64,000 nt of DNA from Histomonas meleagridis (lineage: Eukaryota; Parabasalia; Tritrichomonadida; Dientamoebidae). Below are positions 1 through 64,000 of this stretch, one piece after another. The stretch covers positions 682,001-746,000 of the forward strand of contig WSYJ01000164.1 in assembly GCA_020186115.1 (NCBI GenBank), given 5' to 3'. The position numbers and the translations under genes were made by a program. The notes under the pieces were generated by a model. The model was given only the letters and a program-made list of their open reading frames with translations. It did no database searches and was not told the DNA's origin. Position 1 is the first letter of the stretch. Every line of letters starts with the position of its first letter.

Positions 1-201
1 GACATTTTATTGCTTGGTAAGAACGATTTTAATTGTTGGAATATAATGTTCTATTTTTTTGCCGGAGTTATTCAGCGAATTTGTAATGAAAACGAGACTA
101 AGAAAATTGACGCCAGAAGCGACTATAACAGACTTCATCAAATAATATCTGATTCCGTACATCGTCCAAGAGAAACTATTTTAAGCGTTTCAGATTTATA
201 G
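1..201 (+). CDS. 3' end of an unrecognised protein gene (partial)
   Basis: The frame is open from the first base and ends with TAG at 199-201, giving at least 66 residues. The window edge cuts off the beginning, so this is the C-terminal tail of a longer protein. The visible part starts hydrophobic (an aromatic-rich stretch around the first 25 residues) and becomes charged and polar towards the end. I do not recognise a domain. About 320 bases of AT-rich sequence separate it from the converging ankyrin gene on the other strand, and I see nothing else there. Confidence 0.4.
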   Translation, partial: DILLLGKNDFNCWNIMFYFFAGVIQRICNENETKKIDARSDYNRLHQIISDSVHRPRETILSVSDL

Positions 202-519
202 AAAAATGTATTTTAAAATTAGTAATACGAAAAATAACTTTACTCTATCCTAAAAAAAAGATATTTATTTTTATTTTTTACGAATAATTTTTTAAAATTT
301 GATGCTTATAAACTTCTTTAAGGAAAAATTTTATTGTGAAAAATATTATTTTATGAAATAATTTTGTTTTGTATTAATGCAAATTTCACCTAAAAGATTT
401 ATCAGAGACATAAAAATTCATATTTGATATAAAATCAGATATAAAACTTAATTATTAAGTTGTCAATATGAATATTCATTATTAAATCATTTATTAATTA
501 TGTATTAGAGTGAATATAA

Positions 520-1967
520 TTATTTTGGGATCATTTTACATTTAGCTTGAATTAATTTAGCTATTTCTGTATAACCTTTTGAAGTTGCTTTCATAAGTGC
601 AGTTTCAAATTATATAAATAATTTCCAAATTTTATTTTGAAATATTAAATTATTAAAATAAATTATAAATAAAACAAATAAATATCTTTAGCATTAATAT
701 CAATTCCTTCTTGATCAAGAAGTAATTTAACTATATCTGTATAACCATTTCTAGATGCCCAAATAAGTGCTGTTTCAAATTATTTAAATAATTTCCAAAT
801 ATTATTTTGAAATCCAAAATTAATTAATTAAAAAAATATAATAAATTAATATAATTGTATTAATATCAATTCCTTTTTGTTCCAGAATATATTTTACAAG
901 TTCAATATTTCCTAGTTTAATTGATAAAAATAAAATATCTTTTGTTGGTTGATTTTCTTTAAGAAAATGCTTGATAAAAAATGTATTACCATTTCTTGTT
1001 GCTTCAGAAATAATATTATCATTTATTTTCATTCCTTCTTTAATCAAAAATGTGAAAATATCATAATTATGAAATGATACACAAGTTGTACCTAATTCTT
1101 CTAATTTTAAAATTTCTTTAGTGCTATTTTCATAAATATATTTAAAGATATTATTTCGATGAAACATAATTGCTACACTATATGCATCTTCAAAAATTGA
1201 GTGATTTTGTATACACAAATGAATGATTTCTTCATTTCCACCTGCAATTGCATATTTACCTGTATTTTTTACATTAGCACCATTCATAAGTAAATATTTA
1301 AAACATTTAATAGAAGAAAAAAATGCTGCATAATCAATTAATGTAACATTTTCTTGATTAATAAATGAATATCTTTCATAAAGTGATGGTTCAATAAATT
1401 GATTAAAATTAAAATCATTTTGTGATGACATTTCTTGAAGTTTTTCTATTTCATCATTTCGAATTATTTTTGCAATTTCATTTGGATTAACTCCTTCTTC
1501 AATCAATTGCTTATGAAGTTCCCAATCATTCTTTGAAAGTATTTCGTAGTTTTCCATAATATATTCATAATATTCATCATATTCATGATATTGTATTTCC
1601 TTTCCCATGTAATGAACAAAATGCAAATCCGAAAAAGGAATAGTTTTTGAACTTACAAAATTTTCTTTAATCAAATAATAAAGAATATAATATGATCCTT
1701 CTAAATATCCTTCAAGAAATAAACCAGAAAATATATCAAAAAATTTGGATTGAATTTTATTTGATTCTTCAAACTCTATGATCCCTTTCATAAAAATATT
1801 CGTATATTTGAATGTATGCATATAATTTGACCAATAATTAAGTTAAAGGAAAATGCATAATTTTCATCGAATATGCTAATTAACGAGTTTAATGATTGAT
1901 TAATATTTTTTTCATCTAAGTTAAAGATAATTTGCTGGATTAAATGTGCCTTTTCCCATTCGTTCAT
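520..1967 (-). CDS. Interrupted ankyrin-repeat (DUF3447-type) protein, one frameshift
   Basis: Minus-strand member of the ankyrin family that recurs at 8729, 32004 and 46996. The long exon (about 1800-870) carries the DUF3447-like region, including WELHKQLIEEGVNPNEIAKI and the IDYAAFF ankyrin motif. Two more single-repeat exons follow, and the last ends in a lysine-rich tail with TAA at 520-522. Two spacers separate the exons (82 and 83 nt by my count). An ATG at 1967-1965 opens a second frame (MNEWEKAHLIQQIIFNL) that matches the N-terminus of the 8729 gene. It joins the main frame only if one base is added in the A5 run at 1792-1796, so the gene is either freshly broken or miscalled there. 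The role is inferred: ankyrin proteins are protein-binding scaffolds. Substrate and location cannot be seen. Confidence 0.7.
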
Positions 1968-2290
1968 TTTTGTTTTTACGCTTATGATTTTTGTGATAAA
2001 CTTTTATCACAGTCTGTGGCTATTTAAATGAAAACAGCTAAAAATATTTTATTTTGAATTCGATATCAAACAAAATCTTTTATTCATTTTTGATAGGAAT
2101 AATATATCACACACTAAGTATATACTCAAGTTGATTTTCATTGGTATTCTAATACTTTTTTATAAATATATTTAATAGAGAATTTAAAAACCAAACAAAA
2201 AATAGATCATTTAAAGCGACAAATTGTACAATTTAAATATTTGAAACTCTGATTTATAGAAAAAGTCAATTTCTTTTATTCAATTATCGA

Positions 2291-4489
2291 TCAAAACGGA
2301 TTTAAACCTGAGAAAAGATTTGATGTGACTCCGATAAAAGTGGCCAAAGCGGTCGTGCAAGCCGCCGGAAGCAATTCACCCGTTGCCACAGCGCTTATTC
2401 CTCCTTTTGCGAAGGCACTGCCTATGAATGCGCCGACAGCCGGATTTGCCATGAATGAGCCGACCACGCAAACAACTCCAATTCCGATTCCGCACAATAT
2501 CAATCCCTTTTCAGCCGTTAGATTGAACGCCGGCGCTTTTTGAGGGCTCTTTGGTGGTTGTGGTTCGAAATGAATTTCGATATCGATTACACCTATGTAT
2601 TCACCCGAGTTAATGAATTTAAATTTCTTCTCGATGGTGATTGTATAAGTTTGCTTCATGAAGTTATATGAAGTTTTGATATTTCCATCTCCGATAATTA
2701 ATGTCAACTTATTCAAGATATCACTTAAATTACCATTCGTTATCTTCGTGTCAATGTTTAAGTTGAACCATTTCGGTCCGAGAGTGAAATTCGCATTCGG
2801 AGTATCGCCGAAATTCCATTTGAGAGAATTTCCTTGGAAATCAAGTTTAAAGCCATACTTTGGGAAGTTCAGCTTGCTCTGGCTGATCTCAATGCATCCT
2901 GGGCCTTTAGAAAAGTTGCTTTTGATTGCATGTTTCGCAGTTACCTTAATAGTAATACCTGGAAACACTATCTCATATGTGGTATCATGCGTTAACTTAA
3001 TGTTTGGTATTATTGATTGAATGATTTCATTTTGTGAATCTAATACCATTTGTTGGATATCTTCATCGGCCAATTTAATCTTTGAAAAAGACTCATTCAA
3101 GTCGCATACATAAACAACTTGTTTTCCTAAGGCATTATAACATTCTTCAACATTACTCTTTGGGAATTTACATACGCCATTGTTTTGATATGGATCATTA
3201 AAGATATAATTTGATTGATCATAGCCAACAAGGACAAGGCAATGCTCTCCTCCACGCCATCGGAAATCATTTCCCTTTTTTTCAGGTGGATAATTAATTG
3301 TCCAACGAGTAGTAAGACGCATTGGAGACATGTTCATTGTAGCCCATATTAGAACTGGTTTTCCTTTGTCAATGAATTCAGAAACAACATCTGGAAGACT
3401 TTTTCCAGTTACGGATCTTGCACGAAGAAGAGGTGGAAGATTCTTATTCATTGCATTAGCAATACATGGTGCATAACATCCATATCCACAATTGCTACCT
3501 GACCTGATGTATGGATCTCCTACATATGCATCGTTTGGATCAGCTGCATAAACGCGACCGTTTACAACCGTCCACGGGTGAACGTTTAAATGCTTTTTAA
3601 TAAATTCTTCAGGTGAAATCTTAACTCCATAGTATTGTAGAAGCATTGTAGCTGAGACAGATTCACAGCCAGATGGTATGTTAAGTTGGTTCAGGTATGG
3701 AACTTTAATTAGTTTGAGAGCACCTGATAAATCATGAGATATTAAACGACTTGAAGAAGTTGATTGATTTTCATCCTTTCCAGTGACCAGTAAAACACAA
3801 CTTTCTGTAATATAATCAGGGCTCCACTTGCCAATAACTTTTTGTGATTGATGAACAACAATTTTTAGATAACATCCTCCATGATTTTTTTCACAAACAT
3901 TGTTATATAGTTCATATTTCTTTCCTGCAGAAAGAGAAAATGATTGACGCCTGTTTGTACAGTTCTCTTCTTGATCATTTGATATGCCATATATTGAAAC
4001 ATCGATTGTACCACTGAATTTTGAATCGACAAGATTAAAATAAACCGAAGATTTACTTGTTTTCCTTCTTACTTCAGTGCAATAAGTTCCAGGGCCTTGA
4101 AAAACAATATCTGAATTTTTTGAATTTAATCCTAATCCATCTGTTAATTCTATACAACCACTCTCTGATTTGCTGTCTGGGCTCCAAGTGCCTTCAACAG
4201 TTTGTCCATTAAGATTTGCAAAAACTAATTGAGCACTTGGGAAATGATCTTCCTGGACACGATTATATAACATATACTTCTTTCCTGCTTCTACTTCGAA
4301 GCAAAGGCCTTTGTTTGTACAATTTAGTTTTTTATCTCCACATAAGCCAAAAATAGCAACTTGAATTTTTCCTGAAAAATTTGCAGTTGTAAGATTAAGA
4401 TAGACTGATGTATTGTCTTTTTTGTCTCTTATGCATGTTGTAGGATTGTCATTCGTAACTCTGAATTCTTCACTTCTCGTATTACTCAT
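2291..4489 (-). CDS. C39-like papain-fold cysteine peptidase with two N-terminal beta domains
   Basis: 732 residues, starting at an ATG. Residues about 20-115 and 140-235 are two copies of one beta-rich domain: each has SVY(L/F)NL, FSG.I.V.I(F/Y)G, AGKKY.LYN and a conserved WSPD. Residues about 260-450 match the peptidase C39 type 2 family: KVPYLNQ, Cys275 in SGCESVSATM, His416 in GGEHCLVLVGYD and Asp432 in NDPY, all spaced as a papain-like triad. A third beta-rich region follows (about 480-640), and the last 70 residues are glycine/alanine-rich and hydrophobic, perhaps membrane-inserting. There is no clear N-terminal signal peptide. Such C39 domains are known mainly from Gram-positive bacteria, so lateral transfer is likely (inference). 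The 3' end, at 2291-2550, is visibly richer in G and C than its surroundings. Probable role: cleavage of peptides or peptidoglycan-type substrates. Confidence 0.7.
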   Translation of the reverse strand: MSNTRSEEFRVTNDNPTTCIRDKKDNTSVYLNLTTANFSGKIQVAIFGLCGDKKLNCTNKGLCFEVEAGKKYMLYNRVQEDHFPSAQLVFANLNGQTVEGTWSPDSKSESGCIELTDGLGLNSKNSDIVFQGPGTYCTEVRRKTSKSSVYFNLVDSKFSGTIDVSIYGISNDQEENCTNRRQSFSLSAGKKYELYNNVCEKNHGGCYLKIVVHQSQKVIGKWSPDYITESCVLLVTGKDENQSTSSSRLISHDLSGALKLIKVPYLNQLNIPSGCESVSATMLLQYYGVKISPEEFIKKHLNVHPWTVVNGRVYAADPNDAYVGDPYIRSGSNCGYGCYAPCIANAMNKNLPPLLRARSVTGKSLPDVVSEFIDKGKPVLIWATMNMSPMRLTTRWTINYPPEKKGNDFRWRGGEHCLVLVGYDQSNYIFNDPYQNNGVCKFPKSNVEECYNALGKQVVYVCDLNESFSKIKLADEDIQQMVLDSQNEIIQSIIPNIKLTHDTTYEIVFPGITIKVTAKHAIKSNFSKGPGCIEISQSKLNFPKYGFKLDFQGNSLKWNFGDTPNANFTLGPKWFNLNIDTKITNGNLSDILNKLTLIIGDGNIKTSYNFMKQTYTITIEKKFKFINSGEYIGVIDIEIHFEPQPPKSPQKAPAFNLTAEKGLILCGIGIGVVCVVGSFMANPAVGAFIGSAFAKGGISAVATGELLPAACTTALATFIGVTSNLFSGLNPF

Positions 4490-4760
4490 CCAATAAAAAA
4501 TGCCATTCTTTTTACTGTTGGCTTTTTTTTGGAAAATGTGCCAAATAATTTTTAGCTATTCTTGTTTAACTTAATTGGAAAAGATGACTTTAGGAAATTG
4601 TGAAATTCATTTTTTCATGATTTTTTTTATCATTTACGCATTATTTGTGATCATCATAATTTTGATATTTTTTGATGAGATGTAAAAAAAAAATTATGTA
4701 TTATATAATTTCTATTTTGTTGAAAATGTTTTGAGGCCGTAGTAAAGCAGAAAAGCTTTT

Positions 4761-5120
4761 TTGTTCATTTTTATCCATGATTCGGAGCAAACTGATTTAT
4801 TTAACATAATAAATCTAAACGAGAAAAGTACTAAGAAAACAGTACAAGTTGAGCCTGGAATTTCTTTGATAATTTGCCCTCCGAAAGATGAAGTTAACGC
4901 GCCATATAATGTAAATGATCAAATGTATCGAAACTTGAAAATCGTTAAGGAATTAGAAATCCCAAATTATGGGATAAATCCAAAAGATAACTTGGATAAT
5001 GTCCCCGATATTAATTGGATTTCGAATTCCGATGGTTTGTTGTCAGTATCAAAACAACCTGGGAAAACTATTTTTTGCGTAATAGTGATTTTTGTTATTA
5101 TAATTAATGATCTCACTTAA
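4761..5120 (+). CDS. Short unrecognised open frame, possible gene remnant with a tail anchor
   Basis: Open frame of 119 codons beginning at a TTG. The first in-frame ATG is more than 50 codons in. The protein is polar and proline/asparagine-rich for about 100 residues and ends in a hydrophobic stretch (TIFCVIVIFVIIIN) right before the stop, like a tail anchor or the last transmembrane helix of a truncated protein. It ends 56 bases before the ATG of the UGGT-like gene on the same strand. No domain is recognised. It could be the remains of a membrane protein or a chance frame. The 270 bases before it (4490-4760) are AT-rich and without visible features. Confidence 0.25.
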   Translation: MFIFIHDSEQTDLFNIINLNEKSTKKTVQVEPGISLIICPPKDEVNAPYNVNDQMYRNLKIVKELEIPNYGINPKDNLDNVPDINWISNSDGLLSVSKQPGKTIFCVIVIFVIIINDLT

Positions 5121-5176
5121 AGAAAAGGATAAAGAAATAAAAGAAATTGGACACTTTTCGGTTATTAATTACTCTT

Positions 5177-8100
5177 ATGCTTTGGGTTCCTTTTCTAATT
5201 TCTGCAATGATTGTCACTGGAAACTGGAGTGATTCAACCCCCAAAGACGAAACAATTGAATTCTTTAAGGATTTGGAACCATCACTTCTTAATATTGTAA
5301 AAGAAAAAATCTCCAAAGCACAAAACAATGAAATTTCAATATTAAACTCTTTAAAAGGAGTAGTTCAGCAACCTCTTTTTGGACTATTAAATCTAAGTCT
5401 TGGATATCGTATTTATCATCCAAAAGCATCCATTAATAATCCTATCAATCAAAAACCGAAACTAAGAGGTTGGTCTCTTATAAATGATGATGGGACACAA
5501 GCTAACATTTCTTTTAATGGTATACAAGGTAAAATCTTATCTTCACTTAAAAATTACACAAATCCAAATGAAAAGCTACACCTTATTCAAAATGTATCAA
5601 TTTCTTTATATAATGTTGCTAAAGAACTTTCAACAGTCGAACCACTTGCAAAACCAAATTCCTTAAATCAATTTGAAAACAATTATGGATATTTTGGAAT
5701 TAATGGAAGAAAAACCAACACAAATTCATTAGATCTTATCACCTCTCTTATAGATGAATACAAAGTCACTCGACTTCTTGATTCTTCATCATATGATTTT
5801 CTTAACTCACCATATTATCGTCCGCCACTTCATTATACAAGTGCACCACCAAGTCCACAATATTTAGTCGGCCATCGTTTTGAAGATCTTTATAATGGAT
5901 GGCCGAAGCAACCAAATCTCAAAAGTGACTCTATCGGCTTTTGTAAAATCAGTCAAAAAGTCGTAAAAATGACAATTTTCTTTAACATCAGTTCACCTGA
6001 GACTCCTGCTCTATTACGTTGGGCTCATGAATCAGTGACTGACAAAGTACCAATACATTTTACCCTTATAATGAATGTAGATCTTAATAATTCTACTGAA
6101 AAAACAATTGCATATGCATATCATCAATTATGTAATTCACTTAATGTTCGTAATGCATGTGCATTTTTACTTGATGCATATAAGAAAGGATCATTTAAGC
6201 GCGCATATAAAGCAACACTTCCATCAGTTTCATGGAGAAAACTTGGAACATTAATGAAACCTGAAAATTCACTTACGAAACGAATTAATGAACAAGTTGA
6301 ATATTGTCGTAATCATCATATTAATGATACATCTGTTTCTATTAATGGCGATTTCATTCAAGAACGACCGATATTTAATGTTGTTGAGAAGAAAGCGTAT
6401 TCAGTAGTGAAGAAACTTAAAGAAGCGAAAAATCTTAATTTGGATAAAATCGAAGAATGGTTTGGTAACAATTCCATTATCACTAATCTTTCGACATATC
6501 CACGAGTGAATTATTATAACTTTTTATCATATCGAACAAATGATTTAAACACAATAACGTCATCAATCAAAAAAATCATCAGTTTATCAAATTCGAATTT
6601 AATTCCAACAGTTAAATTTAACAATGAAAATATTTATAATAAATTTACAAATGAAGAATTAAACTTTTTACGAGTAGATAAAGATGAACATTATACATTA
6701 ATTGGGCCATTAATATTTAAAGGCGATTTAACAGATGAAATGATTAAATATTATCAACAGTATGTTGAATATTGTTTTTATGTTGATACATTAAAAGGAT
6801 TAACGAAAGAGAAATTATTAACTGCATTAATTATTCGGTCTACAATGTATTTAGATAAAATCGAAAGAGAAAAAGAGCCGAAACTTGAACAAGATGATTA
6901 TTTAATACGAAAAACTGATTCAAAATCACCATTAAAAGTAACATTCATATGTAATATATTTAGTGATTCATATCGCGAAATTATGGGAAACATTGCAGTT
7001 ATAGCTGATTCAGGTGCAGCTAATGTTGATTTTTATATTATACCGAATTTTGAGAATTATCAAAATAATATTCCGAAACATTTTTTGACGAAGTTTTATA
7101 TCTCATTTGGTAAAAACGAAATTGGACCATGTAATAAATGTATTGTTCGACGTCATCATCATTGGAACATTGAGAAGTTATCAGTTTTCCATTATGAAAT
7201 CACTGAAATACTTTCATATGGATTCATTAATGAAAAAAGTATTTTCATGATTGACAATAATTACAAAACGTCATTACCAGAGAACGGATATTTTGTTAAT
7301 TATTTACCAATTGGTAAACATGAAACAAAAGGAATTAAACAAAAGTATTATAATGTCGATAGTTTAATACCATACACCAAATTTATTACAACTGATTCAA
7401 CATTAAAAATTCAAAATGTTGAACAACAAAATGATAATATAAATATATTAATACATTGCGAAAATAATAATAACACAATAACACAACAAGTTAAAACATT
7501 TTTATATTCATTAACTGAAAATATGAAAAAACAGAAAAAAATTAATTTATATATTTCTGGGTCACAACTTAATTTAAATATTAGTGACATTAATATAATA
7601 TATTTGCCTACATTTATACCATCGTTTTATAATAATATCTTCAAGTTAAGCGATTGGCCATTTGCTTTTGTCGATTTATATTTGCCTCCAAACATTAACT
7701 TACTTTACATTGATAAGAATTCCATATTTAAGACTGACGTATCGAGGTTTTGGAAAATCGATATGAAGAATGCCGCTGTAGCTACACCGTTAATGACCGA
7801 TTATAGAGCTATGAAGAAAAATAAGTATTGGATGAATAGAAACTCTTTGATCGATAGATTAGGAAGACCTTATCATAGTAATTCACTGGTTTACTTCAAT
7901 ACATTTAACTGGTTTACAATGGAAGGTGGCGCTTGGTACAGAAAACTGACGCAGATTTCAATGGATTCAGGACTCTCATTGAAAAATTTGAATGAAGAGA
8001 TTTTCAATAATTTACAATTGAGAATTCAGTTCTTGTCATTACCTGAAGAAGTACATTTTTGTGATCTAAGAAACCCGGAAAAATTAGGGAAAAAGTCATT

Positions 8101-8191
8101 GATTGTACAGTTGTGTACAAATTCAACAGCAAGAGTGGCTGGGATAAAGATAGATAATATAAGAGAAAAGACAAAAGAAAAATATGGATGA
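5177..8191 (+). CDS. UDP-glucose:glycoprotein glucosyltransferase-like protein, probably inactive
   Basis: I start at the ATG at 5177 because it opens a typical signal peptide (MLWVPFLISAMIVTG); the frame itself continues upstream to a TTG. That gives 1,004 residues, much shorter than the usual 1,500 or so. The middle has UGGT thioredoxin-like features (NNYGYFGINGRK near residue 170, then FLNSPYYRPP). The C-terminal 250 residues follow the GT24 domain: LLYIDKNSIFKTD, YWMNR...GRPYHSNSLVYF, NLNEE.FNN and the final SLPEE..FC...LC. The family's catalytic DxD (VDADQ) is replaced by IDKN and the NLDQD motif by NLNEE, so transferase activity should be lost. UGGT normally reglucosylates misfolded glycoproteins in the ER. 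This copy may only recognise unfolded proteins (inference). There is no KDEL-type retention signal at the C-terminus. Confidence 0.72.
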   Translation: MLWVPFLISAMIVTGNWSDSTPKDETIEFFKDLEPSLLNIVKEKISKAQNNEISILNSLKGVVQQPLFGLLNLSLGYRIYHPKASINNPINQKPKLRGWSLINDDGTQANISFNGIQGKILSSLKNYTNPNEKLHLIQNVSISLYNVAKELSTVEPLAKPNSLNQFENNYGYFGINGRKTNTNSLDLITSLIDEYKVTRLLDSSSYDFLNSPYYRPPLHYTSAPPSPQYLVGHRFEDLYNGWPKQPNLKSDSIGFCKISQKVVKMTIFFNISSPETPALLRWAHESVTDKVPIHFTLIMNVDLNNSTEKTIAYAYHQLCNSLNVRNACAFLLDAYKKGSFKRAYKATLPSVSWRKLGTLMKPENSLTKRINEQVEYCRNHHINDTSVSINGDFIQERPIFNVVEKKAYSVVKKLKEAKNLNLDKIEEWFGNNSIITNLSTYPRVNYYNFLSYRTNDLNTITSSIKKIISLSNSNLIPTVKFNNENIYNKFTNEELNFLRVDKDEHYTLIGPLIFKGDLTDEMIKYYQQYVEYCFYVDTLKGLTKEKLLTALIIRSTMYLDKIEREKEPKLEQDDYLIRKTDSKSPLKVTFICNIFSDSYREIMGNIAVIADSGAANVDFYIIPNFENYQNNIPKHFLTKFYISFGKNEIGPCNKCIVRRHHHWNIEKLSVFHYEITEILSYGFINEKSIFMIDNNYKTSLPENGYFVNYLPIGKHETKGIKQKYYNVDSLIPYTKFITTDSTLKIQNVEQQNDNINILIHCENNNNTITQQVKTFLYSLTENMKKQKKINLYISGSQLNLNISDINIIYLPTFIPSFYNNIFKLSDWPFAFVDLYLPPNINLLYIDKNSIFKTDVSRFWKIDMKNAAVATPLMTDYRAMKKNKYWMNRNSLIDRLGRPYHSNSLVYFNTFNWFTMEGGAWYRKLTQISMDSGLSLKNLNEEIFNNLQLRIQFLSLPEEVHFCDLRNPEKLGKKSLIVQLCTNSTARVAGIKIDNIREKTKEKYG

Positions 8192-8728
8192 ATGATTTTA
8201 TGAATAAAGTATATGTTAAATATGAATAAATTAAAAATATTTTTGAAAATCTGAAAAAAAAATATATTTTAAATTTTTGTAATAACTTAAATTAAGAATA
8301 TTTTGAGTTATTTTTTTTCTATTTTGTGCTTTTAAACAATTTATTGCATCCTATAAATTAAAATTATTGCACTGGAATATCAAAAACACTGCTCAATTTT
8401 CTCACTCTTATGTATTAAACAATAAAATACATTGTGTGCTCAATTCAGCCATTGTTAACATTTAAAAAACGCAAAAGCATCTCAAATTAGGAAAAACATA
8501 AATACCTTTAATTTTGATATAATATTGTATGTTGTAATTTCATCCGAAGGAACATATATTAATATATAATAAATTATCATGAATCGAGATATTTTCATAA
8601 AGAGTTGCTCTGTGTTTGTACTTGACGCGGTTAATTTAACCCCTCAGCGATTTGTTTGTTTTACACCAAATTTGAATGAGTATTTTTAACCGTCTCAAAC
8701 CATTTCAACGAGAAAGGAAAATAGACCT
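8192..8728. other. Intergenic region resembling the Ras-like gene upstream regions
   Basis: No open frame of note. From about 8440 to 8620 the sequence resembles, in the same order, the region upstream of both Ras-like genes (38130-38345 and 61140-61320): an AAAAGCAT block, a TTTTGATATAATATT-like block, a TTTCAT block and GAGATATTTTCAT followed by AAGAGTTG. This suggests a shared, diverged upstream or promoter region for the ankyrin gene at 8729 and the Ras-like genes. Confidence 0.45.
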
Positions 8729-11633
8729 GTGAAACCAGATAAACAAAACCTAAAATCACAAGATGAATATGATTTTTTGTTATCTATCAAGCAAATTATT
8801 TTTAGCGTGAATACAAAAAATATAGTTCAATCGGCAAATTCAATAATTAATAAATATGATAATAATCATCCATTATCTTATAAAATGCTTATTTCACAAA
8901 TGATGTACATAATGTTTGTTATAAAAAGGAATGAATTTGATATTTATTTGAGTTTTTTACAAGAAATTAAAAGATTTGAAGATAAAAATCAAAACATTTC
9001 AGGTTTTCTTGATGAATTCATACGATTTCTTTTTACTAATTATTCCCAAGAATCAAATTATCTGATTAAGTATATGATTGATCATAATTTGCTTGAACCG
9101 AAAGATATTGAAAATCAAAAAAGACTATTTTTTGTTCATTATATGCCAGAAGATGAATTAAAAAGAATTATATATTATGATTTTAATAAATATTTCGCTT
9201 ATAATTATGATAAACTTTCAGCAAATGATTGGGAACTTCATAAAGAATTAATTAAAGAAGGAGTTAATCCGAATGAAATCTCAAAAATATTTCGAAATGA
9301 TGAAATAGAAAAACTTCAAGAAATGTCATCACAAGAAGATTTCGATTTTGATCAAATAGTTCGACCATCACTTTATGAAAGAAATAGTTTTATTAATCAA
9401 AGGAATGTTACATTAATTGATTATGCAGCATTTTTTGGATCTGTAAAATGTTTTAAATATTTACTTATGAATGGAGCAAATATAAATAATACAGGAAAAT
9501 ATGCAGTTGCAGGTGGAAATGAAGAAATTATTCATTTATGTGAACAAAATCATTCAACATTTGAAGATGCATATGAAACAGCAATTAAATTTCATCAAAA
9601 TGACATCTTTAAATATCTTTATGAAAACAAGATAGTTGATACCTACAATTTAGAAAAATTGGGTGTATGTTGTGTTTTATCTTATAACTTTGAAATTTTT
9701 TCGTTTTTGCTTGGCGAAGGAATGAAAATCAATGATGATATTATTAATGAATCAGCGAGAATTGGTAACTTATATATTGTGAAATATTTTCTTCGAAATA
9801 ATCAAATTCCAAATGATATTTTAGTTTATTCATCAGCATCTAGAAACATTGAACTTGTTAAATATATTTTGGGTCATAATAATTTGGATATTAATGTTAA
9901 AGATATTTTTAGAATATTTTTAGAGTTTATTTTAATAAAATAATGTTTTTAAATAATATTTGAAAATTATTTAAATGATTTAATACAGCCCTTATTTGTG
10001 CATCTGAAAATGGAAATATAGAAATAGTAAAATTACTTCTTGAACAAGAAGGAATTGATATTAATGCTAAAGGTATTTATTTGTTTTATATCGTATTTAT
10101 TTAAATAATTTTATATTTCAAAATAATATTTGGAAATTATTTAAATTATTTAATACAGCATTTATAAGGGCATCTGAAAATGGAAATATAGAAATAGTAA
10201 AATTACTTCTTGAACAAGAAGGAATTGATATTAATGCAAAAGATATTTATATGTTTTCTTTGAAATTTATTTTAATAATTTTTTATCTTAAAATAATATT
10301 TGGAAATTATTTAAATTATTTCAAACAGCACTTATTAATGCATCTTCACATGGTCATATAGAAATAGTTAAATTACTTCTTGAACAAAAAGGAATTGATA
10401 TTAATGATGGGGATGTTTATTTGTTTTACTTAATATTCATTTTAATAATTTTCTATTTCAAGATAATATTTGGAAATTATTTATATTATTTTTTTCAGCA
10501 CTTATTTGTGCTACTAATGAATATTATACAGAAATCGTTAAATTACTTCTTGAACAAGAAGGGATCGATGTTAATGCTAAAGAGATTTATTTGTTTTATT
10601 TCAAATTTATATTTATAATTTGATATTTATTTTAATAATATCAAATTTCAAAATAATATTTGGAAATTATTTAAAATATTTCAATCAGCTCTTATTTGTG
10701 CATCTGTTTTAGATCATGTAGAAATAGTTAAATTACTTCTTGAACAAGAAGGAATTGATATTAATGCTGAAGATATTTATTTGTTATATTTGATATCTAT
10801 TTTGATAATTTTTATATATTTCAAAATAATATTTGGAAATTATTTAAATTAAAAAGAACAGCACTTATGATAGCATCTAAATATGGTTATATCGAAACAG
10901 TCAAATTACTTCTTGAACAAGAAGGAATTGATATTAATGCAAAAGATATTTATTTGTTTTATTTGATATTTATTTTAATAATTTAAAATTTCAAAATAAT
11001 ATTTGGAAATTATTTAAATTATTTAATACAGCACTTATTAAAGCATCTGAAAATGGTCATACAGAAACAGTCAAATTACTTCTTGAACAAAAAGGAATTG
11101 ATATTAATGATAAAGATATTTATTTGTTTTATTTGATATTTATTTTAATAATTTAAAATTTCAAAATAATATTTGGAAATTATTTATATTATTTGAAACA
11201 GCACTTATTAAAGCATCTGAAAATGGTCATACAGAAATAGTTAAATTACTTCTTGAACAAAAAGGAATTGATATTAATGATAAAGATATTTATTTGTTTT
11301 ATTTGATATTTATTTTAATAATTTAAAATTTCAAAATAATATTTGGAAATTATTTATATTATTTGAAACAGCACTTATTAAAGCATCTGAAAATGGTCAT
11401 ACAGAAATAGTTAAATTACTTCTTGAACAAAAAGGAATTGATATTAATGATAAAGATATTTATTTGTTTTATTTGATATTTATTTTAATAATTTAAAATT
11501 TCAAAATAATATTTGGAAATTATTTAAATTATTTCAAACACCACTTATGGTAGCAACTTCAAAAGGTTATGCAGAAATAGCTAAATTAATCCATGAAAAG
11601 GAATTGATATATGCTGCCATGAAAAACCTGTAG
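8729..11633 (+). CDS. Interrupted ankyrin-repeat (DUF3447-type) protein, 11 exons
   Basis: The first exon (8729-9901) encodes about 390 residues: a helical DUF3447-like region (WELHKELIKEGVNPNEISKI, then NVTLIDYAAFFGSVKCFKYLL) followed by several diverged ankyrin repeats. Ten single-repeat exons follow, their ACN/TCN start codons lying at 9985, 10155, 10325, 10495, 10685, 10858, 11028, 11198, 11368 and 11538. Each encodes one open repeat of the type TALIKASENGHTEIVKLL; the last is distinct (TPLMVATSKGYAEIAKLI) and ends in TAG at 11631-11633. Repeats 7-9 are almost identical, so they duplicated recently. No in-frame ATG precedes the conserved N-terminus: the frame opens after a TAA at 8687-8689 and the first candidate is a GTG at 8729; the first in-frame ATG is only at 8885. 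The true start is therefore unresolved. Likely a cytosolic protein-binding scaffold (family knowledge). Confidence 0.75.
9902..11537 (+). repeat. Ten intron-like spacers between ankyrin exons, 170-bp periodic array
   Basis: Spacers, counted from the codon after N-A-K to the codon before T-A-L, lie at 9902-9984, 10072-10154, 10242-10324, 10412-10494, 10582-10684, 10772-10857, 10945-11027, 11115-11197, 11285-11367 and 11455-11537. Eight are 83 nt, one is 86 and one 103, which with the 87-nt exon gives a 170-bp period. They start GATATTTATTTG, contain TTTATTTTAATAATTT near the middle and ATTTGGAAATTATT about 25 nt before the next exon. The 20-nt insertion in the fifth spacer changes the frame without harm to the next exon, which argues that spacers are not translated. 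No GT start or AG end is shared. Confidence 0.8.
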
Positions 11634-12151
11634 ACAGATGAAAAAGTAAATAAATCATATGCTTTTTATAAAATTTTATAGCAAAATAGAAATTTTGACA
11701 TATCTTATGTGCCAAAAAAACAGTTATTTAAAACATGAACAAAAAATTATGAAAAATAATTTTTCTTTTTAACGTTCTCATAGGTGAAGCGAGTAAAAAC
11801 ATGATTACTACCAAAACACATTTGAATCTAACTAAAATTGATTAAGCTTCTGCAAAAATATTCGATAGGAAATATCAACAGTATTATGTATAATAGAGGG
11901 TAGATTCAAACATGTAATTAATATCAAATATTTTACTTAATACGACTCATTATTTTTTCAACCAAAGAAAGACGTTCGCCCAAGACAACAAAAATTAAAA
12001 TGAATTTTTATGACAAAAATGAATAGACATTGACGAGGCGCAAATTGTGACAAATTTTTTGGACCACTTTTTGAATGGATGCTGTGAGGTACCCCAAAAT
12101 TTTGTATCTCCTAAATACAAGGGCTTTCAATTTTTCTAAGCTTATTTTGTA
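11634..12151. other. Intergenic, AT-rich
   Basis: No open frame, RNA gene or repeat that I can support. It holds the 3' region of the ankyrin gene and the 5' region of the giant helical protein, whose ATG at 12152 follows a TTTGTAATG context. Confidence 0.4.
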
Positions 12152-15100
12152 ATGTTTTCAAAATCCACATTGATGAAGCCTCATCAATTTGCTTCCTTTG
12201 TTTCTTCTGTAATTCCAAATGTTATCAATTCCCTAAGAGGCTTTTTTAGATCATCAGTAGAAAAATTATCTTGGAAAAAAGGACAAGAAATTAATCATCT
12301 AAAAAATTTCCCACGTGATTCCGACGAATATAATTCAGCTATTAGCAAATTAGTATCCCTGGGAATGGCGAATCCACACTCAACAATTATATCTTTTCTT
12401 GATCTTTATCCGTTTTCACAAAATCCAATTTTATTTGAAAAAATGAAAAGTGATTTTGGTTTTGAAGATGAACAAGATTCAGCGATAGGTGAACTCCTTT
12501 CTATTTTTGGATGTTATATTTTTGGAGATGTTGTTACTCAAATTTTAACATGTTCTTCAGAAGAAGATCATCATTTAATGCCTACAATATTATCAGTGCT
12601 TTCAGAACGAAGCAAATTTCCAGAACCACAAAATACATTTTTTAAACTTCATTGGAGAAAAATAATCAAACAATTTTCAGTTATTATATCAATTCTTTCA
12701 ATCAAATCATACCAAAGCATTTATTCTTCGTTTAAAGATTGTTTAGGCGATTCTAAATATAGCACAAAAGATGTTTTATTATTATTTAGATACATAAGAT
12801 ATGATTCAACAAACGCATGTTCAAATTTAGAAAACCTAATTTCTTTTTATCAAAGCCGTAAAAAGAAATCCATGAACATCAGCGTTAAAACCTTTTTTTC
12901 AATTCTTCGCTTTACACTTTTGCAAATTTCACAATTTTCAGAGCCACTTTTGAACGATACGGAAAACCTTTTAAAAAGTGAAAAGCACAACAAAGAAACA
13001 CGAAATTCCATAACTGAATGCAAAGCCATTATTTTATCTAAATCTAAGCAATTAACGGAAGACCAAATCTTAGACTTTTCTAAAACTGTATTTAAATCCA
13101 AAGTTAAATCTGAATGTATGTTACGATCATTTTTAATATTAATTCGAAATGGACAAATTAATTTAAATTCGATGTTTTGGGAATATGGTGAAATTAATCA
13201 ATTATCTAATTTATCAGATGAATGTACAATGTTATGGAATCCAAATTATGATTCAGATTCACTTATAGATTTTTATAATCATTATATCATGAACATAACA
13301 TTAACAACTAAAACAATTCCAATTATTTCATCGATTTTATTTAATTTTGTATCACGTAACACGAATACTATTTCTAATTTAGCATTAATATATCTTAAAG
13401 ATAACAATTTACAAAAAATATTACCATTATTAACAGTGTTAACAAATATGATTAATGAAGATGTACAATTTACTAAATATGCAAGTCAAAACCCATTAAA
13501 TAAAGATAATAATTTAACAAATGAACAAAATATCCAAAATTTAAATGATAAAATTCATACATTTTTAACTACTATTAAAACGTCATTATTTAAATATTTA
13601 GAGTTTTGTAAACCTGAAAGTTATTCAACTATAACTATATCGCCGCATTTTTTATCATCATTTGAAATCTTAGAATGTCCAACTCCTAATTTTCATGTAC
13701 GGACAGATGAATTTATACCGAAACTAAGTAAAGATATGAACATTTCGGATAAATTTATGCAAGAGAAATTTCCCGATTATGTCTTTAAACGAGTGAAATT
13801 TGATATTTCATTATTAGATAATATTAGTAGTAATTCAAATGAGAAATCAATTACACATTTATTATGTTTATTACCACAAATTATTAATGAAAATGACTTA
13901 AAAGATCGGAAAAACTTATTTTTATCCATTTTAATTGAAACAATTTTATCATCGTCACAATATTTAGCACATTTTGCAGTATATACATTACAATGGATAT
14001 ATTATCAATTAAGTTATTCACGGCCAATATTATTAAGTTATTTAACACAATTTATGATGAAGATATTAAATGGACAACATATTTGTATTATATTATCATT
14101 ATATTATCATTTAATATCTTCGCCTTTAATACCTATTAAAGCTAATAATGAAAAATGGTTTGATTTATGGTATAATCATTTTCAAGCAATGATTATCTTC
14201 TTGTTAACATCGCCATATTTAGAAATACGTAAATTATCATTGTTATGTTTAAAACGATTTCAATTTATTTGTGATCAAAATAATATAACAAATACAATAT
14301 ATAGCGAATTAGAAAAGAATTTGGATAACTTTTTGATTAGATTAAGTTTAAGAAATATACCAATTAATAATTTTAATTTCGAAGATATATGTTATTGTTC
14401 TTGTATTAATCTTTATTCAATAGCTTATTCGGAGTTTTTATGTATTATATCACAAGAACAATTTAAAGAAATATTTAATATATTAATTGATTTAAATATT
14501 TCAAAATTTATTAACTTCCAAAAGATTAATAATATTAATGAAAATGATGAAATAATTGCTAATCAAATTCATAATATATTAATGTTAATTTTATGTTCAA
14601 GATTAAACTTTTGGACAACTAAAACATTTACAAATCTTAAAAATGATTTAACTAAATTAAATCCAAATAATTTCTTAAACTTATATTCAATTGAAAGTCC
14701 ATTTTTATATGATAAAACTAATAATAATGAAAGTAATTTATTTGAAAACATATTAAATAATTTATTAAATAACTCAATAAATGAATTATCATTTGAATCG
14801 AAAATATTTTCATTAATAATATCTAATTGTTCATGTTCTACACATAGTATAATCTTAGATATGATAATAAATAAATTAAAAACATTACAAAATGATTCAT
14901 CTAATAAATCCAATTTAGGATTAACACAAATGAGTAAATTCGTATCACAAATATCACAAAATACTGATTATCAATTATTAATTTGTAGTTCGTCTAATAC
15001 ATTTAATAATATTAAATTCTTCTTATTAATTATCCAAGAACTTGATGAGAAAAATGAAGTTTTATATCAAAATTATGTAACTATTATTAAAAACACTTCG

Positions 15101-18031
15101 TTAGCTTTAACTTCTGATTATAATCCTGGTAACAAAGGTTCATTACATTGTTTCCAACCATTAATATCATTAAAAGCATTTAATTGGTCCATTAATCAAC
15201 GACAACAATCATTTAAATTCTTAATGGAAATGGAACAATTAAATTTAAATAATATAAATCAAATTAAAGAAGCCGAAATCTCAATGTTTCATGTTGGAAA
15301 TCTTTTTGATAAAAACTTTCCATTTTCGAAAGAAATACAAAACATTGCAATAAATAATGACTTAGTAATGAAGAAAATACTTTCATTACATTCCAACTTA
15401 TTTGAAATGTTTTGTAATTATGCGATTCAAGGGAATTCTAATTATTTCCGTGCAATAGCATTTCAATATGTTAGTGATATTAATAATAATAGTATTCTTA
15501 CTGAAGAAGATAAGAAATATAATATTAAAACTTATAATGATCGAGGAATATTATATTTATTATCATTTATATATTTATTCTCACCTGAAATTGAAACGCG
15601 GAAATTATCATTTAAATTGATTAAAAGACTTAGTACATTATTTACTACTATTTATGAACCAAATAACTTAAAACCAATTGCATATTTAAATGAAATATTT
15701 AATGAAATCGAAAATGAATTTATTACTAATGTATCAATACCTTCTAATCAAAAGATTTATTCATTATTTTATAACATATGTAAATATTTACCATTTATAC
15801 GAATACCTTTAATTAAAGAAACTATTGAACGAATTAAACAAAATTGTTTACAACAAAACTTAAATATTATAATATCATTAATACCTAAAATAGCAAATCT
15901 TTTTAATTTAGAAGAATTACCATTAAATATATCGATATCATTAATTGATTTGTTTTTAATTATACCTAAATCAATGCATTCATTATATTGTTCATTATTT
16001 AAAGGCTTTTGTGAGATACCAAATAATTTAAATTATTTAATTAAAATCATCTTTAATTTAATACCTAATAAACAATATACAAAACAATGTGTAACTATAT
16101 TAATATCATTATCGAATGAACATTTAATGAAATTTATTTCAAGAATTATTCAGCCATTACAATTTGATTCTTGGTTTATAATTAATGTATATGAAACAGA
16201 GATATTACAAACAGGAATTAATGAAGAAGATAAAACTAAGTTTTCATTATATGGAAGTTTATTATATTTTAATGAAATCATTAATAATTATTTTAATATT
16301 ATTCTAAATTATATTCCAACGATATTACATTTTTGTTTATTAAATTTATATAATAATAAATTAATGATATATAATGACTTAATTAAAGAAATAATTACAA
16401 AGATTTTAAACAATTTTAATATTAAATTAAATGACTTAAAAATTACTTTTAAAGAAAATTCATCACCAATTGAAATATCAATCACTAAAATTATAACACA
16501 AATATGTTCTATCTTAAAAGGTCGTTATGAAAACATTATATATAATTGGAAAGAAATTGCACTTCAATGGTTTTGTAGTTGTGGTGATTTAATCATAGCT
16601 ACTAAAAGTGGAATCATATTAAGTAATATACCAATTAAATCGGATGGAAGTGATATACCATCGATTATGCATTCATTATATATTATCATAAAGAATAATT
16701 TATTAGATCAAAATGATGAAATTATAAAGAATTATATAAGTACATCATTAAATATCATTTTATATTTAACTAAAACAATTTCGAATGTTAAAATATTAGA
16801 ACATTATGGAGATTTCATATGGCAATTTGCTCAACCTTTTATCTTTAATAATGATTTAATAAACAATAATTATGAAGCCACAAAAATCGCATTTAAAATC
16901 ATCGAACAATTTATCTCAATTAAATCGACACATAAATTATTAAACATTGAAGCAAATATATTAAAGATTTCGAATTTGATTTATAATAATGAATTATTTG
17001 TTAATGTTATGGAATTCTTAACTTCAATTGCTGAATATTATTCCATTAATAATGATATTAAAATCATTAGTGTCATTATTCAAATACCAATTTTTTATGG
17101 TATATTTTGTGCTTATCATTATATTTCACCTTTCATTAACTTATATTCGAAAGAAAACATTAAAAAAATTATAAAAATCGCTAAAAGAATTTCGAAAATT
17201 GATTTCGGTAATGATTCGAAAATTTCAATAATTTTCGCCGATTATTTAAATGATATTGATAATGCTCATCCTGAAATATTTTTAGATCAAATTTGTGATG
17301 AATTATGTTTAACTTATTTCGAACCTATTAAGAAATCCGGAAAAATATTTTCGTATGAAATATATAAAAATAAAAATAATTTTAATATGACAACACTTTT
17401 AACATTTGTTCAACGAATTTTTATAAAATGTAAAAACAAAAATGATATTGTTAAAGATTATTCGAATATAATTTATTATTGTAGTAAACAAACAACGAAT
17501 TTAACAAATGATTTCCTTTATAGTATTATTGAAGATGCTGAAATTAATGGATTATTAAATAAGAAAATTGTTGACGAGTTTGAAGAAGAAGAAAAGTTAA
17601 ATAATTTGGAACTAAAGGCACAAATCGAAAATATAATATTACAAATTCAGCCATTGAGTATACCAAATGGTGAAATATATATAAACGACGAAAAATTAAT
17701 TGTTCCAATGATTCCATTGTTGAACGATTCGTGGAAGGAATTAAATGAAATCAGAAATTACTTGAAGGAAACTGTGATACAGCCGTTCGCAAATCAGAAA
17801 GCGGAATGGAAAAAATTGATCGATAAAGATAAAGGTAAAGAAGATATCGCACAAAAGAATGTGCTCGACCCAAATCAACAAAATGACTTCGATTTCTTCA
17901 TGCATAGCGAAATAGGCCCCGTGAAATCGGAAAAGTCAACAGACGGATTAGAAATAGGAGCAAAGTTAATGCCCGAGTTCTTCGCAGTTTGCTACGACGA
18001 ATATAAAGAGTTCGAAGAGAGATTGAAATAA
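12152..18031 (+). CDS. Giant helical (HEAT/ARM-like) protein, 1,959 residues
   Basis: One uninterrupted frame of 1,959 codons from an ATG at 12152 (a second ATG lies seven codons later). The protein is leucine/isoleucine/asparagine-rich throughout, with short amphipathic helices and no predicted transmembrane segment, signal peptide or obvious catalytic motif. That is the pattern of an alpha-solenoid scaffold. The N-terminus (residues 1-300) is the least asparagine-rich part and the C-terminal 150 residues are charged. The length and character recall very large scaffolds such as Furry/Mor2-type proteins, but I cannot point to a diagnostic motif, so this is only a suggestion. Low-complexity Asn runs in the middle reflect the AT-rich codon use seen elsewhere in the window. 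It stands alone: relics follow it for 1 kb. Confidence 0.6.
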   Translation: MFSKSTLMKPHQFASFVSSVIPNVINSLRGFFRSSVEKLSWKKGQEINHLKNFPRDSDEYNSAISKLVSLGMANPHSTIISFLDLYPFSQNPILFEKMKSDFGFEDEQDSAIGELLSIFGCYIFGDVVTQILTCSSEEDHHLMPTILSVLSERSKFPEPQNTFFKLHWRKIIKQFSVIISILSIKSYQSIYSSFKDCLGDSKYSTKDVLLLFRYIRYDSTNACSNLENLISFYQSRKKKSMNISVKTFFSILRFTLLQISQFSEPLLNDTENLLKSEKHNKETRNSITECKAIILSKSKQLTEDQILDFSKTVFKSKVKSECMLRSFLILIRNGQINLNSMFWEYGEINQLSNLSDECTMLWNPNYDSDSLIDFYNHYIMNITLTTKTIPIISSILFNFVSRNTNTISNLALIYLKDNNLQKILPLLTVLTNMINEDVQFTKYASQNPLNKDNNLTNEQNIQNLNDKIHTFLTTIKTSLFKYLEFCKPESYSTITISPHFLSSFEILECPTPNFHVRTDEFIPKLSKDMNISDKFMQEKFPDYVFKRVKFDISLLDNISSNSNEKSITHLLCLLPQIINENDLKDRKNLFLSILIETILSSSQYLAHFAVYTLQWIYYQLSYSRPILLSYLTQFMMKILNGQHICIILSLYYHLISSPLIPIKANNEKWFDLWYNHFQAMIIFLLTSPYLEIRKLSLLCLKRFQFICDQNNITNTIYSELEKNLDNFLIRLSLRNIPINNFNFEDICYCSCINLYSIAYSEFLCIISQEQFKEIFNILIDLNISKFINFQKINNINENDEIIANQIHNILMLILCSRLNFWTTKTFTNLKNDLTKLNPNNFLNLYSIESPFLYDKTNNNESNLFENILNNLLNNSINELSFESKIFSLIISNCSCSTHSIILDMIINKLKTLQNDSSNKSNLGLTQMSKFVSQISQNTDYQLLICSSSNTFNNIKFFLLIIQELDEKNEVLYQNYVTIIKNTSLALTSDYNPGNKGSLHCFQPLISLKAFNWSINQRQQSFKFLMEMEQLNLNNINQIKEAEISMFHVGNLFDKNFPFSKEIQNIAINNDLVMKKILSLHSNLFEMFCNYAIQGNSNYFRAIAFQYVSDINNNSILTEEDKKYNIKTYNDRGILYLLSFIYLFSPEIETRKLSFKLIKRLSTLFTTIYEPNNLKPIAYLNEIFNEIENEFITNVSIPSNQKIYSLFYNICKYLPFIRIPLIKETIERIKQNCLQQNLNIIISLIPKIANLFNLEELPLNISISLIDLFLIIPKSMHSLYCSLFKGFCEIPNNLNYLIKIIFNLIPNKQYTKQCVTILISLSNEHLMKFISRIIQPLQFDSWFIINVYETEILQTGINEEDKTKFSLYGSLLYFNEIINNYFNIILNYIPTILHFCLLNLYNNKLMIYNDLIKEIITKILNNFNIKLNDLKITFKENSSPIEISITKIITQICSILKGRYENIIYNWKEIALQWFCSCGDLIIATKSGIILSNIPIKSDGSDIPSIMHSLYIIIKNNLLDQNDEIIKNYISTSLNIILYLTKTISNVKILEHYGDFIWQFAQPFIFNNDLINNNYEATKIAFKIIEQFISIKSTHKLLNIEANILKISNLIYNNELFVNVMEFLTSIAEYYSINNDIKIISVIIQIPIFYGIFCAYHYISPFINLYSKENIKKIIKIAKRISKIDFGNDSKISIIFADYLNDIDNAHPEIFLDQICDELCLTYFEPIKKSGKIFSYEIYKNKNNFNMTTLLTFVQRIFIKCKNKNDIVKDYSNIIYYCSKQTTNLTNDFLYSIIEDAEINGLLNKKIVDEFEEEEKLNNLELKAQIENIILQIQPLSIPNGEIYINDEKLIVPMIPLLNDSWKELNEIRNYLKETVIQPFANQKAEWKKLIDKDKGKEDIAQKNVLDPNQQNDFDFFMHSEIGPVKSEKSTDGLEIGAKLMPEFFAVCYDEYKEFEERLK

Positions 18032-18239
18032 ATAAAATGGTTTTTGAAGCGAATTTATTATGATTAAGAAAATGTATATATTATTTATGTTGACAGAAAG
18101 AATGTTGTCTAAATCAGCAATATGATTATATAGTTTATATTGTGGTAAGAGAGAAATTCTCAGACAGATGTTATTAAATTTTAATGAAGTATTATGTTTC
18201 AAATAATATGAAATGCTTTGTACTGTATTTAATTATTTT

Positions 18240-18800
18240 ATGTATTGCTTATAGCCTATTGCATTTAGGGAATGTTCATGTTTGGTATCAATTACAATGC
18301 TTAATGATGCTTCAATTAGTAGTTCAACATTTTATCGATGTTCTTCACTAACATCTCTCAATTGCCAAACACACAAACAAAAATTACTTCATTTGCATTT
18401 TATAGATGCGCAGGTTTAGATCAATTAAAATGAAAAGTGTTAATTCAATTGTTTGATCAATGTATGCATTTTATGAATGTTCTGCATTAACATCAGTTCA
18501 ATTATTAGACTCACCAACAGCATTTTCTTCAAGTACGTTTTATGGTTGTTCAAGTTTAGAATCTATTACAGTGAATTTTGTTACTTGAGAATTCGGCATT
18601 TTATAACTGTTCTTCATTAAAATCTCTTCAATTCCCAGATTCATTAGCAACAATTTCTTCAAATGCATATTATGTTCAGGTTTATAATCAGTTACAATGA
18701 ATGGTGTTACTTCAATTGGTGATTCAGGATTTTATAGATGCTCTTCATTAAATTCTCTACAATTGTCAGATTCACTTAACAACAGTTTTTCCAAATTTTA
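18240..18800 (+). pseudogene. BspA-like leucine-rich-repeat gene relic
   Basis: Successive stretches still read as BspA-type LRR_5 repeats: AFY(G/E)CSSLTS.QLPDS-like segments recur about every 70-80 bases (for example FYRCSSLTSLNC, FYECSALTSVQLLDSPTAFSSSTFYGCSSLESITV). Stops and frame changes separate them, for example at the TGA after VNFVT near 18590. There is no start and no transmembrane end. It is a decayed relative of the BspA-like gene at 27458-29074. The remainder of 18032-19068 shows no supported feature. Confidence 0.65.
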
Positions 18801-19068
18801 AATCAGATGAAAATAAAATTGACCATTAGTGAATTTCTAGTGAATAATAATTATCAACGAAATCATAATTCTTTGTAAATGTTCCAAATGATTCTTTTTG
18901 ATTTAGAGTTTACACAGTTTCTCATTATGCATAAACAAATTTATTGACGCTTTTAAATGACGAAGTTGATTATAAAAATGATTTATTAATAAATTATTGA
19001 AAAACATTATTTTTCGATGAACAAATTTTTGATAATTTGTAACACCTGTAAGGAGCCCACACATTTTG

Positions 19069-19737
19069 TTAGAGGAAAAGAGAGGATAACTCCGCAACGT
19101 CAGGTGAATATTTTTGGATATTTTCAATTAGCATATTTATACGTTCGAGTTGAATTTTGCTTTTTTCTGATATTGCTTGTATTTCTGTGCGAATGTCTTG
19201 TGATACTGATGTTATCTGATTTAGCCATTTTTGCTCAAGTTGATAATCATTTGTTGGAATATCATAAGTTTCAGCATCACTAACATTTTGGTGTTGCTTC
19301 ATTTTCTTAAATCGGTTCCAAGAAAAAGTAGCTGCTGTTAATCCTTCATACAAAATTGGTGGGGGATTTCGAAATACAACTACTTCTTCTCGTTTTTCTG
19401 TTAGGCCTGACTTTCTGGATTGTTGATTTGGAAATGTGATATAGTGGGTTAATGAAAAAGATATTGCACCTTTTGGAAAAATTTCAACTGTTGCTTCAAA
19501 TTCACCCCATCCATCTTCAGAAGCCTTATAAGGTTCTGAAGTACATATCCTCTCGGGAGGCTTAAAAGACTCATGAAGGTGAAAAACAACCTTTTCAACC
19601 CATTTAGTCATGTCTTCACCCGTTGGACTATAAAGAAATATTTCCCAATGATGAGTCTTATATTCTGTTGGCCTTTGAAGACGGCGTACATTATGCCCAA
19701 CAACAACTTTCTTTTCGATAACTAAATCATCAATCAT
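19069..19737 (-). CDS. YEATS-domain protein (GAS41/Yaf9/Taf14 type)
   Basis: The open frame begins at a TTG at 19803; I prefer the first in-frame ATG at 19737 (MIDDLVIEKKVVVGHN), giving 222 residues. Residues about 8-130 are a YEATS domain: THHWEIFLYSPTGEDMTKWVEKVVFHLHESFKPP, then a GWGEFEATVEIFPKGA core. YEATS domains bind acylated histone H3 lysines and occur in chromatin remodelling (SWR1/INO80), NuA4 and TFIID complexes. The C-terminal 70 residues are a predicted coiled coil (QKWLNQITSVSQDIRTEIQAI...), as in GAS41/Yaf9, where it mediates complex assembly. The length suits this subfamily. It probably acts in the nucleus as a chromatin reader. It is convergent with the relic region on its 3' side and divergent from the small gene at 20053. 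Confidence 0.85.
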   Translation of the reverse strand: MIDDLVIEKKVVVGHNVRRLQRPTEYKTHHWEIFLYSPTGEDMTKWVEKVVFHLHESFKPPERICTSEPYKASEDGWGEFEATVEIFPKGAISFSLTHYITFPNQQSRKSGLTEKREEVVVFRNPPPILYEGLTAATFSWNRFKKMKQHQNVSDAETYDIPTNDYQLEQKWLNQITSVSQDIRTEIQAISEKSKIQLERINMLIENIQKYSPDVAELSSLFL

Positions 19738-20052
19738 TTCTTCTTTCCTAATCTGAACAGGTATGCTCTCAAAAAGTAAACACGACCGTTTACATTTTTG
19801 CAAAGGTTTTCTTATTCAAGGAAAAAAATTTTTATAAAAAAGCACTCTTATTTTTATAATACTTTCAAAAACATAAAGGAAAATTGTAGAATTAGAGGTA
19901 TTAAATTTTGAAATCAAATTAATATAGAATGCATTAAAGAATACAGCGGGTCTTCCACACATGCAATTGAATGTGTGTTCAAATTATTCATTCAATTTTT
20001 TATGGCGTAAAATGGAATATTTTAAAAAGATCTTTCCAGTAGAAAAAAAATC

Positions 20053-20481
20053 ATGAACTCCAATTCACTAAGCAATATTTTAGCAACAATAACAGAAATA
20101 ATGAAAATTTGCGATGGTAATGAAGTTCTGGAAAACAAAGCACGCGAATCAATGACAAGATTAATTAACGAAACTATTAGAGGAATGTCGAAAAATTCCA
20201 CCTCAAACGAAAAAATTGAGGAAGCAAATGATATTTCAAGTGAAATTAACCATACATTTGAGGAATTTAATTCTTTAAAAACTCCACCAATTCAAATCTT
20301 AAAACAATTTATTATATCAATCAGTGATGAACCTCTTCAAGAAAATATGGATATGGAAGAAATTTATCAATGGCTCCAGAGAAATTATACAGAAACTGAT
20401 CTTAAAAATAAATTAAGATTATTCCTACAAAATTTGTCAGAAAAACAATTCGAGGAAGAAATGCAGAACGCACTTTCCTAA
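20053..20481 (+). CDS. Small acidic helical protein of unknown function
   Basis: 142 residues from an ATG that follows an A-rich leader (AAAAAAAATCATG, similar to a trichomonad initiator-like TCA at the start codon). The protein is acidic and helical, with many Glu/Asn/Ser residues. The last third has two amphipathic helices (MEEIYQWLQRNYTETDLK...LRLFLQNLSEKQFEEEM). No domain is recognised. Codon use matches the neighbouring real genes. It lies 178 bases upstream of VPS29 on the same strand. Confidence 0.55.
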   Translation: MNSNSLSNILATITEIMKICDGNEVLENKARESMTRLINETIRGMSKNSTSNEKIEEANDISSEINHTFEEFNSLKTPPIQILKQFIISISDEPLQENMDMEEIYQWLQRNYTETDLKNKLRLFLQNLSEKQFEEEMQNALS

Positions 20482-20637
20482 AGATGACTAAAAATTTTAT
20501 TTGTTTAAATTTGCTTGGACAAAATTATTTTTTTTTCTTGTTTTCTAGAACGATAGTTAATTCTGAGCGTTGGTGCACCAAAAATCATTCAAAAACAAAT
20601 CGGCTGCAGTGAAATAACCGCCCGAATTCTTTTTGGA

Positions 20638-20658
20638 CGAGCTATAAAAGTGACAAAC
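20638..20658 (+). promoter_or_regulatory. AAAAGTGAC element just before the VPS29 start
   Basis: ATAAAAGTGACAAAC lies directly before the ATG at 20659. The same AAAAGTGAC or reverse GTCACTTTT core lies close to other starts: about 30 nt before the importin-like start (near 52125), about 30 nt before the Sec7-like start as TCACTTTT (near 52580) and near the start at 55388. I infer a core promoter or transcription-factor site. Nothing in the sequence alone proves it. Confidence 0.35.
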
Positions 20659-21222
20659 ATGAAAGTATTGATTATTGGAGACTTTCACATTCCAAACAGA
20701 GCATCAAAAATACCAGATGCTTTTATTGACAAGATCAAATCAACCACAAATAAGCAGCAAAATATCAAACAAATTTGGTGTACTGGAAATTTATGTCAAA
20801 GCGAGAATAAGCTTCTCAAGATGATATGTAAAAAAATACATATGGTTCATGGTGAACTTGACCCGGTAGATTTGCAAAATCTTAAGGAAATCGAAGCGTT
20901 TACAATTGGTTCTTTTAGAGTTATTTTATTAAGTAGCTATCTTGCTTTTTCTGAATCTATGATTTGTATGAAACAGCGTGAATACGATGCTGATATTGTT
21001 GTTATTGGTGGGTCACATAATGCATCTATTAAAAAAATTCAAGATTTCCATGTAATTGATCCAGGCACTGCAACTGGTGCGTTTAATTCCACATATGAAA
21101 ATCCACCACCGTCTTTCATTATTCTTGAGATTCTTGGATATATTGCAAATGCAACAATTTACACACTTGAAAAAGATGGAAGCATCTCATCTAGGACAGA
21201 AACATTCCAAAAACAAATTTGA
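20659..21222 (+). CDS. VPS29: Retromer subunit VPS29
   Basis: 187 residues from the ATG at 20659; the frame also includes an upstream GTG that I do not use. It follows VPS29 along its whole length: MKVLIIGDFHIPNRASKIP, the IWCTGNLC motif, MVHGELD, and the C-terminal DPGTATGAFN...PSFIILEI. VPS29 has a metallophosphoesterase fold without proven phosphatase activity and acts with VPS35/VPS26 in endosome-to-Golgi recycling. Several metal-site residues differ even from human VPS29: the IHGHQ position reads LSSYL and GHTHKF reads GGSHNAS, so metal binding is probably lost here. The length (human 182) and the lack of a signal peptide suit a cytosolic endosomal coat protein. Confidence 0.9.
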   Translation: MKVLIIGDFHIPNRASKIPDAFIDKIKSTTNKQQNIKQIWCTGNLCQSENKLLKMICKKIHMVHGELDPVDLQNLKEIEAFTIGSFRVILLSSYLAFSESMICMKQREYDADIVVIGGSHNASIKKIQDFHVIDPGTATGAFNSTYENPPPSFIILEILGYIANATIYTLEKDGSISSRTETFQKQI

Positions 21223-21567
21223 TTTAGTCGACAAATATGGTAATTTCTTCATTATTTGTTTTTCTATTTTTTGCTGATGCAGTTCAAATAAACTTTTACG
21301 TTTTCATAAAATATGTAAAATCTATTTGCTTTTTTGGATTTAGGTCCATTCCTTTCCTGGAAATTTTGTGTTTTATCATTTGATTGATGAAAAATTAGTT
21401 TTGATTTTCAAATTCTAAAAAAAATTGGAGGCTTAAAATATTAGATATATTTTTATGCTTTTCTGGTGAACGAATGATTGATTTGTACCATAAAGTAACT
21501 ATTTTAGATTAAATAAGTATTGTTTTTTGGATGTGGGGAGTTTCAATCAAATATTTCACCTGAGGAA

Positions 21568-22865
21568 ATGAGTTATCAAGACGGTGTTGCTAAACAAGGT
21601 TATGCTAGTAAAGTTGGTGGTTTTATCAAGGCTCGTAATAAGCGCTGGTTTGTGCTAGAAGGCGATGAACTTCATTATTGCAAAAAAACCAGGAGATAAA
21701 AATATTAAGTGTATTAAGTTAACAGAAGTAGAAGAAATAGTATTTAATGCCAAAAAGAAAAATACAAAAGCTATTTTAATACGTGATAGTAAGAAAGATA
21801 ATACAATTATATTTTCTACAGAACGCGAAGCATTAGAATGGTATAAAGCTATTGTACTTGCTAGATAAGGTTCAAGGAAAACCGATATAAAGCTCAGTGA
21901 CTTTACTATCCTTAAGGTCATTGGTTGAGGTTCATATGGAAAAATTCAATTAGTTAAACATAATGAAAGAGAGAGATTTATGCACTAAAATCATTATCCA
22001 AAAAGGTTTTAGCTCAACAAAACCTTATACAAAAAACTCCTACAGAGAGAAACACATTAATCAAAGTTAATCACCCATTTGTTACATCAGCATGTTATTC
22101 ATTTCAATCAGATTCAAAGTTATTTTTGGCATGGAGTATGTCCCTGGTGGTGATCTTTTTACCCGAATTCAGCAAGAACAAAGGTTTTCTGAATATCGCG
22201 TAATGTTATATGTTGCCCAATTAACATTAGCAATTGGGTATTTGCATTCTATAGGCATTGTACATCGTGATTTAAAGTCAGAAAACATTTTGTTTGATAA
22301 AGATGGGTATCTTAAAATCACAGATTTTGGCTTAGCAAAAGACAAAATGAACCAAAAAGATGCCACTGCAAAAACGTTTTGTGGTACGCCCGACTATATT
22401 GCGCCAGAAATTATCCAATCCAGACCTTATGGGAAAGCTGTAGATTGGTGGTCACTTGGGATTATAACATATGAAATGTTCTATGGGCGTCCACCATTCT
22501 TTAACTCGAATACTAACGCAATGTATGACTCAATATTAAATGATCCTATTGAGTTTCAAAATAGATGGAGATCATCGATTTTATAACCAAGCTGTTGCAA
22601 TGTGACCCAGAAAGAAGACTTGGGTCAGGACCTACAGATGTAGAAGAGGTGAAAAAACATCCATTTTTTGATACCGTCGATTGGGATCAGATCTTGTTGA
22701 AGGCTGTTCCAGAGTGGGTGCCAACATTGAATAACGCTACTGACACAATTCGATTTGCAATTTACTATCGAAAAGCCAAATATTTCATATGAAGACCCGC
22801 ACTTGATATCTGCTGAAACGCAAAAGATGCTCGAGGGATTCAAAATGGAGAATGTAATTGGTTAA
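21568..22865 (+). pseudogene. Broken AGC-family protein kinase with PH domain (AKT-like)
   Basis: The frames together read as PH domain, kinase domain and C-terminal tail. The PH domain starts MSYQDGVAKQGYASKVG with KRWFVLEGDELHYC, breaks by a frameshift in the A7 run near 21687 and continues IKCIKLTEVEEIVF to EREALEWYKAIV. A stop follows, and the kinase glycine loop contains a further stop (KVIG-stop-GSYG near 21927). The catalytic core is intact from 22125: HRDLKSEN, DFGLA, TFCGTPDYIAPE. After RWRSS the frame shifts to IIDFITKLLQCDPERRLGSG, and again before the C-terminal hydrophobic-motif region. At least four lesions mean it cannot be translated as one protein. It is a recent pseudogene: most codons are preserved. 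Confidence 0.85.
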
Positions 22866-23579
22866 GCAATTTGTCAACCAACATAAAAACGATTTAAAAT
22901 CAGAATTCTTGTGATATTTGTCGCACTATGAAATTATGTTGTTTTGGGTGAAGTACGTCATCCGTAAACTTATTAAGCGATGTGAAGAGTGACAATGAAA
23001 TGAATTATTTGTATCATTGGACTTATTATCAATTGTACTCATTGGAAATCAATTTATTCGATAGGCGGTATGACGTTGAAGATTTTAAGTCGATGAATAT
23101 TTTAACATTGCTATCGAATGTCAATGAAATGTGTTCTAAAAATGATTATAAATTTGTGAATGGCTTTGATCAATATTGATCAAAGTTAGTTGAATTTATT
23201 GAAAATAGGAATTTTTCACGTTCTTAAGCTAATTCAATTAAAATATGAGGCTCCGTTTGTTCAAGTTCAACATGTTCAAAATATTCAACTTGCTTAAATT
23301 TAAATTTTCAAATCAGTGCCAGATTCATGAATGAATTCTTTGTCATCTTTGATTTTTTTCCTAATGGTTGAAATAATACACCTCCGAATGAGTGGGGAAA
23401 ACTTCAACGCTTAAGCATGTTTTTGTGTATTTTGTTATATCTGAAAGATCTTTCAGATTATCTTCTTGAGAAAGAAAATGATAAAAAATAATATAATATA
23501 ACCAGATACAGAATTACCTCACAGACTCTGTTCAAGGTAAAATAAATAAATTATATCGGATGAAGATAAATGGTAATGT
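22866..23579. other. Gene-poor stretch after the kinase relic
   Basis: Contains a 65-codon open frame (22982-23179) without a recognisable domain and AT-rich sequence. I cannot support a gene here. Confidence 0.3.
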
Positions 23580-23790
23580 CATAAATTTTATGATGATTAC
23601 ATTTATGAGAATTATGAAGAACTTTCAAAGAATGATTTTGCTTAATAAGCAATTAATTGAAGACTGCGTTAATCCAAATGAACTCGCAAATACGAAATGA
23701 TGAAATCGAACAACTTCAAGAAATATCATCACAAACGAATTTTGATTTTACGCATACAATTAAATATTATTTAACCAAAAACAAACAAAG
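23580..23790 (+). pseudogene. Fragment of a DUF3447/ankyrin gene
   Basis: Degenerate match to the first exon of the 8729 gene: the segments YENYEELSKNDF, then NKQLIEDCVNPNELA, then RNDEIEQLQEISSQTNFDF appear in order but in different frames with small indels. No ankyrin exon follows before the 3' end of the 2-phosphoglycerate-kinase-like gene at 23812. Confidence 0.65.
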
Positions 23791-23811
23791 GAGGGTTGAC
23801 ATGGTCAAATT

Positions 23812-25497
23812 TTATTCTTTAACAAATTGATGATAACCGTTCATTGAGAACTTTATGTCACTTTCGGTATCGGTCGTTTCCATGAAGTCCGTTAACGTCA
23901 CCTCGGCGATGTCAGTTTCTGTTTCAGTTTCCACGAAATCTCCTGGTGCCATTTTTTCTACTTTTCTTTTTGACGTTGGCTTATTAACTACTTCTTCTGT
24001 TTGCTTACTTGTTTTTACCATCATTGTGCCATTTGGCAAATATTGGATTACATCCCCATCCATATCATCACTATTAAATATACCGGATTCAACTGGTAAT
24101 GCAGCAAGTAATTCTTTCATGGCTGCATCAGATGGTGGAGTATTATCTTGTTGTTTTAAAACTTCATTCTTTAACGACTGAATGCTGGATAATGTTTTGG
24201 ATTTAGATGTAGTCTTTTGCTTGCGACGTTTCCATATACTGGCAAGAAATGTTAATCGACCAGTTTCAGGATCATACATAGAATCTCGTCCTTTGAGCTT
24301 CTTTAGATAAGAAAATATGGTTTGGTGCATTGTTTCCATCGATCGATCAATATTGCGATTGTCAATCTTTGGAATTAGAAATCGTGTGGCACATTCAGAA
24401 AGATGAGATTGAACGTGCCTAATGGCGGCAAAGTTTCGTGTGTACTTGTTCATGGAAGGGTCTGTTGTCATATATTTTGCTCGAACTGCAAATCGTTGGA
24501 TGTGAAATTCTTCTTTCTTAATATAGATTAAGAAAGGTATAACATTCGGAAACTGCTTAGCAAACTTAATCATAAGTTCAGAATTGAGATGCACACCTTC
24601 AATAATTAGAGATGCACGTGATTGAACAAATGAAGAAATGATCTTAATAAGTTGCTGGCCAACTAGTTCCGATTGTGCTAGATATCCTTTAATACACTGT
24701 GGTTAGAAAATTATATGAAAATTGGGATTTCGAACCAAAGTAGATTGCAGTTTTGCATAAACAATAGAATCGTTATTGGGGCACCTCACAAAACCGTAAA
24801 AAACTTTTTTCGAAATTCCCAATTAAAAAAAACATACTCTTTCTTTTTCTGGGAGTTGATGTTCAGGATCAATAAGATCACCACATTCGTATGTGGATTT
24901 ATAAAGAATAGGGTATTCTTCTTGTGAATAAAATGATCGCATTGCATGTCGAACAGAATCTGTTGATAAAATGTAATTGCAAGGAAGTCGACTCGCAAGT
25001 AAAGACGCAATTGTGGATTTTCCTGTACCCGGAGCACCACTGAGTAGTACAATAAAGAATCTTCTGTCTTCAAAGAAATCAAGCGCGAGTCGAAAATCAA
25101 CTGCGTATCTGATCTTTTTGTACTGATGAACATGTAATGCAGCAACAACTAAACGATGAAATTGTAAACGAGTAAGTACTAAAAAACCATGCGAATAACT
25201 CCTGGGATTGGCAAAAATGTTGCTATAACCAGTCCCCAAAATAATTGCGGCTTGATCAGGTTGACAACATCGAAGAAATGTAAAAACCCATTCTGCTAAA
25301 CTAACATTTAAAGGTGTTTGACAGCCCATTACTTTAAAAATTTGTGCAAGAAGTTCTGGAGTATATGGTCGCATATATTGAGGAAGAGAGGTATTTGGGA
25401 TAGGAACTGTTTCATTCTCAAAGACTATGTCTGGCATATAGTCTACTTTGGTATAGATAACGTTGATTTCTCTAGGAGTTTTCTCTTGGGATATCAT
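23812..25497 (-). CDS. 2-phosphoglycerate kinase-like P-loop protein, one intron
   Basis: Two exons, 25497-24838 and 24696-23812, give 514 residues after removal of a 141-bp intron. I start at the ATG at 25497 (MISQEK); the frame also has an upstream GTG. The N-terminal about 60 residues precede an ATP-cone-like region (MRPYTPELLAQIFKVMGC). Then comes a Walker A P-loop (LLSGAPGTGKSTIASLLASRLP) and STDSVRHAMRSF. Across the splice: CIKGYLAQSELVGQQL, then IIEGVHLNSELM, IPFLIYIKKEEFHIQRFAVRAKYMT, FAAIRHVQ and LIPKIDNRNIDRSM. These match the 2-phosphoglycerate-kinase-like family of plants and archaea (LPA1-type, phosphate or inositol-phosphate linked). The C-terminal 120 residues are acidic and variable. 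It is paired head to head with the BTB-like gene at 25534. Confidence 0.85.
24697..24837 (-). other. Spliceosomal intron with trichomonad-type signals (141 bp)
   Basis: On the minus strand the intron begins GTATGT right after an AGA codon and ends TTTCTAACCACAG right before TGT ATT AAA. Removing it joins KER to CIKGYLAQ in phase 0 and restores a family-conserved segment. The 3' signal fuses a branch-point-like CTAAC to the CACAG acceptor, the arrangement known for Trichomonas introns (ACTAACACACAG). In-frame stops inside it (TAA soon after the donor) confirm that it is not coding. Confidence 0.9.
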
Positions 25498-25533
25498 TGA
25501 AGTAAATTGCCACTTCACATCAACAAAAATTGA
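25498..25533. promoter_or_regulatory. 36-bp divergent gap between two start codons
   Basis: Only 36 bases lie between the ATG of the minus-strand kinase-like gene (25497) and the first ATG of the plus-strand BTB-like gene (25534; 63 bases if the second ATG at 25561 is used). Both core promoters must lie in this gap or inside the neighbouring coding sequence. Confidence 0.5.
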
Positions 25534-26427
25534 ATGAAAATAAAAATTTTGTTTTTGCTAATGGAAAAAGTAATTGCACCACCTCCACTTGATACAGATT
25601 TTACTATTATATACAATCAAACAGAAATAAAAGTTTCAAAGTTTAAACTTTTAATTGCTTCTGATTGGTTTCAAAAAAACTACGGATTCAATGAAGAAAA
25701 AACATTAAATATTGTTGGTAAAACACCAACACCCATATTTATAGATTTCATTGAAACTGTACAAAATCACAATGTAGATGAGGTAAAAAAAGAATATGCT
25801 TATGATTTTCTTAAATTATCAGAAAAGTGGAATGTTGATTTTATTAGAGAAAAATGTATTAAATTGATTGAAACAGATTCTGATATACAAAGTGTTATAG
25901 AGAATATTCAAAAAGAAGATGAATGCGAAAACAACGATGAGTTTATATCAATTTTAGCTCCGCATCTTGATTTTATTGTTTCACTTCCCTCTTTTCCTCT
26001 TTTTCCTTTGGATACAATTTATAAATTATTATCGCATCCAAAATCCATTTTACGCGATCATCATAAATTATTTAATGCATTAATAAATCTTCTTTCAATT
26101 CATGGATCTAAAGCAGCGAATCTAGTCAACTTTATTGATCTTTCTGCCTTGTCAATAGAAGAAATTAAAACACTTCTTAATAATGATATAATTAAAGATA
26201 AATTTTTGATTCAGAAAGATGCAAATGAACTTCTTCATGAGAACTTCGTTTTAAAGCGTGAACTAAACGAAACCAGATCCATCATTCAGAATATTCTGCA
26301 AAGGCTCCAAAACATCGAAACTGTTGCATCAAAAAATTCGGAAGAAATAAACTCGATGATGCAAACAGTTATCAATCAAAATGCCGAAATAAAAGCAATG
26401 TTAATCGGTAACGAAAAGAGCATATAG
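25534..26427 (+). CDS. BTB/POZ-like protein with C-terminal coiled coil
   Basis: 297 residues, or 288 if the second ATG at 25561 (MEKVIAPP) is used. The N-terminal region (residues about 20-115) resembles a BTB domain: DTDFTIIYNQTEIKVSKFKLLIASDWFQKNY (compare D..i...g..f..Hk.vLa..S.yF), then a segment ending YAYDFLKLSEKWNVDFIREKCIKLI, the usual end of BTB plus the first BACK-like helix. The middle is helical. Residues about 225-290 form a heptad-rich coiled coil (ANELLHENFVLKRELNE...). BTB proteins dimerise and often link substrates to Cul3; that role is only inferred. It is divergently paired with the 2-phosphoglycerate-kinase-like gene. Confidence 0.55.
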   Translation: MKIKILFLLMEKVIAPPPLDTDFTIIYNQTEIKVSKFKLLIASDWFQKNYGFNEEKTLNIVGKTPTPIFIDFIETVQNHNVDEVKKEYAYDFLKLSEKWNVDFIREKCIKLIETDSDIQSVIENIQKEDECENNDEFISILAPHLDFIVSLPSFPLFPLDTIYKLLSHPKSILRDHHKLFNALINLLSIHGSKAANLVNFIDLSALSIEEIKTLLNNDIIKDKFLIQKDANELLHENFVLKRELNETRSIIQNILQRLQNIETVASKNSEEINSMMQTVINQNAEIKAMLIGNEKSI

Positions 26428-26779
26428 AAAATGTTTAATAAATATATGAGACATATAATTTTTTGTAAAATATCTTTTGTGTGTGTTGATGTGAGAATAT
26501 CATTTCAATCGAAAGAACACAATAATTCATTATTACCAGCAAAAATAAGAAAAATATTTCTTCTAATTTGAAAAGTTTTCTGCTGATTTTTGAATTTTCT
26601 CATTATACATTTATAAATTTCCTCATGAGGAAATTAAAAATAAATTCCTTTATGGTAAATTCCAGAAAACGGTCGTTTTACACCCCTATAAGGATGTGAC
26701 AAAAATCTCCAGAGAAAAAAATTGTTGCTCCAACAAAAAGACACCATTAACATGAGTTATTGTTCTGTTACATTCATTG

Positions 26780-27060
26780 TTTTTAACCACATGGAACAGC
26801 ATTATTTTCTGCATCTGAAAAGGGATACACAGAAATAGTTAAATTACGTATAGAGAAAAATGGGTTTGATATTAATGCTAAAAATATTATTTCGTTTCAC
26901 ACTGTGTTCATTTTAATAGTGGTATTCTAAAATTTGAATTGATAACTATTCGAATTATTTCGTACAGCGCTTTTAATAGTATCTGAAAATAGCCATACAG
27001 AAATAGTGAAATTACTTCTTGAACAAGAAGGATTGATGGCAATATTCATATTATTCTATT
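26780..27060 (+). pseudogene. Ankyrin-exon relic (two exons and one spacer)
   Basis: Two ankyrin exons remain: TALFSASEKGYTEIVKLRIEKNGFDINAKN and TALLIVSENSHTEIVKLLLEQEG, separated by an 81-nt spacer. The second breaks off in the repeat. The sequence just before the first (TTCATTGTTTTTAACCACATGG) is shared with the atypical 45-nt spacer of the 32004 gene near 32860, so this is a truncated copy of that gene. The rest of 26428-27457 holds no supported gene. Confidence 0.7.
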
Positions 27061-27457
27061 TACAGTTTAACGTTCGCTTAATAACAATAAAAAAGTCAAA
27101 AATCCACTTTTTAATAGGATTTGGGATTGTTATACTCACAAAAAATATGGCCATAACGCAGTAAATAAACTATTTAAAAGCTCTCAAATTTGATACGCAT
27201 TTTTCAAAAAAGTACCACCAACCTGTTTTCGGGTTCATTCTAAATAATTCCATTAATGTTACATTTTATTAACACAATACAACGACACTTATCAGTCACA
27301 CATCTTCATTTAGATGTCACTTGTCATTCAAGATTTTTTCTTTTTTCTAATTTCCTTGATGAATATTTAAATATTACAAAAAAAATTTTAACCATTATCT
27401 CTTCCAAAATCATGCAAATGGCTACTGTATTTTTTGTTGTCTTTTCTAAGAAATTAA

Positions 27458-29074
27458 TATCAAAACTCAAGTTTCAAAACTTTTATTACCTCAAAAATTC
27501 TTTTTCTTTTATTTGCCCTTTTTTTTAAACAATCATTTGAGACATATGAATCAGGAACGCTTTATATAACTACATCTGATGAATATAATGGAAGAAATAC
27601 ATATAATGAAGCAAGACATGTTAAAATCATTGGCGGTGTTGAAAAAATTGGATCTGATGCTTTTTCAAAATTTTCCTCATTGGCTTCTGTTGAAATTGGT
27701 GTTGGTGTTACTGCATTTGAAAGTTATGCATTTGGTTATCTTAATTCATTGGAAACAGTAACAATTGGCAATTCTGTTACTTTTATTGGAGAATATGCAT
27801 TTATATTATGCTCTTCATTACGTTTGGTTACCTTTGGGGAAAATGTAAGAACAATTGAAGAAGGTGCATTTTCATCATGTACATCATTACCACGCATTAC
27901 AGTTCCAAATTTAGTGACTTCAATTTCAAACACTATGCTTTCTGGTTGTATGAGTTTATTATCAATAATAATCCACGATAATGTCAGAACGATTGGAAAC
28001 CGTGCATTTCAATACTGTTCATCATTAACAAGTATTACAATTCCATCTTCGGTTACAAATATTGGAAATTCTGTGTTTTATGGGTGCGTAAGTATTCAAT
28101 CTATTTATTTTTGTGGTGAAAAAGAACCAACATTTGGATCAGATGTTTTTGAAACTGTACTTGCAGAGAATGTTAAGACATTAAATTCATATAATAGCGA
28201 TACATTTGGCTCAAAACCAGTTTGTAAAGTAACAGCCATTGAAGGATGCATTTCATTAACAACTCATACTTTTACACAATCAAATATATTTACCCGATCA
28301 TATACATTCACTAAATCAAATGTTTTTACAATATCAAATACATTTTCTAAATCAAATACATGTACTAAATCAAATACATTTACTAAATCAAATACATTTA
28401 CTAAATCAAATACATTCACTAAATCAAATACATTCACTAAATCAAATACATTCACTAAATCAAATACATTCACTAAATCAAATACATTCACTAAATCAAA
28501 TACATTTACTAAATCAAATGTTTTTACAATATCATATACATTTTCTAAATCAAATATATTTACTAATTCGAATTCATTCACTTATTCATTTTCATCTTTA
28601 AATTTACTTTCTAATTCATTCCATTTCGATGGAACATTTGTTCATACGATAATTTCCACGCATTCCATTACACAAACCATAATTTCTAAATCGATTATTA
28701 CGAATTCGATTAGTATCACATTAATTCACTCTACATATTATTATATTTATTCTGAATTTATTACATATGAATATATTCCTTATCAATATTCGACGTATTA
28801 TGTGTATTATTCTAATTTTTACACAATACTTCAATATGATTTACACGAAAATGATTCATTTCCGCGAAGTGCGTTAATTGGTATTATCTGTGGAGCAGTA
28901 ATCATCGTATTACTTATGATTGGACTTGTTCTCTTTTTAATTCAACGCAAACAAAAAGGAAATTCGAATACACATACAGAAATGACTACAATAAGTTCGT
29001 CTGAAGGTAATACAGAAGTTATCAACAAAGAATTTAAAGATTTCATTCTTAAAGAAAGTGATCAATGGTTATAA
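27458..29074 (+). CDS. BspA-like leucine-rich-repeat surface protein with transmembrane anchor
   Basis: The frame is open from 27458 to 29074 but has no in-frame ATG before the repeats. A signal-peptide-like run (SKILFLLFALFF) begins near 27491. About 200 residues of BspA-type LRR_5 repeats follow (for example VTIGNSVTFIGEYAF, ITIPSSVTNIGNSVFYGC). Then comes a Ser/Thr/Phe-rich tandem repeat (SNTFTK units), a Thr/Tyr-rich stalk, a transmembrane helix (ALIGIICGAVIIVLLMIGLVLF) and a 45-residue cytoplasmic tail starting IQRKQKG. This is the usual trichomonad BspA layout, associated with host or bacterial adhesion. The ATG-containing frame at 27256-27528 ends within a T8 run; seven Ts there would fuse it to this gene, so either the start is lost by a one-base insertion or the run is miscalled. 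Confidence 0.75.
   Translation, partial: YQNSSFKTFITSKILFLLFALFFKQSFETYESGTLYITTSDEYNGRNTYNEARHVKIIGGVEKIGSDAFSKFSSLASVEIGVGVTAFESYAFGYLNSLETVTIGNSVTFIGEYAFILCSSLRLVTFGENVRTIEEGAFSSCTSLPRITVPNLVTSISNTMLSGCMSLLSIIIHDNVRTIGNRAFQYCSSLTSITIPSSVTNIGNSVFYGCVSIQSIYFCGEKEPTFGSDVFETVLAENVKTLNSYNSDTFGSKPVCKVTAIEGCISLTTHTFTQSNIFTRSYTFTKSNVFTISNTFSKSNTCTKSNTFTKSNTFTKSNTFTKSNTFTKSNTFTKSNTFTKSNTFTKSNTFTKSNVFTISYTFSKSNIFTNSNSFTYSFSSLNLLSNSFHFDGTFVHTIISTHSITQTIISKSIITNSISITLIHSTYYYIYSEFITYEYIPYQYSTYYVYYSNFYTILQYDLHENDSFPRSALIGIICGAVIIVLLMIGLVLFLIQRKQKGNSNTHTEMTTISSSEGNTEVINKEFKDFILKESDQWL
28315..28530 (+). repeat. 18-bp tandem repeat encoding S-N-T-F-T-K
   Basis: About a dozen copies of an 18-bp unit (AAATCAAATACATTCACT and variants) lie in frame inside the BspA-like gene, so copy-number changes keep the frame. 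The central copies (about 28390-28500) are nearly identical, the outer ones drift (TFS, VFT, TCT). It forms an extended Ser/Thr-rich stalk before the membrane anchor. Confidence 0.9.
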
Positions 29075-29289
29075 TTCGATTGAATCATATGCGATATAAA
29101 TCATTAATAAATCTCGAATTCTCTAAATTTTATTTTTTTCATATTTTTGTGAGTGATCATTATAATTCTTTGATAATTTTTGTTATAAGTATTTTATGAA
29201 ATTTTTCATGAGGGGTTAGTTTTCGTAATACCCTTAAGTTTCTTTAATGCAATGTTTTATTTAATATTTGTTTCGTTAATTTAAAATTT

Positions 29290-29350
29290 TGAAATCATAT
29301 TTGGAAACAATTTGAATGAAATAGCACTTATGATTAATGTTTATAATTGA
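29290..29350 (+). pseudogene. Tiny ankyrin spacer-exon relic
   Basis: A spacer 3' end (ATTTTGAAATCATATTTGGAAACAATTTG split over 29290-29318) is followed by GAAATAGCACTTATG, the start of an ankyrin exon (IALM), and then by a TGA-containing remnant. It shows that the spacer's conserved TTTGGAA block has spread with the exons. The rest of 29075-29485 shows nothing else. Confidence 0.5.
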
Positions 29351-29493
29351 GTCCAGTTGAATAGTAAATTTTATTTACACATTTGAATAAAGCTTTAAAA
29401 TATTTATTATATATAAAATGCAATTTCAATATATTTAATTTCATTCAAATCACATTAAATAGAAACGATACAAATAGATTTTTATGTTCGAGC

Positions 29494-31582
29494 AGAGGGG
29501 GTGACAATCCATTTGAATAAAAAACGATCAAGTTGCACTTTTCATAAACTAGTCAGTCAAAATCAATTGTATTTTATCAAAATGGAAGCTTCTAGAAAGA
29601 AGATTCAAGTACAAAACATATACAGAAAACAAAATTCAATTCTCGAAGGTCAGGCTTCAAAAATTCATGAGCTTTTGAATGAAATTCGATGTTTAAATGA
29701 ACATTTAAATTTTTTGAATCAAAAAAATCAGGCACTTTTACAAGAGAACAACAAATTACATTTATTGGTGTCTCAGCTTCGAAGTGCAAATACACATCTT
29801 AATTCAGTAAACGCCAAAATCGAACAGGAGAAACAATTTCTTTTGGAAAATTTATCTTCGATTCAAAAAGGAAAACAGTCCATTGAAAATTTTTTTGACG
29901 ATTATAATCGATTGAAAATGCAAATTTGCAAACTGAAGAAAGAAAATCACCAATTGTTATTAAATTTAAAAGATTACAATAATCAAATCGAAGAATTAAA
30001 CAAAGAACAAAAAGAATTATTATTTATAAGAACAACAACCAACAAACTATTTGATGTTTTATATCAAAATTTGATTCAAAATAGCACAAAAAGGAGAAAT
30101 AATTATCCAGTTCAAATTTGTGATATTCTCACAATCATTAGTTTTGTTGGCAAAAATTGGTATTCAATTTTGCGCCAAATATTTGATTTGCCTTGTTTCA
30201 GGACGGTTCAAAGATATCGTAAAAATTATCTTGAAAAATTTAATATTTCAAATGATATATTCGACGGTTCAATTGAACATTTGAATCAACTAATAAATAT
30301 CCCATGGTGATAACCGTTCTGACGTGTTTGCATGGGCATTGATACAAGATTTAGTGTTTGAAGAATTGTGCAATAATCTTGAGATAAATATTCAAGTTCC
30401 AAAAAGATTATTCTCAAGCGGTGTAATTCTCAAACCACAAAAAAATCAGAAAATAATGAATGCTTTCGGAAATTCGATTGAATTCATGCTCAAGTTATTT
30501 TCATAATATTTTGAATTTTTTACATTTATTCATTTATTCCCATTTTCTTTCCAGGACAATGAATACATTTTCTTTGAGGATGAATTTTCGCAACCCAGTC
30601 CTTCGAATCAATTTGTCTCAACTCGAAAGTTAGGAATAGTAGCAACAGGTGGATTAAATCCATTAAAAAATTTCATTTCACATAAACAAATAAACCAATT
30701 TTAATGAAAAAAATAAATAAAAAAGTAAAATAAATTATTTTTTTATTAAAACTATTTTTGTTTGAAAATAAGAAAATTAATAAGATTGAATTCAATCTTT
30801 TATCTCCATTTTTGTTGATTTGTCTTTGAATTTATCAATTTCACTTTCTAAAATAAAATGTCAATCTATGTGTCTATTTTTTGTCTTTAAATTTTCTTTT
30901 ATTGCAGAATTTTCACTCTGAGTGTAATTTAAACATATAATGATGGAAAACTTGAAAATATAAGGTTACCATGAAAATTTTGTGAAAAATCTGTTTATAT
31001 GAAACATACCGAACATTTTTTGTTCATTTAAATTGAAATTTGCAGAGCGTAAATGCTTGAAAACATATTGACAAAATCGAAGACATTTCGTTCCTGTAAA
31101 AATTATGAAAAATAGCTTTTCAGAATTGTTTACCTGATTTATCAGAATATAAATTCAAAAGAATAATCCACTAAAAATGTGAAACATTGCAATGAATTTA
31201 TTTGAAATTTGGTGAAGACAATTTTGCAAAATTGTTGTTTTTAGAATTTTACGATAGCAACACAATTTTCATTTTACAATTATTTTTAATCGTGTTTTTC
31301 ACCTTTTCTATGTATCGAACTTTTTGAATGATTTACATCATCCTCACAACCGTCAAAGTTCATCGTTTTGCTAACAATATTTTGAATTCGAAGTGAGGTT
31401 TGTAATAAAATATTGAAAAGTTTACATAGACATATATTCAAATATTGAATGAAAATACGGTTATTTGAATTCTAAATAATCGGTGTTCAAAGAATTTTTT
31501 TGACTTTTTATGGGAAAAGTGTCTTTATCGTTGATCGAAAATGAATATGATATGATCGTCTGACGTGATTGTCACCCCCTCT
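29494..31582 (+). mobile_element. 2,089-bp DNA transposon with 16-bp TIRs and 8-bp target duplication
   Basis: The left end AGAGGGGGTGACAATC (29494-29509) and right end GATTGTCACCCCCTCT (31567-31582) are perfect inverted repeats. The flanks GTTCGAGC (29486-29493) and GTTTGAGC (31583-31590) are an 8-bp target duplication with one mismatch. The homologous repeat at 33761-34175 has the uninterrupted site near 33815-33830, which proves the insertion. Contents: a coiled-coil gene remnant (29582-30703) and about 850 bp of non-coding AT-rich sequence. I see no DDE transposase, so this copy is probably non-autonomous or decayed. An 8-bp duplication fits hAT-, P- or MULE-like superfamilies; the TIR does not start with the CAG seen at the hAT copy at 56951. 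Confidence 0.85.
29582..30703 (+). pseudogene. Coiled-coil protein of the 2.1-kb transposon, frameshifted
   Basis: From the ATG at 29582 the first 190 or so residues are a long coiled coil (SKIHELLNEIRCLNEHLNFLNQKN...). A globular part with ICDILTIISFVGKNWYSILRQIF and CFRTVQRYRKNYLEKFNIS follows. The frame ends at 30310 just after NIPW, but the adjacent frame continues from 30303 (HGDNRSDVFAWALIQDLVFEELC) to 30506. A third block (DNEYIFFEDEFSQPSPS...) runs from about 30555 to 30703, after a TTTCCAG that could be a splice acceptor. The parts look like one original protein with a frameshift near 30300. I do not recognise the family; being inside the transposon it may be an accessory or DNA-binding protein. 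Confidence 0.55.
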
Positions 31583-32003
31583 GTTTGAGCTCCTTATTTT
31601 GTGGAAGTACTAGAATTCGAAATAAATTTTTCAATAGCTATGCGTACACACCATTCATTAGTTTCACAGAATATCTTACGATACATGTTGGGCGAGGATC
31701 ATTAATGAGTTTTATTTTATTAAAATGAGAAGACAATAAAATAATTAAGTAATAAAAAACGCAACCCATTCCAAAATTCGAAATTAATTATGATAGAAAA
31801 TTAATCACAGATTTATTTTATGATTAAAATTGGAAATGAATGAAAAAAATGGAGGAAAACCCTGTTAAAGAGTTCGTGAATGGATTGCGTTTTAAAATAA
31901 ATTGTTCCTCTTCCCAGGCATGAGAATGTTGAAAACCAATATCGTGCAGCTGCATTTGGAGTATAAGCTTGTCACTTTTTCAATAAACCGTGTTGTTGCA
32001 GAA

Positions 32004-33663
32004 ATGAGTGTTCAACAGCAATTTGAAGAATTTATTCAATGGCTCACAAGGACATCCAAAATCAAAGCGAATGAAAAGTTTAATTTTTTCAATCAATTGC
32101 GGATTTTGTTTATTTTATATAATCTTGCATTTACGTATGCTATCGAATATGGAAAAATTGATGTTATAAAATTACTCCTTAGAGGAATCGATGTTAATGC
32201 AAGGGATATATTTACTTTAATTATTATGATTTTTTAATGAAGTTTTTGATATTTTATATATTTTTTTAAAACACCACTAATGATTGTTTCGGCTGTAGGC
32301 AATATTGAAATTGCAAAACTACTTCTTGAGAAACCTGGAATTGATGTCAATGTAAAAAATGTTTATATTTTTTGTTGAATTTTTGATTAATGAATTTAGT
32401 ATTTCATACACATGTTTGGGGAGTCAATAAAATACTTATAACAGCACTCATTTATGCATTAGAAAACGGTCACACGGAAATAGTTAAAATGCTTCTAGAG
32501 CAAAAAGGAATTGATGTCAATATAAAAAGTATTTTATTATTTGTTTTGTTCCTTAAGCAAATAACTCTATGTTTCCAAATAATTTGTGGAGATTTTTAAA
32601 AAAAATTCATACAGCACTTATACTTGCATGTGATAAAAATTACATAGAGATAGTCAAATTACTCCTTAGACATGAAGGAATTGATATAAATATTAAGGAT
32701 ATTTATTAAAATAATTTTGTAATGCTTATAAGATATATTTGGAATATATATGAAATTTTTAGAACAGCTCTTATGAGAGCTTCTATAAATGGTAATATTG
32801 AAATCGTAAAATTGTTACTAGAACAAAAAGATATTAACTTGAGTTGTTGTTCTGGTAGATTCATTGTTTTTAACCATATGGTTGGAACAGCATTAATTTG
32901 TGCATCTGAAAAAGGTCACACAGAATTAGTCAAATTATTTCTAGAGAAAGAAGGAATTGATATTAACGCTAAAGATATTTAATTGTTTTGTTTGATATTT
33001 GTTTTAATAATTTGATATTTCAATATAATATTTTATAACAATTCAAATTATTTCGTACAGCGCTAATTCTAGCATCTGAAAATGGACATACAGAAATAGT
33101 AAAATTACTTCTTGAACAAGAAGGAATTGATGTCAATATTCAAGATATTTATTTATTTTATTTAGATTTTCTCATACATTTAAGCTTATATTTCAAAGTA
33201 ATTTATAAAAATTAATTAAAATATTTGAAACTGCGTTAATGAAAGCAGTAACTAACGGTCACATAGAAATAGTTAAATTACTTATAAAGCATGAAGGAAT
33301 TGATCTAAATCTCAAAAATATTTTTTTTGTTTATTAGTAACATATTTTAATTTAATATTATTTCAAAATAAAATTTGGAATTTATTAAAAATATTTAAAA
33401 CAGCATTAATTAAAGCTTCAGAAAAACATCGTGCAGACATCGTTAAGATACTTCTTGAACAAAAAGGAATTAACCCTAACGTTAAAGATGAGTTTGTTTG
33501 ATTTATTTCAATATTTAAATATAATATATGGTTTTTTTTGTAATGATTTAAAACTATGCTCTCTAATACAAATTGGGAAAGTGCTTTTGAACTTTTTAGA
33601 TCTATTGCTAACCAAGAAGAACAAAGCAGATGCACTGATATTAAGAAATATCAAAATCATTAA
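32004..33663 (+). CDS. Interrupted ankyrin-repeat protein, 10 exons
   Basis: Starts at the ATG at 32004 (MSVQQQFEEFIQWLTRTSK). The first exon ends with an ankyrin repeat (TYAIEYGKIDVIKLLLRGIDVNARD). Eight single-repeat exons follow, such as TALIYALENGHTEIVKMLL and TALMKAVTNGHIEIVKLLI, and a last exon (TMLSNTNWESAFELFRSIANQ...) ends in TAA at 33661-33663. By hand the nine spacers are 66, 83, 83, 66, 45, 83, 86, 83 and 66 nt. Only the 45-nt spacer is in frame and free of stops. Spacer sequences here are strongly diverged from those at 9902-11537, but they keep the GATATTTAT-like start and, in most, the TTTGGAA block. It lacks the long DUF3447 first exon of its relatives. It lies between the two copies of a dispersed repeat. 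Confidence 0.7.
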
Positions 33664-33760
33664 AAAAATCAAAAATGCTATAACATTTTTTCATTCAAAT
33701 ATTTGAATTTCCTTTACTTTATTTAAATTCAAAATTTATTAACTTCCTTTTTAATTAAAG

Positions 33761-34175
33761 TTATTCGAATTAATTCAAATCATATTTAATAGAAATGAGA
33801 TAATTAGATTTTTATGTTTCAGACTCCCTATTTTCCAGGAGTAAAAATCCCAAATAAATTTTTCAATAGCTATGATGAACGCACCATTCATTAGTTTCAT
33901 AGAATGTCCTTAGATACATGAATTGGCTAACATCATTAATTAGCTTCATTTTATCAAAATGAGAAGAGACAAAAATAATTGATATTATATAATCCAAAAC
34001 ACAACCCATTACAAAACTCGAGATTAATTATGAAAGAGAAAATTAATCACAGATTTACCATATGATTAAAATTGGAAATGAACGTAAAAAAATGGAGGAA
34101 AACCCTGTTAAAGGATTCGTAAATTAATTGCACATTAAACCAAATAGTGCCGCTCCCAGGCATAAAATCGAAAAT
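33761..34175 (+). repeat. Dispersed repeat copy 2, uninterrupted
   Basis: Matches copy 1 (29430-29493 plus 31583-31930) over about 400 bp at moderate identity and carries the empty transposon target near 33815-33830. It has no coding capacity. With copy 1 it brackets the ankyrin gene at 32004-33663. From 34176 to 34655 I see no gene; a 61-codon frame at 34374 has no supporting features. Confidence 0.75.
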
Positions 34176-34655
34176 TGAACAGAGTAACAACTGTATCGAA
34201 AATTGACCTCTTCCAATGAGGAGCATATCACTATTTCCGATCATTTTAAATGTCGCTCAATGCAAATCATATGATTATAAGACAGAATATACTAATTTTT
34301 TTTTTCAATGTATTACAACAACTTTATCAATTTTTAACTGCCGCACTGAAATACCCGGTTTATATATTGAAAAATGAACGATAGACGGTTATACATCAAT
34401 TTTTTGGAGAACGATTTCAAGCTTGGCGCGCAAATAGGCCACTTTTTAGGGAATGTTTCACTTTTAAAATCTATGGTTGTTTCCCGAACGATAGTAATTT
34501 CAAAAAATTATATATGTATGTTCAATCTGTTTTCAATAAGAACTTGGTTATATTTTTAACGGTTATATTGAAAATTCATATAAAACTATTTTTTTGACTG
34601 ATAACTGATCCACTAAAAAACATTTTTAAAGAATTTCTCAAGATCACAGGAAAAA

Positions 34656-36008
34656 ATGAAGCCAAGCAACCAGGCTGGAAATGGGTCACGTCTCAGTGAA
34701 ATCAGGAACATACTGTTTGGGTGTACACCCGATCCTAAAATGAAATTCGTTGTTAAACTATGGCGAATTTTGCAATTCACATCGAAATCACCAAATGACA
34801 TTCAATATACCGGTGCAATATGGTGTAGCGATGGCTATCACTTTATTGTTAATGCGCAGATACTGGCGACTTTTTTGGATCTCAGGCCGAATACCATCAA
34901 TACAAATTTTCGAACACATTTTTTCAGAATTGTTGACAAAAACTCATTGGAACTGTTAGAGGAATTCAAAAGCATGCAACTTTCTGATCTCAAGAATTGG
35001 TCGAAAAGATATAATACTCATTATCAATTTACCCGAGAAACCACTGAGGAAGAAGCATTCTCTATTCCTATTGATGAATGTCGCCCAAGCTACAACCTTA
35101 TACCTTCTAAAACGGCAAACATTCTCATCGATGAAGATATTCTACGAAGATTGCAAACATTAATGGAACGTGAAATTAAAGAAATGAGCAATGAATGGAA
35201 GCTGAAGTTCCTTTATCTAGCCACTCGAGATTGGATACAATTCTCACCACCAAATGCTACTGAAGTCAAATCGTCAGATTTTATTCAAGCAATATTTGAG
35301 AATACTGATGATTCGGAATGTCAAAAAAATTGGGAACTCATCGAATGCAACATAAATGACTTGCTATTTGGGAGCAGCGGCTCTTCTCAGTACTCGGGCA
35401 CTGTCACCTTCATCGGCTTCGTTGAATTCGAACTCAGATTCGGCTTTTTGAATCAAATTGCAAAAAGTGTCTTTGAAATCAGTTACAACGTTAACGGTGA
35501 CGATGGTTTTCACAACTTTACACCGACCAATGCTTGTTGCAGTGATGAACTGTTTGAATATATACTAGATCCATCACCACCATCATCACCATCTATAATC
35601 TCTCCATGTTACGCACCATGGTTTTTACCTTCTGTTGATCTAAATACATCAACTAACTATATGAACCAAAAAAGGATTCATTGGTTGGTTAAGATGTCTT
35701 CCAATTACAAGAATTGTTTCACACTGATAAAAAGAGGATCTGGACCCAATAAATTTATGGGAACATATATTATATTCGATCCATTGGCTAGTGATAAACA
35801 AACGCTACTCTCAGAAGCGAAGGGCAGCTACATAAAGGCTCCTGACTGGAAAACTATGATATGCAAATTTAATTTGAAATTTCCTTCTATGCAAGGATAT
35901 CCTGTAGAAAGAATGACGTTAATGAGAGTAACTGCTGATATTATGATAAATGATGAAGATGAAACAGATAATGGCGAAAACAATGAAATTGATTTTCCGA
36001 TTTTCTGA
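34656..36008 (+). CDS. Initiator-binding-domain (IBD) protein, trichomonad transcription factor family
   Basis: 450 residues from an ATG. Residues about 28-95 match the IBD winged helix of Trichomonas IBP39: FVVKLWRILQF...IQYTGAIWCSDGYHFIVNAQILATFLDLRPNTINTNFRTHFF, including the characteristic N-T-I-N-x-N-F-R-x-H recognition segment. IBP39 binds the initiator element and recruits RNA polymerase II; trichomonads have many paralogues, so the target of this one is unknown. The remaining 350 residues carry no obvious DNA-binding motif; they contain a serine/proline stretch (SPPSSPSIISP near residue 310) and an acidic C-terminus (NDEDETDNGENNEID), perhaps an activation region. It probably acts in the nucleus. 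Confidence 0.85.
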   Translation: MKPSNQAGNGSRLSEIRNILFGCTPDPKMKFVVKLWRILQFTSKSPNDIQYTGAIWCSDGYHFIVNAQILATFLDLRPNTINTNFRTHFFRIVDKNSLELLEEFKSMQLSDLKNWSKRYNTHYQFTRETTEEEAFSIPIDECRPSYNLIPSKTANILIDEDILRRLQTLMEREIKEMSNEWKLKFLYLATRDWIQFSPPNATEVKSSDFIQAIFENTDDSECQKNWELIECNINDLLFGSSGSSQYSGTVTFIGFVEFELRFGFLNQIAKSVFEISYNVNGDDGFHNFTPTNACCSDELFEYILDPSPPSSPSIISPCYAPWFLPSVDLNTSTNYMNQKRIHWLVKMSSNYKNCFTLIKRGSGPNKFMGTYIIFDPLASDKQTLLSEAKGSYIKAPDWKTMICKFNLKFPSMQGYPVERMTLMRVTADIMINDEDETDNGENNEIDFPIF

Positions 36009-36018
36009 TTTATTGCTA

Positions 36019-36045
36019 AACACACACACACACACACACACACAA
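36019..36045. repeat. CA dinucleotide microsatellite
   Basis: A run of about 12 CA units begins 10 bases after the stop of the IBD gene and is followed by an A-rich tract. The rest of 36046-36667 is non-coding, AT-rich, and includes ACGGTCGC-type motifs near 36260-36300 of unknown meaning. Confidence 0.9.
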
Positions 36046-36667
36046 AAAAATACCCTAAAAAAAATACAAAAAAATCCACACAAAATAGCTACGATCAAAA
36101 ATAGCTTGTTGGAATTGACCAACATATTATTCATGATTTCTCACGAAATATTTGCAATTATGCAAAAAGATGGAACTCCATCAATTTTCTTCCAATTACA
36201 CCTTATTATGAAGTTAAGCCAAACTTTTTCAATTGACTTAACAACGAACGTTAAACTAACGGTCGCTTAGGTCAATAACCGCTTAAGCTAATAACGGTCG
36301 CCAAACAAAACAATAATTAAAATAGTGACCATATGCTTTAGTTTAAGCATCAACATTTTGGTTTAATTTCAAATTTCAACTATGCATATCTGCATGTAAA
36401 ACTTTAGATATTTTCAAAGTGGTGTAAACATCGATAGATACATTAATGCATTTTGCTCCAATTTCTATCAGCCATGTTAAAACACCATCGAAAATATCTC
36501 TAAATAAAAAAAAAAATAAAAAAATTGTTTGTTTTTTATGTTAAAATCGAACAAATTAAATGTATCGTTTTCTTTATCACCAAATTCGCACAGCTTCAGT
36601 AAAATTATTAAATCGCTCCCAAATGTAATTAAAGCGCTTTAAGTGTCACAAATATATTTTCATTTAT

Positions 36668-37825
36668 TTAAACCTTTTCGTAATGCAATGTTGATTCCAT
36701 TCCCTTGCTTTGTTTGACTGTTCTGACAGCCTTAATGAAGTCCTCGTTCATAATTACATCTCTTTCATCTCTCAGCGCGAACAGCCCCGCCTCTGTGCAC
36801 ACGTTCCTCAAGTCGGCGCCGTTGAAGCCTTCTGACAGTTTAACGATCGCCTCGAAATCGATGTCGCCATCAGTGGTCAAAGGCTTCGCGTGGATTCGCA
36901 GTATCTCGTACCGAGATTGTTCGTTGGGTAATGGGATTTCGATCTTTCGGTCCAATCGGCCTGGTCGCAATAATGCTGGATCAAGAATATCTGGTCGATT
37001 GGTGGCCATGATAACTTTGACTTGTGACGTGGACTGGAAGCCATCCATTTGCGCTAGCAACTCCATAAGCGTACGTTGAACTTCGCGATCAGTTGATGAG
37101 CCTTCTTCAAGTCGTTTACCGCCAAGAGCATCAATTTCGTCAATAAATATAATACATGGCTGGTTTTCACGTGCATACGCAAACATCTCTCGAACAATTC
37201 GTGCTGATTCTCCGACATAGCGATCAAATAATGAGGTGGCAACAACTTTGAGAAATTTAGCTTTGGTGTTAGATGCAATTGCACGCGCAATAAGTGTTTT
37301 CCCAGTGCCCGGTGGACCATATAATAGCGCACCTTTGGGAGCTGGTATGCCTACGCGCTTGAAAATGCCTGGATTCTTAAGTGGCAATTCAATGATTTCA
37401 CGAATTTCATTTAGTTGATCGCCTAGACCTCCAATATCGGAATATTCGACATCGCCTGGATCTTCTGCAGACATGTGATGAACAGCAGGATCAACTTCTC
37501 TGGGAAGTGCATGCATGATAGTGTGTGTGGCAATGTCTAAAGCTACACGACGACCATTTGTAAGAAGTGAATGATCAAGACGTGAACGAACACCAACAAC
37601 ATAACGAGTACCTGATACTGTTTTGACAATATAGCGTTCATCATCAAGAGGACGAAGAACTTCACCAACAATTTGACCAACTGATTGAAGAGAATTGAAT
37701 GCACGTTCACTTTCAGCATGTTTTTTACGTAATTCAGCTACTTCTTTAGCAAGGTTTTTGACTTGTTGATCAAGTTCATTGGCTTCGGTAAGCTTTTTCT
37801 TGTATATTTTTAAAGCTTCGCTCAT
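36668..37825 (-). CDS. RPT4: 26S proteasome regulatory ATPase Rpt4 (PSMC6)
   Basis: 385 residues from the ATG at 37825 ([15 protein letters not shown]); the open frame extends upstream to a TTG that I do not use. The human protein is 389 residues. Order: N-terminal coiled coil (residues 1-50), OB domain ([32 protein letters not shown]), linker LPREVDP, then the AAA+ domain with Walker A GPPGTGKT, Walker [10 protein letters not shown], the [25 protein letters not shown] second region of homology, and the C-terminal helical domain ([19 protein letters not shown]). YSDIGGL and PREVDP.VHHMS.EDPG mark the Rpt4 subtype rather than other Rpt proteins. It is part of the hexameric base that unfolds ubiquitinated substrates. 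Base composition is less AT-rich than most neighbours, as expected for a highly expressed gene. Confidence 0.95.
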
Positions 37826-38021
37826 TTGTTTATAAGTTAACCAGACAAAGCTTGTCAATTTTTACCTAAAAATATTGACAATTATTGTTAAATATTTCAC
37901 TACTATAATTAACGTGCGTTTCACATAATAAAAACCGTTTACACCCAAACCCTCGCACAGTATATATCATTTTTATTTCCATAGAATATTTTAGGCGAAA
38001 TTATTTGTATTGAAACACAAT

Positions 38022-39350
38022 TGAAAAGTGACGTTTTTAACTTACTCTTATAGTCATTGATCATTTCTGAAAGCTCTTTATGCTACCGCATGAGTAGAAA
38101 TATTATTTCTATTTTTTAATATTTGTAATAATTGCACACATTACGTACTTGAGCACACTACTGATAATATTTAAAAAATGGAAAAGCATTTCAAAATTTT
38201 TTCTCAAAAAAGTGAAAATAAAAAGACTTTTGATATTAATATAATATTATACTTGGTAACTTCATTCTAAGTAAGCTATATCAAAGTAAAATAAATCATA
38301 ATAAAAGGAGATATTTTCATTTAAAAAAGAGTTGATCCTCCTGTTTAAAATTCAATGCTAAATTTGAAAATTTTACAAATTTCATGAACGAACCAACGGA
38401 AACAATCAAAATAGCATTTTTTGGTGGGGATTGTGTTGGAAAATTCTATTTGATATTGCGTATGGTTCAAGACAAGTTTAGTGATGAATATGAGCCAAAA
38501 ATTTGCGATTGTTACAAAAAAAACATTACATTTAATAACAAACAGTACACATTAAACCTTTTAAATATACCTGGAATGGAAGTTAATTACCTACGTCCTC
38601 AATTTGTTAGAAGTTATGATTGTTTTGTTCTCGTTTATTCAGTTAATGATCATTATTCTTTTGAATTAATCAATGATATTTATAATACAATTTGTAGATA
38701 CAAAGACAGTGATCATTTTCCATGTGTTATATGTGCAAATAAAATTGACTTAGAAAATGAACGTATTATTAAAAGTGAAGAAGGAAAAGCGCTTGCAGAA
38801 CAATTAGGAGTTCGATATGTTGAGGCATCTGCTAAGACAGGACAGGGAGTCATTGAACTTTTCGAAACAGCTGTAAAAGAATATCTCAAATATAACGGAA
38901 TTGAAGATGAACCTAAAGTTCCTAAACTCGCAAAACGCAAAGAAGTATGCAATGTCCAATGAAAATTCTGCGATTCTTTGATAAAATTAATCAACAATCT
39001 TCATAAAAAACAAATTTTTATCATAAAAGTTACGTTTTTAACTTCCTCTTAGTCATTGATCTCCATTATTTTTCTGCATGGAACTTTGATGACCAAACTA
39101 AATAAAATAATATCAATAAAACAAATATATTTACTTACATTCTGTTAAAAAGGAGTTTGCATTTCAAAAAATGCTTCTATTCCTTTCCATTCTGTATTCG
39201 TTGTTTTTAATTTCTCATTTTCATTGCGCAACTCGTCAATGATCGTTTCCATTCTCTTATTTCCCTCTTTCTCATTCTTAATTTCCAACTTAAGTTTTTC
39301 GATTTTTTGTTTAAGTTTTTCAACAATTTCATTATTTCCTCCGCTTGTTG
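38022..39350 (+). repeat. Segmental duplication, copy 1 (Ras-like locus)
   Basis: The stretch from AAAAGTGACGTTTTT at about 38025 through the Ras-like gene and into the 3' end of the coiled-coil gene (about 39350) recurs at 56763-56950 plus 61152-62302 with only scattered differences. This copy keeps the uninterrupted site (AAAAAATGGAAAAGC near 38170-38190) at which a hAT element sits in copy 2. Confidence 0.9.
38384..38962 (+). CDS. Ras-like pseudo-GTPase with CaaX end (copy 1)
   Basis: 192 residues with the length and order of Ras. The P-loop is GGDCVGKF (14-21): the Lys is kept but the Mg2+-binding Ser is Phe21. Switch I reads DEYEPKICDCY against DEYDPTIEDSY in Ras, so the key Thr is Lys39. 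The DTAGQ motif reads NIPGM (61-65): Asp to Asn and Gln to Met. The base-binding motifs NKID (119-122) and SAK (149-151) are intact, and it ends CNVQ, a CaaX prenylation box. It should bind guanine nucleotide weakly or in a fixed state, should not hydrolyse GTP, and should sit on membranes (inference). A nearly identical paralogue lies at 61359. Confidence 0.85.
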   Translation: MNEPTETIKIAFFGGDCVGKFYLILRMVQDKFSDEYEPKICDCYKKNITFNNKQYTLNLLNIPGMEVNYLRPQFVRSYDCFVLVYSVNDHYSFELINDIYNTICRYKDSDHFPCVICANKIDLENERIIKSEEGKALAEQLGVRYVEASAKTGQGVIELFETAVKEYLKYNGIEDEPKVPKLAKRKEVCNVQ

Positions 39351-40653
39351 CATTACATACCATTGCAGTAATCATTTCGTTTACCATTTCGCTCTTTTCC
39401 ACTCCTTCGAGAACATCAGAATTATGTTTTACTATTTTCTTTCTTAGAGATTCATTTTCTTTCTCGAGTTGATCGATTTGATATTTTTGATATTTCTTTT
39501 GTTCTTCCAATTGAAACATGAAATTATTTTTTTCTTTTTTCAACTTTTCTATTTGTTCTTTCATTAATTCATTTTCTTTTTCTTTTTGTATTTGTTTATC
39601 TTTTGTATCTTTTTTGATATTTTGTAAATTTATAAGTTCTTCTTTAAGAGAATTAAATTGATTTAATATATTTTCATGTTGAACAATTAATTCCAAATTT
39701 TTATTTGAGTTTTTATTGTTTTCTAATTCGAGTTTTTGCTTTTGTTTTGCAATTAACAGATTTTGTTGTGTTAATGAATTGATTTTAATATTATTATCAT
39801 TAATTATTTGATTCAATTCATTAATGTTTTGATTTAATGTTTCATTATTTGTTTGTAATTGTGAATATTTATTATCTTTTTCCGATATAATTTGATTCAA
39901 TTCAGTTACGTGAATTTTATGTCTTTCGATTTCGTTTTGCATTTCATTAATTTTGTTCTTTAATGAATCAATTTCAATTAGTTTTGTCTCATTTTCGATT
40001 TTAAGTTGCTTTAATTCGGATTTATATTCGTTTTCTTTTAATTCATGTGAAACAATGATGTTCTTGTAATTAGAAATTGTTGTTTCAGTTTCTTTTTGTT
40101 GTGTTTTTAATTGATTATTTTCATTTGATACATTTTCGACTTCTTTTTGGAATTGTAAATACTCTTTTTGAAGTTGATTAAATTGCTCTTGTAATGATAA
40201 ATATTTCTGTTCTTTTTCATCAAGTTTCCCTTGGAGCGAAACATTCGAACTTTGAAGCTTAATTGTGAGATTACGAAGAGAATCAATTTCAATTGCATTT
40301 GGTGTCGAAACTTTTGAATTTTCATCATTTAATATCTTTTGTGATTCAATTTCATCTGATAAATTTCGACAGCGTTTTTCGACTTCAAAAAGTTTTTGTC
40401 TTAATTCTTCATTTTGTTTTCGTTCTAAAGAAAGTTGATTATGATAATAATCACATTCCTCAGTTAGTGTTTCAATTTGTAAAAGTAAATCGTTTTTGCC
40501 TTCTTCATCTATTTGATTTTCATTAAATTGAAATTCATTAGTTTTGTCGCTCTCTTCTAAATTACTTTCACATTTACTTTTAATCATCATATCTGAATTT
40601 GTTGAAACATCCACATTTTTATCAGGATTAATACCAGAAACTTCTTCTTCCAT
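39145..40653 (-). CDS. Long coiled-coil protein
   Basis: 502 residues from the ATG at 40653 (MEEEVSGINPDKN); the frame runs upstream to a TTG. After an acidic 50-residue leader it is almost entirely heptad-repeat coiled coil rich in Glu, Lys, Gln, Asn and Leu, with no motor, kinase or membrane segment. Typical of structural, tethering or cytoskeletal proteins; no specific function can be read. It is convergent with the Ras-like gene (stop codons 183 bases apart). Its last about 60 codons were copied with the segmental duplication and survive as a fragment at about 62110-62302. Confidence 0.75.
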   Translation of the reverse strand: MEEEVSGINPDKNVDVSTNSDMMIKSKCESNLEESDKTNEFQFNENQIDEEGKNDLLLQIETLTEECDYYHNQLSLERKQNEELRQKLFEVEKRCRNLSDEIESQKILNDENSKVSTPNAIEIDSLRNLTIKLQSSNVSLQGKLDEKEQKYLSLQEQFNQLQKEYLQFQKEVENVSNENNQLKTQQKETETTISNYKNIIVSHELKENEYKSELKQLKIENETKLIEIDSLKNKINEMQNEIERHKIHVTELNQIISEKDNKYSQLQTNNETLNQNINELNQIINDNNIKINSLTQQNLLIAKQKQKLELENNKNSNKNLELIVQHENILNQFNSLKEELINLQNIKKDTKDKQIQKEKENELMKEQIEKLKKEKNNFMFQLEEQKKYQKYQIDQLEKENESLRKKIVKHNSDVLEGVEKSEMVNEMITAMVCNATSGGNNEIVEKLKQKIEKLKLEIKNEKEGNKRMETIIDELRNENEKLKTTNTEWKGIEAFFEMQTPF

Positions 40654-40866
40654 AAAAACGTATTCGAAAGTTAACTTTGAAGCAAAAATAATCGTTTTCA
40701 ATTCAAAATTTTATTCTTGCAAAAGATGAAATTTTAATGCGTAAATTTGCAAGCAAACAAACTAACTCATATACTTGAATCACAATGAGTTACGTCCATA
40801 TTAATTTGTACTTTTTATTATAATGATATTTATTTACAAACAAATTTTATTCAAACAAAAACAACT

Positions 40867-42258
40867 TCATTCTTCACTTTCTTCTTCCACATTAAAGAAC
40901 TCGTTTACAAACTGTGTACCTAATTGTTCGACCTCTTCATTTTCCACATTTATATAATTCCAAATCATATCATCAGGGAAAACCAACATAAACTTTTCTA
41001 CCAACTTCGAGTACAACTCTTTTCTATTTCTTCCCAATTCGAACATGTGGAAAAATGCCTTAAAAACGGCCATCGACAAATTGAAGTTTTGGAATTCCAA
41101 AATTTCTCTTGAAACGTCGAAGATCGAAACCCTATTTTCGACATATCGTGCGATATTTATATGCGTTGTATGAGATACTGAAGCGCAAATCCCGAATCCC
41201 AAATGTACTTTCACCCAATACTCTGAACAATCAAAGAAATCGAGTAATTCATTTAATTGTTTTGAGCCATTTAATGATTCGACAATATCAGAATCATTTT
41301 CGAGCATTCTTCTTAATGCAAATGCGGCTTTCCTTTTGAGGTCAAGTTCGAAATTTTTGTCGAGGATCATTTCGATTATCCGTTGGAAACTAAATGGATA
41401 TTCCGATTTCTTACGTGCGTAATATGCTGAAATGAATGATAAGACATCAGTTATAACATCGACGTCATCATTAAAAAGGATTTCATTAAGTGACTCAAAG
41501 GGAAATGGAAATAATGCATCGCTATTATTGATGACACTTTCATAAATGTTGATACAGATTCTTTGCGTAAATGAATCACTTTCGAAGATTTCATGTGTAA
41601 ATGAAACAATTCGAAAAAGTGCTTCATCAGATAATTTGTTTTGGGTGAAATTATGAAGGAGATAGAGAAGACTATGCCGTAAGGATTCTTCTTCTGTTGT
41701 GGTGGCATTAGTTAATATAAAATCAAGTGGAATTAGTTCAGATACTAATTCAAAATTTTTCGGATTACCATAACGAATGATGTTAGAAAGAAGTTCAATG
41801 GCTAACGGTGCATCCTTGATTTGGGGATTAAGAACCTGTAACGATATTGTACGAATAAAATCTGAATGTGAAAAAAGATTCGAAAAATTAGAATTGAGTT
41901 GTACTAACACATTAAGAAAATTTAGGGTGGCCTCACGTAGAAATAATTTGTCTTGATATGAAACAGCATTATGATAAAGAGTTGGAACAATTTGACTTTT
42001 GGATATGACTCCATAGAAATCTTGTAGTCCTTCTCCATTTTCTTGAAACAAACGCGTACATTCGCGAATACTGTGAAGTTGTAAATTCCCATCATTTTCA
42101 TCGATGGATTTGATCATCATTTGAAGAAGCTCGGCAACTTTTTCATGCGCAATATCACGATTGCTTTCGATGTTGCTGGATTGAATTTCACGACTGTAGC
42201 TGATTATTGATTGTGGAGGTTTTTTCGTTTGGAGTTTGTAGTTGCTTTGCAATTGCAT
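40867..42258 (-). CDS. ARM/HEAT-like alpha-solenoid protein
   Basis: 463 residues from the ATG at 42258. The whole protein is built of helix pairs of 40 or so residues (for example APLAIELLSNIIRYGNP, LRHSLLYLLHNFTQNKLSDEAL, LKRKAAFALRRMLENDSD), an armadillo-type solenoid. An N-terminal polar segment (QSNYKLQTKKPP...) and an acidic end (NVEEESEE) flank it. A basic N-terminus plus ARM repeats recalls importin-alpha, but the WxxxN ladder of that family is not evident, so I keep it as an unassigned ARM protein. It is followed on the same strand by the coiled-coil gene. Confidence 0.6.
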   Translation of the reverse strand: MQLQSNYKLQTKKPPQSIISYSREIQSSNIESNRDIAHEKVAELLQMMIKSIDENDGNLQLHSIRECTRLFQENGEGLQDFYGVISKSQIVPTLYHNAVSYQDKLFLREATLNFLNVLVQLNSNFSNLFSHSDFIRTISLQVLNPQIKDAPLAIELLSNIIRYGNPKNFELVSELIPLDFILTNATTTEEESLRHSLLYLLHNFTQNKLSDEALFRIVSFTHEIFESDSFTQRICINIYESVINNSDALFPFPFESLNEILFNDDVDVITDVLSFISAYYARKKSEYPFSFQRIIEMILDKNFELDLKRKAAFALRRMLENDSDIVESLNGSKQLNELLDFFDCSEYWVKVHLGFGICASVSHTTHINIARYVENRVSIFDVSREILEFQNFNLSMAVFKAFFHMFELGRNRKELYSKLVEKFMLVFPDDMIWNYINVENEEVEQLGTQFVNEFFNVEEESEE

Positions 42259-42706
42259 CACTAATAACCCTTAACGTTCACACTTCACGTTTTACTCTAT
42301 ATCATATTGAAAATATATACGGTTATTGTAAAACATTGAACAGACAAAGTTTACTCAGAATTTTGAGGCATTTATTTTCAGGGAACTTGTAAAGCAAACA
42401 AAAATCGAGATGATGCGCAAATCGCTGATTAACATCCCAACTGTAACTTTGGGCCTTATCTAATATACCAAAAAGATATAAATGTACATGATATCATATT
42501 TGTTTTTATTATTAAATTCGATTATCATAATTTTGTCGGAGTGCATGATTATGCAAACATTATTTAACGATACCATATTTGATATCAAGAATTCGTTCAC
42601 ATGAAAGAAATAATAAACTTTATCTATATTAAAACATTTATTTGTTTTGTTTAATCTTTCGCACAACCACAAAATTTCAAGTTTTGCCAAAACATATTTA
42701 CTTTCT
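42259..42706. other. Intergenic, AT-rich
   Basis: Upstream of the ARM-like gene and downstream of the transporter. CCCTTAACGTTCACACTTCACG lies close to the ARM-gene start (42270-42292) and could belong to its promoter. No gene or repeat is supported. Confidence 0.35.
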
Positions 42707-44086
42707 TTATGAAGAGAACGAAGCGATTGCGTCGACGACTGCCTGATATGTCGCAATACCAGCGGAGACCAAACCGAACACAGCCAAAGCCAAGCATAGT
42801 ATGTTCTCTATGTGGTACCACTTCTTCTTTGAAGTTCTGAACCATATAATTCCGGGGTAAAAGAAGTCGACCAAGCATCCGCCCAACGCACCGCCAATGG
42901 ACAGCGCCGGCGAAGCGTTTGGCATGAACATAGCAATAGCCAATGGGATTACGTTTCCTATGAAAAGGACAAAGCTTCGCTTCAGTATCGGTAACTCTGC
43001 CTGATTCGAGGTGCCGAATATCAACGCGCTCCATGACGCTAACAAGCTCTGTGACACGGATGGATAACTTATGGACACAGCTATGTAAAAGCCAACTCGA
43101 ACTATGATCATTAAAACATCCTTGGAGTCAAATGAATCTAATATGATTGATTGTGTATCTGGACCAAACATGAAATATCCTAATAGTCCTGATAAGACAA
43201 CAAAGATAAAACAAATCCCAATGGCTAACAAGCTAACGCGTGTGCGCTTTTGGGAATTTTTGACCATCGGTTTGATTAATGGTAAAACAACAGCTGGCAA
43301 AGCAAAGGATAAGCCATATACTGAGATGGATGAAAAGAGACCCATGTCGATCTTAGAGATGAGGATTTGGGGCTTTGGATTTTGTTTGGGAATTATTGTG
43401 GCCGCTTTGATAATCATAACAATAACATAAAAACCGATACAAATGGGTGAAAGAAATGATAACTTACCTAAAAAGGCCATAGAACGTGGTAATGTCATTG
43501 CAATTGGTATCGCCATGGAATTAATAAATACTAATAAGGCACGCTTCCAAGTGGTGTCGATCTTGAGATTGACAGCTTCAAGCCAAGAAATTACATTACT
43601 AGATGCAAGAACTAAATACGCAACCATGGCAGATATACAAAATAACATTGAAAATAAAGAAATGGAAATGGATCCAAATTTACCGAGAGCTGATGATGCA
43701 AGATCAGCTAGACCCTCTCCATGAAGACGATACTGAAGCTTAATTGTTAAGTGTGTAGAAATGTATGAAAGAGCCGCAATAAGAACAAGAAGAATTAGTG
43801 ATGGGACTAATCCGGAATTAAGAAATGAATGAGGAACACTTAAAATACCAGCACCTAATAAAGAGGCAAGCATATTACAAAGAACTTGGAATGCATTCAT
43901 TTTTGGGGCTTCTCCTGTTTCATCTCCATCTGAATATTCATCTTCCTCTTTGTGTTCAGATGTATCAATTGGAAGTCCATGTTTATCAAGTACCATTGTA
44001 GATTCCCCACTTTCGGAGAGATCAATGCTTGCCATTGGATCAGAACCAGTAAGTCTCTGGAATAATGGATTATTCTTTTTTCCCAT
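42707..44086 (-). CDS. Amino-acid transporter of the AAAP (SLC38-like) family
   Basis: 459 residues. A polar acidic N-terminal tail of about 60 residues (SEHKEEDEYSDGDETGEAPK) precedes about 11 hydrophobic helices. The first helix has the family hallmark NMLASLLGAGILSVPHSFLNSG, matching the N..N...G.GIL..P of amino acid/auxin permeases. Later helices include LFSSISVYGLSFALPAVVLPL and the final pair LSIGGALGGCLVDFFYPGIIWF and ILCLALAVFGLVSAGIATY. The family moves neutral amino acids with H+ or Na+ across plasma or lysosomal membranes. Substrate cannot be told. Trichomonads rely on imported amino acids, and such transporters are numerous in them. Confidence 0.88.
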   Translation of the reverse strand: MGKKNNPLFQRLTGSDPMASIDLSESGESTMVLDKHGLPIDTSEHKEEDEYSDGDETGEAPKMNAFQVLCNMLASLLGAGILSVPHSFLNSGLVPSLILLVLIAALSYISTHLTIKLQYRLHGEGLADLASSALGKFGSISISLFSMLFCISAMVAYLVLASSNVISWLEAVNLKIDTTWKRALLVFINSMAIPIAMTLPRSMAFLGKLSFLSPICIGFYVIVMIIKAATIIPKQNPKPQILISKIDMGLFSSISVYGLSFALPAVVLPLIKPMVKNSQKRTRVSLLAIGICFIFVVLSGLLGYFMFGPDTQSIILDSFDSKDVLMIIVRVGFYIAVSISYPSVSQSLLASWSALIFGTSNQAELPILKRSFVLFIGNVIPLAIAMFMPNASPALSIGGALGGCLVDFFYPGIIWFRTSKKKWYHIENILCLALAVFGLVSAGIATYQAVVDAIASFSS

Positions 44087-44477
44087 CTCTCGATTAACTT
44101 GTGATTCGGGAGTTTCTTGGGGCGGTTTTTCGCTTCGGAATTTTGAAATAAAATTTTTGAATCAATTTAAATAATTATTTAAATGAATGAGCGATAGGGG
44201 TCAAATTGACATGACTTTTTGATTAGTAAACAAAATTTTGAATGAAATTTTCAATGGTGTACACCTCGAGCGGAAAAATGGGCTGCCCTAATTTACATGC
44301 CACTTTTTTCTGTTACCGATAATGTTTTTTGCTTAAAAACAACAACCGTTTTCAACGGGGATTTGGAAACCGCAGAATTTTGAATCAATCCAAAAAATTA
44401 AAGCAGTCAAAATTGAAAGTGTAATGATCGGCAAATGAAAAGACAAATCGATTTGGAAATTCCAAAATAACAAATGT

Positions 44478-46715
44478 TTACTTCGTTCTATTTAAAATTT
44501 GATAATATTTTGTTAAAAGGACATCATTTGTAAGCGATGGCTCATATCCCAAACATTCTGTACATAATTTTGATATGGATTCTTCTCTAAAGATTAAATC
44601 GCTTGTATTAACCAATTTTGGTAATTGTATTGTTGAGCTTCCTATCATCAAACAATGCGATCCACTTCTCGATTTTGTCATTGTATTATATTGTTGAAGT
44701 TTTTGTCGTGACATTTCAGAGAATGAACGCGAACTTGACGTGTGTGAAAGTAAAGCCAAGTTTTCAGCGAAATGTTCAATGAATTCTTTTTTGATAGGTT
44801 TTATCAATTTTTTAATTTGAATTGATTGATTAACAGATGCCACTGACAACAAATGCTTTTCATCACGTTCGGGCCAATGAGCCTTTATCAATTCTGAACA
44901 AATAATTCCTTGGCAAAAATGAATGAACGCATCGACCGACTTAACCGCCGAACCGTCGAACGATATATCCTCGAGACCGTTAGCGACAATTTGAGACAAA
45001 TAATCGAGACCTTTTTCTTTGATTTCTTGGCCAGTCACGTCCAAAACTTTCAATGAGAAACCACCGTTTGTCAATTCCTCTAAAATTGGGTATAAATGCT
45101 CACCGTAAACGGTCGGCTGTTCACCCCTAATAATTAACGTATTCAGTTTACATTTTTTGATGTATTCGAGGAAATATTTCATGGAAGTATCGATATCATC
45201 CATTATAAATGTATTTGAAATATCAAGCTGGAATAAGTCTGGATGATTTGATAAGAAATTAAAGAATTTTTTGGCCGATGTCGAATTCATTTTATTTTTT
45301 TTCCAAGATAAGTTCATCAAATCTTGTAAGTGTATATCTAAGAGTTCATCATAAAATGATTCGGAATCTAAATGGATAGAGTCAAACAAGAGATAATTTG
45401 GATGATTTGTTGCTGATGATAATGAATTAAATAATACTTTTAATGAGTTAACAGAAAACGAGCATTCAGAAAATGATATTGTTGTGATTTCTCCAAAGTC
45501 ATTAATTTGTTGTTCAAGTGGATTTGTAAATTTGTTTTTCGATAAGCAAAGTTTTTCTAAAATATTTTCAGATGCAACAATAACAGGTAATACAACTGAG
45601 AGATCTAAACCACAGTCAATTAATGAGAGACTGATAAGTTCCTTTTTTCCTTTCGATTCAGTCGAAAATAAATTTGTTAGGCACTTTTGGAAATGATTCG
45701 AACGAACCGCCTCAAAATGAAGCGAACGAAGTGAGTCAAATGACTTTGAGGTTTGGAAAAACTTAAAGAGATTAACAATGGTATTCTCAGAGAATTGTGA
45801 CTTGACGAATGAAACAGAAAAAAGTTCACTACCAATGGTTTGAAGATATCTGACAAATGAAAGAAATGAACTAGTAGTAAGTTCACATCCAATGAAATGA
45901 AGCTCACGAACAGGGAATAATGGCTTTGATGGAGATTTGGGAAGGTTGTCGATGGAATCTATAAATGTGACAGAGATAAATGTAAGTTTGGTAATGTTGG
46001 TATTGTTTTGAAGAATTGGAAGAAAATGTGGAAGAAATGAGCTGAAATTGAGGCCTTTAAATGTGAGACTGGAAATATTGTTGTCATTGGCAATTGAATC
46101 GCCAATTGCATCAATAAAACTGGAGGCAGTGATATCACCTGTAAATGTGAAGTTATCTTTGGTGGCTTTGAGAAGTTCAATTGTTTCAGCTATTTGATCA
46201 ACAGCTGTAGATTTTGATAAATGTCGATTTGCTAGAAGAAAAGAAGTAAACCTATCAGCAAGGACAGAATCGGTTTTATATTTATATTCTTGCTTAGCAA
46301 ACTCTGGTTTGACATCTGTTGCGCATTCAAATCGAAATGTGTGGTTGATTGATTCCCCAAATAATGCTGTTATTGCAGAATTTATTATAGAGGTGATTTT
46401 CATAATGTCCTGTGATGCAAATGTTACTGCATTTTGAGGGTTACTTCCTGTTATGATAACACTATTTTGACAAAGAAGAATTAAATTTATCTCCGCAAAA
46501 GAAATAGTTTTTGAAAGTATATACGAGCGTGGGAATGATCGTTTTTCAAGAACAAAAAGACCCATTGTACATACTACTAAATATCTGTTATGAAAATTTC
46601 CATGCTTATTCATCAATTTAACTTTACCAAACCATAATGTTTTGGTATTTACAAGGCGAAATAAAGGATGTATGTTTGCGAATGATGGTAGTTCTTGATT
46701 AGAGTTTGTTTTCAT
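44478..46715 (-). CDS. CARMIL-like leucine-rich-repeat protein with PH-like N-terminus
   Basis: 745 residues from an ATG. Residues about 25-130 look like a PH-type domain (LWFGKVKLMNKHGNFHNRYLVVCTMGLFVLEKR...). A long leucine-rich-repeat solenoid of ribonuclease-inhibitor type follows (ISSLTFKGLNFSSFLPHFLPIL, ITKLTFISVTF, LSLIDCGLDLS, LFQLDISNTFI, SLKVLDVTGQEI), then a 120-residue Ser-rich tail (SSSRSFSEMSRQKLQQYN). This PH-LRR layout is that of CARMIL, which binds capping protein and regulates actin assembly at membranes; the capping-protein-binding motif itself is not seen, so the actin link is inferred from architecture only. Confidence 0.68.
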   Translation of the reverse strand: MKTNSNQELPSFANIHPLFRLVNTKTLWFGKVKLMNKHGNFHNRYLVVCTMGLFVLEKRSFPRSYILSKTISFAEINLILLCQNSVIITGSNPQNAVTFASQDIMKITSIINSAITALFGESINHTFRFECATDVKPEFAKQEYKYKTDSVLADRFTSFLLANRHLSKSTAVDQIAETIELLKATKDNFTFTGDITASSFIDAIGDSIANDNNISSLTFKGLNFSSFLPHFLPILQNNTNITKLTFISVTFIDSIDNLPKSPSKPLFPVRELHFIGCELTTSSFLSFVRYLQTIGSELFSVSFVKSQFSENTIVNLFKFFQTSKSFDSLRSLHFEAVRSNHFQKCLTNLFSTESKGKKELISLSLIDCGLDLSVVLPVIVASENILEKLCLSKNKFTNPLEQQINDFGEITTISFSECSFSVNSLKVLFNSLSSATNHPNYLLFDSIHLDSESFYDELLDIHLQDLMNLSWKKNKMNSTSAKKFFNFLSNHPDLFQLDISNTFIMDDIDTSMKYFLEYIKKCKLNTLIIRGEQPTVYGEHLYPILEELTNGGFSLKVLDVTGQEIKEKGLDYLSQIVANGLEDISFDGSAVKSVDAFIHFCQGIICSELIKAHWPERDEKHLLSVASVNQSIQIKKLIKPIKKEFIEHFAENLALLSHTSSSRSFSEMSRQKLQQYNTMTKSRSGSHCLMIGSSTIQLPKLVNTSDLIFREESISKLCTECLGYEPSLTNDVLLTKYYQILNRTK

Positions 46716-46995
46716 TGTTTATTCGTAAACGTCTCAAAAGTGGTTATTTTGAAGCTGCCATTTTTTCAAGAAAGGACGTTGAGTCATCAAATTGATTTAT
46801 CGTCTTTTACATATGAATTGAAATTGTGCTGGTTATTTGAGACGTTGTAAAAAGCGGTGATAATGTAACTTTTTCACCAGTTTATTTACATAAACTGATG
46901 AATTTTATCTCATTCGTTTTCTTTAATCCTCTTTTGGGGTGGTGCATTAGGAAAGGGAGACCGTTAATTGATTTTGTAAACGTACACATTCTAAT

Positions 46996-49478
46996 TTGAA
47001 TTCGACTGTGGTTTTATCAATAGAGAAAGAATCTCAAAGTTCTGCACCAGAAAAAAATATTGAATATCTAAAAACTATACAAAATATTATTTGGAGCCTC
47101 AGAGAAGAAAATATTGAAGAAACTATTGAAAAAATAATGAATATATTAGATTTGAATTTTCCATATTCATTCAATCAAGTACTTTCTCAATTGATATATA
47201 TGTCTTTTTATGCAAAACTAAATGACTTCGATATGTATCTCAAATTTATGAAGGGAATAGAAAAAAGAGAAAAGGAAAAAATTCAAAACGAAACTAAATG
47301 TAACATTTTCAAAATATTTGCTAACTATATTTTATGGTTAGGAACACAAGAATCGCATTTCATATTGGAAAAACTGATTAAAGAAAGACTTGTTGATATT
47401 AATGTTGCACAAAAGAAGAAGAATTTCTCTACTAATTTTCAGCTACTTACTATGGATGAAAAAATTCGAAAAGAACATCCAAATGATCTAATAACGATAA
47501 TAAAGAATGATGATATCGGAAAATTACAAGAACTATCATCAAATCCAAACTTTAATTTTAATCAAGTTATTAAACATCCTTATTTTGAGAGATGTACATT
47601 TTTATCCGATCATAATGTTTCACTTATTAATTATGCAGCATTTTATGGATCTATTAAATGTTTTAAGTTTATAATGTCACATAGATCTTATCCATGTTCA
47701 GGTGAATTTGCAGTTGCAGGAGGTAATCTTGAAATATTTCATCTTTGTGAACAAAATGATGGTGATTTTGAAGAATCATATATTACAGCAATACAATTTC
47801 ATCGAAATGATCTTTTCAAATATCTTTTCGAACATAAAATGGATGATATAAAGATAAAAGAATTAGGTTTAGTATGTATTATTTATCATAATTATGAAAT
47901 ATATTCCTTTTTAGAAGAAAAAGGATTAAAACCTAATTATAATATAATTATTGAATCTGTAAAATTAGGAAACATTTACATTGTAAAGCATTTTCTAACT
48001 GTTGGATATCTTTCTGCTAATCTTCTAAATGCATCTCTTGAATCGCAAAACATTGAAATGGTAAAATTTATTCTTGAGCAAAAGAATGTTGATGTTAATG
48101 GTACAGATATATATTCGTTTTATTTAAAATTAATTTTAGTTATTTGCAGTTTAAAAATTTTAATTGGAATTCATTTAAATTATTTAGAACTGCGTTAATG
48201 AATATAGCACTAAAAGGAAATAATATTGATTTAATAAAACTTATTCTTGAGCAAAAATCATTGAATATAAATTATAAAAATATTATTTTATTTTAATTAG
48301 AATTTATTTTTACTTTTTGATGTATGAATAAAATATTAGGTCACTATTTCTTTTATATAGAACTGCATTAATGATTGCTGCTTATCATCATAACGTAGAA
48401 GTAGTAAAATTACTTCTTGAACATAAAGGTATTGATGTTAACGTTAAAAATATTTAAGTTAATTTTTTAAAGTTTGTTTCAAATTTATATGGTTTCAAAC
48501 CAATTATTGGAATTTATTTATAATATTTAAAACAATATTAATAATTGAAACTGAGCTTTATCACATTGATATCATAAAATTACTTCTTGAGCATAAAGGA
48601 AAAGATATTAATGCAAAAGATGTTAAAATTAAATTTTCGATGTTCTTTTTAATAATTCCAAATTCATTTATAGCATTTAAAATATATTTGTTTCATTTAA
48701 GACAGCTTTAACTTATGCAATTGAAAAAGGTTATATCGAAATTGTTACATTACTTCTTCAACAAAAAGGAATTGATATTAATGTTAAAGATATTTAAATT
48801 TTATTTTTATTAATTTCAAGTTTCATTAAAATATTTGGAATTTGTTTAAATTATATAAAACTCCTTTGATGTATGTAGCTACATTATCTAATCCTCAAAT
48901 GATAAAATTGCTTCTTTCACAAAAAGGAATTGATATTAATGCTAAAACAGTCATTTTTATTGATTTGATTATTAATTTACTTAATTTTCTGTTTGCTAAA
49001 TAAATTTCTGGAATTTTTACAATCTTTTCGAAACACCACTCATGTATGCATCTGCAAGTGGGAGCATCGATGCTGTTAAATTACTTCTTGAACAGAAAAA
49101 TACTAATGTAGATGCTCAAAATATATTAATAAATTATTTTGTGTTTATTTTAGTCAATTAATGTTTAAATACAAAATTTGGAATTTATACAAATATTTAT
49201 TGGACAGCACTTATGTATGCATCGCGATCTGGTCGAATCGATATTATTAATTTATTCCTTCAAAAAGGTGCTAATATTCTTATCAAAGATGTTTAATAAT
49301 TTTGCTTAGAATTTGTTTTTTTATTTTAATATTTCTAAAACATATTTGGAGTTTATTTAAAATGTTGTTTACAGCAATTAATTGGGCTGCTTCCTGTGGT
49401 CGTTTTGATATAGTTCAAATATTTTATTCTAAGTTAAGTATTCCTTTTAATATGCCTTCTCCTTATGTTAGATACTAA
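46996..49478 (+). CDS. Interrupted ankyrin-repeat (DUF3447-type) protein, 9 exons
   Basis: First exon 46996 to 48105 with a DUF3447-like region (KTIQNIIWSLREENIEET..., HPNDLITIIKNDDIGKLQELSSNPNFNFNQV, SLINYAAFYGSIKCFKFI). Eight single-repeat exons follow, for example TALMIAAYHHNVEVVKLLLEHKGID and TALMYASRSGRIDIINLFL, and the last (TAINWAASCGRFDIVQIFY) ends in TAA at 49476-49478. The eight spacers are 83, 83, 83, 83, 71, 86, 84 and 83 nt. Their sequences have diverged strongly from each other, so the repeated value of 83 is not due to recent duplication. No in-frame ATG precedes the conserved N-terminus: the frame opens after a TGA at 46969-46971, with only TTG and GTG candidates before an ATG at 47137. 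Likely a protein-binding scaffold. Confidence 0.75.
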
Positions 49479-49587
49479 TAAAATAGAATATATAAAAAAA
49501 AAATTTGTGATTATAGATATACAAATCAAGATCTTGATTTTAAGCAAAACCAATTTTATGTTTTAAACATATGAAATAAAAAAACAA

Positions 49588-49612
49588 ATATATATATATA
49601 TATATATATATA
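49588..49612. repeat. TA dinucleotide microsatellite
   Basis: About 12 TA units between the ankyrin gene and an ankyrin-exon relic. Confidence 0.9.
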
Positions 49613-49624
49613 ACAAAACCGCTA

Positions 49625-49812
49625 CGATTTGGGCGAAATAGTTAAATTACTTATACAACAAGAAGGAATTGATATTGATACTAAAAATATTTATTTTGTT
49701 AATTTAAAAATTAACATAATTATGTTTCAAATTTCCAATATTTTAATCCAAATTAAATTATTTCAAACATGACTTATATTAGCAACTAAAAATGAATATA
49801 TAGAAATAGTTT
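49625..49812 (+). pseudogene. Ankyrin-exon relic with internal stop
   Basis: Half an ankyrin exon (EIVKLLIQQEGIDIDTKN), an 81-nt spacer and a second exon beginning T-stop-LILATKNEYIEIV. A TGA stands where the Ala codon of T-A-L is expected. Unlike the arrayed exons of the four main genes this one has decayed, which shows what unselected copies look like. Confidence 0.65.
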
Positions 49813-49814
49813 AT

Positions 49815-52094
49815 TCATTTAAAAACATTATATTTATTTAAGAAATTACAAAATTTTGGTGAATTACTTACAAATTCATTTACTTCATTTGGTTTTACCT
49901 TTATTAATTTATCAAATAATTCTAATATTTTCAATTTTATATCTTTTGTATACGAATTTAATTCCATTATTGCATTTAAAAACCCGAAAAACAAATTCAT
50001 TAAAGAATTAATCAAATTAATATCATTACAGTCAATGATTTCTATAAAGAAAGACATAATGGAATCCAAAACTGTGAAACAATCACTATGATAATTATTA
50101 TATATATCTAACATTGCATTCACAATTATTTCGATATTCTTTATAACATTTATAAGCAAATCATTTGGAAAAGCAGAATTTGATGTAAAAAACGTAGCAA
50201 AAAGATCCAAAACTACCGAAAACGTTTGATATGTTAAATCTTTCTCATTTAAAACTACTTGTAAAATATTAATAACAATATCATTTATTAAATTTCGATA
50301 TTTATTAAAACAAATCTGACAAGTTGATGACAAAATTATAATAACGAATTGCTCAGTAATTTGCAAACGAATTATCTCTAAATATAAATTAGTTATAGGT
50401 ACTAAAAATGGTGAAAATGAATCTTCATCGAAGAGTGAAATACTAGAAAAAATTAAAGGTATAATTTCGATATCGAAATTCGATTGTTTATAAATTATCA
50501 TTAAAATTTCAATTAAAGGATTAATAATGTTCGAAATCGAATATTTATAATTGTTTGATTTAAAGATATTATACAAAACATAAATCAATGAGTTAATGAT
50601 TTCAAAGTTTCCATTTTCTAAAAAAAATTTTAATAACATAAAAGTCTTTGAAAGTAATTGTTGAGAAAAATTTATATCTTTTAAACAAATTTCATTTATT
50701 AATATACAATTCATGATATAAACAAAATCCGATATATAATGAAAGTTATTAATATTAATATTATCATAAAACTCATTAATAGTTTGTTTTATTAATATTT
50801 CATTAGATTTCGAAATAATTAAATTATAAATTTTAAATGAAAGTTTTGCAATTTTTCTATTGTTATCATTCCATAATATTTTTAACTCATTAAAAAATTG
50901 TTCGAAGAAATTTATTTCAATTTTTAAGTTTTTCACTAAAGCTTTTATACATTTTAATGCGAAAAATTTAAATTCGTTCATGTTCGAACTCAGCGAAGAA
51001 TGAATAATAACAATAAAATTCGGGAAATACTCAGAATATAACTCAAAGTCCGCTGTTGAAAATATCAAATATAAAAACTTTAAAATTACGTTCGGCGGAA
51101 TCGTTTCATTAAAACTTTCGATGAAAAATCGTGTTGTTACTTGTGGAATCAAAGAAGATATATCCATCAAACAAGAAAATGACATTTCGGATATTTCTTC
51201 GTTCTCAACATTCATAAACTTACTTAAAATTATTAGCAAATATGTCGAATATGTATATATTAATTGGTTCGAAAATTCTTCGTTTGTTTCAATAAAACAA
51301 ATTATTCTCCATAAATCAATTACATTAATGACAATGTTTACGTCATTTGTGGTCTCTAAATCTGAGAGTGAACATTGGTAAAATAATTGCGGAATAACGG
51401 ATAATTTGGAATATGAAAATTTTATGATTTTTATGAAGACTTTATATATGCGCGATTTCAATTCAATTATGTTTAATCCACTAAGAATGATTTGCATGAA
51501 GTGCTCGAACTTTTGATCATCAAGAAGAAATGAAAATATTTGTGGAATTATCTGTGAAATAGATTCTAAAAGAATTATTGTGATATCAATAGATTGAATA
51601 TTGGAAAAAAAATATGTGAGAATAAAATTCGTCGTGTTGTTGGAAAGTGGATCTGATAATGGTAAAGAAATCAAAAAGGCTGTGAGAAATTGAAACGTTG
51701 AATTGATGTATTCAATATTGGTATTATTTTCTAAATTAGTTATAACACATTGAACAGGTTCGGAACTGTGATGAGTTGCATATAATATTTTGGAAAATTC
51801 TGTGTAAATATGTGTTGAAAGATTTCGGATTACTTGATTGTTATGTGTAAAAAGAGAAAAAATAAATAACAAAACTTTGTTGTCAAGAAACAAATTCAGG
51901 TTGTGACTTATCAATATTAATCCAATTGCTAATACTTTTTCATTACTTGCATTTAGATTAATTGCTTCGAAGAGTTTACCCGCAAAGAGAGTAGGAGAAT
52001 TTTTTATGTAACTTTTAATTAATTCTTCTGCTTTACTTCTCTTTTCATTATCTGGATTTTGGGTCTCAAGTATCAAACCCAAAAATTCATCCAT
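49815..52094 (-). CDS. Importin-beta-like (karyopherin) HEAT-repeat protein
   Basis: 759 residues from an ATG. The N-terminus matches an importin-beta N-terminal domain (FLGLILETQNPDNEKRSKAEELIKSYIKNSP, cf. tq..d...r..AE..L). HEAT-like helix pairs follow to the end with many Ile/Asn residues (for example VLAIGLILISHNLNLFL, RNLSTHIYTEFSKIL). Karyopherins of this family carry cargo through nuclear pores in a Ran-dependent way; at 759 residues it is somewhat short for importin-beta (about 870). The start is preceded, some 30 nt upstream, by an AAAAGTGAC-type motif. It is divergent from the Sec7-like gene, with about 520 bp between starts. Confidence 0.72.
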   Translation of the reverse strand: MDEFLGLILETQNPDNEKRSKAEELIKSYIKNSPTLFAGKLFEAINLNASNEKVLAIGLILISHNLNLFLDNKVLLFIFSLFTHNNQVIRNLSTHIYTEFSKILYATHHSSEPVQCVITNLENNTNIEYINSTFQFLTAFLISLPLSDPLSNNTTNFILTYFFSNIQSIDITIILLESISQIIPQIFSFLLDDQKFEHFMQIILSGLNIIELKSRIYKVFIKIIKFSYSKLSVIPQLFYQCSLSDLETTNDVNIVINVIDLWRIICFIETNEEFSNQLIYTYSTYLLIILSKFMNVENEEISEMSFSCLMDISSLIPQVTTRFFIESFNETIPPNVILKFLYLIFSTADFELYSEYFPNFIVIIHSSLSSNMNEFKFFALKCIKALVKNLKIEINFFEQFFNELKILWNDNNRKIAKLSFKIYNLIISKSNEILIKQTINEFYDNININNFHYISDFVYIMNCILINEICLKDINFSQQLLSKTFMLLKFFLENGNFEIINSLIYVLYNIFKSNNYKYSISNIINPLIEILMIIYKQSNFDIEIIPLIFSSISLFDEDSFSPFLVPITNLYLEIIRLQITEQFVIIILSSTCQICFNKYRNLINDIVINILQVVLNEKDLTYQTFSVVLDLFATFFTSNSAFPNDLLINVIKNIEIIVNAMLDIYNNYHSDCFTVLDSIMSFFIEIIDCNDINLINSLMNLFFGFLNAIMELNSYTKDIKLKILELFDKLIKVKPNEVNEFVSNSPKFCNFLNKYNVFK

Positions 52095-52615
52095 AAATCC
52101 TTAGATACGATACGGGAAACGTCACTTTTAACCGATCATATCCAATGGTTTGTTATTACCACCCTAAAAACTTGCACCTCTCCGACTAAATCATTATTTA
52201 GAAATCATTTCTCTATGAATATGCAATCTCGTGCATATTTTGAGTATGCTTTTTATTCTAAATTAAAAAATTTCAGGTGCTTAATTTAAAATTTGCTTTG
52301 AATTTTTTTCTGAACGTAGAATGAATTTATATCTGGATCTTTTTAATTTATTGATCTGAGTGTAATGGATTTTTATTAAATAAATGAAGAGCTGACTTTA
52401 TTTGAAGTAAATTGGACCATCTCGATAAACGTTTGTCCCATAATAACGATAGAGTTTTTTGATAGATGTAAACATTTTTTTGAATTATAATTTACAAAGA
52501 TATCGTTTATAATCATCGTTATTCAAACGAAAAAAACCGTCATTTCTCCAGCGCATATTGAATTTTATCAAACGATAAACATCACTTTTTCAATAGATAA
52601 CTTACCGAAAAGAAT

Positions 52616-53659
52616 ATGAATGTAAAGGATTGCTCTAGACTCGATTTTAATACATGGCTTGGACCAAGTACCCCATTAGATGCTGCAGATATACCTGTTG
52701 ACAAACCTCTCTATCAATATCCACCTAACTTTGCAAATGAATTTAACAGAAATTCTCTTGCAACTATCAAAAATGCTCAATCCATTGGATTTTCCCAATA
52801 CTTAAAGAACTCATACGATATTGCTCCATATCTGTTTTATTGTCAAGGAATCCACCCAAGAGCAATCACACAATTTTTCTTCTCTAATCCATCAATTTCT
52901 TCAGCTCTTTTTTATTATTACTTTTCTTCAATATCTCTTGAGTATCTTCCTCTTGCTGATGCCATTCGTATACTTTTATCTAGAATTGCATTTCCTGCAG
53001 ATATGGCTAAAGTTCTTGTTGTTCTTGATTCATTTGCCGATGCTTACTACTCAGCTAATTCATTTTTATGCGAAAACAAAAATGATATTGTCAAAATTGC
53101 ACTTGCAGCAATCGTATTTACTATCAATAAGAAAAAAACGAAAGCAATGTCAAGTAACACATTCTTAAGTATCCTCCAAAACGTGAAATCATCAAAAGAA
53201 TACAAACTTCAAGTCTACGAATCGTTGAAAGAAAGACCAATTCCATTATTCTTAACATTTACTCAACTAATAAATGAACCAAACTTAGATTTAAAGGGAG
53301 ATCTTGTCAAGGTTGGTAGTGGCTCTGTGCTTAAAAGAAAGAAGAAACGTCTTTTCTTATTGAATGGATATTCTATGCAATCTTTCAAAGACAAGGAAAT
53401 GACTGAACTTACTCTTAATATTCCTCTTGTTAACGTTTTAACACAATATGTACCAGCCAAAGGAAAGGAGCCATCTCATTTCATTATTTCGAGTTTAGAT
53501 AATAATGCATTCGGTGAGAGCTTTTCAAAGAACAAGAAAAAGGTTAGCAAGAATAATAGCTACACATTCTATGCAAATGATGATGACGAGATCAGAAATT
53601 GGGTTTACGCTTTGAAGTTGGTGTCATTTTACAATTCGATCGAAAGCCTCACAAAATAA
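52616..53659 (+). CDS. Degenerate Sec7-domain plus PH-domain protein (ARF-GEF-like)
   Basis: 347 residues from an ATG. Residues about 50-205 follow the Sec7 fold: IAPYLFYCQGIHPRAITQFFF, then LADAIRILLSRIAFPADMAKVLVVLDSFADAYYSAN, which aligns with the dALR.FL..frLPGEaQ.idRi...Fa.rY...N core of ARF exchange factors. The catalytic glutamate of LPGEAQ is Asp129, and the LNTDLHN motif reads FTINKKK, so exchange activity is doubtful. Residues about 230-340 are a PH domain (GSGSVLKRKKKRLFLLNGYSMQSF ... YTFYANDDDEIRNWVYALKLVSFY) that probably binds phosphoinositides. The order Sec7 then PH is that of cytohesins and related factors. The TCACTTTT motif lies about 30 nt before the start. Confidence 0.7.
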   Translation: MNVKDCSRLDFNTWLGPSTPLDAADIPVDKPLYQYPPNFANEFNRNSLATIKNAQSIGFSQYLKNSYDIAPYLFYCQGIHPRAITQFFFSNPSISSALFYYYFSSISLEYLPLADAIRILLSRIAFPADMAKVLVVLDSFADAYYSANSFLCENKNDIVKIALAAIVFTINKKKTKAMSSNTFLSILQNVKSSKEYKLQVYESLKERPIPLFLTFTQLINEPNLDLKGDLVKVGSGSVLKRKKKRLFLLNGYSMQSFKDKEMTELTLNIPLVNVLTQYVPAKGKEPSHFIISSLDNNAFGESFSKNKKKVSKNNSYTFYANDDDEIRNWVYALKLVSFYNSIESLTK

Positions 53660-53987
53660 CCGCTAATAAACGGTATTAATACAAAAACTCAATAAACAAT
53701 TCGTTATTTTTTTGATGCTTTTTAAGTAAAGCTGAATCACCAATGATTTTTTCCAAAGGTTTAATTATTTGTGATTGAGAGATAAAATTTGGAGGAATAA
53801 ACAATAAGAATTGTAATAAATGGAAATTTGTACGTAATAATGTAAAACTATGGTTTATAAAAAAAAGTATTAACAACAATGTACGTGTAACTGATCAAAA
53901 TACAGTATCAAAACACAACACAGGAAACATAAACATAATAAATAATAAAAAATATTTTTTACACATAAATACAATTTTCATTATATT

Positions 53988-55388
53988 TTAAGAACCAAAT
54001 TCCATGCTTTGATCTATAGGCTCCTTAATTAAATCAGATAGACTTTGAGCTTCTTCCTGACAAACAGAGAGCTCAAAAAGCACATTATACCCATCACATT
54101 CTGCAAAAAACCTTGCAAACTCGTTGTTATTCAAACTCCCGCATACTTCCCACATCTTATGAATAGCCTTTAAAATTTGATGTGTATTAAACTCATCCAT
54201 TTCATTTTCCAACATATCGATCAAAATTGGTAATGTACCCATTCTAAACAGTTCCAATACTTGTGCATATGCACCATTATTAATTGCGCTAAAAACAAAA
54301 TAAATAATTATCAATTTTGTATTATAGTTACTTTCATAATATAATGGGAAAATATCATTAAAAACCCCATTTATAATCATCTGATGTATTGAAGAAGTTC
54401 CTAAAAGTGATAAAGCTGTTAGAAATCTCATTACATCAGGCAAGACCGTTAAAGTTCTATCGGTAACGTGCAAAAAGTGACATATATCATTCCAATTTAA
54501 ATAATTTCCCAAAAGATTTGGAACTTCTTGTTCAGGCAATATGTTTACGATTTTTGTAAGTAACCTAAATGCTGATGAAGGACATGGTGAATCGAGATTT
54601 AAAAATGCGAATATTTTTGGATAAAAAGGACTTTGGACAATAACATAAGCAAATTCTTGTTCATTATATTCAAGTTTGGAAATTATAAATAAAATCTTAT
54701 AACAAAGCTTAAGAACATATTGATCTGAATTAGAAAAATGTGGTGTTAATAATGATGTTAATAATTCCATATAAAAATCTGGGGAACCTAAAAATTTTGT
54801 TAAGATGCATTGGAGGATTTTATATGATTTGGAAATGATTTGAGGGGATTCGTGATTAATAAGAAGGTCAACAAAGAACTTATGGCATCCATGTTGAATA
54901 AATTCTTCGAGTTGTGGAATGTCACAATCAACAATTAGATTAAATGAAATATGAATTAAAAGAGGATAGTTCCCAAAGTTCTGTATTGCAAAAGAAAGAA
55001 GGAAACTGATGTAAGGCGGTTCGGAAAATGAAGCTGTGACAAGCGTAAGTTGATTTGTTAAAGAAAGAAAAGGCATAATATCTTGAATTTCACCATTCGT
55101 AAAGGCAGTGAAGATTTCCATCATGTCATCTCTAATTTGGAATTCTGCAATTAAAGCAGGTAAAAAATCAGTATTTAATTCTTGTTTAGATACCTGATTA
55201 ATATGTTCCGAAATTTTATTGCATATAGATATTAATGAGCCTAAATGGAAACAAAGCTTTTCTTTGTGAAATTGAGTAAATAATTCTTTGATGTTTTGAT
55301 ATAAAGAAAAACCAACACCTGTGTCGGAGGGGCTCTTTATTTCTTTGATTGAAACACGTTCTTTGTTTTGTTTTTTGTAGTTTGACAT
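53988..55388 (-). CDS. ARM-like alpha-solenoid protein of unknown role
   Basis: 466 residues from an ATG. After a basic 20-residue leader the protein is made of helix pairs in the armadillo style (LTLVTASFSEPPYISFLLSFAIQNFGNYPLLIHISFNLIVDCD, LLTSLLTPHFSNSDQYVLKLCYKIL, LGTSSIHQMIINGVFNDIFPLYYE). No other domain. It resembles, in size and character only, the ARM protein at 40867-42258. The region 53660-53987 between it and the Sec7-like gene is AT-rich without features. Confidence 0.55.
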   Translation of the reverse strand: MSNYKKQNKERVSIKEIKSPSDTGVGFSLYQNIKELFTQFHKEKLCFHLGSLISICNKISEHINQVSKQELNTDFLPALIAEFQIRDDMMEIFTAFTNGEIQDIMPFLSLTNQLTLVTASFSEPPYISFLLSFAIQNFGNYPLLIHISFNLIVDCDIPQLEEFIQHGCHKFFVDLLINHESPQIISKSYKILQCILTKFLGSPDFYMELLTSLLTPHFSNSDQYVLKLCYKILFIISKLEYNEQEFAYVIVQSPFYPKIFAFLNLDSPCPSSAFRLLTKIVNILPEQEVPNLLGNYLNWNDICHFLHVTDRTLTVLPDVMRFLTALSLLGTSSIHQMIINGVFNDIFPLYYESNYNTKLIIIYFVFSAINNGAYAQVLELFRMGTLPILIDMLENEMDEFNTHQILKAIHKMWEVCGSLNNNEFARFFAECDGYNVLFELSVCQEEAQSLSDLIKEPIDQSMEFGS

Positions 55389-55828
55389 GAGTAGATTTTA
55401 TCAAATCTACCCTTGAAAGAAAAGTGACAAATTTCCACGAGGACAGAATAGCGTCAAAGCTAATTATAAAAACAGTGATAGGCTTTTTTCATTATAAGAA
55501 ATGATTCTAGAAAACTTTTTATTATTTTTTTAGACGAAAAGGAATATTCATTCAAAAAAATCTTATGGAGTCCTTACAGTATTATTCATATACTTAACGG
55601 TATTGCATCATTGGCTTCATGAGGTGTTGGCTATTCTTTAACAAAATATTTGCAAACTCATGTAGGAAGAAAAATTGTGGGAAACACCACATTGCCGACA
55701 GCTAGAAAACCCACATTCCTATCTGAATTTCATTCAATTATTGAACGAAAGAGATTTTTAAAAAACTGTTTTTTCTGTGAGGTTTACAAAAAGTCGATAG
55801 TCATACAGCATTATCGATAGTTTTAATA
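55389..55828. other. Intergenic between the ARM-like gene and the Rab gene
   Basis: AAAAGTGAC occurs near 55425, close to the start of the minus-strand gene at 55388, and ATCGATAGTTTTAAT precedes the Rab ATG at 55829. Otherwise AT-rich without features. Confidence 0.35.
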
Positions 55829-56407
55829 ATGCCTTTTCTTGAGTTCAAAATTGTAATAATTGGATCAGTTGCCGTTGGAAAAACAGCTATCACAAACCAG
55901 ATTCAATACTCTCATTTTGAGGAAGAATATCAGGCAACAATTGGAGCTGGATATGTGCCATATCGTACAACGTTTGAAGGTCAAGAAGTAGAGCTTCAGA
56001 TTTGGGATACTGCGGGAATGGAAAGATACAAAAGCTTGGGTCCAATTTACTATCGTGATGCTGTTGCTGCAATTATTGTTTATGATCAAACTGACCAAGA
56101 TTCAGCTAATGCTGTATCCAATTGGTATGAATCTTTCCATGCAACTGTTCCATCACCAGCATATGTTGCTATTGTTGCTAACAAAGATGATTTGGATAAT
56201 AAAGTCGTTTCAAATGAAACAATGGAAAAATATGCAAAATCTAATGGATTTGATTTCTTTATAACATCCGCAAAAACAGGGAAGAATATAAATGAGTTAT
56301 TTAACTCAGTTATTTCACATTTAGTTCAAACAAGAAAAGAAGATCCTGTTATGATACAAAAGCAACCACAAGCGCAGAATGAAGAAAACCGAGGAGGTTG
56401 CTGCTAA
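55829..56407 (+). CDS. Rab-family small GTPase
   Basis: 192 residues from an ATG with all GTPase motifs intact: GSVAVGKT (P-loop), TIGAGY (switch I), WDTAGMER (switch II), NKDD (guanine binding) and TSAKT. It ends GGCC, the double-cysteine geranylgeranylation signal of Rabs. GQEVELQIWDTAGMERYKSLGPIYYRDA is close to the Rab5/Rab22 group, though I cannot assign a subtype. Such proteins direct vesicle docking; a Rab5-like protein would act on early endosomes. It contrasts with the Ras-like pseudo-GTPases at 38384 and 61359. Confidence 0.9.
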   Translation: MPFLEFKIVIIGSVAVGKTAITNQIQYSHFEEEYQATIGAGYVPYRTTFEGQEVELQIWDTAGMERYKSLGPIYYRDAVAAIIVYDQTDQDSANAVSNWYESFHATVPSPAYVAIVANKDDLDNKVVSNETMEKYAKSNGFDFFITSAKTGKNINELFNSVISHLVQTRKEDPVMIQKQPQAQNEENRGGCC

Positions 56408-56950
56408 ATATAATAGTACTTTTCATAAAATGAATATTAAAAAGCATTAATTTTTCCTCTGAAAACGATAACTAAGAAAATCCACTTTTTATGAAACTCC
56501 GATCTGAATTTCTTAACTTTATTTGAAATTTTATCGTGAAGAAATCGTAACAAACTTAATTTTAATTTTGGCCAAAAACCAAAAAGAATATTTTATGTTA
56601 ATGGTTGAATAATAAAATAAAATGTTAATAAAAATTTAAACTCTTCGATTGCCACCTGAAATTCTAAGAATATGGCAAGAACGTATGCGAAAAAATGGAA
56701 ACACATTTTTTAAAAAAGTGACCACAAAACTCCATCGGAGCGGTTATTATCACAAAAAGTTGTTGTCATATAAAAGTGACGTTTTTGCATTCTCTATTCA
56801 AAATGTAATGAAAATTAATGTTTTTTTGATTTCTGAAAGCTCTTTATGCTACCGCAAGAGTAGAAATATTATTTCTATTTTTTAATATTTGTAATAATTG
56901 CACACATTACGTACTTGAGCACACTACTGATAATATTTGAAAAATAAAAA

Positions 56951-57224
56951 CAGACTTGGGCAACGTTAAAAAAACGTAACGAAAATAACCTTGGTCGTGC
57001 AAAAAACGTAACGAAGGCTCATTACGTTTTTTTTAACGTTGAAAAAAGTGACGTTTTTTTCGTTTACGTTTTTTGTAACTATAAAAAACCGTCGTGCGAT
57101 AGACGTCACTTTCCTCAACGTTGAGAAAAGTGACGTATCGGCAAGATGATCGTCTGACAGTTAAACGAAGGGAACGATCAATAACCGTACGTTGATGAAA
57201 AAAAAACGAAACATTCAAAAAGTT
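56951..57224 (+). repeat. Left terminal inverted repeat of the hAT element
   Basis: About 275 bp, partner of 60809-61151. It is rich in internal AACGTTA, AAAAACGTAACG and AAAAGTGACG motifs in both orientations, giving it strong potential to fold back on itself. The inner 100 bp (from CGTCGTGCGATAGACGTCAC to the end) is nearly identical to its partner. Confidence 0.9.
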
Positions 57225-57931
57225 AGATGAAATAAATAATTCGTTCAAAAAGTGTCATAAAATATATAATACATTTAAAATAAATTATAATAACACGCGA
57301 TGGAAATTTATTGACTTCATTTATAATTGGTGGAATGCAATCAACATGTTGATTCCATGGTATCTTTGAATATAACGATCATATCCGATCAATTCAAATT
57401 TCGGCCTTTTTTGGTTGGGTTCCCGTTACTTCATGGGATATTGCATACAATTGAAATCAACAACACACATCAATTAACATTATGCGAATATTTTTATGTA
57501 ACAAAGCAAAAATTACCAGTCGAAGAAACATATTTCGGAATGTCATGACATTATTTCACGAAACTTAAAGTGAATCAAAAAAGTACATTTGAAATATTGC
57601 AAAACTTAAACATTACTCTGAAATAAGTATAAATTAAAAGTTTAATGATTTTCTGATAAATTTATCAGCGGGAAAACCCTATCTTCACATTTCTATAAAA
57701 AAGTCGTTTTTTCAGTTTAAAATAATAGTATTGCAATACATGAAATATTTTTCCGGCTGATTACACGCAAAAAAAGTGGGGGTTCAATATGATGGAAAAA
57801 TGAATTAATCAAATACAACTCAAACTCGTTTCTTGCATCATCTTAACAAAGTTATCATTATTTTTTATTATTAATATAGATTTCAGTGGTTATGAAATTA
57901 ATTAAATATTGAAATAAAATAATTTTTTCAA

Positions 57932-59759
57932 TTATTGTTTAGTCATACTTTCAAGTATTGGACGTGCAATCGAAGAATTCATTAAAATTATTACTGAATC
58001 TTCTATGTGATCTTTACTAGTTTTAAGTCTATTAAGACCAAGGCTTTTTCCTGTTATCGAAAATTGTCTTTCTGCTGTAGCAGAAGACGATGGAATTGAA
58101 AGATAATCAAAAGCTATTTTTGCGAGTGGATTCCAGTTCGTTTCTATTTATCTTGTCCAGTAATCGTAGAAATTTTCTTCTTTTTTAATAGAACTTAGAG
58201 AAATCAAATATTCTTGAAATATATCATCAATTGTTTCATTGTTATCTACCATGAAATCAAAATCATCATTTTCAATTCTAACAATTTCGTTTGTTTCCTT
58301 CTTCATTGCTTTTAATTTCCAAAAAAGCATTTTTTTTATTTGGCTGTCTGCAAGTTCAATTTCGTTTTGCGTTAAAATTATTGAATGTTTAATGGATGGA
58401 TTCAATCTGCAACAAATGTGGAGAATTGGGGTCCATTGTTCAGCATAAGTTTACCAATTACTTTGAATTTTATTATATATTTCTAACCCCTGAAAATCTT
58501 TTCGGTAAACTTCTCAAAGATTGCTGAATTCTTCTTAGACATGTTAATGTTTTCGAAATTGCTCCAAATTCATTTGTCTCTACCAGTCTAAAACATTTTA
58601 TAAAAACTTCATAAATTTTATGCCAATGAATCAAATTTTCCCAGAATACTTCTTTGATTTTAGTGATTTGGTTTAATTCATTATATTTAATTATATGTTT
58701 GTTCAACATTAATAAATCATTTAACATATTGAATAATGATGACCATCGAATTTCAGTATAGCTCGCGATTTTTTTAATTCGACTGTATACATTCTCCAAA
58801 TATGCAATAAAACATAGCGTGTCAAATAAATTTTTTACACGCAAAAATTCATCCAAATCATTTTTCATTAAAATATGAAATGTTTTTGCATATAAATTAA
58901 TTAAATGACAAATGCAAGGAAATCTATTGATCTTCAAATTATTAATATCGTTCGGCTCATCATTAATTGCTGCAGGAACTGCACCACCATTATCAGTAAC
59001 TGCACATTTTATACAATTATTTATGTTATATTCAACTAGTATTTCCATTAAATGTTTTTTGATTATTTCTGCTGAACAATGCGCTTGCATCATTGGCCTG
59101 TGTGCTAAACTGAAAATGCGATATTGTCTATCTATTATAGCTGTTGCAGTGACGCCAAGATATCTCCTTTTCATTCTGTCCCTCCATTCGTCAACAGCCA
59201 ATGATATGATTGAAGCATTTTCCAGGATTGATTTTATTTTTTGCCGTGTTAAATTAGATAATTTTTCTACTGTCCTTACTAGTGAAGATCTTGATCTTGA
59301 ATTACAAATTGAATTCAAGTTCTCATCTTCGATGTCCGAAAAAGAATATCCATTCAGTATTAGAAAAGATTTAAGATGAAATATAATATCTTTGATAGTA
59401 TTTTCCATATTATTCTTTTTATTATTTTCAACAATTTGGTTATTTGAATTTGATTTATCATCATTAATTATCTTATGTTTTTTTTCTAAATGGGTAAATA
59501 TGTTCGCAATTGTTGTTGTTATTTTATACCATTTATCGCATTTTACGCAATAAAATAATATAAATTTAATATTACCTTCATTATCGGCTATCATTGGAAC
59601 TAAAATAGAAGAATTATTAGTCAATTGCATGAATTTGATTATTCTATAATTATTTGAAAGTTTTGGCCTTGGGGGATCAACAAAATGATCAAGAGATATA
59701 TCAGAAAAGTATTCATCCATTGATTTTTTGCGATCTTTTTTATAATTTGCTCCAAACAT
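57932..59759 (-). pseudogene. hAT transposase with BED-type zinc finger, frameshifted
   Basis: The longest frame runs from the ATG at 59759 (MFGANYKKDRKK) to 58473. It has a BED-like finger (YCVKCDKWYKITTTIANIFTHLEKKH) and hAT core blocks: SLAVDEWRDRMKRRYLGVTA, CAVTDNGGAVPAAIND, FPCICHLINL and EIRWSSLFNML. It then breaks. A second frame (58405-58148) carries the middle C-terminal part, ends in TAA, and a third piece from about 58130 to the TAA at 57932-57934 encodes the hAT dimerisation region (NPLAKIAFDYLSIPSSSATAERQFS). At least two frameshifts and one stop inactivate it. Functional relatives cut and paste the element. Confidence 0.85.
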
Positions 59760-59942
59760 TAGGGAAGCGTTTCTCAAATTCAAGCAAATTTTGATAATTA
59801 TACAACCAAAATAATATTATAATTGATTTTTTTATCTTGATTATCGGTTATTGGCGCTTAATTTTACCGCTAATTTTTATAGACCAAGTTTTGCCGCTAA
59901 ATTATTTCATTTTAATGACCATGTCAATATAAAGGTTTTTGT

Positions 59943-60695
59943 ATGAATAAGGCTCGAAAATTTAAGTTAGATGTTAAAGAAAAGGAAGAAGATGAAGAAG
60001 TAGAAACAGACGAAATAATTTATCCAGAATTAAATAATGCAATTACATATTTACAAAAAATTCATGAAAGTGAAACATGTATATCTTCAACAATTATCAA
60101 AAATATATTTAAGAATTTGGATATCAATACATTAATATCAATTTCTACAATTATCCAAGATACATTAAATTTATTAATTTCAAAATGTTTTCTCGAAGAA
60201 AAAAAATTATTGAATTTATATATATCATTGAAACATTAAAAAAAAAGATTATGAACTGATCGATTGGGTTTTCTTATATTTTCGCAATATAAATTCCAAA
60301 GAAATGAATTTTAATCAACATCAAATATTAATAATTCTTCAATTTTTTGTTAACAATGACGATTTTTCAACAACTCAAAATATTATATATTTTTATATGT
60401 TTCAAAAGATTGTGATTTAATTCTTATGGAATATTTTATTGATCCTCCGAAGCTTGAATTAAATCATAGAAGTTTGGATATTTTATTAGATTATTTGATT
60501 TATCAAGATTTCGCATATAGACATTATAAGTGGAATTGTCATTTAATCAAATTTTTGGTTTTTTGCATATATTCAAAAATTAATTTATTAGGGTATAAAA
60601 ATAAGATGAATGAGATAATAGAGATCTTGTGGGAATGCGATGATCCTATTATGATCGATTCAATATCAATCATAATAGCATATATTTCAATGTAA
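59943..60695 (+). pseudogene. Second, broken gene inside the hAT element (helical, ARM-like)
   Basis: Begins at an ATG at 59943 with an acidic leader (EKEEDEEVETDEII), then helical repeats (LNNAITYLQKIHESETCISSTIIKNIFKNL). The frame is lost near 60239 (A6-A7 run), continues in another frame (KKDYELIDWVFLYFRNINSK...), and resumes as EYFIDPPKLELNHRSLDILLDYLIYQ up to a TAA at 60693-60695. The helix-pair pattern suggests an ARM/importin-alpha-like protein captured by the element, but no diagnostic motif is visible. It lies head to head with the transposase. Confidence 0.45.
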
Positions 60696-60808
60696 GAAGA
60701 ATAATAAACAATCTTTATTAAATATTTTTATTTAAAACGAAATGTGATTCAAAATAAATGTACTTTGAGCAAATAATACTGATCTTAAACATCAATATTG
60801 ATATGTAT

Positions 60809-61151
60809 AACTTTTTGAATGTTTCGTTTTTTTTCATCAACGTACGGTTATTGATCGTTCCCTTCGTTTGACTGTCAGACGATCATCTTGCCGATACGTC
60901 ACTTTTCTCAACGTTGAGGAAAGTGACGTCTATCGCACGACGGTTTTTTAAGTTACAAAAAACGTAACGAAGGAATTTAACGTTAATTGCAACGTTAACG
61001 CAGCTATTTAACGTTAAAAAAAACGTAAACGAAAAAAACGTCACTTTTCTCAACGTTAAAAAAAACGTAACGGGCCTTCGTTACGTTTTTCGCACGCCCA
61101 ACGTTGAAAAGTGGAAATACCAATCAAAAAAATTAACGTTGCCCATGTCTG
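60809..61151 (-). repeat. Right terminal inverted repeat of the hAT element
   Basis: Partner of 56951-57224, about 70 bp longer because of an extra AACGTTAA-rich stretch (about 60965-61030) inserted within the otherwise matching sequence. Confidence 0.9.
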
Positions 61152-61358
61152 AATGGAAAAGCATTTCAAAATTTTTTCTCAAAAAAGTGAAAATAAAAAG
61201 ACTTTTGATATTAATATAATATTATACTTGGTAACTTCATTCTAAGCAAGCTATATAAAAGTAAAATAAATCATAATAAAAGGAGATATTTTCATTTAAA
61301 AAAGAGTTGATCCTCCTGTTTAAAATTCAATGCTAAATTTGAAAATTTTACAAATTTC

Positions 61359-61937
61359 ATGAACGAACCAACGGAAACAATCAAAATAGCATTTTTTGGT
61401 GGGGATTGTGTTGGAAAATTCTATTTGATATTGCGTATGGTTCAAGACAAGTTTAGTGATGAATATGAATCAAAAGCTGGCAATTGTTACAAGAAAAACA
61501 TTACATTTAATAACAAACAGTACACATTAAATCTTTTAAATATACCTGGAATGGAATGTAATTACCTACGTCCTCAATTTGTTAGAAGTTGTGATTGTTT
61601 TGTTCTCGTTTATTCAGTTAATGATCATGGTTCTTTTGAATTAATCAATGATATTTATAATGAAATTTGTAGATACAAAGACAGTGATCATTTTCCATGT
61701 GTTATGTGTGCAAATAAAATTGACTTAGAAAATGAACGTATTATTAAAAGTGAAGAAGGAAAAGCACTTGCAGAACAATTGGGAGTTCAATATGTTGAGG
61801 CATCTGCTAAGACAGGACAGGGAGTCATTGAACTTTTCGAAACAGCTGTAAAAGAATATCTCAAATATAACGGAATTGAAGATGAACCTAAAGTTCCTAA
61901 ACTCGCAAAACGCAAAGAAGTATGCAATGTCCAATGA
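61359..61937 (+). CDS. Ras-like pseudo-GTPase with CaaX end (copy 2)
   Basis: 192 residues, differing from the 38384 copy at ten positions: P38S, I40A, C41G, D42N, V67C, Y78C, Y91G, T102E, I116M and R144Q. Four of the ten are in the switch I region and several codons differ at two bases, whereas I count only five synonymous changes. The P-loop Phe21, Lys39 and Asn61 are the same in both copies, so loss of the Mg2+ site predates the duplication. NKID, SAK and the CNVQ end are retained and the frame is intact. The promoter region is now separated from older upstream sequence by the 4.2-kb hAT element 208 bp before the ATG. Confidence 0.85.
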   Translation: MNEPTETIKIAFFGGDCVGKFYLILRMVQDKFSDEYESKAGNCYKKNITFNNKQYTLNLLNIPGMECNYLRPQFVRSCDCFVLVYSVNDHGSFELINDIYNEICRYKDSDHFPCVMCANKIDLENERIIKSEEGKALAEQLGVQYVEASAKTGQGVIELFETAVKEYLKYNGIEDEPKVPKLAKRKEVCNVQ

Positions 61938-62350
61938 AAATTCTGCGATTCTTTGATAAAATTAATCAACAATCTTCATAAAAAACAAATTTTTATCATA
62001 AAAGTTACGTTTTTAACTTCCTCTTAGTCATTGATCTCCATTATTTTTCTGCATGGAACTTTGATGACCAAACTAAATAAAATAATATCAATAAAACAAA
62101 TATATTTACTTACATTCTGTTAAAAAGAAGTAAAAATTTCAAAAAATGCTTCTATTCCTTTCCATTCTGTATTCGTTGTTTTTAATTTCTCATTTTCATT
62201 GCGCAACTCGTCAATGATCGTTTCCATTCTCTTATTTCCCTCTTTCTCATTCTTAATTTCCAACTTAAGTTTTTCAACAATTTCATTATTTCCTTCGCTT
62301 GTGAAAATTTGATTTTAAAATTTAAACAATTAATTTTTAATTATAACAAA

Positions 62351-63535
62351 TTATTTCTTGAAATTTAGCATTGATATCATATCATCTTTCATGTTCAAAT
62401 AACAAAAAGCACCATCCAGTGTTAGTGTATGTATTATTGGTCGTTTCATTAAAGGATGTCCTAAGAATGCATGAATTTCTCTCTTATGCTCGACATAAAT
62501 TGCTGAAAATCCATAAATTGAAGGAAGTAAAAAAAGACCATCGCCAGTTATTCTTCCATCAGATGTTGATGTTGTTTCACCATCTGGCGCTATATAAAAA
62601 ACAAACCATTTGCAAGTTGCAATGGAACAACCAAACATCATTGTAACCCGAGTTTCGGATAATCCGCCGATGTAAAATATATAACCGTTCGCATAAACGG
62701 CTCCTGCTTTAACGATGGTTGGGGCGGGTCGCGGTTTTGATGTTGGCGACTTTACTATTGACTCGTTTTTTAAGTCAACAATTATGAGGTCAGTGCTAGT
62801 ACTACCTCCATAAAGAAATATGGAATTATGACCGACTGCATATGAACATCCTTTGTTATATCGAATTTTTGAAGAAGAAGATTTCCATTTCATTGTATCA
62901 AAATCTAAAATGCTTAAACAATTATATTTGTTTTCACCCCATACAAATAATTTTCGCTTGTATATTGCAATACAACCATCACGTCGAACTGCAGGTTTCT
63001 CACCTGATGTCTGGGCAATAATTATTTCTCCTGTTGTGACATCAATTGTATGTAAATCACCTCTTTTACCATCAATTGTTACGCCTCCGTAAACAACTAT
63101 GTATTGTCCCATCATTGTTGCAAATGATCCTTTTCGAGGTGATATTACATCACCACTGAGCTTGAGTTTAGACCATTTAAATGTATCTACGTTAAGGGCC
63201 CATACGTCATTAGTGTATTCACCTTTTCCTATTTTTCCATAGCCAATAAAACACATATGCATTTCTTGTGAATATGCAGTAAAATGACCTGTTCTAGGAG
63301 GCGGGACTTTACCTGAACTAGATCTCATAGACCAAATTCCGATAAATGGCATCTTTAATATGTCATTTTGAATGATTGAGCGTCCATTATCGAAATCAAG
63401 TTCATCGTCTTCATTAAATAAATCAATTTCTGCATCATCCATTTTGAAGTAACCTCGTGATATTTTTGCGTCATCGGGAACTTCCTTTTGCTCCTTTGGA
63501 TTTTCTCCAAATTCAGCACTTTCTCCATTTCCCAT
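62351..63535 (-). CDS. Kelch-repeat beta-propeller protein
   Basis: 394 residues from an ATG. An acidic N-terminus of about 60 residues (ESAEFGENPKEQKEVPDDAK, EIDLFNEDDELDFD) precedes kelch repeats: PPPRTGHFTAYSQEMHMCFIGYG..GEYTNDVWALNVDTFKWSKL, SPRKGSFATMMGQYIVVYGGVTIDGKRGDLHTIDVTTGE, RRDGCIAIYKRKLFVWGE and CSYAVGHNSIFLYGGSTSTDLIIVDL. These would form a five- or six-bladed propeller for protein binding. No BTB or F-box is present. The 3' end lies about 50 bp from the edge of the duplicated Ras-like segment. Confidence 0.82.
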   Translation of the reverse strand: MGNGESAEFGENPKEQKEVPDDAKISRGYFKMDDAEIDLFNEDDELDFDNGRSIIQNDILKMPFIGIWSMRSSSGKVPPPRTGHFTAYSQEMHMCFIGYGKIGKGEYTNDVWALNVDTFKWSKLKLSGDVISPRKGSFATMMGQYIVVYGGVTIDGKRGDLHTIDVTTGEIIIAQTSGEKPAVRRDGCIAIYKRKLFVWGENKYNCLSILDFDTMKWKSSSSKIRYNKGCSYAVGHNSIFLYGGSTSTDLIIVDLKNESIVKSPTSKPRPAPTIVKAGAVYANGYIFYIGGLSETRVTMMFGCSIATCKWFVFYIAPDGETTSTSDGRITGDGLFLLPSIYGFSAIYVEHKREIHAFLGHPLMKRPIIHTLTLDGAFCYLNMKDDMISMLNFKK

Positions 63536-64000
63536 TGTTTTTCTGAAGATGTAAAGTTATTAAATTTCTACGCAAAGTTCAAATAACTGCTGTCAGAAAA
63601 CAGTTATTCGTTCCATTTGCGAAATTCTGACTTTACAATAAAAATGATCCCATTACATATGATTATTTAATGATTTTTAAGCTTAGCTCCACTTTTATGT
63701 TAAATGCCCTCAGTATACACTTATTTTTATATCTAATTAATTTTTCGATCTTCTGGAAAGAAATCTTTAAAATGCAATAATTGGTGGTGTTTTTATTATT
63801 GATATTAATACCATGGTTCATAAATTAATTAATATTTGATAAGTTAAAGTTTGATTGTTAAGCACCTTAAAATAATTTGGTGTAAGTAAAAGACATATTT
63901 TATTTTATAATTCAGAATGATCAGGTTTAAGTTAGGTCTTTTATTTATAAATGTATTTAAATATGAATAACAGATTTTATTTTTTACAAATAAATTAAAA
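63536..64000. other. Intergenic, AT-rich
   Basis: Upstream region of the kelch gene. No open frame, repeat or RNA gene that I can support up to the window edge. Confidence 0.4.

Follow-up and report, generated by a model that had tools for sequence, protein, structure and literature searches.

Introduction

How can a protein be read from a gene in which every ankyrin repeat is separated from the next by a spacer lacking GT-AG ends? This question is raised by the gene at 8729-11633 (+) in a window of 64,000 nt from Histomonas meleagridis. The window corresponds to positions 682001-746000 of one contig, and the genome searched is the 43.28-Mb, 121-contig assembly to which it belongs. An initial annotation had reported four such genes in the window and offered three explanations, i.e. 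non-canonical splicing, ribosomal bypassing and silent cassette arrays.

In Trichomonas vaginalis, introns of types A and B carry GT/AG ends together with an extended motif on the 5' side and an ACTAA branch site that is fused to the 3' site, and 63 of them are active (PMC12316389); in Tritrichomonas musculus, introns are reported for 5.66% of the genes (PMC11978803). The Histomonas genome paper gives 573 introns with at most one per gene, using AUGUSTUS trained on a transcriptome (PMC8529796). Euglenid and diplonemid nonconventional introns have non-canonical borders and a removal mechanism described as unknown (PMC4770533, PMC6221363, PMC12621601), and in tunicates most introns escape the GT/AG rule, for which a divergent U2AF and snRNA modification have been invoked (PMC13326754). 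Among the open-licence PMC articles listed by our searches, no title or abstract opening describes such spacers or DUF3447/ankyrin genes with one repeat per exon.

Results

Ankyrin exons and spacers alternate in four genes of the window

Exon-spacer arrays are present at all four places at which they had been reported. Their features are:

8729..9904, forward strand: N-terminal exon with DUF3447 and ankyrin repeats, ending in ...DINVKD, no in-frame ATG
9905..9984, forward strand: spacer 1, 80 nt
9985..10074, forward strand: ankyrin exon, 30 codons
10075..10154, forward strand: spacer 2, 80 nt
10155..10244, forward strand: ankyrin exon
10245..10324, forward strand: spacer 3, 80 nt
10325..10414, forward strand: ankyrin exon
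10415..10494, forward strand: spacer 4, 80 nt
10495..10584, forward strand: ankyrin exon
10585..10684, forward strand: spacer 5, 100 nt
10685..10774, forward strand: ankyrin exon
10775..10857, forward strand: spacer 6, 83 nt
10858..10947, forward strand: ankyrin exon
10948..11027, forward strand: spacer 7, 80 nt
11028..11117, forward strand: ankyrin exon
11118..11197, forward strand: spacer 8, 80 nt
11198..11287, forward strand: ankyrin exon
11288..11367, forward strand: spacer 9, 80 nt
11368..11457, forward strand: ankyrin exon
11458..11537, forward strand: spacer 10, 80 nt
11538..11633, forward strand: terminal exon with stop TAG and C-terminal cap repeat (by eye)
46996..48108, forward strand: second gene, N-terminal exon
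48109..49370, forward strand: second gene, array of eight spacers (80, 80, 80, 80, 68, 83, 81 and 80 nt) and seven exons
49371..49478, forward strand: second gene, terminal exon (by eye)
32124..33489, forward strand: third gene, array with spacers of 63, 80, 80 and 63 nt, one short spacer, and spacers of 80, 83 and 80 nt; one more spacer and the last exon follow, up to 33663
520..1967, reverse strand: fourth gene, with an N-terminal exon with ATG, spacers of 76 and 80 nt and a cap exon

Each array exon encodes one ankyrin repeat with the consensus TALI.AS.NGH.EIVKLLLEQ.GIDINAKD, and the array unit consists of this 90-nt exon and a spacer that is most often 80 nt long. In the gene at 8729-11633 the steps from unit to unit are 170, 170, 170, 170, 190, 173, 170, 170, 170 and 170 nt, giving eight spacers of 80 nt, one of 100 nt and one of 83 nt. 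The initial annotation had set the common spacer length at 83 nt: the constancy stands, but the length is 80 nt when the spacer is taken to start right after the NAKD codon and to run up to the Thr codon of TAL, the figure of 83 including the coding-looking codon before Thr. With this correction, five of the eight spacers at 46996-49478 are indeed equal (the fifth, at 49291-49370, was read by eye). The short spacer of the third gene measures 33 nt by profile and 45 nt by the earlier reading.

The earlier inventory of array exons was incomplete in that it lacked two exons (26796, 26964) separated by a 78-nt spacer at 26796-27053 (+), where no N-terminal exon was seen just upstream. By eye, the second exon of this relic-like pair has lost one base, and the pair resembles the stretch near 32840-33130. 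An orphan ankyrin exon with spacer-like sequence is found at 49599-49780 (+), behind an (AT)n run that follows the gene at 46996. Elsewhere in the window, two ORFs at 38384-38962 and 61359-61937 (+), 23 kb apart, are 94.8% identical and the first matches the Ras family; an 18-nt tandem repeat of 17.6 copies at 28266-28582 (+) encodes a six-residue repeat in an ORF that has a BspA-type leucine-rich repeat region. Scanning the window against Rfam with gathering cut-offs gave no match.

The arrays belong to a large family

The genome search for the exon-spacer unit that had been proposed as a check returned 1,811 matches to the exact pattern GATATTAATG-N(78-108)-ACAGCACTTA and none for the reversed control. 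A step of 170 nt was found in 245 of 313 cases in the 22 arrays fetched first, and 288 of 357 spacers are 80 nt long, lengths from 60 to 100 nt being seen; by eye, lengths other than 80 lean slightly to steps of 3. A search with the N-terminal exon gave 103 scored loci, which is a lower bound, and 22 of the 103 exons contain an internal stop. Spaced repeats follow the N-terminal exon in all 30 related loci inspected, one of which is the gene at 8729 (L031). The protein P0001 matches PF11929 (DUF3447; 47.3 bits) and PF12796 (46.9 bits) above the cut-offs. A Met codon lies near the start in 28 of the 30 loci by eye, the exceptions being L031 and L054, and the genes at 8729 and 46996 have no in-frame ATG ahead of the conserved part. 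A start like TTTTCCACATG is, by eye, common to about half of the 30 loci; the corresponding regions of the genes at 8729 and 46996 (8600-8760 and 46900-47000) have no in-frame ATG.

Every gene had been described as ending in a distinct stop-bearing exon. The stop-bearing exon was found, but it is not distinct in each gene, as a similar final exon of the ATSKGY type with a stop is shared by at least four genes (L032 and L045, and by eye those at 8729 and 520), and those of L047, L056 and 46996 differ from this type.

These data bear on the silent cassette model, in which array exons would be donors that are recombined into an expressed site and translated only there. As in donor arrays, the units within an array are alike and some exon codons are hypervariable. 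Against this, directly joined units with the same flanks at a distance of 4-34 nt numbered 0 in the genome compared with the 1,811 spaced units, in a search for exact flanks that copies with other flanks could escape. Moreover, in nearly all 30 loci the N-terminal exon closes with a repeat of approximately 20-45 bits while most array repeats score 50-70 bits, which argues that this closing repeat has not been overwritten by array units, and the arrays finish with a stop-bearing exon. We consider silent cassettes quite unlikely.

Array exons, unlike spacers, avoid stop codons

Array exons contain 10 stops in 11,190 codons (373 unique exons) compared with 203 expected from column base frequencies, in a set of profile hits of at least 40 bits and anchor-found exons from which the score filter could hide decayed exons; the anchor-found exons, which were chosen by DNA alone, have a stop in 9 of 335. 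Most of the deficit lies at the hypervariable codons 5, 8 and 9 (1 stop versus 157 expected). In column sums over 291 unique spacers, the stops observed and expected are 193 and 202 for the upstream frame, 111 and 139 for the downstream frame once the codon before Thr is excluded, and 1472 and 1460 for the third frame; we ascribe the downstream shortfall, without proof, to linkage. At matched codon types (AAA, CAA, GGA and TTA), stops occur in 3 of 2,238 exon codons and 199 of 4,074 spacer codons (p = 2e-34), in agreement with the initial description of open exons and stop-bearing spacers; a single hypervariable spacer column contributes 104 of the 199 stops, and without it the count is 95 of 3,783.

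The codon before Thr, in which N, K, E, R, W, Y, Q and D predominate, has 0 stops versus 30.4 expected and looks like part of the coding region rather than of the spacer. Two non-coding columns also have 0 stops, versus 10.5 and 15.5 expected, through linkage. Because single columns are thus weak evidence, the coding conclusion is based on the column sums and the matched-codon test. N-terminal exons are under purifying selection as judged from a median dN/dS of 0.475 (435 pairs). Together, the stop patterns support the conclusion that array exons are under coding selection and that spacers show none.

By the amount of change, the measure that the initial annotation had proposed for refuting its reading, exons change as fast as spacers; the two differ in the kind of change. 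Within arrays, the three exon codon positions differ by 0.111, 0.079 and 0.103 and spacer sites by 0.100, and in pooled unique sequences the difference is 0.194 for exons and 0.139 for spacers; exons nevertheless avoid stops. Since exons differ more between units than spacers do, their scarcity of stops does not reflect youth. This comparison also speaks against decaying pseudogene arrays, in which nothing would be translated past the first spacer. The stops inside N-terminal exons and the missing ATG of the genes at 8729 and 46996 would fit such decay, but stops are 20 times rarer than expected in the exons of units whose spacers carry them freely. We find this explanation hardly credible for the family as a whole, at which level coding selection on the exons is seen; single copies may be dead.

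A 3' element at a fixed distance is kept in spacers

The six most diverged genes examined provide 31 spacers; 19 of these have kept a length of exactly 80 nt at a mean pairwise identity of 0.575 (approximately 0.32 for random sequences). A GG exactly 23 nt before the next exon is present in 21 of the 31 spacers. Among 46 further diverged spacers, of which 23 are 63 nt long and probably related, 34 have it too; in 1,000 shuffles the count exceeds 4 at no position. An example is:

10128..10151, forward strand: conserved 3' spacer motif ATTTGGAAATTATTTAAATTATTT, with GG 23 nt before the Thr codon at 10155

This 3' element (NGGA at a fixed distance and then approximately TTTAAATTATTT) is our top candidate for a recognition signal; at the 5' side of spacers we found no signal stronger than an AT-rich consensus. 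That the GG is part of a Trp codon is unlikely because the preceding base varies in some diverged spacers (AGG, CGG; by eye). The TGG codon in the downstream frame of the spacer is a stop in 36 of 291 spacers; an exon codon that is TGG in 50 cases shows a single stop, all types counted. The family also has spacers of 63 and 60 nt that are in frame and often open. The 63-nt spacers seem to be untranslated too, since some array copies have TGA at the TGG codon (by eye). A programmed -1 frameshift with translation of the spacer, for which an 80-nt spacer (2 modulo 3) and in-frame spacers of 63 and 60 nt would be suited, was rejected because the number of in-frame stops in spacers is close to that expected.

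The second half of the spacer seemed to contain a stem, but a hairpin was not supported. No strong fold was found among 168 spacers, with mean fold z values of -0.81 to +0.19 across divergence classes. In 116 diverged spacers the duplex energy of 5'-3' end pairing equals that of shuffles (mean z 0.01) and of cross-gene pairs (p = 0.38), and the longest shared end words average 5.65 within spacers and 5.61 across genes (p = 0.97), with no sign of covariation between the ends.

Known bypassing elements, i.e. T4 gene 60 and the byps of yeast mitochondria, leave an untranslated gap in the reading frame, as the spacers would, and have matching take-off and landing codons and a hairpin. Ribosomal bypassing, with the spacers staying in the mRNA and the ribosome hopping over each of them, would be in keeping with the tightly kept spacer length and with splice signals not being found (see below). 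Matching end words and a strong fold were not detected in our spacers, their lengths range from 60 to 100 nt, and the gene at 8729 would need about ten hops per protein, which together make this model highly unlikely.

Spacers lack the signals of ordinary introns

In line with the initial claim that no common GT donor or AG acceptor keeps the frame, only 4 of 357 spacers (378 units minus 21 in which the next exon begins other than with AC) have a GT within their first 20 nt that forms a frame-keeping pair with an AG within their last 25 nt, and AG is absent from the last 25 nt in 328 of 357. None of these 357 spacers, nor of 48 further ones, has GTATGT within its first 30 nt or CTAAC within its last 45 nt; CTAA was found in the last 45 nt in 7 of 357, and AG or AC directly before the coding codon in 0 of 357. 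U12-type AT-AC introns are marked by an ATATCC donor, a CCTTAA branch site and an AC end, each of which is present in 0 of the 357 spacers. An acceptor at ACAG inside the exon would render the codon before Thr intronic, contrary to its stop pattern. These counts support the conclusion, drawn from sequence patterns, that ordinary GT-AG introns do not fit the spacers. A genome search with GTATGT-N(8-38)-ACTAAC-N(0-5)-AG gave 7 matches compared with 84 for the reversed control and thus provides no estimate of the true number of introns.

The standard spliceosome might still act on unusual ends with the fixed-position 3' element as a guide, which would be a sub-case of removal from RNA. The genome has U2 (80.5 bits) with the canonical GTAGTA and U6 (43.7 bits, just below the family cut-off of 44) with the canonical ACAGAGA, and the fixed distance of the 3' element is reminiscent of T. 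vaginalis introns, in which branch site and 3' site are fused (PMC12316389). The absence of CTAAC, the rarity of CTAA and the absence of AG or AC before the coding codon in the 357 spacers speak against it, and we regard this sub-case as unlikely.

Relatives without the first spacer point to putative cut points

Spaced units read GAT ATT on the 5' side of the junction and TTA TTT NNN ACA on its 3' side. At the first junction, where both are without a spacer, the gene L061 reads N-V-L-F-E-S-P-L and the protein P0007 reads N-V-M-F-E-S-A-L; these residues are those expected from ATT plus TTA TTT NNN, and fit removal of 68 nt, a D-I-L-F-x-T junction and a repeat of 34 residues. P0007 is 60% identical to L061 over the alignment and has no closer match in the genome, and it is therefore probably from another organism. 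After its second repeat, P0007 continues with ICMIYFMYFSII and then ends, as a spacer would read. A search with this tail for multi-repeat proteins gave five matches, 0 of them named Histomonas.

Stops argue for a slightly different 3' border. Codon -9 (TTA) has 6 stops versus 6.3 expected in 291 units and is thus unprotected, codon -6 has 3 versus 0.2 expected, and in 378 units a stop is found at -9 in 9 and at -6 in 4, one of these being a register artefact. An unprotected TTA favours removal of 71 nt (D-I-F-x-T) or more over 68 nt. At the 5' border, the codon that follows D is in most cases ATT, where no stop is expected, and the one after it is unprotected, with 4 stops versus 3.4 expected. 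The earlier estimate of 68-71 nt, made from frame arithmetic, is thus matched at its lower end by the L061/P0007 junction and pushed to 71 nt or beyond by the TTA stops. We leave the putative removed stretch at 68-71 nt, or perhaps 74 nt, with cut points placed to within a few bases.

Six of 13 relatives from ENA (P0004, P0008, P0010, P0012, P0013 and P0014) have D-I or D-V as their very last residues, as though the next codon were a stop, and P0003 runs through a spacer of similar length, with F-G where Histomonas has TTT-GGA (by eye). Among six relatives that were picked for stop-free alignment to P0007, and are thus biased towards open frames, L063 is joined but, unlike L061 and P0007, has S-I-T-K at the junction, L062 retains part of a spacer, and in L064-L067 the spacers (60 and 63 nt) are in frame and open.

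Discussion

The coding selection on array exons suggests that they are translated, in which case something must bring them together. Removal from RNA is the simplest account, and we suggest that the spacers are intron-like and would be cut from the RNA before translation by a route other than GT-AG splicing. We assign this reading a probability of approximately 0.55, with removal, cut points and machinery all deduced from DNA and protein sequences; P0007 is the single protein behind the cross-species comparison, for which reason the value was lowered from 0.58. In this model, (i) approximately 68-71 nt of each 170-nt unit would be removed, (ii) NAKD-[IV] would be rejoined to (L-)F-x-TAL to give a repeat of 33-34 residues, and (iii) the resulting protein would start with a DUF3447 domain, continue with repeats in variable number and finish with a C-terminal cap. 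Of the three explanations offered initially, non-canonical splicing is thus preferred, silent cassettes being weakened by the lack of joined copies and bypassing by the lack of shared end words and of a strong fold. The published annotation, which has 573 introns and no gene with more than one (PMC8529796), stands against removal from RNA.

The spacers share two features with trichomonad spliceosomal introns: they are short intervening sequences in a parabasalid, and their 3' element keeps a constant spacing to the exon; but the GT/AG ends, 5' motif and ACTAA of the latter were not found, and at least 1,811 spacers occur in one family. Euglenid nonconventional introns similarly have non-canonical borders; they form a stable RNA structure that joins the ends, whereas no end pairing or strong fold was found in Histomonas spacers, which are also of near-constant length and found in one gene family. 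Tunicate introns outside the GT/AG rule are alike in their borders, whereas the core motifs of Histomonas U2 and U6 are canonical. Compared with other DUF3447/ankyrin proteins, the family shares the PF11929 and ankyrin matches and differs in having one repeat per exon with spacers in between.

More tentatively, and with odds that we place somewhat short of even, the spacers may represent a new intron class in Histomonas and probably a relative. This class would comprise thousands of introns of near-constant length (65-75 nt), without GT-AG ends or end pairing, that are recognized by NGGA at its constant spacing from the 3' exon and removed by a spliceosome-independent or re-programmed pathway, and it would permit free shuffling of repeat exons in a hypervariable family of binding proteins.

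Only 3 of the 26 proteins found in a protein search, which was limited by length and shared words, have a Histomonas name. Set against the 103 loci scored, this suggests that many variable ankyrin genes are absent from the public annotation. P0016, which is Histomonas by source name, has a best match of only 69% in the assembly. An NCBI protein of H. meleagridis, P0027 (GPJ56_003166), is identical to the assembly (100%) along 601 residues. The variable residues of the array exons are at positions that we take to be those at which ankyrin proteins contact their targets, and so the family members look like variable binding proteins with repeats shuffled by recombination, which is their likely role.

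Histomonas meleagridis, a poultry parasite, thus has a large ankyrin family in which a spacer follows each repeat. Should these spacers be removed from the RNA, this one family would hold about three times the 573 introns annotated for the whole genome, the GT-AG rule would be broken in a genome with canonical U2 and U6, and there would be a further lineage, beside the euglenozoans, with nonconventional introns.
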